From the IMG/VR virus record IMGVR_UViG_3300032516_000062, positions 1 to 41,639 of that record: 41,639 nucleotides of DNA; one strand, given 5' to 3'. Source of the stretch: a virus. The first letter of the stretch is position 1. Each line of letters begins with the position of its first letter. This document shows positions 1 to 41,639 of this stretch, piece after piece. The notes below the pieces were generated by a model. That model was not told the origin of the DNA. It did not search any database and was given only the letters and a program-made list of their open reading frames with translations. The position numbers and the translations under genes were made by a program.

Positions 1-29
1 CCTTGCCTCTGCCTTGTCACCACGTTGCC

Positions 30-194
30 TTATAGGCCGCGATTGTCTTCCCGGTGATACCGTCCTATCACTTGGCCGTAACTTAAGCCTACACGCCAAC
101 GTAGGGTCATCCTGAAACTGTCAATATCTTGGCATTCTGCTTGTGAAGAGAGGATTGGAGTAGGGTCAGGGATCTGACGTTCCACGTGGAACAT
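30..194 (-). CDS. Possible 54-residue protein starting at the parS-like palindrome
   Basis: An ATG at 194 opens a 54-residue frame ending with TAA at 30-32. Its first residues (MFHVER) are encoded by the CACGTG palindrome. The C-terminal half (GLSYGQVIGRYHR) looks protein-like and faintly resembles the end of GcrA-type DNA-binding domains, but this is a weak visual likeness. There is no good ribosome binding site. MFHVxx starts are a known side effect of parS sites being translated, so the frame may be fortuitous. Not assigned to a family. Confidence 0.3.
   Translation of the reverse strand: MFHVERQIPDPTPILSSQAECQDIDSFRMTLRWRVGLSYGQVIGRYHREDNRGL
179..192. promoter_or_regulatory. parS-like: parS-like ParB-binding palindrome
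   Basis: The perfect 14-bp palindrome GTTCCACGTGGAAC matches the core of bacterial chromosomal parS sites; from memory the Pseudomonas 16-mer is TGTTCCACGTGGAACA. One flanking base of that 16-mer also matches, giving 15 of 16. No second full copy was seen in the window, and no ParA or ParB was recognised. It could recruit host ParB, or serve as an operator for an unrelated protein. Confidence 0.6.
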
Positions 195-251
195 ACTCTG
201 TCAGCCTGTTGACATACCCTATAACTTCAATGCAGTCAACCGTTTAACTGG

Positions 252-268
252 CTCATAGAACCTATGAG
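252..268. repeat. Spaced inverted repeat
   Basis: CTCATAG and CTATGAG form a perfect 7-bp dyad around a 3-base spacer, and the last bases run into a GTAGGGT copy. This is the size of a typical repressor or initiator site. No binding protein can be named. Confidence 0.5.
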
Positions 269-526
269 TAGGGTATCTGCATGGATTGCATAGCCTCTCA
301 AAGCTGCAAGCATAGGCCAGCCCCTACCCTCACCCCACCGCTAGAGCGTGTACGTATCAGACCCCTCGCTCTATTTTCACTAATTTTTCACAAATTTTTA
401 CTGAAAACGGTCACAACTCATTGCTACTTGGTGGGTTAAGTGGGGTTTTGACGTATGCCACGCGCAAGCGGGCCACGGGGGGTATTAAGAACAAAAGATC
501 TTAGTACCATATAGCAGCGGGGGGGT

Positions 527-844
527 TCAGCGCCTCCAGCCAAACCGGGGCCTTCTAGACTCAAGCTTGAGGATTCTTTCATTGGCCTCACGTAAGTCTA
601 GTCTTAACTGTTGAATACCAGACTCCAGCTCCACGATTCTACGGGTTGAATCCACAGCGGGCATGGAGTCACCAGTGCGCCTATACTGGCCCGACTTGTT
701 CTCCTTGGCGAAGCGGCGGTCTCCATTGGGCTTCTTGGGAGTGGGTGGAGTAAATGAAGAACCGGGAACGGACCGGTAGGAACAATAGTTGTCCATGCAA
801 TACCGTATACAGTACAGTAATGGCTGGTCCATAAAGGATTTCAT
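527..844 (-). CDS. Hypothetical protein with C-terminal coiled coil
   Basis: A 105-residue protein, last in the leftward cluster. Its ATG overlaps the upstream stop as ATGA (841-844), which suggests translational coupling. The N-terminal third has several Cys and aromatic residues. The middle is basic and proline-rich. The last 40 residues (RRIVELESGIQQLRLDL onward) form a strong heptad pattern, so it probably oligomerises. I do not recognise the family. Confidence 0.7.
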   Translation of the reverse strand: MKSFMDQPLLYCIRYCMDNYCSYRSVPGSSFTPPTPKKPNGDRRFAKENKSGQYRRTGDSMPAVDSTRRIVELESGIQQLRLDLREANERILKLESRRPRFGWRR

Positions 845-1092
845 TTTTCCCTCAATCCCAGAACACGGGTTAGCAGTCTCGTCCCGAACACCGACCAGTA
901 CAGCTTGCGGATGAGGGCAAGGCGGGCTTCATGGTCATCATCCTCAAGTCCAAGGTCGTGAAGCTGGTCGCAGAGGGTATCCGTGAACTGGCGTTCCTTG
1001 TTCCGGTTCGCCTGTTCTACGGCGTCATAGTCCTCCGTATCCCGTTGGTGTTTCCAGCATTTGCATTCCACAAGACACCTCCTGTCCGGCAT
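841..1092 (-). CDS. Hypothetical protein, 83 residues
   Basis: A short charged protein with an N-terminal CLVECKCW cluster, then acidic helices and a C-terminal hydrophobic/basic helix (ALIRKLYWSVFGTRLL). The ATG at 1092 follows a clear GGGAGGAAG ribosome binding site, three bases after the upstream stop. It is coupled to the next gene by ATGA. The three N-terminal Cys residues might bind metal. No family recognised. Confidence 0.7.
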   Translation of the reverse strand: MPDRRCLVECKCWKHQRDTEDYDAVEQANRNKERQFTDTLCDQLHDLGLEDDDHEARLALIRKLYWSVFGTRLLTRVLGLREK

Positions 1093-1095
1093 GGG

Positions 1096-1311
1096 CTAGA
1101 CTTCCTCCCACCCTGCCTTCCGTAGTACCCTGACTTCATCCAAGGGTTTCCAGCTATCACTCTGCCCATCTCCCTTGCGACGCATGTCATTCCAAGTCCG
1201 TATCAGCCCCCACTTGTGACCTATCGCCGTCTGCAACCCTTCCTCGCCGATCCTTACCGTCACGCTGATGCCTTGCTTCTTGCTCTCCATGTAGATGGGA
1301 AACTCCATCAT
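1096..1311 (-). CDS. Hypothetical protein, 71 residues
   Basis: A small mixed alpha/beta-looking protein (SKKQGISVTVRIGEEG then TAIGHKWGLIRTWNDM). Its ATG lies in an ATGA overlap with the upstream gene at 1308-1311; a second Met follows at once. It ends three bases before the next start. No family recognised. Confidence 0.7.
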   Translation of the reverse strand: MMEFPIYMESKKQGISVTVRIGEEGLQTAIGHKWGLIRTWNDMRRKGDGQSDSWKPLDEVRVLRKAGWEEV

Positions 1312-1565
1312 TCCTCCTCAAGCATTCTATAGTAGATTTCTAGGTATCCTGCAGCATCTACGACGTTATCCCGTTTGTGGTCATGGACTTCCCTGACAAT
1401 CTTCAAGAGAACCATGCACAGGGCCACGTCGGCAGGTGACATCTCCCACCCCATAACCGCACTCCACAGCTTCGCCACCATCTCGAAGAGTTCCCTCGGG
1501 GGACCGTATTGATTCTGCCGTTCCCCATTCACCAGCGCATCAGCTTCAAGCAGTACAGACTTCAT
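1308..1565 (-). CDS. DUF6378-like phage protein
   Basis: An 85-residue protein starting at the ATG at 1565, which overlaps the upstream stop as ATGA (1562-1565). The frame is open further upstream, but that extension would lie inside the membrane-protein gene and is low quality. The sequence features NGERQNQYGPPRELFEMVAKLW and a later ALCMVLLKIVREVHDHKRDNVVDAAGY. This is the pattern of small phage proteins annotated as DUF6378, which look like all-helical MazG-type pyrophosphatases. The charged helix residues fit such a fold. The nucleotide-related role is inferred. Confidence 0.72.
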   Translation of the reverse strand: MKSVLLEADALVNGERQNQYGPPRELFEMVAKLWSAVMGWEMSPADVALCMVLLKIVREVHDHKRDNVVDAAGYLEIYYRMLEEE

Positions 1566-1762
1566 CCTAGATCCCCCCGCAAGAATGCCCAAGCGAGTGT
1601 ACCAACGATGAGGTTGAAGACTCCCATCACCCCAGTTGCGAAGAGTCCCAGAAACAGGTTGGTCCGGTATGCCGAGACCAAGAATGCAACCCCTGCCACC
1701 CCAATGAGAATGTAGCAAAAAAGAAAAAGACCTATCCAAAGTCTACCCCACGGGTCATTCAT
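1562..1762 (-). CDS. Small two-helix membrane protein
   Basis: A 66-residue protein, first gene of the leftward cluster. It has two long hydrophobic stretches, at about residues 7-30 and 36-60, joined by a short loop with an Arg. It therefore probably sits in the inner membrane as a hairpin. The start is preceded by an excellent AAAGGAGG site. Only 54 bp separate this start from the divergent gene at 1817. Function unknown; superinfection exclusion is a guess based on size. Confidence 0.72.
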   Translation of the reverse strand: MNDPWGRLWIGLFLFCYILIGVAGVAFLVSAYRTNLFLGLFATGVMGVFNLIVGTLAWAFLRGDLG

Positions 1763-1780
1763 TGCAGTGTTCCTCCTTTC

Positions 1781-1800
1781 GTGGTAGAGTATGCTACCAC
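1781..1800. promoter_or_regulatory. Palindromic operator-like site between divergent genes
   Basis: GTGGTAG and CTACCAC form a perfect 7-bp dyad around a 6-base loop. It sits between the starts of the divergent genes and four bases before the ribosome binding site of the RHH-like gene. Such placement is typical of an autoregulated operator. As RNA it could also fold and mask the ribosome binding site. Confidence 0.5.
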
Positions 1801-1816
1801 TTCAAAGGAGATGTCA

Positions 1817-2020
1817 ATGAAAATCGGAGAAATAGTTCCAGAAAGAGAAGTCGTCCAGGCAGAGAAGCGGTACGTAATTTCGGTGTCAGCCCTATCCCAC
1901 CAATGGCTCAAGGCGGAAGCAGAACGCAGGAACGTGACCTTGCAGCAGGTTACCGAAGAGTCCTTCTATGCCTACCGCAACATGGTCGAAGAGTCCATCG
2001 CCATCAAGGGAGAAGAGTAA
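1817..2020 (+). CDS. Ribbon-helix-helix-like DNA-binding protein
   Basis: A 67-residue protein. The ATG at 1817 is preferred because AAAGGAG ends six bases before it; the in-frame ATG at 1811 touches that site. The core has a beta-like strand (KRYVISVSA) followed by two helices (LSHQWLKAEAERR and TLQQVTEESFYAYRNM), as in small Arc/CopG/MetJ-type repressors. It stands first in the rightward block, directly after a palindrome, so self-repression or control of late genes is plausible. The fold is inferred from pattern only. Confidence 0.6.
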   Translation: MKIGEIVPEREVVQAEKRYVISVSALSHQWLKAEAERRNVTLQQVTEESFYAYRNMVEESIAIKGEE

Positions 2021-2025
2021 AAGAC

Positions 2026-2058
2026 TTGACATAGCAGACAATTAGGTAGAAAGTCTGC
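2026..2058 (+). promoter_or_regulatory. -35-like TTGACA and hairpin before terS
   Basis: A perfect TTGACA (2026-2031) lies just before a stem made by GCAGAC (2034-2039) and GTCTGC (2053-2058) around 13 bases. The -10 region is poor, so a promoter is uncertain. terS starts four bases after the stem and lacks a good ribosome binding site. The hairpin may therefore tune terS translation. Confidence 0.35.
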
Positions 2059-2061
2059 GAC

Positions 2062-2547
2062 ATGGGACGATCCAACCGATTGCCTGCCTTAGGCGGCCTG
2101 ACCGTTCTTGAGGACAGGTTCTGCACCTTTGTCGCCCAAGGACTATCCTTCTCCGAGTCAGGACGCAAGGCTGGATACTCCCATGACAACAACGTCGATA
2201 AACTTCTCGCCAACCCAGCTATCCTTCGGCAGATTGTCAATCGAATCAGAGAGTATAAGCGCGACGTGGGAGCTATCGAACTCCTCTCCAAGAGCAAGCA
2301 AAAACTCCACGCCTTGATGGACTCGGCAGACGAGAAGGTTGTCCTAGGAGCTGCCGCTTCGGTTCTTCGCACCTTCTCCGGGCCAGGACGTAAGACCCTC
2401 TTCGAGAAGGCAGTCGAGGAAGACCTCAAAACTACCGACCTGGCTGCCTTAGCCCGTAGTCTTCTCCCAAAAGACGCCATCATGGACGCTGAGATTATCG
2501 AGCCGAAGCAGTTGGTAGCCAGCGAAGGGGAAAAACCCAGTGACTGA
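2062..2547 (+). CDS. terS: Terminase small subunit
   Basis: A 161-residue protein that would recognise phage DNA and hand it to the large terminase. The N-terminal 45 residues contain a helix-turn-helix-like segment (FCTFVAQGLSFSESGRKAGYS) typical of TerS. Central helices (about 60-115) would form the oligomerisation core, and the acidic C-terminal tail would contact TerL. It overlaps terL by 8 bp. No strong ribosome binding site is seen. Position and domain order make the assignment firm although overall similarity was not computed. Confidence 0.85.
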   Translation: MGRSNRLPALGGLTVLEDRFCTFVAQGLSFSESGRKAGYSHDNNVDKLLANPAILRQIVNRIREYKRDVGAIELLSKSKQKLHALMDSADEKVVLGAAASVLRTFSGPGRKTLFEKAVEEDLKTTDLAALARSLLPKDAIMDAEIIEPKQLVASEGEKPSD

Positions 2548-4234
2548 AAGACCAAGGGTTACCGGGAAGATCAAGGTGGATGCCGAAAGGCTGATGATCT
2601 CATGGCTTCGGGACCTCTCTACCTGTACCGAAGAGGAAATACGATCTCGCTGGAAGGATCCCCAGAAGAGTGTCATCGACCGCCTGGAGAAACTTGCCAA
2701 TCCCCAAGGTGGTTTCGAGGCCAGGGTCAAGGGCCATAACCCCATCTACTTCCTCGCCGAACGGGTTTGGTTCGATAATGACCCCGCCTTGCTCTATGCC
2801 CCTCTTCACAAGGACATCCTCTGCAAGAACGTACTTGACTATGCTCTTAACCCTGGGGAGTTCCGGTCTCTGCTAATCCTCATCCAGCGATACTCCTACA
2901 AGTCCACCTTCATGCACGGTGTCGTCCCCATGTGGCTTCTCTTCCGTGGGAAGCACCTGCACAACAGGGATGAACGCATCGCCCTGGTTCACCACAAGGA
3001 AGAGATGGCCAGCCGTAACCTCGTCCGAATCAAGCTGAAATTCACCCAACACGAGTGGTTGAAGAAGAACTGGGCGGAGTTCTGCAAGGACGAGGACTTC
3101 GGGACCATGAAGAACTTCAACGCGCCTTGCAGGGTGCTGTCCTCGTATTCTTCGGAACCTTCGGTCAGTTCTGCTGGCCTGGGCTCCAGGCTTACTGGGT
3201 CTCACTTCTCATGGATGTTCTTCGACGATATCGTCACCGAGGAGCATATCGACTCCAAGACCATCCGGGATGACGCCTTTGCCTCCTACTCAGCTTCAAG
3301 ATTTATGCTGGATATGCCGGGAGGACGCGAAATCTGCAGTGGCACCCGTTACCATCCCAATGACCTCTGGGGGAAACTCCTCAAAGCCAACGTCGAAGGT
3401 CAACCGATCTACAAGTCGGTGGTTATTTCTTCCATCAGCGATTCCGATGACCTTTCATTTCCAACACGGCATACCAGGAAGTTTCTGGAAGACCTCCGGC
3501 AGGAGTACATCAGCCGGAACGGGAATGACGACTTGTGGTATCTTCAGATGCAGAATGAGCCCAAGGTGACCCGGCTTATTGCTGCCGACTGGTCATGGAT
3601 GAAGCATTGCACCAGGGAGGACGTTCCGTGGCAATCGTGGCGAGTCATCCTCGTGGACCCTGCCTGGAAAGGGACGGAAAACTCCGGAGAAGGCGACTGC
3701 GCCAGTATCCAGGTCTGGGCCTGCCACCGCGTCGGAAGTCTCATCAATTACTATCTGTTGGACGGTGTCCACAGCAACGAGTTGACCGAAAAGGCTGGCA
3801 TTGACCATATTTTCCGACTCATGCGACAGTATGGCATCAGCGACGTGGCGCCCGAGGAGCATGGCGGAAAGGGATTCAGTTCCCGGCTCCAGAATGAGGG
3901 AACTTCCAGGGGATGGTTCACCAACATCATTACCCTGAAGAATATCCGTAAGGAAAAATATGGGTTATCACGTATCGTCGGATGGCTGGGGACTCTGCAG
4001 TCAGGGCGGATCTGGCTCTGTAAGGAATGTGACCCAGATCTAAAGGAAGTTCTTGAGGAACAGGTTAGAGAGTATCCCCAGGTGGATCATGACGATGCCC
4101 TCGACTGTGCCGCCTACACCCAGGACCCTGGCATCACTGAAAGTTACGTTCCCAGGTTCAATGAGGACATGCACTCTCCTCCGTGGCAGAAGGAACCGGA
4201 ACCCATGAGGCGTACCCGCTACTGTCAACTATGA
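2540..4234 (+). CDS. terL: Terminase large subunit
   Basis: A 564-residue packaging motor ATPase and headful nuclease. A Walker-A-like RYSYKST is at about 117-123 and a Walker B WMFFDD at about 225-230. The nuclease domain shows VDPAWKG (Asp 373), the PEEHGG acidic pair (about 439-440) and HDDALD (about 517-522), which together make a complete RNase-H-type metal site. The start is GTG within the end of terS, with AAGGGG upstream. Length is normal for the family. The next genes are small and unknown, followed by head genes, as expected for this module. Confidence 0.95.
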   Translation: MTERPRVTGKIKVDAERLMISWLRDLSTCTEEEIRSRWKDPQKSVIDRLEKLANPQGGFEARVKGHNPIYFLAERVWFDNDPALLYAPLHKDILCKNVLDYALNPGEFRSLLILIQRYSYKSTFMHGVVPMWLLFRGKHLHNRDERIALVHHKEEMASRNLVRIKLKFTQHEWLKKNWAEFCKDEDFGTMKNFNAPCRVLSSYSSEPSVSSAGLGSRLTGSHFSWMFFDDIVTEEHIDSKTIRDDAFASYSASRFMLDMPGGREICSGTRYHPNDLWGKLLKANVEGQPIYKSVVISSISDSDDLSFPTRHTRKFLEDLRQEYISRNGNDDLWYLQMQNEPKVTRLIAADWSWMKHCTREDVPWQSWRVILVDPAWKGTENSGEGDCASIQVWACHRVGSLINYYLLDGVHSNELTEKAGIDHIFRLMRQYGISDVAPEEHGGKGFSSRLQNEGTSRGWFTNIITLKNIRKEKYGLSRIVGWLGTLQSGRIWLCKECDPDLKEVLEEQVREYPQVDHDDALDCAAYTQDPGITESYVPRFNEDMHSPPWQKEPEPMRRTRYCQL

Positions 4235-4279
4235 GGGGATTATGAGTTGTAGTCATACGTCCAACACGGAGTCACCAAA

Positions 4280-4468
4280 ATGAAAGATATGCATTTCTAC
4301 GTCGGTTTCGGCCTGGCCATCTTTGCTGTGGCCACCGGACTTGTCTATTTCGGGAAGATTTCCGGGGAGATCTATTCCAGTCTCGTTCAATGGGACGTGA
4401 TGAGTGTCTGCGGGGGAGGTGCCTTCTCCGCTCTTCGCAGACTCGGAGGTGGAGCCAATGGCAAGTAA
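4280..4468 (+). CDS. Small single-pass membrane protein
   Basis: A 62-residue protein with one hydrophobic helix at about residues 6-26 and a Gly-rich hydrophobic C-terminal part (SVCGGGAFSALRRLGGG). GGAG lies about ten bases before the ATG. It overlaps the next gene by 11 bp. It lies between terL and the head genes, where short membrane or virion proteins are often found. Function unknown. Confidence 0.65.
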   Translation: MKDMHFYVGFGLAIFAVATGLVYFGKISGEIYSSLVQWDVMSVCGGGAFSALRRLGGGANGK

Positions 4469-4625
4469 GAAGCCTCTCGGAATGAGAATGAAAGCATTCG
4501 GTGGTGGCAAGAGACAGCAAGGAATGTTCGGACCTGGGAAAATACGACAGGGATGGGGCGGAGGAAGAGCGATGGGTGGAATGATGCGTCCCAAGCCTCG
4601 CAAGATGGCCAAGAGACCCATGTAA
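4458..4625 (+). CDS. Basic Gly/Met-rich small protein
   Basis: A 55-residue, strongly basic protein rich in Lys, Arg, Gly and Met, with blocks such as KAFGGGKRQQG and MMRPKPRKMAKRPM. The ATG at 4458 is preferred over an upstream in-frame ATG because GGAGG and GGAG lie just before it. Its charge would suit binding to packaged DNA or RNA. No family recognised. Confidence 0.6.
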   Translation: MASKKPLGMRMKAFGGGKRQQGMFGPGKIRQGWGGGRAMGGMMRPKPRKMAKRPM

Positions 4626-4634
4626 GGGAAGACA

Positions 4635-4859
4635 ATGGCACAGAAAAATCCTCTGGAAATACGAAAACTTCTTGAGTCTAAACCGAAACCGGGAACCCCT
4701 GAGTTCAGCGATAGGGCCTTTTGGAGACGTGAACGACTCTTCAAAAACCCCATCACAATACCGTTGAAGAAACCTAGTAAGGCCAAGAGCAGAATCAGGC
4801 CGGACTTCAATATTTCTAGTCGCACGAAGCGTATTAACACGGTTCTTAAAGGAGACTAG
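4635..4859 (+). CDS. Basic hypothetical protein, 74 residues
   Basis: A basic, proline-containing protein (PLEIRKLLESKPKPGTPEF then LKKPSKAKSRIRPDF) that looks largely disordered. An AAGGGAAG site precedes the ATG. Together with the preceding basic gene it may be a nucleic-acid-binding virion component, but there is no direct evidence. Confidence 0.6.
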   Translation: MAQKNPLEIRKLLESKPKPGTPEFSDRAFWRRERLFKNPITIPLKKPSKAKSRIRPDFNISSRTKRINTVLKGD

Positions 4860-4865
4860 ATAGCA

Positions 4866-5771
4866 GTGAAGACAAAAGGGAAGAAGCATATTCTCCTTGC
4901 CATCCCCTGTGAAAGCAATGAAGTCCACGTCCCAGTGGCCAGCTTCGCAGTGGAAGCCATGCGGCAGAATGGAATCAAGGACTGCCCTTATGAGTTCTCC
5001 ATAGCCTTCCAGGTAGGCCGAAAACCCACGGAGTTTGCCAGGAACTGTCTTATCACCCAGGCTTACAACCGCAAGGACTGTGATGCTATCTGGTTTGTAG
5101 ACAGCGACATGGTTCCCTCAAAGAACAGTTTCGAACTACTGAACTGTAAGGATGATATCGTGGCGGGAATCGCCCCCATCCTTTCCAATCCACTCAGTAC
5201 GGAACCGTCCTTCACCTTCAATCTTTACAAGAGAGTCCAGAGCAACAACAATCTGGATTTCATCCCCATTGGACTCAATGGAGGCGTTCCCTTCAAGGTG
5301 GATGGTGCAGGGACGGCTTGTATGGTCATAGACCGCAAAGTCTTCTCCGACAAGAGACTCTGGCTTGGGAAGCCATCAGGCAAGGAGAAGATCATTCCCT
5401 TATTCAGATGGCCTCGGTCTATCACAGGAGAGACCCTGGGGACCGACGATCTGGACTTCTGCCGACGTGCCAGGGATCTTGGATACACTATTACCGTCAA
5501 TCCGAATATTATCTGGGGCCATCTCAAGGAAATGGACCTGATGTGGCCCATGGAAAAACTACGCACAGTGTTGATGCGCCCGCCTTCCAGCCTGATCACC
5601 ATGAACGAATGGAACGATCACGCTATCAGGGCCGGTCAGAACCCACACTATGTCTATCAAAACTGCAGCCCGTCTGGCGAGGCCACGGGGAATAGTTCCC
5701 AGGATGGCGTTAATCGCACCCACCGGAAACAGGTGACGGGAGTTTCCAAGGAAGGACAAGCCCATGCCTAG
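4866..5771 (+). CDS. GT-A fold glycosyltransferase-like protein, copy 1
   Basis: A 301-residue protein resembling family-2-like glycosyltransferases. The N-terminal KHILLAIPC strand is followed by IWFVDSDM, a DxD metal and nucleotide-sugar motif (Asp 79 and 81). Later come DDLDFCRRARDLGYTI and a WGHLKEMD segment, shared with the protein at 11323. The start is GTG at 4866 with AAAGGAG upstream. It overlaps the next gene by 8 bp. It may glycosylate virion proteins or host surface sugars; its place inside the head module favours a virion role, by inference. Donor and acceptor unknown. Confidence 0.75.
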   Translation: MKTKGKKHILLAIPCESNEVHVPVASFAVEAMRQNGIKDCPYEFSIAFQVGRKPTEFARNCLITQAYNRKDCDAIWFVDSDMVPSKNSFELLNCKDDIVAGIAPILSNPLSTEPSFTFNLYKRVQSNNNLDFIPIGLNGGVPFKVDGAGTACMVIDRKVFSDKRLWLGKPSGKEKIIPLFRWPRSITGETLGTDDLDFCRRARDLGYTITVNPNIIWGHLKEMDLMWPMEKLRTVLMRPPSSLITMNEWNDHAIRAGQNPHYVYQNCSPSGEATGNSSQDGVNRTHRKQVTGVSKEGQAHA

Positions 5772-6183
5772 AATTGTGAGACCTTATCCCCTCGATGCTC
5801 AGGCCAAGACTTCTGTGGCCACCATCGGAACAAATGCCGGTACCAATGTTTTGACCATGGGACTGGCGATGACCCCCCTGAGTCTGCACGGAAAGATTGA
5901 GAAGTGGTGGATTATCAATGGAACCCTCGGAACCGGAACAGGAACCATGACATGCTTCCTTACCGTCAGTGGAGGAACGTCGTCTACCAGACAGATCAGC
6001 TCAACCATTGTTGTAGACCCCGCAGGGGTTGCCGGAACCTATCAGGAAGGAGCTGGGTGGTCTTCTGGGATGTACGAGGTGGCTTATGGAGACCTACCCT
6101 TGGCCCTGTCCCTCTATAGCACCCAGGGAACTACCAATGGCAATGCTCCTGGACTTCTTGTCGGATGCGTCTGGAGGCTCTGA
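5764..6183 (+). CDS. Probable structural protein, beta-rich
   Basis: A 139-residue protein rich in Gly, Thr, Ser and Val with alternating patterns (GTGTGTMTCFLTVSGGTSS) typical of beta-sandwich virion or decoration proteins. It has no catalytic motif. It overlaps the glycosyltransferase-like gene by 8 bp and ends in a TGATG overlap with the next gene. It may decorate the head or serve as glycosylation acceptor; both are guesses. Confidence 0.6.
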   Translation: MPRIVRPYPLDAQAKTSVATIGTNAGTNVLTMGLAMTPLSLHGKIEKWWIINGTLGTGTGTMTCFLTVSGGTSSTRQISSTIVVDPAGVAGTYQEGAGWSSGMYEVAYGDLPLALSLYSTQGTTNGNAPGLLVGCVWRL

Positions 6184-6584
6184 TGGCACAGAATCCAGTC
6201 AAGTTCGGAACCTTTACTGCCACCACCAATGGAACGGTGGCCCTCACGACAGCTGCGTCAGGGTTTGGAGCCTTTCCGCCCAACAACCAGATCGCCGGTC
6301 ATGGGGCCAACGTCTGGTGTGAAATCACTTCCGTCGGTTCAGGTTCGGCTTGGGCCACCGGAAGCGGTTTCAAGTGGACTTCTCCCGGCGGAAATGCCCT
6401 GTCCATCGGTACCATCGGGGCTGTGACATCCACCACGAACTCGCAGATGCTGACTCTTGCCGCTGCCTTTGTGGATGCCACAAAACTGACCCATCCACCG
6501 ATTACTCACGTTCAGGTAACCGTACAGACCGCAGGGACAACGACTTCCTTAATCGGCGACCTGTACATCATTCCGGCGATCTGA
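6183..6584 (+). CDS. Probable structural protein, beta-rich
   Basis: A 133-residue protein, similar in composition to its upstream neighbour (many Thr, Ala, Gly, Val). The ATG at 6183 overlaps the upstream stop as TGATG and has GGAGG before it; an ATG 18 bases upstream is less likely. It ends in another TGATG overlap. A tandem pair of beta-rich proteins before the portal suggests head decoration or fibre-head proteins. Not assigned. Confidence 0.6.
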   Translation: MAQNPVKFGTFTATTNGTVALTTAASGFGAFPPNNQIAGHGANVWCEITSVGSGSAWATGSGFKWTSPGGNALSIGTIGAVTSTTNSQMLTLAAAFVDATKLTHPPITHVQVTVQTAGTTTSLIGDLYIIPAI

Positions 6585-7144
6585 TGGGACATTTCCAGAC
6601 CGACTGGACCGAAGGCTATAAGGAATCCTTCGAGAAGGCGGTTGGACTCTGCGAAAATCACGGATCGGCCCTTGAAATCGGATGTTTCGAGGGCCGGTCC
6701 ACTATCTTCTTCGCGGAGAAGTTTGATCATGTGGACGTAATCGACACCTTTAAGGGCTCCCCGGAAATCATCAACTCCGGTTACAACTGCGAAGAACTCT
6801 ATGAGACGTTCCATAAGAATACCCTAAAGCTGTCCAACAAGATTACCCCTCATGTTGGAATGAGCCATAACGTCATGTGCGGGATGGTAAGTCAGGGCAG
6901 AATGTTCGATTTCGTCTATGTGGATGGCAGTCATACCGCCATTGACTGCGCCACTGACACCCTTCTGTCCATCGGAATGCTCAACAAGGGTGGTGTCATC
7001 CTCATCGACGACTACCTGAACTGGATGGAATTGACTCCAGGGTCAAGAACCCATGATGCCGTTGACTTCATTATTCATGCTCTCCATGGGTCCAACATCG
7101 TCCTTCAGTACGTTGGGACACAAGTTGCTTTCAAGAAGGCATAA
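6584..7144 (+). CDS. Class I SAM-dependent methyltransferase
   Basis: A 186-residue protein starting in the TGATG overlap at 6582-6586. Motif I is ALEIGCFEGRS (about 29-39). An acidic residue at the end of strand 2 (VDVIDTF) would hold the ribose, and FDFVYVDGSH and GGVILIDDY match later strands of the Methyltransf_24 type. These enzymes often methylate sugars or small molecules. Placed among structural genes and near two glycosyltransferase-like genes, it may modify the transferred sugar; that link is inferred. Confidence 0.8.
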   Translation: MGHFQTDWTEGYKESFEKAVGLCENHGSALEIGCFEGRSTIFFAEKFDHVDVIDTFKGSPEIINSGYNCEELYETFHKNTLKLSNKITPHVGMSHNVMCGMVSQGRMFDFVYVDGSHTAIDCATDTLLSIGMLNKGGVILIDDYLNWMELTPGSRTHDAVDFIIHALHGSNIVLQYVGTQVAFKKA

Positions 7145-7146
7145 CA

Positions 7147-9030
7147 GTGGATATCCAGTCTAGTAATCCTGCGATGGTTCCAGTGCCTTTCTCAGGAAGA
7201 GACAGTTCATCAGATGCGCTTCACTATGTCCTCGACTTCGTGGAGAAGAGTGAACAGTTCCGGAGAAGGTATGCCGACATCTGGGATGAAGTCCTGGCCA
7301 ACTATATGGTCTCCTTCGATACCAATGGAGGAAACAGTACCTATGCCTGGAACTGGAACAGTAGGATCAACGGTGTGGCCAGCCGCGTACCTGGGTTGAG
7401 AGGGCGAATCAATGTAGGGTCAAGATTGAAGGACCCCGAAACCCACCAGATCGTGGAAACCCTGTCTGCCCAGGCTATCAGTCTTGCCTTGGGCCAGCGA
7501 GACTACGTCCAAGCAGTTCCGATTGGCATGGACGACCCGGAGAAGGCCCGGTTACTGAGCCGTCTCTTGATGGGAGTCCTTGAGTCACCCAACTTCTTCA
7601 TGTCGAATTACCTGGGGTTCAAGGATTCCTTTATCTTCGGTACAGCCATCATGGAACTCGGATGGGAGATGTGCCAGAGAATGCAGATGACCGCTCAGGG
7701 TCCTGTGCCCATGATCTACAAGAACGGTCCTCTTCTCCGTAATGTTGATATCTACGACTTCTATCCTGACCCATCTGGCACCAGAATTCAGTACGACATG
7801 GTGGGAGTAGCTAAGAGGTTCCGGATCAGCCGTGCCCAAGCCTCTGAACTGGCTCGCCAGAACGTCTATGACCCTCTCAAGACCGAACTTGTCAGTCTTC
7901 GGGCCAAGGCCAAGGTGAACGCCCAGAACAGTGGGACCGGAGACGCCCGTTTTCCGAGCGACCAGAAGCAAGTTGCCAGGGACACTGGGGTCTTGGAAGG
8001 CTTCGAGTACTGGGGAAGGGTGCCTTACGCGACCCCAGATGGCGCTGACAACCGCGTCATCACCGTTCTTGAGGGTGAAGTCGTCCGGGACACCATAAAT
8101 CCCTACTTCGACGGCATGATTCCCTTCAAGGAAATCGTGGTTAACCCCATTGCTGGACGGTTTTATGGACTTGGACCTGCTGAAGTCATCCGGTACATGC
8201 AGGATTCCGCCGATAACATGCTGATGCTGTTCAACGACGCCGCAGATTCTGCGGTCCATGCACCTCTACTGGTTGGGTCAGCCTTCGGAGGAGACCCCAA
8301 CAGGTTGCGTAATCGGGCCCCTCTGGACATTATCCCTTGCGCTAACCCTGAAGCTGTCCAACCGCTTCCTGTGGACATGAATGCCCTTCAGTTTGCTTCC
8401 CAGGACTTGATGCGCCGCAAGATGACCATGAGGGAGGCAGGGGGTGCGAACAATCCGAGCCAGTCCATTCCCAGTTCAGACCGCCAGACGGCCACCGAAA
8501 TCAGCACTTTGGCTCAGGCATCATCTCAGCGAAGCGAGTTGATGGTCCAAATCTATGAAAGGGACTACCTTAGCTGGCTTGGGAAGGCGATTCACTACCG
8601 GGTGAGGCAGTATGGGTCACCCCAGATGATCGCTACCCTCGAAGGCGAACCTTTCATGGTTCGGTTGGAGGATATCGACTATGAGGCCGATGTTCGATTC
8701 GTCGGAAGTCTGCATTTCAAGACCAAGATGCAGAAATCCTCTGAATTCCAGCAAGCCTTGACTGTCCTTGCCGATCCGGAACTGGTGATGATGTACCCTG
8801 AAGTCGTCGTGCAATATTTGCGCGATGTTCTCGACTTCAAGGACGCAACGAACATCGTCCAGAAGGCTACCCAACAGATACAGATGAAAATGATGATGGA
8901 AGCGGTTCAGAATGCTGCTTCAGGGAATGACCAAGAAGAGCGTGGCCGTGCCTCTCAGCCAGGAAATAAGGAAGAAAACATGGGAACTGAAGCTGGACAG
9001 ACCGAGAAACAGGGAGCAGCGATATCATGA
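7147..9030 (+). CDS. Portal protein
   Basis: A 627-residue protein forming the dodecameric head-tail portal. Evidence is its size and position between terminase and scaffold/capsid, with typical segments VLADPELVMM, GRFYGLGPAEVIRYMQDSAD and SDRQTATEIS, which are characteristic of podoviral-type portals. The C-terminal tail is charged and likely disordered. The start is GTG at 7147, three bases after the upstream stop. It overlaps the next gene by ATGA. Confidence 0.88.
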   Translation: MDIQSSNPAMVPVPFSGRDSSSDALHYVLDFVEKSEQFRRRYADIWDEVLANYMVSFDTNGGNSTYAWNWNSRINGVASRVPGLRGRINVGSRLKDPETHQIVETLSAQAISLALGQRDYVQAVPIGMDDPEKARLLSRLLMGVLESPNFFMSNYLGFKDSFIFGTAIMELGWEMCQRMQMTAQGPVPMIYKNGPLLRNVDIYDFYPDPSGTRIQYDMVGVAKRFRISRAQASELARQNVYDPLKTELVSLRAKAKVNAQNSGTGDARFPSDQKQVARDTGVLEGFEYWGRVPYATPDGADNRVITVLEGEVVRDTINPYFDGMIPFKEIVVNPIAGRFYGLGPAEVIRYMQDSADNMLMLFNDAADSAVHAPLLVGSAFGGDPNRLRNRAPLDIIPCANPEAVQPLPVDMNALQFASQDLMRRKMTMREAGGANNPSQSIPSSDRQTATEISTLAQASSQRSELMVQIYERDYLSWLGKAIHYRVRQYGSPQMIATLEGEPFMVRLEDIDYEADVRFVGSLHFKTKMQKSSEFQQALTVLADPELVMMYPEVVVQYLRDVLDFKDATNIVQKATQQIQMKMMMEAVQNAASGNDQEERGRASQPGNKEENMGTEAGQTEKQGAAIS

Positions 9031-9356
9031 CGGGAGATAATGGTAACGTGACAACCTTTGACAAGTTCAGGAGACTGGTTTCAAGGGATATTCTGGTCCC
9101 TCCGCTTGCGAGGCCACCAGAGCCAACTCCAGAAGAAACTGCCAGAGGAAAACTATCTGATTGGTCTAAAAACTCCCATGAGAGCTATGGAAGTCTCATG
9201 TTCGTACTTGACTTGCTCCGCGAAAACGCGGAAGCTACAGAGAATACGTCACTTGCTAACCAACCCCTGATGTTGTTCCATCACGGGAGGGTGGCGGCCT
9301 TCAAGGAGCTGAAGGTTTTTCTGGAATCGCTACGCCGGGATGCTCCCCCCGCGTAA
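9027..9356 (+). CDS. Hypothetical protein between portal and scaffold
   Basis: A 109-residue, mostly helical protein starting in an ATGA overlap with the portal gene. A proline-rich linker (PPLARPPEPTPEETARG) is followed by helices (SYGSLMFVLDLLRENAEA and GRVAAFKELKVFLESL). Its position suggests a head-assembly helper. No family recognised. Confidence 0.65.
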   Translation: MTGDNGNVTTFDKFRRLVSRDILVPPLARPPEPTPEETARGKLSDWSKNSHESYGSLMFVLDLLRENAEATENTSLANQPLMLFHHGRVAAFKELKVFLESLRRDAPPA

Positions 9357-9367
9357 GGAGAATGAAA

Positions 9368-10051
9368 ATGGACCCTAACAGCCCCAATCCACCGGCTGGA
9401 ACACCGCCCGCAGAGGGGACGACTCCTGCTCCCGATCTCAATGCTGAACTGAACCAACTCCGGTCTAAAGTCAACGAGCTTCAGACCCGAGAAGGACGGT
9501 TCCGCAACGAGAAAGGGGTCATGCAGTCTCGAATCCGTGAACTCGAACAGTTGGCCCTTGGGAACTCGACTGAAGGGCCGGATTATGGGCAACAGACCTT
9601 TGTTCCCCCCGGCCAACAATACAACAATCCCCAGTATCAGCCTGCATTCCATGTACAACAGGATGTGGTCACACGAGAGGAATGGGATCTTGACCGATTC
9701 CGGCGCGAGCAACCCACACGCTTCGATGCGGTGCGCAGCGTCGCCCTCGATTCTGTCAAAGTTTCCCAACACATCAAGTACCGCCCAGGCCCTAGCGGTC
9801 AGGCCGTCCCCGATGTGTATGGCACCTACAAGGCCATCTCCGATTCGATGGAACTCCAGGAACTGCGGGAAGCCCAAGCCAAAGCCAACCCCAACAGAAA
9901 CCCTGCTTTGGGAGTCATCTCCGGATCTGGAGCCGCGTCTTCACCGGAGCAGATCGACTTGAACTCTCCGGAAATGACACCGGAAAAGGTGAAAGAGATG
10001 TTTCCCGAAGCTTTCGTCCCTGAGGCTACTCCCTGGGGGACTAGAAGGTAA
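9368..10051 (+). CDS. Scaffold-like head assembly protein
   Basis: A 227-residue protein immediately upstream of the capsid gene. The N-terminus is proline-rich and disordered. Residues about 25-65 form a coiled coil (LNQLRSKVNELQTREG onward), followed by a Gln/Pro-rich region and a helical C-terminus ending in PEKVKEMFPEAF. These traits and the position match scaffolding proteins. AAGGAG lies seven bases before the ATG at 9368; the ATG at 9362 is too close to it. No protease motif is seen. Confidence 0.72.
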   Translation: MDPNSPNPPAGTPPAEGTTPAPDLNAELNQLRSKVNELQTREGRFRNEKGVMQSRIRELEQLALGNSTEGPDYGQQTFVPPGQQYNNPQYQPAFHVQQDVVTREEWDLDRFRREQPTRFDAVRSVALDSVKVSQHIKYRPGPSGQAVPDVYGTYKAISDSMELQELREAQAKANPNRNPALGVISGSGAASSPEQIDLNSPEMTPEKVKEMFPEAFVPEATPWGTRR

Positions 10052-10055
10052 CTAG

Positions 10056-11039
10056 ATGGCTGCTGCCAGAACTATACAGGGCTCTGCTGGTGCATCGCAT
10101 CTGGGTGCCGTACAGGATGCCTATCTTGAGAAACAGTTTCTCAGGTTCCTGCATCGGCGACTCGTTGCCGTGCCCCTTTGCAAGCGTTCCACCCTTCCAG
10201 AAAACTCCGGAAGGACGGTTCGCTGGAACTTCTTCGTGGCTCCCACAACCGCTGTGGCGAACCTGACCAACAATACCACCACAGAAGGAACGACCCCTTC
10301 GGTGGGGACCGCGTATACTCTTACCTCCGTGACGGGAACTCTTTCCGAGTTCCAGAACTACCTCGACTATTCCCGCGTGTTCCAGCTCATTTCGCTGGCG
10401 GGGAGTATCGACGAGGTGGCTCGTGTCATGGCGTACGAGGCTGCGATGACCTTTGATGCTTTCGTCATTGATGGAGCCAACGCGACCAGTACCACTGTGG
10501 ATGCTGGAACCGCGATGACCGCTGATGCCGTGCGTCAGGGGGTTGCTGCCTTGGAAAACTTCGATGCTCAGCCGAACCCCAATACTCCTGGCGGGGCTTT
10601 CTTTGCTGGCATCTTCTCAGCCGAAGCGGCCTACGATATGATGGGAGAAGGTTCTCCTGTCTGGTTCCAGGCCAAATCAAGTGACTATCAGGCTGCTCTG
10701 ACGACTCCGTGGGATGGTACCGTCGCCACAGCGGGTCTGTACAAGTGCCTGATCAAGGTCTCCAACAACATCATCGTCGCCGCCAGCGAGGACTTTAACC
10801 TCATTGTGGCCGACGAAGGGATCTGTTGCGCGTCCCTTGGAACTGACCCCATCGGACCTCGCATCATCCACACCCGGCCCGACGAGAACGTCGCCAGTCC
10901 GACCCGTAACTTCGGGACCATCGGCTGGTGGGGGCTCTTTGCCGGAGGACTCCTGCAGAACAAGTGTGTCGCCTACGTGAAGTCCGACGCTGGCGTTCAC
11001 ACCCACACTGCGGCTTCCTGGGGCACCAACCCGATGTAA
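10056..11039 (+). CDS. Major capsid protein, N4-gp56 type
   Basis: A 327-residue shell protein. The pattern LEKQFLRFLHRRLVAVPLCKR near the N-terminus, then STLPENSGRTVRWNFFV and TEGTTPSVGTAYTLTSV, is the hallmark of the N4-gp56 family of HK97-fold capsid proteins. The C-terminal part carries FGTIGWWGLFAGGLLQ. The length is on the short side for the family. It is followed by a hairpin at 11058-11080 and a gap of about 100 bp, which suits a highly expressed gene. Confidence 0.9.
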   Translation: MAAARTIQGSAGASHLGAVQDAYLEKQFLRFLHRRLVAVPLCKRSTLPENSGRTVRWNFFVAPTTAVANLTNNTTTEGTTPSVGTAYTLTSVTGTLSEFQNYLDYSRVFQLISLAGSIDEVARVMAYEAAMTFDAFVIDGANATSTTVDAGTAMTADAVRQGVAALENFDAQPNPNTPGGAFFAGIFSAEAAYDMMGEGSPVWFQAKSSDYQAALTTPWDGTVATAGLYKCLIKVSNNIIVAASEDFNLIVADEGICCASLGTDPIGPRIIHTRPDENVASPTRNFGTIGWWGLFAGGLLQNKCVAYVKSDAGVHTHTAASWGTNPM

Positions 11040-11057
11040 GTCGGGTCCAGCGAGTTC

Positions 11058-11080
11058 GGCAGCTCTCGCCAAAAGCTGCC
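11058..11080 (+). terminator. Hairpin after the capsid gene
   Basis: GGCAGCT and AGCTGCC form a 7-bp perfect stem around nine bases, 19 bases after the capsid stop. No T-run follows, so it is more likely an mRNA-stabilising or partial terminator hairpin than a strong terminator. It would help keep capsid mRNA abundant relative to downstream genes. Confidence 0.4.
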
Positions 11081-11141
11081 AGAAAATATGGGATGTATAC
11101 GGAAAGGAACCTGTTGCATATGAAAGACCGGCGAACGGTGT

Positions 11142-11312
11142 ATGTACCTCAAGGGCGAGGTTGGAGTCTTCACGACCTGCTCCAAGTACGCAGACCGCTA
11201 CGACCACATGCTCATCGTGATGGTGGATGGTGATGGGAAACCCCAAGGACTCGATTACTGCATCCCAGATTCATGGCCTGAATGCTGCCAAGGGTGTTCC
11301 AAGGAAGATTAA
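11142..11312 (+). CDS. Small Cys-rich protein, 56 residues
   Basis: An ATG at 11142 opens a frame running to TAA at 11310-11312. Codon choice throughout (ctc, atc, aag, tac, gac) is like neighbouring genes. The protein has an N-terminal GEVGVFTTCSKYADRYDHM and a C-terminal CIPDSWPECCQGCS with four Cys, so it may bind metal. Its weak point is a poor ribosome binding site. It ends 11 bases before the GTG start of the next gene. No family recognised. Confidence 0.55.
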   Translation: MYLKGEVGVFTTCSKYADRYDHMLIVMVDGDGKPQGLDYCIPDSWPECCQGCSKED

Positions 11313-11322
11313 CGGAAACGTC

Positions 11323-12141
11323 GTGAACAACTCCGGCAGGAAGCACGTCATGATGGCGATTCCCTGCATGAAGGCTTCCATCACGACTCCCATAGCTACC
11401 CTGATGTGCGATTCCGTCCTTGAGGGGTTGAAACCTGGGGGTGAGTGGGTCTACTCGTTCAGGATCGTCTCCGACTACTTCCCAACCGAATACGCCAGAA
11501 ACGTCCTTTGCCGACACTTCCTGGAATCCGATGCCCAGTACATGTGGTTCATCGACTCTGACACCATGCCCGATGCAAATTCCTTCAAGTTATTTGATGT
11601 CGATGCTGATATAGTGGCAGGAGTCTATCCTATCGGAAGACAGGAACGCGGGAACCGGGTTCTGGCTGTCGATTGGGGGATGTACCAGAAGTCGGAGGAA
11701 CACGAGAATGGATGGCTCGCCCTGCCCTTGGAGGCCTACCAGAAGGGCGAAGTCATTGACGTGGACGCCGTGGCCACAGGTTGTATGGTCATCAAGCGTC
11801 ACGTCATTGAACACTTTGCCAAGACAGCAGAAAAAGACGAAGACGGGACTCCGGCCATCTTCTTCTGGCCGAAAGTCTGTACAGGGAAGTCCATCTGCTC
11901 GGACGACTTTGACTTCTGCAAAAGGGCGAAAGCGGCAGGGTTCCAGATCAAGGTCCACACCTCGGTGAGATGGGGCCATCTGAAGTTCAAGGACCTCCGG
12001 GATGTCTACGAACAGTTGAAGTCGGCTTGGATGGCCGGATACGAAGAGTCTGCTGAAGAAGGGGGCTACACAGCCCTCAAAGAAGGGATGGGACTGGAAG
12101 ATGGCTCTCAAGTCATCCTACCTCCTCACGGCCCCCAGTGA
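11323..12141 (+). CDS. GT-A fold glycosyltransferase-like protein, copy 2
   Basis: A 272-residue paralogue of the protein at 4866. From the GTG at 11323 the two align from the first residue: KHVMMAIPC here and KHILLAIPC there both begin at residue 7. An ATG at 11227 is also in frame but would overlap the small gene before it. The DxD motif is WFIDSDT (Asp 78 and 80), and DDFDFCKRAKAAGF and RWGHLKF follow as in copy 1. The sugar and acceptor are unknown. It overlaps the next gene by 41 bp. Confidence 0.75.
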   Translation: MNNSGRKHVMMAIPCMKASITTPIATLMCDSVLEGLKPGGEWVYSFRIVSDYFPTEYARNVLCRHFLESDAQYMWFIDSDTMPDANSFKLFDVDADIVAGVYPIGRQERGNRVLAVDWGMYQKSEEHENGWLALPLEAYQKGEVIDVDAVATGCMVIKRHVIEHFAKTAEKDEDGTPAIFFWPKVCTGKSICSDDFDFCKRAKAAGFQIKVHTSVRWGHLKFKDLRDVYEQLKSAWMAGYEESAEEGGYTALKEGMGLEDGSQVILPPHGPQ

Positions 12142-12688
12142 CGCTGTAGACGCTCTTGGGGTTACGATGACGAGTGTAGACCTTATCAAAGGATTGCGGC
12201 AGTGCAATGCCAACCTGACCGTTCCTGATCCTTCCGTGTTTCCCTGGTATCCCTTGCAGATGAATGGGCATACCAGTATGTGGATAGGGGAACCCTTCAA
12301 GGGCAGGAAAATCACTGTGTTGCGTCTCGGAGCTATTCCTGAATGGACCCAACTTGACCCCAACGGACTCATCATCGAACTCGGGTGGAGAAGGATTCTT
12401 ACGAAGGCCATCAGAGCCAAGGCAGTCACCAAACGGCAGATCGAGAGAGTCTTCAAGATATCCATGGACGTGGATGGAGCCAGTGGGTATTGCCAGCAAT
12501 GCAGAAGGGAAGGGCTCGGTTTCGTCAAGTCCAATAGTAAGTCAGGGATGTGCGACACCCATGCTCATGCCTATGGACAGGTTTCCAGCGCAAGACGCCA
12601 GAAAAAGGACGCTCCTCTGGCGCTCCGCGACCTTGCATCGCATGAATCGCGGTTACCCGTGAGCGTCAATGTCGGAGGCTCCAAATGA
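12101..12688 (+). CDS. Hypothetical protein with zinc-ribbon-like C-terminus
   Basis: A 195-residue protein. The middle is an alpha/beta segment (SMWIGEPFKGRKITVLRL). Near residues 150-175 there is CQQCRREG followed about 15 residues later by CDTHAHAYG, a possible Cys-Cys-Cys-His zinc site. The C-terminal tail is basic and flexible. It starts inside the end of the glycosyltransferase-like gene and shares ATGA with the next. It lies between capsid and connector genes; role unknown. Confidence 0.65.
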   Translation: MALKSSYLLTAPSDAVDALGVTMTSVDLIKGLRQCNANLTVPDPSVFPWYPLQMNGHTSMWIGEPFKGRKITVLRLGAIPEWTQLDPNGLIIELGWRRILTKAIRAKAVTKRQIERVFKISMDVDGASGYCQQCRREGLGFVKSNSKSGMCDTHAHAYGQVSSARRQKKDAPLALRDLASHESRLPVSVNVGGSK

Positions 12689-13218
12689 GTTCCAGAGTGT
12701 TCCGTGGCAACCCGAAATGGAAGAATGGAATTCCAGCCAACAGCAAGATCCGCATTGTGACCCTCCCAGACGCGACAGTGGTGTATGAGAACGACCGTAT
12801 CACCAAGGAAGTCACTGTGGATCTTGATCCTGGTTACTACCACTGCGTTGTCAAGAAGTTCCTCGGCAGGAATTCCATGGGACGCCTTAGTCAGATTCGT
12901 TTCGAGGAACGGTTCTTTCACGACCTCACGGAACAGGAATTCAACGTCCTGGCTACCATGAGGCCCACCAACGCCAAGGGGAGGCTTCTCTCTGGGGGAT
13001 GGAACTACAACTGTGGTTATCCGGCCTGTGAGTACTCCTGCAACAACCCGATGGCGATGGTCCTCCATGAGATCGAAGTTCACAAGGACATCAAGAGGTC
13101 GGATCTCGTTAAGGATTCCGACTATCTTATTGACCAGAACCTGACTGCACAAGCTGAAGCCGCCGATAAGGCCAGAGGACCAGTCAAGGGTCGTGCCTAC
13201 GTAGGCGACAAGGCATAA
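12685..13218 (+). CDS. Hypothetical protein with C2H2-like finger
   Basis: A 177-residue protein with ATGA coupling to its upstream neighbour. The first 95 residues look beta-rich (KIRIVTLPDATVVYENDR). Around residues 110-135 is CGYPACEYSC followed by HEIEVH, which fits a small C2H2-type zinc finger. A charged helical tail follows. It may be a head or DNA-binding accessory protein; no family recognised. Confidence 0.65.
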   Translation: MSSRVFRGNPKWKNGIPANSKIRIVTLPDATVVYENDRITKEVTVDLDPGYYHCVVKKFLGRNSMGRLSQIRFEERFFHDLTEQEFNVLATMRPTNAKGRLLSGGWNYNCGYPACEYSCNNPMAMVLHEIEVHKDIKRSDLVKDSDYLIDQNLTAQAEAADKARGPVKGRAYVGDKA

Positions 13219-13227
13219 GGATGACAG

Positions 13228-13923
13228 ATGCCTGATGTCTATTTCCAATCACAATCGTCCAGTTTTCCACAGACCTCCGAGAACAGGACTAGGACACAGG
13301 CGTCGGTTGAGTTGCTTGAGTACACTGGCGGGGCGAATCGACCAGAGGCTCAGGTTGCTGCTGCAAGAGCCTGGGACTCCGCTGTCAGGGAATTCAATAC
13401 AGTGGGATGGAGGTTCAACCGGCGCACCCAGAACATCACCCTGGTTGCCTCTACTCCTACCTATGCCCTTTCTAGCACCTTCAGATCTCCCATCCGTGCT
13501 GTCTACCTCGATACCAACAGTAAGGAACAGTGGCAGTTGGAGTGGATGTCTTGGGAGGTCTGGGTATCCGTTTATGGCAGCGGGGCCACGGCCAATGCTT
13601 CTCTAGCGGACTACTACACCGCCTTCAATATCCACAATCAAGGAACCATCAGGCTTGAACCTTCACCGGGAACCTCTGTGACTTGGCCAACCCTTCAGGT
13701 TCAGTACCTTGCCAGGATTGCACTGGCGACAGACAATGATGACCGACTGAACGTTCCTGTCGAGGTAGACGAGGCCGTTTTCCAACTTGCTGCTGCAACC
13801 TTACAGGACAGGGTTCGTGGGGGTGCTGATAGCATCTTTGGACGAGCCAAGATGCTGAGGCTTGAGTGTGAGCGAGAGCACCGCGAATGGCCTGAACCTA
13901 CTGGTTGGGGAGCCAACGGATAA
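13228..13923 (+). CDS. Possible head-tail adaptor (connector) protein
   Basis: A 231-residue protein with helices at both ends (AQVAAARAWDSAVREFN and EAVFQLAAATLQDRVRGGAD) flanking a beta-rich centre. This layout, the size and the position after capsid and before tail genes fit tail-tubular-A or gp4-type adaptors of podoviruses. AAGGATG precedes the ATG. The assignment is by pattern and context, not by an unmistakable motif. Confidence 0.55.
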   Translation: MPDVYFQSQSSSFPQTSENRTRTQASVELLEYTGGANRPEAQVAAARAWDSAVREFNTVGWRFNRRTQNITLVASTPTYALSSTFRSPIRAVYLDTNSKEQWQLEWMSWEVWVSVYGSGATANASLADYYTAFNIHNQGTIRLEPSPGTSVTWPTLQVQYLARIALATDNDDRLNVPVEVDEAVFQLAAATLQDRVRGGADSIFGRAKMLRLECEREHREWPEPTGWGANG

Positions 13924-13947
13924 TGGGACAACGTTACAGGAGAACCC

Positions 13948-14208
13948 ATGGCTAGGAAAAAGAAGTTAGACACCAGGATGAAAAGTGCATATTCCAACGA
14001 CAGAATGACTGTTGACGAGATGGACTATCAGGCGCAACTGATGGGTAAATTGAATTGGAAAAAGGGCTCGAATAGCGATGTTGCAAGCCTGCGCCCTTCG
14101 CCAGAGAAACCATTGAGGCCACCCAGATCGTTGATGGTCAGAGTTTTTAAGGGCAAAGTTTCCCAAGAGGCAGCCAGAAGACGTAACAAACTTCTCCGAC
14201 CACGGTGA
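13948..14208 (+). CDS. Basic small protein, 86 residues
   Basis: A very basic protein with an N-terminal ARKKKLDTRMK, a short helix (MTVDEMDYQAQLMGKLNWKK) and a C-terminal SQEAARRRNKLLRPR. A CAGGAGAA site precedes the ATG. It resembles the other short basic proteins after terL in style. It could be a minor virion or nucleic-acid-binding protein; unknown. Confidence 0.6.
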   Translation: MARKKKLDTRMKSAYSNDRMTVDEMDYQAQLMGKLNWKKGSNSDVASLRPSPEKPLRPPRSLMVRVFKGKVSQEAARRRNKLLRPR

Positions 14209-14214
14209 AATAAT

Positions 14215-15447
14215 ATGCCCCAGCTAGGCCGTTTCACGCACACAGCATCCAGTAGCACCACCGGACTCCCAATATCCGGAGCGTCAGTTACCCTCTACAA
14301 AGAAGGTTCTACTGTCAATGGAGCCCAGGCCATTACCACTGGACAAGCAGTAACGGTAAGACATCGCGGAAAGATTGTTGCCACCGACAATGCTTTTCTG
14401 AATACGACCACGGGAACACTCTATGCTGTGGATAGCGTCACAGCCACCACCATCACCTTGAGTGGATTTGCCGGAACTCTTAGTCTGGCCAATGGAGATC
14501 GGATTATAGCAGCAACCAATACCCCATCGTTTTACACTGACGACCAAGGCGGAGCGGCTGTTTCCCCAACAGCCAACATCCTTACAACCTCATCTGTGGG
14601 ACTGGCAGCTGCCTATGTCAATACCGGAGCTTACGATTATATCGTCAGCGGAAGTGGACTTAATACGGAACTCTATCAGGGTATGGTGGTGAGTGGAGAA
14701 GCCCCGTCTGTCATCTATAGCGGAGAGACGGACTCGGCATCCGCTGTTGCCCATAAACTCGATACGATCAATGCCATGTCCACGAGCGGATCGAAGTTAC
14801 TCTCCCTGTTAAATAACACAACCGAGAAGTTCTACGTAGATAAGGACGGTAAACTCGGATTGAACATCGGCATTCTCGGTACCCTTGCTGTTGCCGGGGC
14901 TACAACATTATCGAGTACTCTCGCAGCCGGTACAACCACCATAACTGGAACACTCACTGCAAGTGATCTTACTACGGCAGGCGCTCTTACAGCTGGAACT
15001 GTGTCCGTAAGTGGTGCTATTTCTTTGGCAGCAACCACGATAACGAGTACTCTTCTTGTTGGAAATGCCAAGACAAGTCTCTACAGACTTTACTGTGATC
15101 AAGGAACATCTCATGTCAATGGAGACTGGGTTTTAAGTGCCGGTTGGGGCAGCACGGCGACTGCAACGGTTGCCGCCTCTTCCAAGGACAATAGATTCAT
15201 GGTCACTATTCTTTGTCAGGGAAGTGGGATTGCCGCTAATCCTACTGCAACCCTGACGTTCAAGAATGGAACCTTCACAAGCGCTCCGTTTGCTGTTTTG
15301 AACTGGAGTGGAGGTACTGGGAATGTCCAGACTTCTCCGCTCTGGACCACAACAGCGACTACCCTGGTGGTGACTCACAAGGATAGTGTCGATAATGTTC
15401 CCAGTTCAGGCGATACCTACATTCTTGGGGGTATTGTCATAGGATAA
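14215..15447 (+). CDS. Tail fibre-like structural protein
   Basis: A 410-residue, Thr/Ser/Gly/Ala-rich protein. At about residues 220-285 it has a run of short repeats of the GTLTASDLTTAGALTAG kind, which form triple-stranded beta fibres in many phage tail proteins. The N-terminal domain (RFTHTASSSTTGLPISGASV) is beta-rich and could be a head or tail attachment domain; the C-terminus is a compact beta domain. It ends in an overlap with the next gene. Host-binding role is inferred. Confidence 0.7.
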   Translation: MPQLGRFTHTASSSTTGLPISGASVTLYKEGSTVNGAQAITTGQAVTVRHRGKIVATDNAFLNTTTGTLYAVDSVTATTITLSGFAGTLSLANGDRIIAATNTPSFYTDDQGGAAVSPTANILTTSSVGLAAAYVNTGAYDYIVSGSGLNTELYQGMVVSGEAPSVIYSGETDSASAVAHKLDTINAMSTSGSKLLSLLNNTTEKFYVDKDGKLGLNIGILGTLAVAGATTLSSTLAAGTTTITGTLTASDLTTAGALTAGTVSVSGAISLAATTITSTLLVGNAKTSLYRLYCDQGTSHVNGDWVLSAGWGSTATATVAASSKDNRFMVTILCQGSGIAANPTATLTFKNGTFTSAPFAVLNWSGGTGNVQTSPLWTTTATTLVVTHKDSVDNVPSSGDTYILGGIVIG

Positions 15448-17324
15448 TGCCTACTCTATCGATCCAGGTTAATCGTGGACTCGTAACAAGCAGAGATCCA
15501 ACGTTGCTTGAAGAAGGAGAATTGTCCCAGGCGGCGGATTGCGAATACAGACCCAATAATCCTGCTCTATGGAAGGTGAGTGGACGGACGGAAATCAACT
15601 CTACGCCTGAATCCGAAACTATCAAGGGACTAACCTACTGCGAATTTGACGCAGCCGCAGATAAGATTGTGGTCCATGTTGGAACCACCTACAGGACATC
15701 CAGCGCGGTCACGTCAGGGGCTTCCTTCTCCAACTTGGTGACAGGCCTGACTGGGGGATCAACCCTGGTGACCGCTTATCTTGCCAACAAGTTCTACCTG
15801 TTCAATGGAGTTGACAGGGGCTACGAGTTATCCAGTGATGGCACCACGATGCTTCACGGGATGCTCGAGAACACGGCTGCGCCAGTCGACGGGAATAACG
15901 GATCAGGAACAGGGTATACCCTCTCTACTGGCTCCACGGTTACCTACTGGGTGGAGGAACGGGTTAAGTCAGGGTCGAGTATCCTGAAACGCAATGCGGC
16001 TCTTAGCACAACTGTTGCAACTGTTACCGGGACTGGGATCTTGATTAAGCCAGCCATCACAAGACCCGCCCAGGTCAATAGTGATGCAACTCACTGGGCT
16101 TTGTTTGGAACAGCCACCAACTCAACCTTCCCAACTGGGGCTGAGATTGCTGAGGTTGTTATTGGAACCGAGACCATAGAAGATACTCGTACTGGGACAA
16201 ATCCATCTCTGCCCACTGGAACCATTTATGAACTCCTTTCAGTAACAGTTCTTACTGCCACCAGCAACGTCCCACGCAACGGTGTTCCTCCGATATCAAG
16301 CATTGCCGAGATTTATGAAGACTCCCTTATCCTCAACGACAAGAACGATCTCAGTAAGATCTGGTACTCATGGCCCTATACGCCTCACAAGATTCCGCTG
16401 CAGAACTTCATCGACTTCCCGCGATCTGACGAGGTGACCAACATCAAAACCCTTGGTGGGGTCTTGATAGTCCTTCTCCGTGACAGTGTCTGGAGGATTC
16501 ACTACCTTCCCAGGCCCGAGGATGCCACCTTCAGTAGAGAAACGGTGAAGGAGGAACTGGAAGGGGCCCATGGCTGCGTAGGACCTTATGCAGCCTGTAC
16601 CTATGGTTATGGAGATGGGAACAAGCTGGCCTATGTGAGTCGATACGGTCTGATGGTGACCAATGGCAATCAGTGGGATATCCTTTCCGCTGACTTAGAC
16701 TGGGATAACACCTTCAACGTATCCCAGTTATCCAAGGCAGTCCTTGTTAACAACCCGGCGAAATTCAGGCTGGAAATGCTTGCTCCTTCGTCTAATAGTA
16801 CAGTCAATGATGTCTGTTACTTCTTCCATTACCATCCCAGCCATATCAAGGCTGACGGCCCCAGTTTCAGGTCCAAGGTGACTGGACCTATCCATCGCCC
16901 TGCGACTTGTGCGACCATTATGTTCTCAGAAGGCCGTAAATTCGCCCTACAAGGCCATAGCAATGGCTCTGTCTACCTTGGGGATAGTGGGAACACAGAG
17001 CCTGTGGGAAGCCTTTCCATGACCATCAGGACCGGGGATCTGGCCCTTGGAGGAACAGGGGGACTCGGAAAGGTGGTCAGGATGTGGTGTCATCATCAGG
17101 CCCATCCCAACCAAGACGCTACCCTTCTCCATGTCAGCCGGAACGAGGGCCAGGATGATTACACCAAGGCTCAGATCATCGACCTGGATAGGCGCGAGAA
17201 TAGCCAGATGGACTGGCCTGGCCTTGCCGAGTCCTTTCAACTTGGATTCGAGAACTCGGATACTTCCGGCTCTGTCTGTTTGGACTACTTTATGGCAGAA
17301 GTACTTCAGGAAGGCGATATATGA
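15447..17324 (+). CDS. Large tail or head-tail stabilisation protein
   Basis: A 625-residue beta-rich protein. The N-terminal line (RGLVTSRDPTLLEEGELSQAADCEYRP) describes how it starts on a virion partner and is typical of phage proteins annotated as stabilisation or tail tubular B-like. Later, repeated strands with turns (ANKFYLFNGVDRGYEL, GVLIVLLRDSVWRIHYL) suggest a beta-propeller. Context after an adaptor candidate fits a tail hub or nozzle. The specific family is not proven. Confidence 0.6.
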   Translation: MPTLSIQVNRGLVTSRDPTLLEEGELSQAADCEYRPNNPALWKVSGRTEINSTPESETIKGLTYCEFDAAADKIVVHVGTTYRTSSAVTSGASFSNLVTGLTGGSTLVTAYLANKFYLFNGVDRGYELSSDGTTMLHGMLENTAAPVDGNNGSGTGYTLSTGSTVTYWVEERVKSGSSILKRNAALSTTVATVTGTGILIKPAITRPAQVNSDATHWALFGTATNSTFPTGAEIAEVVIGTETIEDTRTGTNPSLPTGTIYELLSVTVLTATSNVPRNGVPPISSIAEIYEDSLILNDKNDLSKIWYSWPYTPHKIPLQNFIDFPRSDEVTNIKTLGGVLIVLLRDSVWRIHYLPRPEDATFSRETVKEELEGAHGCVGPYAACTYGYGDGNKLAYVSRYGLMVTNGNQWDILSADLDWDNTFNVSQLSKAVLVNNPAKFRLEMLAPSSNSTVNDVCYFFHYHPSHIKADGPSFRSKVTGPIHRPATCATIMFSEGRKFALQGHSNGSVYLGDSGNTEPVGSLSMTIRTGDLALGGTGGLGKVVRMWCHHQAHPNQDATLLHVSRNEGQDDYTKAQIIDLDRRENSQMDWPGLAESFQLGFENSDTSGSVCLDYFMAEVLQEGDI

Positions 17325-18016
17325 GGTCTTATAAGCCCATCCTCTATAAAGGGGTTAAAGACCCTGCTGCCAGGGACTGTTTCCGTCTGTTGGACGATCT
17401 CGTTCGTCAGTTAAGTCATCAGACTTCAACTCCTTCCGGCGATGTTCCTGAGAATACCACGGGGACCATTGTCACCAGCATTAGGGCCAATCTGGTTGGT
17501 AAACGCGCTGGCGATATCAGATTCAACACGACTGCTTCGATTGGGGTTACCAACGTCCTCAATGAGTTTTCTCATACCCTGTTGGCTATTCCTTCAACAG
17601 CCGCCCTACCAACCCACTGGAAGGCAACCAATACCTATACCTATGGGACGGTTGCGGCACCTGGGATTACTGACACGATTGCCAGATCCGATGATGTCTT
17701 GGTTTATCCTGAAGCCTTGGGAACCCTTGCCAACAGAGCCTTAAGACTAACCATCACCAACGATGGGACCTATGGAGGTCTCTTAACCCAGTCCTCCGGG
17801 TTTAGTGTGGATGCTCTATCCCTCCTTCCCAATGGCGGGAATGCCCTTAAAATAGACGCTACTGCAGTTAGAAGGGCTTCGAGCGACTTTCTAGCCCTGA
17901 CTCAAGGGAAGGGGTTAGGAATGGTAGATGCGCAGGGAACTGCTCATTATTGGCGGTTATGCATGAGCACGGATGGGATTCCTTACTGTACCAACCTAGG
18001 GACGACGGCCCCCTAA
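17321..18016 (+). CDS. Virion structural protein with fibre-type C-terminal tail
   Basis: A 231-residue protein coupled by ATGA to the previous gene. The N-terminus is helical (CFRLLDDLVRQLSHQT) and the rest is beta-rich and Thr-rich. Its end (LGMVDAQGTAHYWRL to the final LGTTAP) resembles the end of the next protein (LLVKDAQASAEYWRI to AGTTAPAV), so both may share a trimerisation or docking module. It may be a short tail spike adaptor; unproven. Confidence 0.6.
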   Translation: MRSYKPILYKGVKDPAARDCFRLLDDLVRQLSHQTSTPSGDVPENTTGTIVTSIRANLVGKRAGDIRFNTTASIGVTNVLNEFSHTLLAIPSTAALPTHWKATNTYTYGTVAAPGITDTIARSDDVLVYPEALGTLANRALRLTITNDGTYGGLLTQSSGFSVDALSLLPNGGNALKIDATAVRRASSDFLALTQGKGLGMVDAQGTAHYWRLCMSTDGIPYCTNLGTTAP

Positions 18017-19914
18017 TGGCTACCCGCTTCTATTTCGATCTGACAGCAGCATCGACTTATGAAACTGCAAGCATCAACAGCAACTGGGATGCAGATTTCA
18101 GAAGTGTTGGTGGTGGTGGGTTTCGTCAGGCATTGACACTTACGAGGGGTTCAACCAACAACACCGGATTTTCAGGAAGCACGGGCAATCTTCCGGTTCC
18201 GCCCGGCTATTCCTGCTGCAACGTCTTCCAGTACATCTTTACTGATAGGGTGGTCATTGCTGGCAACGTCCGGGCCGCCTACGTAGGGTACAGAAATAAC
18301 AACGGAAACAATGTAGACCATGCCATTTGTGCGTACATAAAGAACTCCTCCGGAACACTGGTAGCCACGATTCTTGAGTTTTTCCCTGGCCCGACGAATT
18401 TCTATGGATTCAATCCTGGTCATTGTTCAGTCATCCCTTCTACGGCGGTAACGGATAGTGGCTATGTAACGGCGATTGGGGATGTCCTTTATATCGAAGT
18501 CGGCCTAGGTTGGCTGGCGCAGTCCGGTGGCAGTACCTGCGGAATAACAATCGGCTGCAGTACCAGTAAAACTGACTGGCTAACATCGGAAGATGCCACT
18601 GCAGATACCAGTCCAACAGCAAAAAATCCATGGTTTGAATTCGAGACTACCTTAGCGGCAGCCACGTCAGCAGACGATTTCCTGATGACGTTAAGCGGGG
18701 CGGATATCACTTCGCGGATTTCCGTCCCAAGCAAAGCTGGACTTCATTTCTTCGACAGATCTCAGAATATCCTTTCTGTCTGGAACGGGAGTGATTGGAA
18801 GCAGATGGTGGCCAGCCTGAACGCGAACGGTGGAACCTCGTTGGGCGGGAACGTAACCTTCAACAACACCACCGACATCAACGTCACCCTGACAGGATCG
18901 ACGTTCACGTGGAATGCCCAGGCGCTTTCCACGGTGGCCGACCGGACCAAGACGCTGACACTGACGGAGGATTTATCCTTTGGGGCTACGCTGACTGCAT
19001 CTGCTACGTGGTCGGCGCCCTACCTGAGTTTGGCTGCACCAGGTGGGTCGTTGAGACCAATTACGATTGACGCCAATGGTCATCTGGCCGCAGCCGGTGG
19101 TCTTCCCACAAGCATCGCGGTTCTTGACTTTCTTGAGGCGGTAACGACCACTGCACAGATAATCGGAGTACGCGGTTCCGCATTGCAGTCGGGCGCTGGT
19201 TTGGCGTCAACCATCTTCCCAGGCGCTGCATCCATGGGCGTTGTTGGGCTGGCCGGTCGTGCGAATGTTTTGTCTACGAACACCGTCCCCGCCGCCGCTG
19301 GGTTTTTCTTTGCCCAGTCCAATTCGCAGAATGCTACCGGGGACTTGACGGGTGTTTTAGCACAGACAAAAATTCCGCCAGGGGTACAGGGCAGCCGCAC
19401 GAATATCACCGGCCTCAAGTCGCTTCCAATCACGAACCTATCGAACTTAAGCGGAACACAAACCAACTGGCGCGACTTCTGGGCGGTCAACGTAGGCGCA
19501 ATTGCTTTTGCAATCACCAACCGCGTCCAGTTCGATGCCGACGCTCTCACCATCGGCACCAATCGAATCAACTTTCGCGCAGGCGGGGCTTCGGGCGGCA
19601 CGGTAGCCTATGGCTTCCAGTCTATCCTTCATACAGGTGGCACAACCCGCCGGTCCTTTATCGGGGACAACTCGATGGAATGCACCGCCAACGATTTCTA
19701 CTGCCCCACGGCAGCGAAGGGTCTGTTGGTTAAGGATGCTCAGGCTTCTGCCGAATACTGGAGGATCTACCCCAGCGTGAGTGGCACCACTGTAAAGGAC
19801 GCTACGTGGACTACGGACGCTGATGGTTTCTCGGCATTTACCAGAGCGGCTTCCGCTACTGGCTCTGTCATTCTCAACGTACAGGATGCTGGCACTACGG
19901 CCCCTGCGGTCTAA
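18016..19914 (+). CDS. Tail fibre or spike-like protein
   Basis: A 632-residue protein starting in a TAATG overlap (ATG at 18016). The N-terminal 210 residues look like a beta-sandwich (many Gly, Tyr and Asn, five Cys). After this comes a Thr/Ala-rich fibrous section (GGNVTFNNTTDINVTLTG and later AATLTASATWSAP-like repeats). The C-terminus (about 560-632) shares a motif with its upstream neighbour. No chaperone or depolymerase motif was recognised. Host recognition is the likely job. Confidence 0.65.
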   Translation: MATRFYFDLTAASTYETASINSNWDADFRSVGGGGFRQALTLTRGSTNNTGFSGSTGNLPVPPGYSCCNVFQYIFTDRVVIAGNVRAAYVGYRNNNGNNVDHAICAYIKNSSGTLVATILEFFPGPTNFYGFNPGHCSVIPSTAVTDSGYVTAIGDVLYIEVGLGWLAQSGGSTCGITIGCSTSKTDWLTSEDATADTSPTAKNPWFEFETTLAAATSADDFLMTLSGADITSRISVPSKAGLHFFDRSQNILSVWNGSDWKQMVASLNANGGTSLGGNVTFNNTTDINVTLTGSTFTWNAQALSTVADRTKTLTLTEDLSFGATLTASATWSAPYLSLAAPGGSLRPITIDANGHLAAAGGLPTSIAVLDFLEAVTTTAQIIGVRGSALQSGAGLASTIFPGAASMGVVGLAGRANVLSTNTVPAAAGFFFAQSNSQNATGDLTGVLAQTKIPPGVQGSRTNITGLKSLPITNLSNLSGTQTNWRDFWAVNVGAIAFAITNRVQFDADALTIGTNRINFRAGGASGGTVAYGFQSILHTGGTTRRSFIGDNSMECTANDFYCPTAAKGLLVKDAQASAEYWRIYPSVSGTTVKDATWTTDADGFSAFTRAASATGSVILNVQDAGTTAPAV

Positions 19915-19923
19915 GGAGATTCG

Positions 19924-20142
19924 ATGAAAGTCGCGTTAACGATCCAGCTTCAGCAGGATGACGGGACACCCGTTGTGACCGGGACGCAGACAAAGTCAAC
20001 CTTTACAAGCGGTGACTACGGCCTTGTGATGGGGTTTTTGACTGGGTATCCACTGTCCACCTTCGTGAAGATGATGGGGTGGATCGCCGATGGGCGGGTA
20101 ACCCTTTCTGGTACTCCAACGGTAACTCTGAACCAACTCTGA
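19924..20142 (+). CDS. Hypothetical protein, 72 residues
   Basis: A small beta-rich protein (LTIQLQQDDGTPVVTGTQTKS) with a hydrophobic middle (YGLVMGFLTGYPLSTFVKMMGWIA). AAGGAGATTCG gives a good start signal. It follows the fibre gene and may be a fibre accessory or chaperone. Unknown. Confidence 0.6.
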   Translation: MKVALTIQLQQDDGTPVVTGTQTKSTFTSGDYGLVMGFLTGYPLSTFVKMMGWIADGRVTLSGTPTVTLNQL

Positions 20143-20149
20143 GACTTCG

Positions 20150-20716
20150 ATGGCTATCATCACTTCACGGTCGGTTGGGGTAGATACTACGGCGAACAAA
20201 CCCGCAGCGGCTACTGCGGGTCGCATGTATCTGCCTACCACGGCAGGTTCCAACTACCTAAACCCAGAGTATGACACGGGAGCTGGCTGGGTTCCCTGGC
20301 GGGCCAACACGCTGGTGAGTCTCTACAATTACCATGATGTTTCAACAGCGGTAACCGCCACTAACGCTGCCTGGACAACGGTATTCGATGCTACGCATTT
20401 CCAGACACGGACTCGAATGGACTTAAACCGCTTCAGGGAATGCCGCCTCATTGTTATTGCGAATTTGCAGCCCGGAAGCACTTCCGTTGATGTCAGGCTT
20501 TATGATGTTACAAACAGTGCCGTGATGAGCAACACACTTAGCTTTACTAGCACCACAGTGGCCCATAAAATGACAACATGGTACACGCTGGGGGCAACAA
20601 CTTATCAGGGCACCGGAACAGAGCTTTATACTGACTTTGAGGCCCAGGTTACGGATCCGGATGAAGGTCATGCCGACAACATCAAATTCGCCAGAATTGA
20701 CGTGGAGTTCAGGTGA
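20150..20716 (+). CDS. Virion structural protein, beta-rich
   Basis: A 188-residue beta-rich protein with many Thr, Ala and aromatic residues. The opening (ITSRSVGVDTTANKPAAATAGRMYLPTTAG) is the style of tail-fibre or head-fibre proteins. The C-terminal half (ECRLIVIANLQPGSTSVDVRLYD) looks like a carbohydrate-binding-type beta domain. It follows the fibre genes. Weak start signal. Function inferred from context. Confidence 0.6.
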   Translation: MAIITSRSVGVDTTANKPAAATAGRMYLPTTAGSNYLNPEYDTGAGWVPWRANTLVSLYNYHDVSTAVTATNAAWTTVFDATHFQTRTRMDLNRFRECRLIVIANLQPGSTSVDVRLYDVTNSAVMSNTLSFTSTTVAHKMTTWYTLGATTYQGTGTELYTDFEAQVTDPDEGHADNIKFARIDVEFR

Positions 20717-20734
20717 CATTCTGGAGTTACGCTA

Positions 20735-20890
20735 ATGGATGAAAAAGATATTCAGTACTTGGCACTGGTGATCATGCAGTTTCATGCTCAGATTGGGAAG
20801 ATGCAGAGAGATAATCAGGATCTACAGAAGCAACTTGACGAATTGAGACAACTCCACGATACTAAGGAAGATCCTGGCCAGGAGAACTAA
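20735..20890 (+). CDS. Short coiled-coil protein, 51 residues
   Basis: GGAG lies eight bases before the ATG at 20735, and the frame ends with TAA at 20890, two bases before the next start. The protein is almost entirely helical, with heptads (HAQIGKMQRDNQDLQKQLDELR). It may multimerise or partner a virion protein. It fits the codon usage of neighbours. Unknown function. Confidence 0.65.
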   Translation: MDEKDIQYLALVIMQFHAQIGKMQRDNQDLQKQLDELRQLHDTKEDPGQEN

Positions 20891-20891
20891 T

Positions 20892-21614
20892 ATGGCTCAG
20901 TTTGACTTCGGCAGCGGAATGCAGGGTGCTCAAGCAGGATCGGTAGCTGGTCCATATGGCATGGCTGCCGGTTTTGTCATTGGCGGCTTCGTTGGGGGCC
21001 ACAAGAAGGCTGTAGCCAATAGGAAACTGAAGAAGAAACAGCGCCGATACAACAAGGCTTATGCGGACCTGACCTCTCCCGCAGGTTATAACAAGACTGT
21101 CCAAGGAATCTTTCCAGGACAGCGTAATCTGATCGCCTCTGGTCCTGGTTCCCAGATGCAGTCCAATATTGATACCTCGCTAGCGAGAGGTGGATTCAGT
21201 GGGACTGGCTTTGGTGAAACTGCAAGGGCTATTGGCTATGTGGCCCCTGAAGTCGCTGCCCTGAATATTGCCAATGAGAAGGCCCTGCCTATCTGGCAAC
21301 AACAGATCGAGGCTTTCAACCAAAAGGCGAGTTCGGAAGACATTGGGTGGCAGGGCGGACCTACGAGTATGACCAACTTCCAACCTTTTGGATCAGCCAC
21401 TGGAGCCATCAATATGCTTGGGACTTATGGGGCTAGTGGTGGGAGTTTCCTAGGGAAGAAGAGAAATACGGGTTCCTTTGCCAGCGAGTACGGTGATATG
21501 AACATGGCGGATCTTCCCATGAATCCTAAGTCTATTGCAAAACCGATGGACTATAGTTCCATCTACAATCCGAACTATGGGAAGAGTGCTATCGGTTCAT
21601 TTGGAGGCTACTGA
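20892..21614 (+). CDS. Internal virion or ejection protein candidate
   Basis: A 240-residue protein with an N-terminal glycine-zipper segment (AGPYGMAAGFVIGGFVGGHKKA, about 19-38) able to insert in membranes, a basic stretch (RKLKKKQRRYNKAY) and a Gly/Ser/Asn-rich C-terminus. Such proteins are often ejected with DNA to form a channel. It starts one base after the previous stop with a GGAG upstream, and overlaps the next gene. Assignment by features and location. Confidence 0.55.
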   Translation: MAQFDFGSGMQGAQAGSVAGPYGMAAGFVIGGFVGGHKKAVANRKLKKKQRRYNKAYADLTSPAGYNKTVQGIFPGQRNLIASGPGSQMQSNIDTSLARGGFSGTGFGETARAIGYVAPEVAALNIANEKALPIWQQQIEAFNQKASSEDIGWQGGPTSMTNFQPFGSATGAINMLGTYGASGGSFLGKKRNTGSFASEYGDMNMADLPMNPKSIAKPMDYSSIYNPNYGKSAIGSFGGY

Positions 21615-22810
21615 TGGCCCTCTATCAAGACCCCAGTAATTCCTTCATGAACTACTACCAGGGCCAGCATCCCGATGAATACACGATGTCTGGTGAGCCG
21701 GTATCCCAACCCACGAGTGAGGTTGACAGGCTTCTGAAGGCCGTCATGGCGTCTATGGAAGAACCTCCTGAAGAGGGGATGGCCCAACCTCCACAAGCCC
21801 CCTTCAATCCTATGCAGGGAGGATGGAAGGGTGCCCTGAATACTATGGCAGCCCCTTACAACCAGTACCAAAGACCCTTGATTCAGCCGACCTTGGAATA
21901 TCAGCAAAAAACAGCTCTTGAATATCCCCAGAAGGCTGCTGAAGCCAGAGTGACCGCTCAAGGAACAAGACAGAAGAATCTTGTGGGTGCTCTGAACGCT
22001 GCTTCGTTGATGGAACAGAGGCAGGCACAAGCCCAAAAGTGGCAGATGGGTGGTCCTGGCCAGCAGATCAACCGTGGAAACGTCAGAACTCTCTATGACC
22101 AGGAAGATCCGTCATCTCCTACAGGGGTAAGCGACATCACCTATCAACTTGTCCCCAAAGGAGATGGCAGTGTTTCCATGATCGAAATTGGGAGGAACAA
22201 CAAGTCTGTAACCAGTAAGACTGTGACTGGATCTTCTCCCGGTCAACCTCCCCAGATTTACCAGTGGAATCCCAAATCCGGTAAGATTGAGACTATTAAT
22301 GGAGGTATGTATCCTCCACCGAGTCAACTGGAAGAAAAGGACTACAGACGCCAACAGGTCAACCGTCAGGCTCTTGGAGATATCTGGAATGAGTACACGA
22401 AGATGTACTCCAAGATCAGTAAGGAACCGGATTTCTTGAACATCCGCAAGAAGGCTTCTACCTTTGCATCAAGGATCGACTTTCTTCGTGACTTTGCCGA
22501 CCCAGTCTATGTCAACTACACCAGGACAATTGATGCCAGTTTGAATGCCTATGTCCTGAGTGTTACAGGTCAGGCGTTTGCTGAAACTGCCTTTAGGCGT
22601 TACCGTAACCAATACCCAATGCCCTGGGATACCCCAGAAGAAGCTAAGCATGCCCTTCAGGCGCTCGCCAATATGGTCAACAGGGACATTGACGCAGCCA
22701 TTGCCAGGAATCCATCCCTGTCCAAACCTGGGGCGCAGAGTTTCGACTGGAACCCTTCACTGGGCCAAGGTGAAGACATAACCGACCCTGACCGATACGC
22801 GGTGCCATGA
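21614..22810 (+). CDS. Internal virion protein candidate
   Basis: A 398-residue protein. The N-terminal 110 residues are Pro/Gln/Met-rich and disordered. The middle is charged, and the C-terminal 150 residues are helical (RYRNQYPMPWDTPEEAKHAL, LANMVNRDIDAAIARN). It overlaps the preceding gene by one base and the next by four. Along with its neighbours it lies directly upstream of lysis genes, where podoviruses usually keep internal core proteins. Unknown family. Confidence 0.55.
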   Translation: MALYQDPSNSFMNYYQGQHPDEYTMSGEPVSQPTSEVDRLLKAVMASMEEPPEEGMAQPPQAPFNPMQGGWKGALNTMAAPYNQYQRPLIQPTLEYQQKTALEYPQKAAEARVTAQGTRQKNLVGALNAASLMEQRQAQAQKWQMGGPGQQINRGNVRTLYDQEDPSSPTGVSDITYQLVPKGDGSVSMIEIGRNNKSVTSKTVTGSSPGQPPQIYQWNPKSGKIETINGGMYPPPSQLEEKDYRRQQVNRQALGDIWNEYTKMYSKISKEPDFLNIRKKASTFASRIDFLRDFADPVYVNYTRTIDASLNAYVLSVTGQAFAETAFRRYRNQYPMPWDTPEEAKHALQALANMVNRDIDAAIARNPSLSKPGAQSFDWNPSLGQGEDITDPDRYAVP

Positions 22811-24333
22811 TGCCGAAAATCTATACCAGAAGTCTTGCCGACCTTACCCCTGAACAGCAACAGGAAGTCCTGAGCAGGGCTCGTAACAAGGGGTATGAGA
22901 TTGTCGTAGGTGACCAACCGATAGCCATGCCTACTCTTCGGGAGATGGCCTCCACCCCAGGTTCAGAGCTTTCTGAATTCATTCGGGGACAGGGTGGAAG
23001 CATGGGACAGATTGGGATGGCCGATATTGGGGCTGGAAAACCATCGCCAACGGAGAACCTTGAACTTGCCGGACAGTTGGGGATTCCAACTGCTACTGCT
23101 GTGGGGGCCTTGGCTGGATTTGCCCTAAGCGGAGGCAATCCTGCCGGAGCCTATGCTGGGGCAGCTGCTGGCAACTTCGCGGGTGAACGTGGCTATGCTT
23201 ACCTTGCCAAGGCCAAAGGACATCCTGAAATGGCTCCATCTCTTACTGCTTCAGCTTTGCGGTCGCCTTTGGTAGCTCTTCCTACTGCATTTATGGGTCT
23301 TGGTGGACGAGCTGGAGCCAGAAGTGCTGGTATTCCAGAAGCCACTATTCGGGAGACTCAGCGACGTGCCCTGTCCAATCCACTCGGTAGGACTTCTGTG
23401 CAAGAAATAACGTCAGCCCCAAGTTCGACAGCAGAACTGAGTATGGGAAAGAAACTTATCCAGGAAGCTAGGGAACTCAATGCCAAGGCTTCTCCGGCCT
23501 TGGCACCAAGAGATGCCTTACTGAAACAGTTCGATGACATTGGATTGGATGTCAGTGGAAGTGACGTGGTGGATTCTCTTCTCTACGAGAGTCCATCTGG
23601 AATTGACCCTTCACTTTCCAGTGGCAAGGCGGCTATCAAGGAAATGGAGAAGATTGCCGAAACCATCATGGAACAGGACGTGGACTACCGAGGTCGTATC
23701 CCTTGGACTCGGTTCAGGAAGCGTCTCAGCGAGTGGCAGTCTGAAGCTCTGGACAAGCAGGCACAGACTGCGGTTAGAAAGACTCTTGCCAAGGTCCAAC
23801 ATCAAGTTGCTGAAAAGGCCGACAAGGATCTTAGGGCTATCCCACAGCTAAAGATCATTCATCCAATTACTAAGAAACCGATAGTGATAAAAGGGGAAGA
23901 AGCTGCTGACCTTCTCCAGGAACTTGACGATTCGATTGGATTCCAGAGGGAGAACGTAAAGTCCTTTGGAAAAGCCGTCGGGACTTCTAAGATCAGGGTC
24001 TACGAGCAAAAGAACCAAGCCGAGAACTTTGTCAGAAATTACTACAATTCCTCACAGGCCACCAAGGAACTGGTCAATAACCTGGATCCGACAGGAAGAC
24101 TTCATAACAAGTTAATGACTCTCGGAATGCGTCGTCAGTGGAATCCTGATGACACAAAGAGAGGCCAGGAACTTTACATGTATGTTGCCCGTGGGATCCA
24201 GCGGCTTCCAGTGGTTCAACAGGCTCCTATCGCCAAGGCTCTTTTGGTCAATCAGGGAGTTGCTATTCCATTCTCTTCCTATGTAGGCCAGATGCTTCAG
24301 CCAAGCCACGGCGCATGGGATGAAGAGAAATGA
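22807..24333 (+). CDS. Internal virion or ejection protein candidate
   Basis: A 508-residue protein with a Gly/Ala-rich zipper at about residues 95-128 (GALAGFALSGGNPAGAYAG), suggesting membrane insertion, followed by long charged helices and coiled-coil-like stretches. No lytic transglycosylase motif was recognised. ATGATG at 22807 offers two Met starts, the first in an ATGA overlap. It ends overlapping the endolysin gene. It is probably an ejected pore or core protein; the exact role is unknown. Confidence 0.55.
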   Translation: MMPKIYTRSLADLTPEQQQEVLSRARNKGYEIVVGDQPIAMPTLREMASTPGSELSEFIRGQGGSMGQIGMADIGAGKPSPTENLELAGQLGIPTATAVGALAGFALSGGNPAGAYAGAAAGNFAGERGYAYLAKAKGHPEMAPSLTASALRSPLVALPTAFMGLGGRAGARSAGIPEATIRETQRRALSNPLGRTSVQEITSAPSSTAELSMGKKLIQEARELNAKASPALAPRDALLKQFDDIGLDVSGSDVVDSLLYESPSGIDPSLSSGKAAIKEMEKIAETIMEQDVDYRGRIPWTRFRKRLSEWQSEALDKQAQTAVRKTLAKVQHQVAEKADKDLRAIPQLKIIHPITKKPIVIKGEEAADLLQELDDSIGFQRENVKSFGKAVGTSKIRVYEQKNQAENFVRNYYNSSQATKELVNNLDPTGRLHNKLMTLGMRRQWNPDDTKRGQELYMYVARGIQRLPVVQQAPIAKALLVNQGVAIPFSSYVGQMLQPSHGAWDEEK

Positions 24334-24731
24334 CCCAGATCCTATTCCCCAACCCACGAATCCTTGTTGAGTTTGGCCATCTTGAAGGAGTTCTTCACAG
24401 CATCTTCATGAACTTCATCGAGCAGTTCTGGCCTGACCCTGACAGGTACGTCCGAGTCACCTGTATCTATCGGACCAAGGAAGAGGAGATTGCGGCTGGC
24501 GGGAAGTCTGGAATCCACACGGTCGGGCCTTTTTACCGGGCGATTGACCTAGGGGCACGAGAGTTCACCCAGGAAGCCGTCAGTGCCGCTGCAGCCAAGA
24601 TCAACGTCTTGTGGGAATATGATCCTTCAAGACCGGAAAAGGTCGTTTGCTACGCCGAACCTCATGGTTCAGGGCCCCATTTTCACCTCCAGGTCCATCC
24701 CAATACCATTAAACGAAAGGTTTCTGTATGA
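24330..24731 (+). CDS. Endolysin, M15-type peptidase
   Basis: A 133-residue enzyme likely cleaving a peptide bond in peptidoglycan. The zinc site looks complete: SGIHTVGPFYRAID supplies His 63 and Asp 73, and GPHFHLQVH supplies the late HxH (His 117 and 119), as in VanY/L-Ala-D-Glu peptidases. There is no signal peptide, so it needs a holin. It starts in an ATGA overlap and is coupled to the next gene by ATGA. Placement at the start of the lysis cassette supports it. Confidence 0.82.
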   Translation: MTQILFPNPRILVEFGHLEGVLHSIFMNFIEQFWPDPDRYVRVTCIYRTKEEEIAAGGKSGIHTVGPFYRAIDLGAREFTQEAVSAAAAKINVLWEYDPSRPEKVVCYAEPHGSGPHFHLQVHPNTIKRKVSV

Positions 24732-24970
24732 CGATTGAATCTGGGATGATTGAACCTGGGATGATCTTTATTGGAACCCTTATTTTTAATGCTGGGGGTT
24801 TCGTCTACCTTGCTAATTCATGGAAGAAATCCATCAACGGACATTTCGAGAAGATAGATACTGCTATCGCAACGATTGCCGGAGAGGTTGGAAAGTTACG
24901 TGAGCAACAAGAAGGACAGAGTAGATTTTGTGAGGCCGTACAGAACGGAAAGCGCGGGAGTAAGCCATGA
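24728..24970 (+). CDS. Holin candidate
   Basis: An 80-residue protein with one hydrophobic helix (about 11-30, PGMIFIGTLIFNAGGFVYLA) and a charged, helical C-terminus (HFEKIDTAIATIAGEVGKLREQQ). One membrane span plus a soluble tail is typical of class III holins. It overlaps the endolysin by ATGA. It could instead be an antiholin or a membrane anchor of the spanin group; context favours holin. Confidence 0.6.
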   Translation: MTIESGMIEPGMIFIGTLIFNAGGFVYLANSWKKSINGHFEKIDTAIATIAGEVGKLREQQEGQSRFCEAVQNGKRGSKP

Positions 24971-25203
24971 AGCTACTGTCCCGGTTTTCTTTGAAGACTA
25001 AGGCCATCCTGGGGGGAATTGGGGCCGGTTTAATCGCCCTCCTTGCCGTCATTGTTAAGGCTATCGGCTACGGAAGGAGAAAGGAACAGCAAAAGGGGCT
25101 GGAAAGGGAGTATGAAATTGAGACTGACAAAATTGACAAGATGGCTGCTGATGGCGACGCTGATGGTTTGGCTGCCGATATATTGCGCCGCACAGGAAAG
25201 TAA
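24967..25203 (+). CDS. Inner-membrane spanin candidate (Rz-like)
   Basis: A 78-residue protein with an N-terminal transmembrane helix (about 12-32, KAILGGIGAGLIALLAVIV) and a charged helical periplasmic domain (RRKEQQKGLEREYEIETDKIDKM). This is the layout of Rz proteins, though shorter than usual. Another gene begins inside it in a different frame (25112), as Rz1 does inside Rz. Sequence similarity to known spanins was not tested. Confidence 0.55.
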   Translation: MKLLSRFSLKTKAILGGIGAGLIALLAVIVKAIGYGRRKEQQKGLEREYEIETDKIDKMAADGDADGLAADILRRTGK

Positions 25204-25462
25204 TCCCGCCCCAACCTGTCCTGTTGGTTACGAATGCCACGTCAAGGGGGCTGGCCACTGGTTTACCGTTGATGAGTTGGCCCAGGTAGATAGGCGGCTA
25301 GCCGAGAATGCCAATACGATTGCCCTGCTGGAGCTGAAGAAGGTGAAGCGATTTGGCTGGACAGTCGGAATGACCCTTGCGGTGGGCCCCACGCTCAACC
25401 AAGGCGTACCCGGCGTGGCCGCCCTGGCTGGCGTAGGGATTACTTATGGCTGGCGCTTCTGA
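25112..25462 (+). CDS. Embedded exported protein, outer-membrane spanin candidate
   Basis: A 116-residue protein whose ATG at 25112 has AAAGGGAG just before it and lies inside the upstream gene in another frame (92 bp overlap). The N-terminus is a signal peptide (RLTKLTRWLLMATLMVWL). The lipobox is poor, as IYC has Tyr rather than Gly, Ala or Ser before Cys. The C-terminus GVGITYGWRF ends in Phe like outer-membrane beta-proteins. An o-spanin or unusual outer-membrane partner is possible. The 61-base gap to the next gene holds no clear terminator. Confidence 0.5.
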   Translation: MKLRLTKLTRWLLMATLMVWLPIYCAAQESNPAPTCPVGYECHVKGAGHWFTVDELAQVDRRLAENANTIALLELKKVKRFGWTVGMTLAVGPTLNQGVPGVAALAGVGITYGWRF

Positions 25463-25520
25463 CCCATCCAATAGCCTACCATGTCCATCTGTTGCCTCTC
25501 ACACTTTAACCCCCGCTCAA

Positions 25521-25817
25521 TTACGGACCGGCGCAACTCTGGCTTGAGTTTCCTGCAATGTCTATCGCCTCCGCATCGATAAGCCAGACTGAATTGGGGG
25601 GTGGCACCAAGCTCGCCATGTCCACGCAGGTATCGATGGTTGACCCCCAGATGTCCCAGGGTATTCCCATCGTGTGGTAACTTCCGCACCAGAACTCACC
25701 TCCTTCGTCGTTGGGGCACCAGGCGTCTATGGGCACCATCAGGGTGACCAATATGAGATAGTAGCCCATTAACTCCGGGGTGCTATCGCAGGCCAGGGTG
25801 ACGGCATCCCAGCACAC
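25521..25817 (-). CDS. Hypothetical protein, GTG start, 98 residues
   Basis: GTG at 25817 is preceded by AAAGGAGGT with seven bases spacing, the best start signal nearby. The protein has a hydrophobic segment (YYLILVTLMVPIDAWC, about 19-34) and six Cys in all, with several Trp. It may be membrane-associated or exported. It is the last gene of the leftward block. No family recognised. Confidence 0.6.
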   Translation of the reverse strand: MCWDAVTLACDSTPELMGYYLILVTLMVPIDAWCPNDEGGEFWCGSYHTMGIPWDIWGSTIDTCVDMASLVPPPNSVWLIDAEAIDIAGNSSQSCAGP

Positions 25818-25823
25818 TGGTTT

Positions 25824-25955
25824 CTACCTCCTTTGGAGAAAGGGTCTCATGATCCTAGTCCTCCAGTCAGGACTATCATAGTTTCTCCAATACCACAACC
25901 AGGACTCAATGGGATGACGGAGCCAGGTGAAGGAGCCGTAGTCAGCGGGTTTCAT
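25824..25955 (-). CDS. Small aromatic/basic protein, 43 residues
   Basis: It starts with ATG at 25955 in an ATGA overlap with its upstream neighbour, preceded by GGGGA. The product (TWLRHPIESWLWYWRNYDSP and a basic tail) is rich in Trp and Arg. It may be a peripheral membrane or nucleic-acid-binding peptide. Short length limits confidence. Confidence 0.5.
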   Translation of the reverse strand: MKPADYGSFTWLRHPIESWLWYWRNYDSPDWRTRIMRPFLQRR

Positions 25956-26137
25956 TCCCCGACTCGCAGCCTTCGGGCGAAGTCGGCCATGACCATGGCG
26001 GACGAGTCGTTCTCGTAGGGCGACTCCTTGGTCAGGTCTGCTGACATCCCCGCCGCCTTGGCCACCCGCTCGCGCTCCTCGAGAAGCATCTGGCTGACCT
26101 TGGCGACGATCCACTCGCGGTCTTCGGCGGTCATCAT
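25952..26137 (-). CDS. Hypothetical helical protein, 61 residues
   Basis: A charged helical protein (DREWIVAKVSQMLLEERERVAKAAG) with GAGGAG before ATGATG at 26137. Base composition here is distinctly GC-rich compared with the structural genes. Coupled to the next gene by ATGA. No family recognised. The 61 bp upstream of it hold nothing clear. Confidence 0.6.
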   Translation of the reverse strand: MMTAEDREWIVAKVSQMLLEERERVAKAAGMSADLTKESPYENDSSAMVMADFARRLRVGE

Positions 26138-26198
26138 GGCGTGGGCTCCTCAGCAGAAATCAGACGTGGTGCGGCTCGTCACAGACGGGGCAGGTGCC

Positions 26199-26360
26199 TC
26201 ACTTCATCCACAGCACGCTCGTGGCGATCGTCGCCGCGCCGATCCAGTATAACATCCGCGGCCAGTTGCGCTGCAGGGCGAACAGGACGGCGGTGAAAAT
26301 GTAGAGGCAGATCAGCAGGCGCATCATGTTTTCCCCGGTCAGGAAGGCGGGGGGAGTCAT
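26199..26360 (-). CDS. Small membrane protein
   Basis: A 53-residue protein with two hydrophobic segments (LLICLYIFTAVLFAL and MLYWIGAATIATSVLWM) separated by a basic turn. ATG at 26360 is in an ATGA overlap and has GGAGGA upstream. A second start at 26327, preceded by GGGGA, would give 42 residues. Probably a membrane hairpin; function unknown. Confidence 0.55.
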   Translation of the reverse strand: MTPPAFLTGENMMRLLICLYIFTAVLFALQRNWPRMLYWIGAATIATSVLWMK

Positions 26361-26728
26361 CGCTGGAAGTCCTCCGCCCGGATCCATTCCTCCCGTGCCG
26401 TCCATCGCTTCACATTCCCGCGTTCTCCACGCTTCGCCCAGCTCAGGATCAGGATGCCCCCGCCATTCTCCACCCACACTCGGGCCTCCGGGATGCCGAG
26501 AATTTTTAGTCTGCGGGCGGAATGATTCGCCCCCGACGTACACTGGACGATGAAAAAGGTGGCGTATTCGTCGCTGGCATTCACCGTGCGGGTGCAGAGG
26601 AGATCCCCGAAGCCCCACAGGTCTTGTCTGATGCCATGTGGAGGAACGTGGGGATTCCAGTGCTCCAGTATCCCGACCTGCATCCCCTGCTTGCGGAGGT
26701 AAGCGAGGGTGCGCTGCGTCGGCGTCAC
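26357..26728 (-). CDS. PD-(D/E)XK-like nuclease or VRR-like phage protein
   Basis: A 123-residue protein. The sequence DLWGFGDLLC, then FFIVQCTSGANHSARRLK, then VWVENGGGILILSWAK has the GD...xQ/ExS pattern of small restriction-like nucleases, though Gln sits where Glu is usual. The length is typical for that type of phage protein. It is coupled by ATGA at both ends and lies in a GC-rich patch. It could cleave DNA or be an inactive member. Confidence 0.55.
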   Translation of the reverse strand: MTPTQRTLAYLRKQGMQVGILEHWNPHVPPHGIRQDLWGFGDLLCTRTVNASDEYATFFIVQCTSGANHSARRLKILGIPEARVWVENGGGILILSWAKRGERGNVKRWTAREEWIRAEDFQR

Positions 26729-27066
26729 GGCTTCTCCCCCTTCGCAGCGGCCACAATGGCGGAGATGGCTCTGTGAGCACTATACATATCATCTGGTAGG
26801 TATTCATGTGCGTCGTAGGCCGCCTCCTCCACCTTGGCGATGCGCTCGGCGCGGTCGGCTGCCTCAGCAATCTTGGTGCGCTCAACTCCGCGAGCGAAGG
26901 ATTCGTCTACGGCAGCCTCCACCGCCGCCTTGCGGTCAGCCAGGACGCGGCGGGCCACAGCATTCCAATCCGTCCAAGCACCGTCCTTGTGCGCCTCATC
27001 GAATAGATTGTTGGCGAGTCTAATTTCCTCCTCCGGCAGCGCAGCCTTGGTGTCAGTCTCGGCCAT
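26725..27066 (-). CDS. Hypothetical helical protein, 113 residues
   Basis: An Ala/Glu-rich, probably all-helical protein (DRKAAVEAAVDESFARGVER, ADRAERIAKVEEAAYDAHEY). ATG at 27066 has GGAAGGAG upstream, better than more distant starts. GC content is high. ATGA coupling to the nuclease-like gene suggests co-expression. It may be a structural or regulatory partner. No family recognised. Confidence 0.6.
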   Translation of the reverse strand: MAETDTKAALPEEEIRLANNLFDEAHKDGAWTDWNAVARRVLADRKAAVEAAVDESFARGVERTKIAEAADRAERIAKVEEAAYDAHEYLPDDMYSAHRAISAIVAAAKGEKP

Positions 27067-27068
27067 GT

Positions 27069-27185
27069 TCACTCCTTCCCCAGCACGTCCAGGAGGGCGC
27101 GGCGAATCCAGCCCGTATCGGCATAAGCAAATGGATCCCCCGGCCACTCCCCAATCAACTCGCGGAAGGTTTGGCGGGCATTATC
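27069..27185 (-). pseudogene. Truncated gene remnant at a composition junction
   Basis: The minus strand reads a protein-like stretch (ARQTFRELIGEWPGDPFAYA and DTGWIRRALLDVLGKE) ending in TGA at 27069-27071. It has no ATG or GTG; only an unsupported TTG at 27158. It runs into an in-frame stop at its upstream end. GC-rich sequence ends there, where the lower-GC gene at 27181 stops. It is probably the tail of a gene cut by recombination. Confidence 0.45.
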
Positions 27186-27786
27186 TCATCTCCACGGCTA
27201 ACTCGCAAAATCTATTCATCCTGGTTACTGTCCACAGGGGAAATGACGAGTCTATGGAATCAGCACCAATAGACTTAGCCCATTTTATTTTCTTCTCAGT
27301 CCCAGCTCTTCCAATGTGACAGGGCATCCCGTTATCGTGTGCTAATTTAACCCACCAATGAGCAGTATTTTCCTTCCATTCCGATGTTCCGCCCACGAAA
27401 ATCCCTTCAAATCTTTTCAAAACAGACTCAACATTTTTGGGTAACATCCAATTCTGAACAGCTAGATATCGTGGGGCCATATGTATTCGGTCTACCCAAG
27501 ACAGGCTATAATCCAGACTTTCTTGACCACCACCAACAATATCTGGAACAACCACAAACTCTGGAATCCAGCCACAATCTCCCAACTCTATTTTCCTGAT
27601 GGCATTGTAAAACTTTCCCTCGTCTAATAACTTACCCCTCTTAGATGCCACCCAAGCCCCATTGTCAAGAAACCATGGATAGCGCCTGGGTGGTAATGTG
27701 TTGGGCAAATTCACCTCACCAACCCCAGAATCCCCCAGCAGGTCGATATATTTTTTTGTTCTGGTATCACCACAATAGAATCTCAT
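27181..27786 (-). CDS. TGT/DpdA-like base-exchange protein candidate
   Basis: A 201-residue protein with several blocks seen in phage TGT-like or DpdA-like (queuine/7-deazaguanine transglycosylase) annotations: FLDNGAW near the N-terminus, FVVVPDIVGGG in the middle, then GIFVGGTSEW and a late HIGRAGT and GADSIDSS. It is shorter than full DpdA or TGT. If active it would swap a base in DNA or tRNA for a 7-deazaguanine. No QueC/D/E or FolE partners were seen. Coupled by overlap with the next upstream gene. Confidence 0.5.
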   Translation of the reverse strand: MRFYCGDTRTKKYIDLLGDSGVGEVNLPNTLPPRRYPWFLDNGAWVASKRGKLLDEGKFYNAIRKIELGDCGWIPEFVVVPDIVGGGQESLDYSLSWVDRIHMAPRYLAVQNWMLPKNVESVLKRFEGIFVGGTSEWKENTAHWWVKLAHDNGMPCHIGRAGTEKKIKWAKSIGADSIDSSFPLWTVTRMNRFCELAVEMR

Positions 27787-28034
27787 TTCTTTGCTACCGA
27801 TTCCATGTGTGCAATAGCCAGAAGTAACGGGTCAAGCCGATTATTGAGAAACACGGACCTGGCTGATTCTACAGATCCATCTTTCTCTAGTTCTCTCCAT
27901 AGGTTAGAAACTAACCCAATGGCATCTTTCATGGCTGTATTTTCAGTTCTATAAACCTCGGATAGGCGCTGCCAATAACCCTCATCTCTGTGAGCCAACA
28001 CAAACCTTTCCATACCGGATAGTTTGTCCGACAT
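27783..28034 (-). CDS. Hypothetical helical protein, 83 residues
   Basis: A mainly helical protein (GYWQRLSEVYRTENTAMKDA, DPLLLAIAHMESVAKK). ATG at 28034 is preceded by GGAG six bases away. Its end overlaps the TGT-like gene by four bases. Composition is closer to the middle of the genome than to the GC-rich patch. No family recognised. Confidence 0.6.
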   Translation of the reverse strand: MSDKLSGMERFVLAHRDEGYWQRLSEVYRTENTAMKDAIGLVSNLWRELEKDGSVESARSVFLNNRLDPLLLAIAHMESVAKK

Positions 28035-28171
28035 CACTCGCTCCGCTCATTATGGTCACCCGGCTCTCTATTCCAGATGCCCTCTTGCTCATCTCCTTGC
28101 AGGCGGGGCCGGGTCCCGGTGTTACCTCTCGCTGCGTCCGAGAGTGCATCCTCAGTGGCCTTACGGCTCAC
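28034..28171 (-). CDS. Small charged protein, 45 residues (GTG start)
   Basis: GTG at 28171 has GGGGAGG seven bases before it; an in-frame ATG at 28204 would add 11 residues. The product (SRKATEDALSDAARG and a C-terminal NREPGDHNERSE) is hydrophilic and probably disordered. Its TGA overlaps the next ATG as TGATG, which supports reality. Unknown. Confidence 0.45.
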   Translation of the reverse strand: MSRKATEDALSDAARGNTGTRPRLQGDEQEGIWNREPGDHNERSE

Positions 28172-28254
28172 GTTGCGCCCTCCCCATCTATCCCGGCTCC
28201 CCATCCTGACCCCGTTTCGACGCCTCAGCGCCGTCGCTGGCCCGCCTGCATCTC

Positions 28255-28443
28255 CTACTTGAGATACGCCACGCCCTCAATCTGCATCTTGTAGAATGTG
28301 GCGTCCTTCTCCTTACCGTCGCTCATCGCCGTGTAGTGGAACGAAATGGCGGTCTCGTTGTCCACGACTCGCGTCACGTTCCGAAAGGTGAACGTACGAC
28401 CCGTAACCAGAAAGAAACGAATCGACGTGAAACCCTCTTCCAT
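28255..28443 (-). CDS. Hypothetical beta-rich protein, 62 residues
   Basis: A small protein with alternating hydrophobic residues (SIRFFLVTGRTFTFRNVTR) and a later HYTAMSDGKEKDATFYKM, suggesting a compact beta-sheet. GGGAG lies seven bases before the ATG. No family recognised. Confidence 0.6.
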   Translation of the reverse strand: MEEGFTSIRFFLVTGRTFTFRNVTRVVDNETAISFHYTAMSDGKEKDATFYKMQIEGVAYLK

Positions 28444-28481
28444 GTTGGTCTCCCATTTAAGTAGCGTTGGCTTCTCCTACT

Positions 28482-28538
28482 CCCCGCCGTGGGGCTGACT
28501 GGTGCGCTTCCCGGCTTCACCAGTCCCGGACATCCGGG
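28482..28538. other. Cluster of three hairpins between leftward genes
   Basis: Three dyads lie in tandem: CCCC/GGGG (28482-28494), GACTGGTG/CACCAGTC (28497-28525, perfect, 13-base loop) and CCCGG/CCGGG (28525-28538). They sit between stop 28557 and start 28443. They lack T-runs, so they may be processing or stabilising structures, not strong terminators. Confidence 0.4.
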
Positions 28539-28556
28539 ATCCACGGAGGGGAGGGT

Positions 28557-29042
28557 CTACTGAATCTTCGGGCTCACGAAGCATGACTCGCAAGACCCGC
28601 ACGCTCCTCCGCATCCGCAAATTCCGATTTTTCCTGGGCCTTGCTTGCACCAGATCGTGTTCGTGCAGGAGCAGACCATCGTTCCCTCCGGGACGATTGT
28701 TCCCGGCTTCACGTGGCGCAGCGAGACCGCCTTGTCCGCGAGATCAGGTCTCCCGGCGCGGAGAGCAATGTGCGCGACGGCGTTGTAGGTCGAGATTGCG
28801 AATTCGTCACGCTTTCCAGGGTCCACCTTGTAGAGTCCGTGGTCTCCAACTGTCTCAATTCCGAGCAGGGTGTCACCGTCATAAAGGGCGACGCAGTAGC
28901 CAGAGCCGTCCGCGCTGAGTCCCTTCATCGGGAGCGGCGCGTCACGGTCCGCGATTGGGTACTTCCACGCGAGACTGAAACTCACGAGCATCACCACGGC
29001 AAACAGAACCGCTACCGCCTTCGCCATTTCTCGGGTGCTCAT
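28557..29042 (-). CDS. Membrane-anchored or exported Cys-rich protein
   Basis: A 161-residue protein. AAGGAG lies six bases before the ATG at 29042, which fixes the start. An N-terminal hydrophobic helix (about 7-26, KAVAVLFAVVMLVSFSLAW) acts as signal or anchor. The outer part has a beta-like region and a Cys-rich C-terminus (CSCTNT then CGCGGACGSCESC, eight or more Cys), which could bind metal or form disulfides. No family recognised. The end of the gene lies just after the hairpin cluster. Confidence 0.6.
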   Translation of the reverse strand: MSTREMAKAVAVLFAVVMLVSFSLAWKYPIADRDAPLPMKGLSADGSGYCVALYDGDTLLGIETVGDHGLYKVDPGKRDEFAISTYNAVAHIALRAGRPDLADKAVSLRHVKPGTIVPEGTMVCSCTNTIWCKQGPGKIGICGCGGACGSCESCFVSPKIQ

Positions 29043-29215
29043 CGGGTCTCCTTGGCGCTCTTTCTGCGCCTCACGTCTGCCTCGACTCTCAAGACGCACT
29101 CCTCGCAGTTCCAGATGCGACCGATTCTCTTCACCCCCTTCCTGTGGTGGTGCCCCGGCCTCATACAGCATCGGTCCAAGGCTGGGGTGCGAATGGTCAG
29201 GCCCTCGGGTTTCAT
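29039..29215 (-). CDS. Small zinc-binding-like protein, 58 residues
   Basis: ATG at 29215, with GGAGAAGG upstream, is preferred over a longer frame that would run into the tRNA. The protein has RCCMRPGHHHRKGVKR and NCEECVLRVEADVRR: Cys and His pairs at a spacing that could hold one zinc ion. Coupled by ATGA. It may be a small regulator; unknown. Confidence 0.6.
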   Translation of the reverse strand: MKPEGLTIRTPALDRCCMRPGHHHRKGVKRIGRIWNCEECVLRVEADVRRRKSAKETR

Positions 29216-29234
29216 GCCTTCTCCAGAAGCAGGA

Positions 29235-29307
29235 TAGCACTGGGGGGAGTTGAACCCCTCTTCTCCGCCTTGAAAGGGCGGCATCCTGACCGTTAGACGA
29301 CAGTGCC
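29235..29307 (-). tRNA. tRNA-Glu (anticodon TTC)
   Basis: The minus strand folds into a full cloverleaf of 73 nt. The acceptor GGCACTG pairs with CAGTGCT, giving seven pairs with a G-U at the first. The D arm has TCTAACGG, the anticodon stem CCGCC/GGCGG holds loop CTTTCAA with anticodon TTC, and the T arm is GGGG TTCAACT CCCC. CCA is not encoded. It is the only tRNA recognised. It may help translation of Glu GAA/GAG codons or mark a past integration or recombination point. Confidence 0.9.
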
Positions 29308-29369
29308 TTGCCCATTACCTTGCCCAAGCAATAACTTTGCCTCCTACGCCAACGTAGGGCTTCCTGGCC

Positions 29370-29696
29370 CTATCGTCGCCTATCATCTGGCCGGAAGTGA
29401 AGCTGAGGCTTGTCGTTTTTATCAATCCGGGGAGGCTGGACTTTCCACCGCTCATTGAATAGCCAAGTATAGGGATGGGGTATAAATGATTCCTTTGTTT
29501 CGTCCATCTCCCAGTAGTTAGACCATTCGAGGAGTCCAGTAAGGATATCAAGGATAGATACTCCCGACAGAAGATGCCTATAATACAAGGCTTTGCATCT
29601 CCTTGGGTCAATCTTCCTCGGGAAGAGTTGCCACAGTTCCTTGAAATTCTCTTCATCTGTAGGGTTATGAAGGACTTGCTGTTTGGATCTCTTCAC
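29370..29696 (-). CDS. Replication-associated protein candidate
   Basis: A 108-residue protein, start GTG at 29696 with GGGAGGGG upstream. The N-terminal FKELWQLFPRKIDPRRCK and C-terminal FIPHPYTWLFNERWKV match the C-terminal domain style of phage replication initiator or helicase-loader proteins (the HPxTWLnxxRW motif). It may recruit host helicase or be a fragment of a larger replication protein. No origin or helicase gene is nearby. Confidence rests on that one motif. Confidence 0.6.
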   Translation of the reverse strand: MKRSKQQVLHNPTDEENFKELWQLFPRKIDPRRCKALYYRHLLSGVSILDILTGLLEWSNYWEMDETKESFIPHPYTWLFNERWKVQPPRIDKNDKPQLHFRPDDRRR

Positions 29697-30023
29697 TGAG
29701 AGCCCCTCCCTACGGTCGGTGTCTTACCGACCCATTCTTACTCCATGAACGGCTAGATCCACCCGGACCGCATGAGGGGGTGGGATAACGCTAGACCGGG
29801 GACTCTTTCCGGGTCCAGTCGTAAATGCCGTCGGTGTCCCTACACATACGAGACCGCTCACGGAAGAACTGGTGGCTTTTAATCTCGGAGAAAGCCGAAG
29901 TCTACGAACTCCGGAAGAGGGGGTTGACCTTCGATCTTTTATGAGGTAATATCCACCCATCTTCTATGACACCCACAACCTACCCCGCAACGGGGCAGAA
30001 GTCAAGGTCCTTTGAGAGAAATC
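29697..30023. other. Structured interval with decayed coding sequence
   Basis: There is no complete gene in this 327-bp gap. On the minus strand, protein-like stretches appear in different frames: MGGYYLIKDRRSTPSS in one, and FSEIKSHQFFRERSRMCRDT then GIYDWTRKESPV in another, each cut by stops. This looks like a frameshifted or degraded gene. Several hairpins exist too, such as GGTCGGT/ACCGACC (around 29712-29730). It may have become regulatory. Confidence 0.4.
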
Positions 30024-30030
30024 TCAAGGG
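30009..30030. terminator. GAAA-tetraloop hairpin over a stop codon
   Basis: CCTTTGAGA and TCTCAAGGG form a 9-bp stem (one G-T pair) around GAAA, with further imperfect pairing outside. It spans the stop codon of the leftward gene at 30024. No T-run follows, so it may be a stabilising or processing structure or a factor-dependent terminator. Confidence 0.45.
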
Positions 30031-30404
30031 GCCTTCGACTTTCTACAGGCATCGCACAAGGTTGTAATCCATCCTCTGTCTTCGCCGGTGTTCCCAAGTC
30101 CACCGCACTCTTCGCAAGTCATCAGGCTCAAGGATTCAGCCTCTTCGATGAGGTCAAGAGCTTCCTCAGAAGCAGGGCCGACGTAGAACCGAAGGCCTCC
30201 GAACTTCTCTTTTACCTGATGGGCCTCTATACCTAGGGGCTCAAGTTTCTCCGAGAGTCTACGGATGACAGGTTCCCATCCGTCTCCACACTCGAATCCA
30301 AACTTCATCGGAGAGAAAGGAGTCCCATCGGGAGTCGGTTCATTTACCAGTCGGTAGAGGTTGGGGAAATCATGGACAAGGGCTTGCTGGAGAGTGTTCT
30401 TCAT
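30024..30404 (-). CDS. Zinc-ribbon-like hypothetical protein
   Basis: A 126-residue protein common in style among phages. The N-terminal part has CGDGWEPVIRRLSEKLE and EKFGGLRFYVG; residues about 97-120 give CEECGG and CDACRK, a CxxC...CxxC zinc ribbon. GGAG lies a few bases before the ATG. It follows a four-gene leftward run. Possibly a small DNA- or RNA-binding accessory protein; unknown. Confidence 0.7.
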   Translation of the reverse strand: MKNTLQQALVHDFPNLYRLVNEPTPDGTPFSPMKFGFECGDGWEPVIRRLSEKLEPLGIEAHQVKEKFGGLRFYVGPASEEALDLIEEAESLSLMTCEECGGLGNTGEDRGWITTLCDACRKSKAP

Positions 30405-30408
30405 TCTT

Positions 30409-30999
30409 TCACTCCTCAGGAGCGCGCCTGGAGCCGTTAGGAAACCTGGTCAATGGCTCCATCCTCATAGGGTTCTGATTCGGTCCCTGGGATATTTCTT
30501 CCTCGATGACTTCGGAACTTTGTAGATCGTCAAGATGCGCCTGGAGCCGTTGCGACCGTAACGCTGGGTCAGGGTAAATGGATAACCCGTAGTGTTGAGT
30601 GCCGCCGACAGTATTCCGTGTTCCGAGAAATTCTTCCACAACATCCGTGCTCACAACACCAGAATACCTTGCGTGATATTGCCGAGTGCTTTCTGGTCTA
30701 AAAGGTCTCGGACTTAGTATTCGAGTGTCCAGCCTTGAGAATAATTGCTCATGGCCCTCGATGAAACAATGGGCTTCTTCATCCACAGAGAGAGGATTAT
30801 ACGCCAATACTCTGTCCTTGTGGACAGGTTCTCCCATGAAGCACATCGAACAGGCCAGAATGTGTTTTACAATCGGAACAACAGATTCAGGGTTTGTATA
30901 ATATTGTACCGAGTGAAGACGTAGAGGTAAATGGAGGAGAGACGCAATCGACGAATTTCCGTGTATCTCCCATCCGCATTTCTCGCAGTTGACTCTCAT
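30409..30999 (-). CDS. Hypothetical protein with N-terminal zinc-like motifs
   Basis: A 196-residue protein. It opens with CEKCGWEIHG and has a later CSMCFMG, together a possible four-Cys zinc site. Then comes a mixed domain and an acidic, Gln-rich C-terminus. It begins directly after the DNA methyltransferase stop (TAG then ATG). It may be a partner or regulator of that enzyme. No family recognised. Confidence 0.65.
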   Translation of the reverse strand: MRVNCEKCGWEIHGNSSIASLLHLPLRLHSVQYYTNPESVVPIVKHILACSMCFMGEPVHKDRVLAYNPLSVDEEAHCFIEGHEQLFSRLDTRILSPRPFRPESTRQYHARYSGVVSTDVVEEFLGTRNTVGGTQHYGLSIYPDPALRSQRLQAHLDDLQSSEVIEEEISQGPNQNPMRMEPLTRFPNGSRRAPEE

Positions 31000-31701
31000 C
31001 TACCACCCCAGAGGAAGAGGATTCTGGCGCAATCGTCTGATGGCCGTCTCACAGTGTTTCATCTCGATCTCAATCCCAATGGATCTTCTCTGCACCCTTT
31101 TAGAAGCTGCAAGAGTGCTTCCACTTCCGGAAAAGGGGTCGAAGACAATGGATCCAGGCGCAGTGCTTTTTGAGACAAGAAACCCCAGAAGGCTTTCTGG
31201 TTTTTCACAGGAATGCTGTAATTGTGCCGGTGATACCCGTCCGAAAGAGAGAAGATTTGGACTTCGACCCTCACGTAAGATGTGTCTGCTTTTCGTGGCA
31301 TAAGCAATCATCTCCACTTGGGGTGCGTAGTCACCCTCCAGATCACCCATCCCCCAGTTCCCTTTGTCCCAGAAAAGCGACGTTCCGATATCATAGCCAG
31401 CAAGCTGCAGCACGTTCCGCAAGAGATACATCTTATCCTCACGCATGAACCAGTAAGATGCGCTTCCCATTGGCAGCTTTTGAAACGTCCTATGGGCCAG
31501 CCACCCAAGGAGTGTTTCCGGGAACTCTTGGTCTCCTTGTATGGCTTCCGCGATCCCGTTCTGGGCTTGTCTGTGGTTCGAGACATAGTTGATCCCGTAA
31601 GGAGGGTCAGTAATTACGCAGTCGAAGGAATCGGTCCATTCGTAGTCTCGAACGTCACCGTGGTATAGCTTACTGAACTCGTCCTCGTAGATGATCCTCA
31701 G
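31000..31701 (-). CDS. DNA methyltransferase (N4/N6 type) with CTG start
   Basis: A 233-residue enzyme if read from CTG at 31701. It contains motif IV, TDPPYGINY (about 31-39), and near residue 187 the SAM motif FDPFSGSGST followed by SIGIEIEMKHCETA. This order is that of beta-class DNA methyltransferases. No ATG, GTG or TTG exists between the preceding TAA and Met 78, and the shorter form would lack DPPY. GGGAGGT lies five bases before CTG, supporting a CTG start. It probably methylates adenine or cytosine in phage DNA; the target is unknown. Confidence 0.72.
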   Translation of the reverse strand: MRIIYEDEFSKLYHGDVRDYEWTDSFDCVITDPPYGINYVSNHRQAQNGIAEAIQGDQEFPETLLGWLAHRTFQKLPMGSASYWFMREDKMYLLRNVLQLAGYDIGTSLFWDKGNWGMGDLEGDYAPQVEMIAYATKSRHILREGRSPNLLSFGRVSPAQLQHSCEKPESLLGFLVSKSTAPGSIVFDPFSGSGSTLAASKRVQRRSIGIEIEMKHCETAIRRLRQNPLPLGW

Positions 31702-31704
31702 GGT

Positions 31705-32388
31705 TTACCTCCCAATCTTGGTGAATCCGAGGGCCCGAAGGGTTCTGAGTGCATCCGAGAAGGAGTTGATGGGTACCATGCCACCGTCCAGTGAAACGGG
31801 CTCAGCGGGCAACGTAGGGGCATGATCGGCCAATCCCTGCGGAAAAGGTTCACGGTATCGGGCTCTCCTGCGAGAGTTCTTGACATTGCTCTCGCTGTTC
31901 ATGTACTTCCACCCGGCAGGTCCTGGAATCTTTATAGACCCCTGCTTGACGGCATCCTTCCATACCGCAAGGGGATATCCAAGCCTGCGGAGACGACCGT
32001 GGACGACTCCAGGTTTCGTCTTGGCCGGGAAGAACTTCATCAGGAATTGCATGCAGAGTTTATCTGTGTCTTGTTTCTCTAGCGCCTTGGAAGCGGCGAT
32101 GTACTGAGAAACCAGGAAGACATCGTCTGCGTGAGTGTAGGTATGACGGGAACGAGTAGACTTGGAAACCTCTCTTGCCTGTATCGCTTTGCCATCCTCT
32201 TTCCTGTATTTCTCTCCAGAGGTAGCAAGGATGCGGTAGAGATTGTACGTATTCCCTAGATCGAAACGCTTCACGATAGCGTTGGTGGCGATCCCCTGGC
32301 GGTAGGCTTCTGCTACGTCAGGAATCTTTGCAGCCAGAACATGATCCTTCTCAATCGTCTTGTATCTGTAACCTTTTACAGAGTTCAT
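31705..32388 (-). CDS. Hypothetical DNA-binding-like protein
   Basis: A 227-residue basic protein with helix-turn-helix-like segments (VAEAYRQGIATNAIVKRFDL and THADDVFLVSQYIAASKAL). GGGGAAAGGA precedes the ATG. It ends in TAA, and its frame continues directly into the methyltransferase. It might be a specificity or control partner of that enzyme, or an independent regulator. Not assigned to a family. Confidence 0.6.
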   Translation of the reverse strand: MNSVKGYRYKTIEKDHVLAAKIPDVAEAYRQGIATNAIVKRFDLGNTYNLYRILATSGEKYRKEDGKAIQAREVSKSTRSRHTYTHADDVFLVSQYIAASKALEKQDTDKLCMQFLMKFFPAKTKPGVVHGRLRRLGYPLAVWKDAVKQGSIKIPGPAGWKYMNSESNVKNSRRRARYREPFPQGLADHAPTLPAEPVSLDGGMVPINSFSDALRTLRALGFTKIGR

Positions 32389-32402
32389 TCCTTTCCCCTA
32401 AG

Positions 32403-33407
32403 TTAGAGTTCGTTTTGTTGATTCTCGGGTACGTTATGCTGATTCTCTGGGTGGTACAGTTTGCACTTGTTCTTGATCTCCTCTGGACAGTAGTCCCTAC
32501 ACCTCCATCCTTCGTTCTTTTCGCCAATGCTTCCTGGGTCGTAGGCAAGGTTCGTAAGTTCAGAACTTTCTGGCGCAGTCCGCAGATCGATCCTTCCATT
32601 CTGAATTCTCCAAAGCAACTTGGCCTGGGGATAGATCCCGCCGATCGTCTTCTCAAGGAGGGCTGGTTTGAACACTGGGCAGTCAGGGATCTGATAGATA
32701 AGAGTCCACTTATAGCCATTCTGGTTCCATTGTTTCAGGGCCGGATGGTTTTCGGAGATGTCCTTGGGTTGAGACTTCTGGTACTTGGTGACGGTGAACA
32801 GTCCCCCGGTTTCCACAGTCTCCATCATACTCATGTAGACGATGACAATTCTGGAGGTCTTTACCTCTGGATTCAGCCATGAGTAGAAGTTTTCCTGAAG
32901 AACATGATCCTGCTTGGGACCGTCCTTGAGATACTCAAGCCCTTTGTCGCCAATGGTCTTCCAGGAATACCTCGTGTTGGCAGAGTTGATGTGTAGGTCG
33001 ATCCTTCCTCCAATGGGCACATCCCCGAGCATTCTGGGTCCCCATCGCTCTTCGATCCTGAAGTCGCTTGGGTCAAGTCCTCGTTCCAGGATTCCATTCT
33101 GATAGTCTTCCATGAGTCTGTGGAAGATTTTTCCCCTGATGGAGTAGTACAGGTTCTTTGGGGTGTCAAAGTAGTCCACCAGCCTGGATAGTCCATGCTG
33201 AGTATGGCACCCCACCAACCTTGTAATTGTCACGGCCTCCGTTGGATCGAAAGAGGGTTTGTACCCTGCATTGGAAGACCAGATGGCATGGAGAAGCGGT
33301 TCCGCAAGGCACTGCCGATCGCACTGATTGAAGCAGGCGTCGGCATTCCTGTTATTCGTGCCTTCAGTCTTGCTCCCCTTAGGGCATCTGAATCCGACGA
33401 GTCCCAT
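32403..33407 (-). CDS. Cas4/RecB-like PD-(D/E)XK exonuclease
   Basis: A 334-residue nuclease. N-terminal Cys residues (8, 25, 29, 33) and a late CRDYC...C resemble the iron-sulfur cluster of Cas4-type nucleases. The active site pattern is RGKIFHRLMEDY (His 96), then GGRIDLHI (Asp 137) and SWKTI (Lys 150). It starts in a TAATG overlap with the Bet gene, suggesting a joint exonuclease/annealing pair. Specific substrate and direction are not shown. Confidence 0.75.
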   Translation of the reverse strand: MGLVGFRCPKGSKTEGTNNRNADACFNQCDRQCLAEPLLHAIWSSNAGYKPSFDPTEAVTITRLVGCHTQHGLSRLVDYFDTPKNLYYSIRGKIFHRLMEDYQNGILERGLDPSDFRIEERWGPRMLGDVPIGGRIDLHINSANTRYSWKTIGDKGLEYLKDGPKQDHVLQENFYSWLNPEVKTSRIVIVYMSMMETVETGGLFTVTKYQKSQPKDISENHPALKQWNQNGYKWTLIYQIPDCPVFKPALLEKTIGGIYPQAKLLWRIQNGRIDLRTAPESSELTNLAYDPGSIGEKNEGWRCRDYCPEEIKNKCKLYHPENQHNVPENQQNEL

Positions 33408-34318
33408 TATTGTCTCTCTTTCATATAGTCGATGAGGGTTCTGGCTTCTGCTTTGGTCAATTTTGTCAAGGAATCTTTCCTGAATGTCATCTTGATGTAG
33501 TCATCCATGAGACTCTCGGTAAGTTCCTTGGTATCAGCCTTGAACGTGCTTTTCTTGAGAACATGGACGAACCTGATCTGCCCTCCGGTTATAGTTTCCT
33601 GTGTCCGTGGACTCTCTTCAGGCCGTCCTTCAACCACTTCAACGTCAGGTATATAATCCGCATCCGTTGGAGGAGGCGGTTCTGTTATCGGAAGAGGAGA
33701 TGGATCTGGTGCCATAAGACCAGCAGACTCCACCGGAGCGACATAGCCCGAAGGCAGGTCTCCGATTTCAATGCCTGCTTGATCCATCTCCTCTTTTACA
33801 TACAAGTTACTGAGCTCTGCCGGGAATGCCTTACGGAGGGACAGAGCTTCCGCGCACTTGGCGATCATCACATGGGGCATCTTCCTCCACATGAACCCCA
33901 GCCGATCGCCAGGATAGTATTGAGACCACCTCGCAGTGGCAGTGAAGGCGCACCTGAATCCACCGACCAGCTTCCAGACTGTCACCGTGGCAGTCAGGGG
34001 ATGTTCCTCAGAGGTGTCTGTTTGGGCGTAAGTGAAAATGGCGTCATCGCTTCCCGCATAGAATCCAGTGCGGTCTGCGACCAGCCTGGAGCCATCTATG
34101 CCCACTTGGAACGTCATCCGTTCCTGACCCTCTGACCGACGCTTCACGACGTAAATCTGTCTCATCAGAGGGTCCAGACGGGTACTTCGGCAGACATGAA
34201 GAAACAGCTGCAGTTCCGTGTCCGTCAGATCAGGGGCAATCGTTTTCTTGATGAGGTCGATATGCTCCCTGGTGAATTCAAGTCCTTGGTCTGGTCTCTT
34301 GGCGATAGAATCAGTCAT
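33407..34318 (-). CDS. bet: Bet/RecT-type single-strand annealing protein
   Basis: A 303-residue annealing recombinase. The conserved core includes FLHVCRSTRLDPLMRQIYVV, TFQVGIDGSRLVADRTG and MPHVMIAKCAEALSLRKAFP, the signature of the Bet family. It would anneal single-stranded phage DNA made by the neighbouring nuclease. The C-terminal 100 residues are acidic/Pro-rich with a conserved end (RFVHVLKKSTFKADTKEL). AGGAG precedes the ATG. Confidence 0.9.
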   Translation of the reverse strand: MTDSIAKRPDQGLEFTREHIDLIKKTIAPDLTDTELQLFLHVCRSTRLDPLMRQIYVVKRRSEGQERMTFQVGIDGSRLVADRTGFYAGSDDAIFTYAQTDTSEEHPLTATVTVWKLVGGFRCAFTATARWSQYYPGDRLGFMWRKMPHVMIAKCAEALSLRKAFPAELSNLYVKEEMDQAGIEIGDLPSGYVAPVESAGLMAPDPSPLPITEPPPPTDADYIPDVEVVEGRPEESPRTQETITGGQIRFVHVLKKSTFKADTKELTESLMDDYIKMTFRKDSLTKLTKAEARTLIDYMKERQ

Positions 34319-34574
34319 TCCTGACTCCTAAGGCAATGATTTCCTGCCTCTGATGTTCTAGCTTCTGGATAGAAGCACAGATAAGCTGAGCCATAGAGAG
34401 TCCAATTTCCACTTGTCTCATCATGTCTTTCTTGTCCTCTGGCGATGCTTCCGTCCAGGAGTCTCTGAGCCTTCTGTGCATCATCACAGCGGAGGCTACG
34501 AAGTTCATTTCATTGATCTCGACAATGGCTCGCTCCGTCTCGTCAAAGAGGGATTCGATCTGTTTAAGGGTCAT
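34311..34574 (-). CDS. Hypothetical helical protein, 87 residues
   Basis: An all-helical protein (LKQIESLFDETERAIVEINE, MAQLICASIQKLEHQRQEII). It overlaps the Bet gene by eight bases and precedes it, so it may be a recombination accessory. AGGAC before the ATG is a modest start signal. No family recognised. Confidence 0.65.
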   Translation of the reverse strand: MTLKQIESLFDETERAIVEINEMNFVASAVMMHRRLRDSWTEASPEDKKDMMRQVEIGLSMAQLICASIQKLEHQRQEIIALGVRND

Positions 34575-34689
34575 CAGAGTCCTATGGATGATGGCTCAGT
34601 AGAATTGCGGGACTTTCACGGGTAGTCCCGGTGCCAGCCTTCGCCGACTCAGCGAGCCTTTACCAAGTAGCTGGTCACAGAGGCAGAAT

Positions 34690-34711
34690 GCCTCCCTTAG
34701 CTAAGAGAGGC
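34690..34711. terminator. Hairpin between leftward genes
   Basis: GCCTC-CTTAG and CTAAG-GAGGC form a ten-pair stem with one mismatch and a tight centre. A second dyad, GGGACT/AGTCCC, lies near 34610-34635. This 145-bp gap separates the gene at 34720 from the recombination genes. It may hold a terminator plus a new promoter. A T-run is lacking on the leftward side. Confidence 0.4.
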
Positions 34712-34719
34712 TTCTTGGG

Positions 34720-35016
34720 TTACCCCAGATCCGCCTTGGCGTACACCTTCCGCAGCTTTCCGGAGAGGTTGGTAAAGCCCTTGAATGCCGCGTGGCGATA
34801 CTTCTTTTTGTTCCCAGTCTCGCCACGAACCACGACATCCTTCAGTCCGACGAACGTAACCACGAAGTTACTCTTCGTCTTGTTTCCCTGCAGGATGTCC
34901 CCGACACGGATGCAATCACTGGTCATCTTCTCACCTCCTTTCGGTTTGAGTTGGACTTTGTAGAGAAGGCGCATCCTTCTCCACATCTCTTCTGTAATCC
35001 TCCTACAACGGTTCAT
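34720..35016 (-). CDS. Basic protein with two possible starts
   Basis: From ATG 35016, in an ATGA overlap with the upstream gene, the protein has 98 residues; from ATG 34926, preceded by a perfect AAAGGAGG at good spacing, it has 68. The common part (SDCIRVGDILQGNKTKSNF and GETGNKKKYRHAAFKGF) looks like a small beta-barrel with a basic tail. The N-terminal addition is basic and Met-rich. Both starts may be used. Function unknown. Confidence 0.6.
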   Translation of the reverse strand: MNRCRRITEEMWRRMRLLYKVQLKPKGGEKMTSDCIRVGDILQGNKTKSNFVVTFVGLKDVVVRGETGNKKKYRHAAFKGFTNLSGKLRKVYAKADLG

Positions 35017-35924
35017 TTGAACTCCTTCATCCATGAGATGATCTTGGCAACCTTAACGTCACTCTTCCTGACTTCCTTGCTCAGCGCGACCGTGTAGGGC
35101 AGGTTCTTGGCCATGTAGGGGCTGACTCCAACTATCTTCGTCAGAGGATGGGTTGGCAGCCTCACGTCCGTCCCCACCATGATGTCCTTACCCTCCATGA
35201 AATCCTCCGTCCCGCCAATGATACAGATTTGGACAGGGAGCATCCCAACCTTCTCAATGATGTCAAGGACGCGGAAATCCCTGTTGCGACGGCACATCGG
35301 ACGGTACAGTATCTCCTTTGGTAGCTTGTTTTTTTTCCTGAAGATGACTTGCTTGGTGATTTCCTGGATGGCCTTGATCTTACCGTCATCAACCTTAATA
35401 GAACTCCAGGATTCCCTTTCTTCAAAACAACGGTGGCAGTACTCGCGGAAAGTATATTCATGCCTTGTACAGTACTGGAGTCGTTCGTCGATCCTGCAGC
35501 AGGGGCAGATGCCTGATTGGTATTCTCTCGGAAAGTTACGGCCACAATTTGGGCAGCTTTTGTAGCAGTAAGGGCAGATGTAGGACGGATAGCTCGAATA
35601 GGATATGTTAAAAAGATGGGTTATCGAGAATGTGGATATCGTCCTATGAATAGGGCAGGTCAAGTAGGGAACATAGACACGTTCAGTACTACCTTCTGTT
35701 TCGACAAAGGACTTCTTTATGAGCACTTGTCCGATGAACAGGATGTCAACCTGTTGTCTTGTTAACGCAGCTCCTTCCATCCCTACTGTAGCCATGAAAG
35801 CCCCGTTGCTCAGTGAGTCATGGGCTCTCTGCAAGAATATTTCAACCGATTTTCTTGCGGCTATCTCTGTCTTGAACCATCTATTGATAGGCACTGGTCT
35901 GATACTCCTTAATCGGCATCCCAT
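35013..35924 (-). CDS. Multi-zinc-motif protein of the amidoligase cassette
   Basis: A 303-residue protein. Its centre (about 88-165) is packed with Cys/His pairs (CPIH, CPYC, CPNC, CPCC, CTRHEY, YCHRCFE), enough for several zinc ions. The C-terminal part has an alpha/beta region (GMLPVQICIIGGTEDFMEG) and a conserved end (GVSPYMAKNLPYTV). It follows the amidoligase and amidotransferase genes and may be a carrier or substrate recogniser. I cannot assign a known family. Confidence 0.6.
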   Translation of the reverse strand: MGCRLRSIRPVPINRWFKTEIAARKSVEIFLQRAHDSLSNGAFMATVGMEGAALTRQQVDILFIGQVLIKKSFVETEGSTERVYVPYLTCPIHRTISTFSITHLFNISYSSYPSYICPYCYKSCPNCGRNFPREYQSGICPCCRIDERLQYCTRHEYTFREYCHRCFEERESWSSIKVDDGKIKAIQEITKQVIFRKKNKLPKEILYRPMCRRNRDFRVLDIIEKVGMLPVQICIIGGTEDFMEGKDIMVGTDVRLPTHPLTKIVGVSPYMAKNLPYTVALSKEVRKSDVKVAKIISWMKEFK

Positions 35925-36211
35925 CCCTGGGTCCTGCGATCACCTCTTGCGCAGGGTCCACAGATGTCTTTTTCTGAGACAAGGAGAACAATCCGACATC
36001 GAGTGCATCTCCTCATGGATTTGTAACAAGAGATGCAGAGGGTCGGATCTTGCTGATTGACCCCTATTTCATCGAACTCGAAGTTGCATTTTCTACAAAC
36101 ACTAACGCTATATTCTCCGCCTTGCAGATTCTCCTGAACTCTCTCCTCTTGTATTTCTCCACCTTCTTCCAGACATTGTGAGGAATATAGATGTTTTTCG
36201 TTGCCTCGCAA
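35909..36211 (-). CDS. Small zinc-ribbon-like protein, start uncertain
   Basis: A protein of up to 100 residues. Its last 60 residues hold CRKCNFEF, CISCYKS, CTRCRI and CGPCARG, two CxxC pairs of zinc ribbons. The listed start is a TTG at 36211, which overlaps the amidotransferase gene by about 148 bp. No ATG or GTG exists before the ribbon, so a shorter form could also arise by coupling. It overlaps the next gene by 16 bp. Confidence 0.5.
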   Translation of the reverse strand: MRGNEKHLYSSQCLEEGGEIQEERVQENLQGGEYSVSVCRKCNFEFDEIGVNQQDPTLCISCYKSMRRCTRCRIVLLVSEKDICGPCARGDRRTQGWDAD

Positions 36212-37209
36212 TGATTTAGGGTTTGATTCACTGAGGAAACCGAAGAATCCCGGCCTTTCTCTTCCCCGTCCTTCTCGACTGGAGACAGGGGGTGGCCTTT
36301 TTTTTTACACTTCTTGCACTCGTAAGCCTGGGCTTGGAAGTTCCACTCAGGCTGGGTGAGTTTTTTGCAGTTTTCACAGTGGGTCTGGTAAGACGAACTT
36401 CTGGTGGACCAGGATTGTCCACCTTCCCAGTCGTGTCCATTCCACTTTGTATTCGATGAGTAGGACATGATCTTGTGGACGATCTTGGAGGTTTCCTCGA
36501 CTCCTTCCTTCCCAATGATGATGGCGATGTCCTCTTTAATCTCGAAGCAAGCGGAAGGAGTGCAAGAGAAGCCTCTATGGTTTACTCTTGTAGACTGCAC
36601 AATCGCACCAACTGTGCTGGCAAAAAAGAGGATATCATTCGAGTCATCCATCGAGAAGACGATGGGGTTGGAGTGTCTATAGAGAATGAGATGGTCAGGC
36701 CATGACGTTGAGATTGCTGCCAGAGCCATTGAGCCTTCCAGTTTTCCCAGTTCCTTCGCTGCGTCTAAGACGGCAGTCTGGTCCATGATCGCCAGGATGG
36801 CTTCCGAATCCACTTCACCTTCCCTGGACCACTTCAGTTCCTTGATGATCTCATCATCGTTCCTGATGATCCCATTGTGGACCAGGACGCATCCGTTGAT
36901 CTTTGACCAGACTGGATGGTTGTTCTTGGAGTTGGCTTGACTCCCCTTGGTCTTGGATCTGGTATGGAATATGACCGTATGGGGGCTGTTGTCACCGAAG
37001 AGATGTTGCTTGTGACTACTCCAGATCTCGCTTTCGAGAAACTTATCGGCTGGGATGGCATCCTTGCCGATGTAGATTTTGTTGTCCTTGATGTATCCCA
37101 GACCTGTGGCGTCCTGGCCACGGTTGGAGATCTCAAGGAGAATTGTTCTGACCATGTCTTCTGTTGGTCTTGCAGTGCCGAAGCACTTGTACCCGGCTAT
37201 CCCGCACAC
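36064..37209 (-). CDS. Class-II glutamine amidotransferase (GATase II)
   Basis: A 381-residue protein. GTG at 37209 has AAAGGAG seven bases before it and places Cys at position 2, which becomes the N-terminal nucleophile after Met removal (CGIAGY). Class-II motifs follow: NRGQDATGLG (29-38), FHTRSKTKGS (81-90), NNHPVW (96-101), LVHNGI (109-114). Residues 278-301 form a CxxC...CxxC zinc ribbon. It would release ammonia from glutamine. No synthase domain is fused, so the acceptor must be another protein, probably the adjacent amidoligase. Confidence 0.85.
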   Translation of the reverse strand: MCGIAGYKCFGTARPTEDMVRTILLEISNRGQDATGLGYIKDNKIYIGKDAIPADKFLESEIWSSHKQHLFGDNSPHTVIFHTRSKTKGSQANSKNNHPVWSKINGCVLVHNGIIRNDDEIIKELKWSREGEVDSEAILAIMDQTAVLDAAKELGKLEGSMALAAISTSWPDHLILYRHSNPIVFSMDDSNDILFFASTVGAIVQSTRVNHRGFSCTPSACFEIKEDIAIIIGKEGVEETSKIVHKIMSYSSNTKWNGHDWEGGQSWSTRSSSYQTHCENCKKLTQPEWNFQAQAYECKKCKKKGHPLSPVEKDGEEKGRDSSVSSVNQTLNHCEATKNIYIPHNVWKKVEKYKRREFRRICKAENIALVFVENATSSSMK

Positions 37210-37228
37210 TTTGGAGGCTCCTTTGGCA

Positions 37229-38026
37229 TCAGACTTTCCACTCTTCCCTGAAGTTAGTATTCCAGTCGATGGATTCCCTCTCTTGGATGAGAAGGTTGGT
37301 AAACTCAAACCCATTCTTGCAGCAGTCAGGGATGTCAACGAGATCCCCAATGTTGGAGATATGGCTGACTCTCTGATCATCCGTCATTTCCTTGGGGTTA
37401 GGGAGTAGTTTGTAGCAGTTGATCCCATGCTTTTTGAACATGAGCAGGGCAAGACAGAACAGGGTGATGTTGGCATAGGCTACCGGGGGGCTGATGAGCC
37501 ACGAGCCAGGGGTCCTGTACTCGAATCCACCGTGTCCTTTCCCTTCTATAGCACGATATACTCTTTCTCCTATGATCTCCTTCCCATTGTGAGTTTTGGC
37601 TCCATAGGAGGTCAGGGTACTTCTCTTTATGTAGCTTTCCTTGTCGTCGATGAGTTCTGACAGACACTCCATGAGAAAGAACTCGAGAGCAAAGTAAAGC
37701 GCGTACTGTGTTGCTCCAGTACTCATGTCAAACTTCCCGACCTGGAGATGTCCTCCAAGAGGAAGTCCATCGAAGAAGTGTCCTGCATGAAACGTTAGGT
37801 TTTTATCGAGTTCATCCTTCTTCTTGTAGAAGCACTCGTAAAGTTTAGCGACCAGCTCATCCGGGTTGCAGGCGATTCCTGGTCTGACTTCTCCTGTAGT
37901 GGGGACATCAGTGCCAAGGTAGCCTCCTGCATATCGGAAGATGCTCGAGGCATCGACATGATGCCCGCTTCTCCTGATAGCGAATTCAGGATCTGCTCCG
38001 ATGGTAAAGGGGAGATTCTCAGGCAT
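37229..38026 (-). CDS. phiEco32-like COOH-NH2 ligase (amidoligase)
   Basis: A 265-residue enzyme of the glutamine synthetase/GCS-like group of ATP-dependent COOH-NH2 ligases seen in phiEco32-type phages. Key segments are IGADPEF (9-15), LPLGGHLQVGKFD (88-100) and GGFEYRTPGSW (166-176), which carry the acidic and His residues for metal and ATP. It would join a carboxyl to an amine in a peptide or metabolite. It overlaps the previous gene by eight bases and precedes the amidotransferase. Substrates are unknown. Confidence 0.82.
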   Translation of the reverse strand: MPENLPFTIGADPEFAIRRSGHHVDASSIFRYAGGYLGTDVPTTGEVRPGIACNPDELVAKLYECFYKKKDELDKNLTFHAGHFFDGLPLGGHLQVGKFDMSTGATQYALYFALEFFLMECLSELIDDKESYIKRSTLTSYGAKTHNGKEIIGERVYRAIEGKGHGGFEYRTPGSWLISPPVAYANITLFCLALLMFKKHGINCYKLLPNPKEMTDDQRVSHISNIGDLVDIPDCCKNGFEFTNLLIQERESIDWNTNFREEWKV

Positions 38027-38534
38027 GACGCTTGGCCCTCGATAGAGACTTTCTGGTCATCAAAACAACTTTGTCCACAGTCTTCTGTTGGGCAGACTTC
38101 GCTGAAACATCCTCGTATTTGATGGGATTATTGAGGATTCTCCATGAGTCCACTCCGGCAGGAAAGCATGATGACAGCATGATTGGGAAATAGAAAAAAT
38201 TAAAGAGTTTATCTGCAGGACGATTCCTCAGAAAAGGGAGGATCGCTTGCCAGGTCTTGTTTCTGTCAGGAAAATTACATTCCGAAAATTCATTAGAATT
38301 GAAACTCGTCCATCCTATTCCGAGTCCCTGAGATAGGGCACTGATTTTGAAGCTGTAACCGTTCCTTTTTCCCTGAAAGATTTGTAGCATGGGAGCCGGG
38401 AAATATTTCTTGAATTCCAACACCTCGTCAGGGAAGATCCGCTCGTGGTCAGCGATAAAGACTTTGCATTCAATCCCTCTGTCAAACCATATTTCAGGCT
38501 CGAGGGGGAATATCTTATTCTTGAGTCTCTTCAT
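38019..38534 (-). CDS. Unknown protein upstream of the amidoligase
   Basis: A 171-residue protein starting at ATG 38534 in a TGATG overlap with the previous gene, GGAGAG upstream. It is rich in aromatic residues (KYFPAPMLQIFQGKRNGYSF, LFNFFYFPIMLSSCFPAGV) and looks alpha/beta. It does not show ATP-grasp motifs. Its tight coupling suggests a role in the amidoligase pathway, perhaps substrate binding. Family not recognised. Confidence 0.65.
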   Translation of the reverse strand: MKRLKNKIFPLEPEIWFDRGIECKVFIADHERIFPDEVLEFKKYFPAPMLQIFQGKRNGYSFKISALSQGLGIGWTSFNSNEFSECNFPDRNKTWQAILPFLRNRPADKLFNFFYFPIMLSSCFPAGVDSWRILNNPIKYEDVSAKSAQQKTVDKVVLMTRKSLSRAKRHA

Positions 38535-38920
38535 CACATCTCTCCATAGGGATAGATGTTTTCATCATCAGAGGCGGACTCTTTGCTGTAAGACTTCATC
38601 TTGTCTGATGCTATACCCTGGTCAGGGAAGTTTTTGGAATAGCATTCCCAGCAGACGTTATGATCAGCTGGTCCTAGGGTCCTCTGGAAAATAATAAGAG
38701 TCCTGAATTTCTTAGGGATGAGCTCTACGGCATCCTTAATGTAGTTGCCCTTGATCTCGTCTAGGTTTGTGGTGAGCCAGACGATACATGGCAGTTTGCG
38801 AATCTTTTTGTAGATGCCACAGATGAAGCAGGTATTCCATACCGCTGTGTGTTCGTTACCCCACCCAATCTCGACACAGTAGTTGGGTCCTATGATTTCT
38901 GCAGTTCTCTTGTAGGACAA
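38534..38920 (-). CDS. Zinc-motif protein, TTG start
   Basis: A 128-residue protein. TTG at 38920 has AAGGAG six bases before it, so it is preferred to a TTG 21 bases upstream, which would place that site inside the gene. The sequence has CFICGIYKK and CWECYSKN, a CxxC...CxxC pair, and an LPCIVWLTTNL strand. It may be the first gene of the cassette. No family recognised. Confidence 0.6.
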   Translation of the reverse strand: MSYKRTAEIIGPNYCVEIGWGNEHTAVWNTCFICGIYKKIRKLPCIVWLTTNLDEIKGNYIKDAVELIPKKFRTLIIFQRTLGPADHNVCWECYSKNFPDQGIASDKMKSYSKESASDDENIYPYGEM

Positions 38921-39056
38921 GGTTGTCTCCTTCAGCAGCAAAAGCCAGGCATGGACGCCCTATCAGAAGCTATTTGAGGGTCGTCTACCTGGCTATCAGT
39001 TTTGAGGGCATCACATAGGTACTCTCGTCCAGACTAACGTCTTAAGAAAGTCAGGA

Positions 39057-39134
39057 TCAGATTTCCCGGTTCACGCCGTCATTACCGTGCTGATATTTTT
39101 TGCTGCGGTGCGGTTTTTCAGGCGGTTTCGCCAC
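39057..39134 (-). CDS. Possible 25-residue basic peptide
   Basis: GTG at 39134 opens a short frame with a basic, lysine-rich sequence (KPPEKPHRSKKYQHGND) that looks protein-like. The ribosome binding site is weak. Local composition differs from neighbours. It may be a short regulatory peptide or a remnant. Confidence 0.25.
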   Translation of the reverse strand: MAKPPEKPHRSKKYQHGNDGVNREI

Positions 39135-39269
39135 CAGTTTGCCGCCGACCGTTCATCCCATGTACCAGATTCGGGAGATGGGAGACAGCCCGCAAAAGTA
39201 ACCGAATCACTCCACCTGCTTCATAGGCTCGCCACCTCCCGGTGAATGAAAGGTAGATTAAACTGCTTG

Positions 39270-39301
39270 CTGGACTCTACTTCACCGCTTACAGAGTCCA
39301 G
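39270..39301. terminator. 8-bp hairpin at the end of a small frame
   Basis: CTGGACTC and GAGTCCAG are perfect complements around 16 bases. The stop of the 33-residue frame lies inside the loop. The T-run needed for an intrinsic terminator is absent; function open. Confidence 0.4.
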
Positions 39302-39383
39302 TCAAGTCTTCCATGTTAAGGACACACCGAGAGGACTTATACTCCAAGTCCCTACGGTCTACCCTCACAGGAGTAAACTCCAT
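39282..39383 (-). CDS. Possible 33-residue peptide
   Basis: ATG at 39383 is preceded by AAGGTGAGG. The frame (EFTPVRVDRRDLEYKSS then CVLNMEDLTGLCKR) has normal-looking residues, two Cys and good codons, and a protein-like stretch extends upstream without a start. It may be a small true gene or the end of a truncated one. Confidence 0.35.
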   Translation of the reverse strand: MEFTPVRVDRRDLEYKSSRCVLNMEDLTGLCKR

Positions 39384-39501
39384 GCCCTCACCTTCATTGG
39401 CATGGCTTGTCCCCCAGATCTTCGGCCGGAGTCTTCTGGTGGCCTCAAATCGTAATTCATCAGAGGCGTCTTAAAATGACCAGGATCGGTGGGGGGATTG
39501 A

Positions 39502-39524
39502 GATGAGGCTTAATACTCCTCATC
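39502..39524. terminator. 7-bp hairpin
   Basis: GATGAGG and CCTCATC pair around nine bases. It lies downstream of the leftward gene ending at 39637. No T-run follows on that strand. Confidence 0.35.
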
Positions 39525-39636
39525 CCCAATGAGTCTGGCCATCTCCTCGGTGACGTTTACACGGGAGACTTAGGGGATCTTATGTCAGGCACGTCACTGC
39601 CTTGACCCGCCCAGGGTAACGACCCGGCCAGATTCC

Positions 39637-39792
39637 CTAGTGGCACCTCGACACTTCTCCGAACTGGCAGCGGAAACCGCCCATCTTGACCCTACAGTGC
39701 ATCAGGAGGCGTCCACAGGCGCATCTGGGGAGCTTAGTACTGATGAATCTTGTTCTCTTACGTGGAGGCCTTGTGGGGTTCTTTCTGGGCAT
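39637..39792 (-). CDS. Small zinc-ribbon-like basic protein, 51 residues
   Basis: GAGGGGA lies six bases before ATG 39792. The product has a basic N-terminus (RKNPTRPPRKRTRF) and CACGRLLMHCRVK then CQFGEVSRCH, a Cys/His set for one zinc ion. It overlaps the previous gene by 35 bp in another frame. Possibly a nucleic-acid-binding peptide. Confidence 0.55.
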   Translation of the reverse strand: MPRKNPTRPPRKRTRFISTKLPRCACGRLLMHCRVKMGGFRCQFGEVSRCH

Positions 39793-39988
39793 TCCTTTCC
39801 CCTCTGAGACGGATCTGTTCATTGAGCCATCGGGCTTCTCGATCAATATCGCTTGGACCTATCGGGCTGAAATCTCCATCGGCACGATGGGAGCAGATGA
39901 TCTTGAAACAACGTAGTTCAACCGGATGACTGCATTCTCCGCAGTCGCAGTTCCATTCCATGTCGCAGTAAGGACATCTGTGAATCAT
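39758..39988 (-). CDS. Small Cys/His-rich protein, 76 residues
   Basis: The N-terminus has CPYCDMEWNCDCGECSH, with later CFKIICSH, seven Cys and two His in 32 residues, likely two zinc sites. The second half is charged and helical (DIDREARWLNEQIRLRGERN). It may be a regulator. No family recognised. Confidence 0.6.
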   Translation of the reverse strand: MIHRCPYCDMEWNCDCGECSHPVELRCFKIICSHRADGDFSPIGPSDIDREARWLNEQIRLRGERNAQKEPHKAST

Positions 39989-39998
39989 TGGAATGCTC

Positions 39999-40151
39999 CT
40001 AGATAAGATCCCATCCGATCCGTATTGCTATCCAGAAGCAGTGCAGAATGAAGCTCATGCCCACGAGAAAACAGGCCATGATGAGTGCAATAGCCAGAGC
40101 GACCAGGATCCCTGCTCTGATGAAGGCTACTATTTGGCGGATTTTGTTCAC
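39999..40151 (-). CDS. Small membrane protein, 50 residues
   Basis: GTG at 40151 opens a frame with a long hydrophobic stretch (about 13-43, AGILVALAIALIMACFLVG then FILHCFWIAI), so it is an inner-membrane peptide. GGGAG lies ten bases upstream. A 15-residue frame with a perfect start signal ends just before it. Function unknown. Confidence 0.55.
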   Translation of the reverse strand: MNKIRQIVAFIRAGILVALAIALIMACFLVGMSFILHCFWIAIRIGWDLI

Positions 40152-40152
40152 T

Positions 40153-40200
40153 TCAGGAAAGCTCCCATGGGATACGCTGGCAGTGAAATTGGGTTCTCAT
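40153..40200 (-). CDS. Leader peptide, 15 residues
   Basis: ATG at 40200 overlaps the previous stop as TGATG and has AAGGAGGT seven bases before it, the strongest start signal of the area. The frame ends with TGA one base before the GTG of the membrane protein. It could bring ribosomes to that GTG by reinitiation. Confidence 0.4.
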   Translation of the reverse strand: MRTQFHCQRIPWELS

Positions 40201-40415
40201 CAGTACCACCTCCTTCCCAGGATCGTCTTGCCTAGATTCCTGAAAGCAGGCGGTCTGGTATAGCGCAGGGTTCTCTTGATGCAGGCATCCCCGAGAATCT
40301 CTGCCGTTATCCTGTTGAGAGTATCACTGACTGGGATGATCAGCTTGTGGCGCTGACGCCTTATCCGGGCCTCTGCCGTATCGGAGAGTCTTCTGTAGTT
40401 CGATGTCTGTCTCAT
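40200..40415 (-). CDS. Basic hypothetical protein, 71 residues
   Basis: A basic, helical protein (RQTSNYRRLSDTAEARIRR, DTLNRITAEILGDACIKR). It starts in an ATGA overlap with the gene before it. It may bind nucleic acid. No family recognised. Confidence 0.6.
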   Translation of the reverse strand: MRQTSNYRRLSDTAEARIRRQRHKLIIPVSDTLNRITAEILGDACIKRTLRYTRPPAFRNLGKTILGRRWY

Positions 40416-40576
40416 GCGCCGATCCCTTTATAGAGACTGGCTTTGAAGGCAGCCTCTCTCTGGCGCAGCATTTCGGCTTTCATGTGAACAGTGAGATAGC
40501 CTCCTGCCTGTTCAAGCAGAGATATGGGGCCTTTTTTCTTGCTTTTCTTGGGTTTGGCGATTTTCAAGATGATCAT
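40412..40576 (-). CDS. Small basic protein, 54 residues
   Basis: AGGAG lies seven bases before ATG 40576. The N-terminus is Lys-rich (KPKKSKKKGP), followed by a helical part (LLEQAGGYLTVHMKAEMLRQREAAF in outline). The end overlaps the next gene by ATGA. Unknown role. Confidence 0.55.
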   Translation of the reverse strand: MIILKIAKPKKSKKKGPISLLEQAGGYLTVHMKAEMLRQREAAFKASLYKGIGA

Positions 40577-40593
40577 GAATTGGCTCCTATGGG

Positions 40594-40616
40594 TTCGGGA
40601 GCATGATTCTCCCGAA
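40594..40616. terminator. Perfect 8-bp hairpin
   Basis: TTCGGGAG and CTCCCGAA pair around seven bases in the gap between leftward genes. The nearby stretch at 40640-40690 has a purine repeat (AGGGGAATGGGAAG-like twice). It may limit readthrough or protect mRNA. The 120-bp gap has no gene. Confidence 0.45.
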
Positions 40617-40696
40617 TGTTTACCTGCTTGATCATGGCGCGGGATTGGATTAGGGGAATGGGAAGAGCGAAGGGGAATGGGAAGGGGTCAGGATCC

Positions 40697-41029
40697 TTAT
40701 GTTCCGGTATGCTGCTCGCGCAGAAACGTGAGCCGCTCGGCGGGGGTCATTTCGGAGTACCGCTCGGCTTCGCTCGAGTACTCTTCAATGAATTCACGGA
40801 CCGCGTTCACGACGGATTCTGACTTTGCAATATCACCTTTCGACATTTTGGAAAGCTGGAGAGCACCGGAAGGAAGGTTCTGGTTGATTGCTTCGATCCG
40901 AGCGTTGAGGCTGTCGAAAATTCCGAGGATTTCGTTACCGGGAGACTGCCGATTGTCGAGGATGACCCAGACAGAATGATCTGACTCGCCCTTGACTTTC
41001 GATTGCATGGGGTTCCGAAGCTTTAACAT
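40697..41029 (-). CDS. Hypothetical protein, first gene of the leftward block
   Basis: A 110-residue protein starting at ATG 41029, with GGAG eight bases upstream; a longer in-frame extension is less likely. It has a beta-like N-terminal part (SDHSVWVILDNRQSPGNE) and a helical, charged rest (NAVREFIEEYSSEAERYSEM). First in the operon, it is probably early and may act on the host. No family recognised. Confidence 0.65.
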   Translation of the reverse strand: MLKLRNPMQSKVKGESDHSVWVILDNRQSPGNEILGIFDSLNARIEAINQNLPSGALQLSKMSKGDIAKSESVVNAVREFIEEYSSEAERYSEMTPAERLTFLREQHTGT

Positions 41030-41259
41030 GGAATGGGCTCCTGCGATTGCCTTATGGCAACCGCTCAAACCGCGCCATGATAAAGCAGGTTTTCCTTGTG
41101 GGGTTTGGCATCCTGACCCCCCCCGCGCCTCGGGACCGTCGGCGGTCCATCGCGGTGCTGACGCTAGGCTAGGCGGTTAAGTGGGCTCCTTTTGTTCTGG
41201 CCCGTATTGGGCCATAGAATCATTTCAACGGGCCACCATAGTGCAAAGGGCGCGCCACG

Positions 41260-41387
41260 CCTTTATTTTCAACGAGATAGGCCATGCCAAGCGCGTGAAC
41301 ATTCCCCATTTCATTGAAAATGAAAGGTTTACAAGGTGATGGGCGCGCTAGTGGGAGAGCGGCGCCGTAAACCCTTTGTTTTCAACG
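41260..41387. repeat. 15-bp direct repeat pair with GC-rich boxes
   Basis: CCTTTATTTTCAACG and CCTTTGTTTTCAACG differ at one base and are 113 bp apart. Each follows a GGGCGCGC box at different spacing. They could be binding sites for a phage regulator or initiator. Confidence 0.5.
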
Positions 41388-41493
41388 GAACGCCATTATG
41401 GCATACGCAAGAATTGCGTGCTATTATGTGTCTTTCGCGCCAATCTATGCTAACCTATTATGACATAAGGGGATAGTTTTGCGCGCATCTTTC

Positions 41494-41521
41494 TTGACAT
41501 ACGCAAACCTTTCGCTATGCT
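41494..41521 (+). promoter_or_regulatory. Sigma70-like promoter, rightward
   Basis: TTGACA (41494-41499) and TATGCT (41516-41521) are 16 bases apart. The -10 falls in the second CTATGCTAACC repeat. A transcript would run off the right end. On a circular molecule it would pass into 1-526, perhaps giving a regulatory or primer RNA. Confidence 0.45.
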
Positions 41522-41639
41522 AACCCTTGCAATCTATTGCCCCATCCAGTTTATTCCTTTTCGGCATGCAATACCGTATTTTGTGGTGTGTCTTTTTGGC
41601 CCCACCATTAGCTGTGACACTTCGGATTTTGCCTATGCG

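Follow-up and report, generated by a model that had tools for sequence, protein, structure and literature searches.

A reduced, zinc-rich variant of a known phage amidoligase and glutamine amidotransferase module in a 41.6-kb viral record

No exact terminal repeat was found in the window, a viral record of 41.6 kb. Six leftward ORFs follow each other on the minus strand, in the 5' to 3' order F, E, LIG, GAT, B and A (Table 1). The start of F at 38920 is a TTG behind AAGGAG. F and E overlap by a few bases and E and LIG by 8 nt, and the gaps between LIG and GAT and between B and A are 14-19 nt (19 nt between LIG and GAT). A has an alternative ATG start at 35924 and shares 22 nt with the gene that follows. 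The six-gene leftward run with overlaps and short gaps described in the original prediction was found in the sequence, although it is doubtful whether B is a separate gene, and the Cys-rich ORFs are present on both sides of the LIG and GAT pair. Other Cys-rich proteins, with two CxxC each, are encoded in the same early region at 28557, 30024, 30409 and 39758.

Table 1. Positions of the ORFs and of the A9 run in the window
Feature	Coordinates	Strand	Description
F	38534..38920	-	128 aa, two CxxC (C31, C90); first ORF of the run
E	38019..38534	-	171 aa; no family match
LIG	37229..38026	-	265 aa; PF14395 COOH-NH2 ligase, E-V-R-P subtype
GAT	36064..37209	-	Class II glutamine amidotransferase; GTG start; putative C-terminal zinc ribbon
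A9 run	36298..36306	-	Just past GAT's second CxxC; the window's longest homopolymer
B	within 35909..36211	-	Candidate ORF, start not convincing; putative double zinc ribbon, four CxxC
A	35013..35894	-	293 aa, 13 Cys, four CxxC; multi-Cys, zinc-array-like centre (residues ~79-157)

In the profile search LIG matched PF14395 with 65.3 bits (E = 6.6e-18; curated cut-off 25), the match spanning positions 1-180 of the 254 positions of the profile. Conserved in LIG are D12-P13-E14, E46-x-R48-P49, G92-H93, Y141-G142, E169-x-R171 and W176, and in an alignment of 12 ligases E14, E46, H93, E169 and R171 were invariant. H95, kept by most of the relatives, is replaced by Gln in the window. An AlphaFold model built from the 12-row alignment (pLDDT 83, pTM 0.87) was compared with the PDB with Foldseek, and matched YbdK-type ligases, PafA and Dop, and glutamine synthetases (E from 5e-7, TMq 0.41-0.57), the PafA matches being no better than those to YbdK or glutamine synthetase. 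The model thus assigns LIG to the glutamine-synthetase/gamma-glutamylcysteine-ligase (GS/GCS) fold, in agreement with the profile match and the retained active-site residues, and the earlier call of a COOH-NH2 ligase stands. Together these features point to LIG itself as the predicted ATP-dependent synthase of the set; the original prediction, which saw no fused synthase, had not counted the PF14395 protein as one. In a 14.5-kb Paenibacillus locus bearing one ligase homologue, no GATase was found.

GAT matched PF13522 with 50.6 bits (E = 2.5e-13; cut-off 27). The start codon, GTG at 37209, has the Shine-Dalgarno sequence AAGGAG upstream and is followed by TGC, and since the protein then begins M-CGIAGYK, a processed N-terminal Cys is possible. 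Cys2, R84, N112-G113 and D134, which are residues of the class II glutamine site, were invariant in 12 phage GATases, and the C-terminal part contains a putative zinc ribbon (C278xxC281...C298xxC301). The identification of GAT as a class II GATase, including its N-terminal Cys and zinc ribbon, was therefore likewise upheld.

No significant family match was obtained for F, E, B or A in Pfam, PHROGs, NCBIfam or PADLOC. A sequence relative of A was detected neither in pattern scans of viral contigs nor in pairwise comparison, and the structure of A, predicted from the single sequence, was uninformative (pLDDT 31). Single-protein pattern scans of viral contigs yielded relatives neither of TerL nor of the single enzymes. 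Because A lacks detectable relatives and F and E lack a family match, these three could be passengers, and it is uncertain whether F is a member of the functional set. E was also considered as a displaced C-terminal domain of the GATase because it matched the C-terminal region of the L039 GATase in a pairwise comparison (z = 12 against shuffles; 13 bits in phmmer), and this was rejected as three GATase-tail profiles gave no support. A defence system was likewise rejected, there being no real PADLOC hit.

Sets of amidoligase and GATase II are already described in phages and are widespread (PMC5498523, PMC3890496, PMC11945000), and the suggestion that the window contains an undescribed system was abandoned. 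A "peptidoglycan modification cassette" of seven genes, suggested to guard against superinfection (PMC5498523), is reported also in PMC11945000 and PMC10580990, and its carriers include phiEco32, Salmonella 7-11, LUZ24, PA11, tf, RIO-1 and PSA-HP1 (PMC5498523, PMC11945000). Two of these sources (PMC5498523, PMC10580990) trace the set to work of Iyer et al. and to that of Hardies et al. (2013), and it has been annotated in LUZ24-like phages (PMC3890496). Expression of the cassette genes in phage HP1 sets in right after infection (PMC7082346). The literature examined contained no direct test of what the module acts on or of a change in host peptidoglycan, the change being a prediction there. GATase II was found together with amidoligases in Salmonella pSal-SNUABM-01, Pseudomonas JB8, Citrobacter CVT22, Vibrio 172P1, Pseudoalteromonas Slicky01, Leptolyngbya Lbo-JY46 and Arthrobacter phages, often accompanied by GGACT and ATP-grasp genes.

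As in the cassette phages, the early region of the window encodes a PF14395 ligase and a class II GATase, the two genes being side by side as expected of the cassette, and the GATases of pSal-SNUABM-01, a 7-11-like phage, and of JB8 likewise have a C-terminal zinc ribbon. The window differs from these phages in the E-[LIV]-R-P type of the ligase and in the separate Cys-rich ORFs. No match to Amidoligase_2 (PF12224) was found in the 41.6-kb record, which may be incomplete, and none in the window to GGACT (PF06094, gamma-glutamyl cyclotransferase) or Peptidase_C26, so that the full seven-gene cassette is not present and the window represents a reduced, zinc-rich variant of the known phage module. 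ATP-grasp_3 (PF02655), the one ATP-grasp family searched for over the whole record, had no match either. Among 33 records, the window included, Amidoligase_2 was present in 18, GGACT in 17 and Peptidase_C26 in 17, with GGACT or Peptidase_C26 in 24; the records of L020, L036 and L067 likewise lack all three families.

When viral records were searched with the GATase only, nine of ten also matched PF14395 or PF12224, the exception being the weakest hit. A search by the ligase motif IGADPEF gave 34 loci with both ligase and GATase, a set that provides no measure of pairing because it was chosen on the ligase. The closest relative found was the 170-kb viral contig L028 (IMGVR_UViG_3300028827_000129), the ligase of which is 36% identical to LIG over 194 residues. 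There a GATase lies on one flank of the ligase and a protein with eight CxxC followed by a second GATase on the other. Both GATases of L028 begin MCGI-GY-CFG--RP like the window GAT and end in tandem zinc ribbons. Unlike the window, L028 contains two GATases, a second ligase, and Peptidase_C26, GGACT and ATP-grasp genes. A relationship between its zinc protein and A was rejected, as the two show no significant similarity and an apparent C-terminal resemblance was due to chance.

Also in the Arthrobacter phages Ottawa and Shrooms a GS-fold amidoligase adjoins a GATase II, as in the window, and the amidoligase and GATase pair is known from cluster AL Arthrobacter phages (PMC5513430). The Arthrobacter GATase is 35% identical to GAT over 209 aa; the pair differs from that of the window in having Amidoligase_2 instead of PF14395, and a GGACT gene in addition.

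The claim that the zinc proteins belong to the set, where zinc binding by the CxxC pairs is presumed from the sequence, received mixed support. At least two CxxC were present in 18 of 38 GATases compared with 14 of 124 other ORFs of at least 200 aa (p = 6e-6), which speaks for the claim as far as the GATase is concerned. Over all related loci, Cys-rich neighbours were not enriched (18/182 near and 9/121 far, p = 0.54). When 32 related viral loci were sorted by ligase subtype, 10 of the 14 with the E-[LIV]-R-P ligase of the window, and none of the remaining 18, had a neighbour with three or more CxxC, either a separate Cys-rich protein or an amidoligase carrying a fused zinc array (p = 1.6e-5, post hoc). 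Zinc on the GATase showed the opposite distribution (14/18 of the other loci, 3/14 E-[LIV]-R-P loci). This split was recognised post hoc; genes were represented by a greedy ORF proxy, and the loci are related and so not independent by descent. Among five further loci with an E-[LIV]-R-P ligase and a GATase, fetched later, the split was weaker, being clear in two and loose in one. The Cys-rich neighbours of L021, L038 and L091 are Amidoligase_2 proteins that begin with a zinc array, and L022 likewise has such an array fused to Amidoligase_2. The genes next to the ligase in L020 and L089 code for small Cys-rich proteins. The placement of the putative zinc parts by ligase subtype is what looks new here, and whether they are fused or adjacent gives a guide to which neighbours could be taken along with the enzymes in an assay.

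The status of B is doubtful, because ahead of its first CxxC it has a single standard start codon, a TTG at 36211, which lies inside GAT and is not preceded by a Shine-Dalgarno sequence. B and GAT share 147 nt, and within this overlap codon usage does not discriminate between the two frames. At the A9 run, a shift of -1 opens exactly the frame of B and would join GAT to B; the layout and ribbon spacing of B also resemble the fused C-terminal tails of the L028 GATases, and its ribbons scored against the second of these above all 200 Cys-fixed shuffles (z = 3). B may therefore be the zinc tail of a longer GATase, produced by programmed shifting or slippage at A9 or hidden by an assembly error in the number of bases. 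We regard such a fusion as possible but rather unlikely: the RNA downstream of A9 has an ordinary fold, no better than that of shuffles (z +0.7), and past A9 the GAT frame stays open and plausible for about 80 codons.

The gene set probably uses glutamine as the nitrogen source for amide bonds. The reading we prefer, with a probability of roughly 0.6, is that GAT and LIG form a two-subunit glutamine-dependent amide synthase with accessory zinc-ribbon parts, a minimal and split phage module. GAT would split glutamine and pass the ammonia to LIG, which would activate a carboxylate with ATP and convert it to a carboxamide; the zinc ribbons of GAT, B, A and perhaps F may link the two enzymes to each other or bind the substrate. 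As to the substrate, the published guess is the carboxylates of cell-wall peptides. The reading draws on the gene identities, the active-site residues, the fold of the ligase, the recurrent pairing of amidoligase and GATase, and the zinc ribbons recurrently fused in relatives. Against it speak the replacement of H95 and the fact that the pairing could also reflect separate steps of a pathway. MurT-GatD, with a class I GATase and a Mur-ligase fold, is a working analogy only, as the window pair is unlike it in having a class II GATase and a GS-fold ligase. Two-protein, glutamine-dependent amidation of a carboxylate is the function of MurT-GatD in Staphylococcus aureus (PMC3267633). A form without Amidoligase_2 and gamma-glutamyl hydrolases is among the easiest to express and assay, and would make the question of what these modules amidate directly testable.

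The main chemical rival to the two-subunit synthase is that LIG makes gamma-glutamyl (isopeptide) bonds to an amine, like gamma-glutamylcysteine ligase or YbdK, and that GAT works chiefly as a glutaminase or at a different step. The nearest solved folds are indeed YbdK-type ligases, one ligase of the cassette has been termed a gamma-glutamyl amidoligase (PMC5498523), and the GGACT and Peptidase_C26 enzymes counted above, which cleave gamma-glutamyl bonds, accompany most of the viral genomes. The window itself has neither of the two, and a gamma-glutamyl ligase using an amine has no need of a GATase. We consider this chemistry rather unlikely. Somewhat less doubtful, but still on the unlikely side, is that LIG and GAT are the whole functional unit, with F, B, A and E being small early genes that have no relation to it and lie nearby by chance. 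Cys-rich ORFs are common in the early region of the window phage, their enrichment over all loci is absent, A has no relatives and F no family match; this fits poorly with the Cys-rich neighbours of the same-subtype loci, the zinc ribbons that many relatives fuse to the GATase or to Amidoligase_2, and the likeness of B to the fused tail of the second L028 GATase.

A stronger role for the Cys-rich proteins, as obligate zinc-ribbon carriers or adaptors presenting the substrate to a separate pair of ligase and GATase, appears distinctly unlikely. Within one subtype this function would move among the GATase tail, the amidoligase head and stand-alone proteins, and in the window the GATase tail would be added by the -1 shift at A9. 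Least probable of all, and very much so, is protein tagging, in which LIG would conjugate or amidate a zinc protein or a host protein like PafA, the Pup ligase of the same fold. The PafA matches do not stand out from the others, and none of the small proteins ends in Glu or Gln as Pup does, the C-terminal residues being K in A, D in B, A in E and M in F. What tagging has in its favour is that PafA and Dop rank high among the structures matched by the LIG model and that small Cys-rich proteins lie beside the ligase in the window as well as in L020 and L089.

The nearest relative found for the ligase–glutamine amidotransferase (GATase) module of the window lies in L028 (IMGVR_UViG_3300028827_000129), a 170-kb viral contig, where a single stretch encodes a Peptidase_C26 and an ATP-grasp protein together with two GATases and two PF14395 ligases, the ligases belonging to different subtypes. 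At L021, a related viral locus with ligase and GATase, the Amidoligase_2 protein contains 23 CxxC motifs when overlapping ones are included.

The stretch lacking long ORFs upstream of the cassette is possibly a structured RNA, as its predicted fold was more stable than all of the 100 dinucleotide shuffles (z −2.7). The Rfam search of the stretch gave no match, and no phage DNA similar to it was found. Also the stretch containing the hairpin, which is located directly after the gene ending at 34720, folded better than most shuffles (z −2.25). The RecT-type annealing protein gene and its weakly exonuclease-like neighbour, situated directly downstream of the cassette, probably form a recombination pair.

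The relatives detected for the large terminase were all distant ones (approximately 24% identical), from phages including Vibrio D505, and the pattern scan of viral contigs found none, so that the phage lineage of the window is poorly sampled. The two proteins with similar near-start motifs look by eye like paralogues; the Pfam search of the first (4866–5771) produced no match. The DNA methylase ORF may be truncated or split, because its match to the N6_N4_Mtase profile was restricted to positions 160–220 of 221. The window also has a tRNA-Glu gene.

Coordinates of the features in the window and the related loci
Feature	Location	Strand	Details
Large terminase	window 2540–4234
Protein, ~300 aa	window 4866–5771		near-start motif 'LLAIPC...'
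Protein, ~300 aa	window 11227–12141		near-start motif 'MMAIPC...'
tRNA-Glu gene	window 29235–29307	minus	anticodon TTC
DNA methylase ORF	window 31000–31470
RecT-type and weakly exonuclease-like genes	window 32403–34318		adjoining
Near-perfect palindromic hairpin	window 34690–34711		15 nt; arms GCCTCCCTTAGCTAA / TTAGCTAAGAGAGGC
Stretch without long ORFs	window 39165–39640	minus	476 nt
Ligase and GATase stretch	L028 3445–11116
Amidoligase_2 protein	L021 5321–6988		N-terminal Cys-rich array
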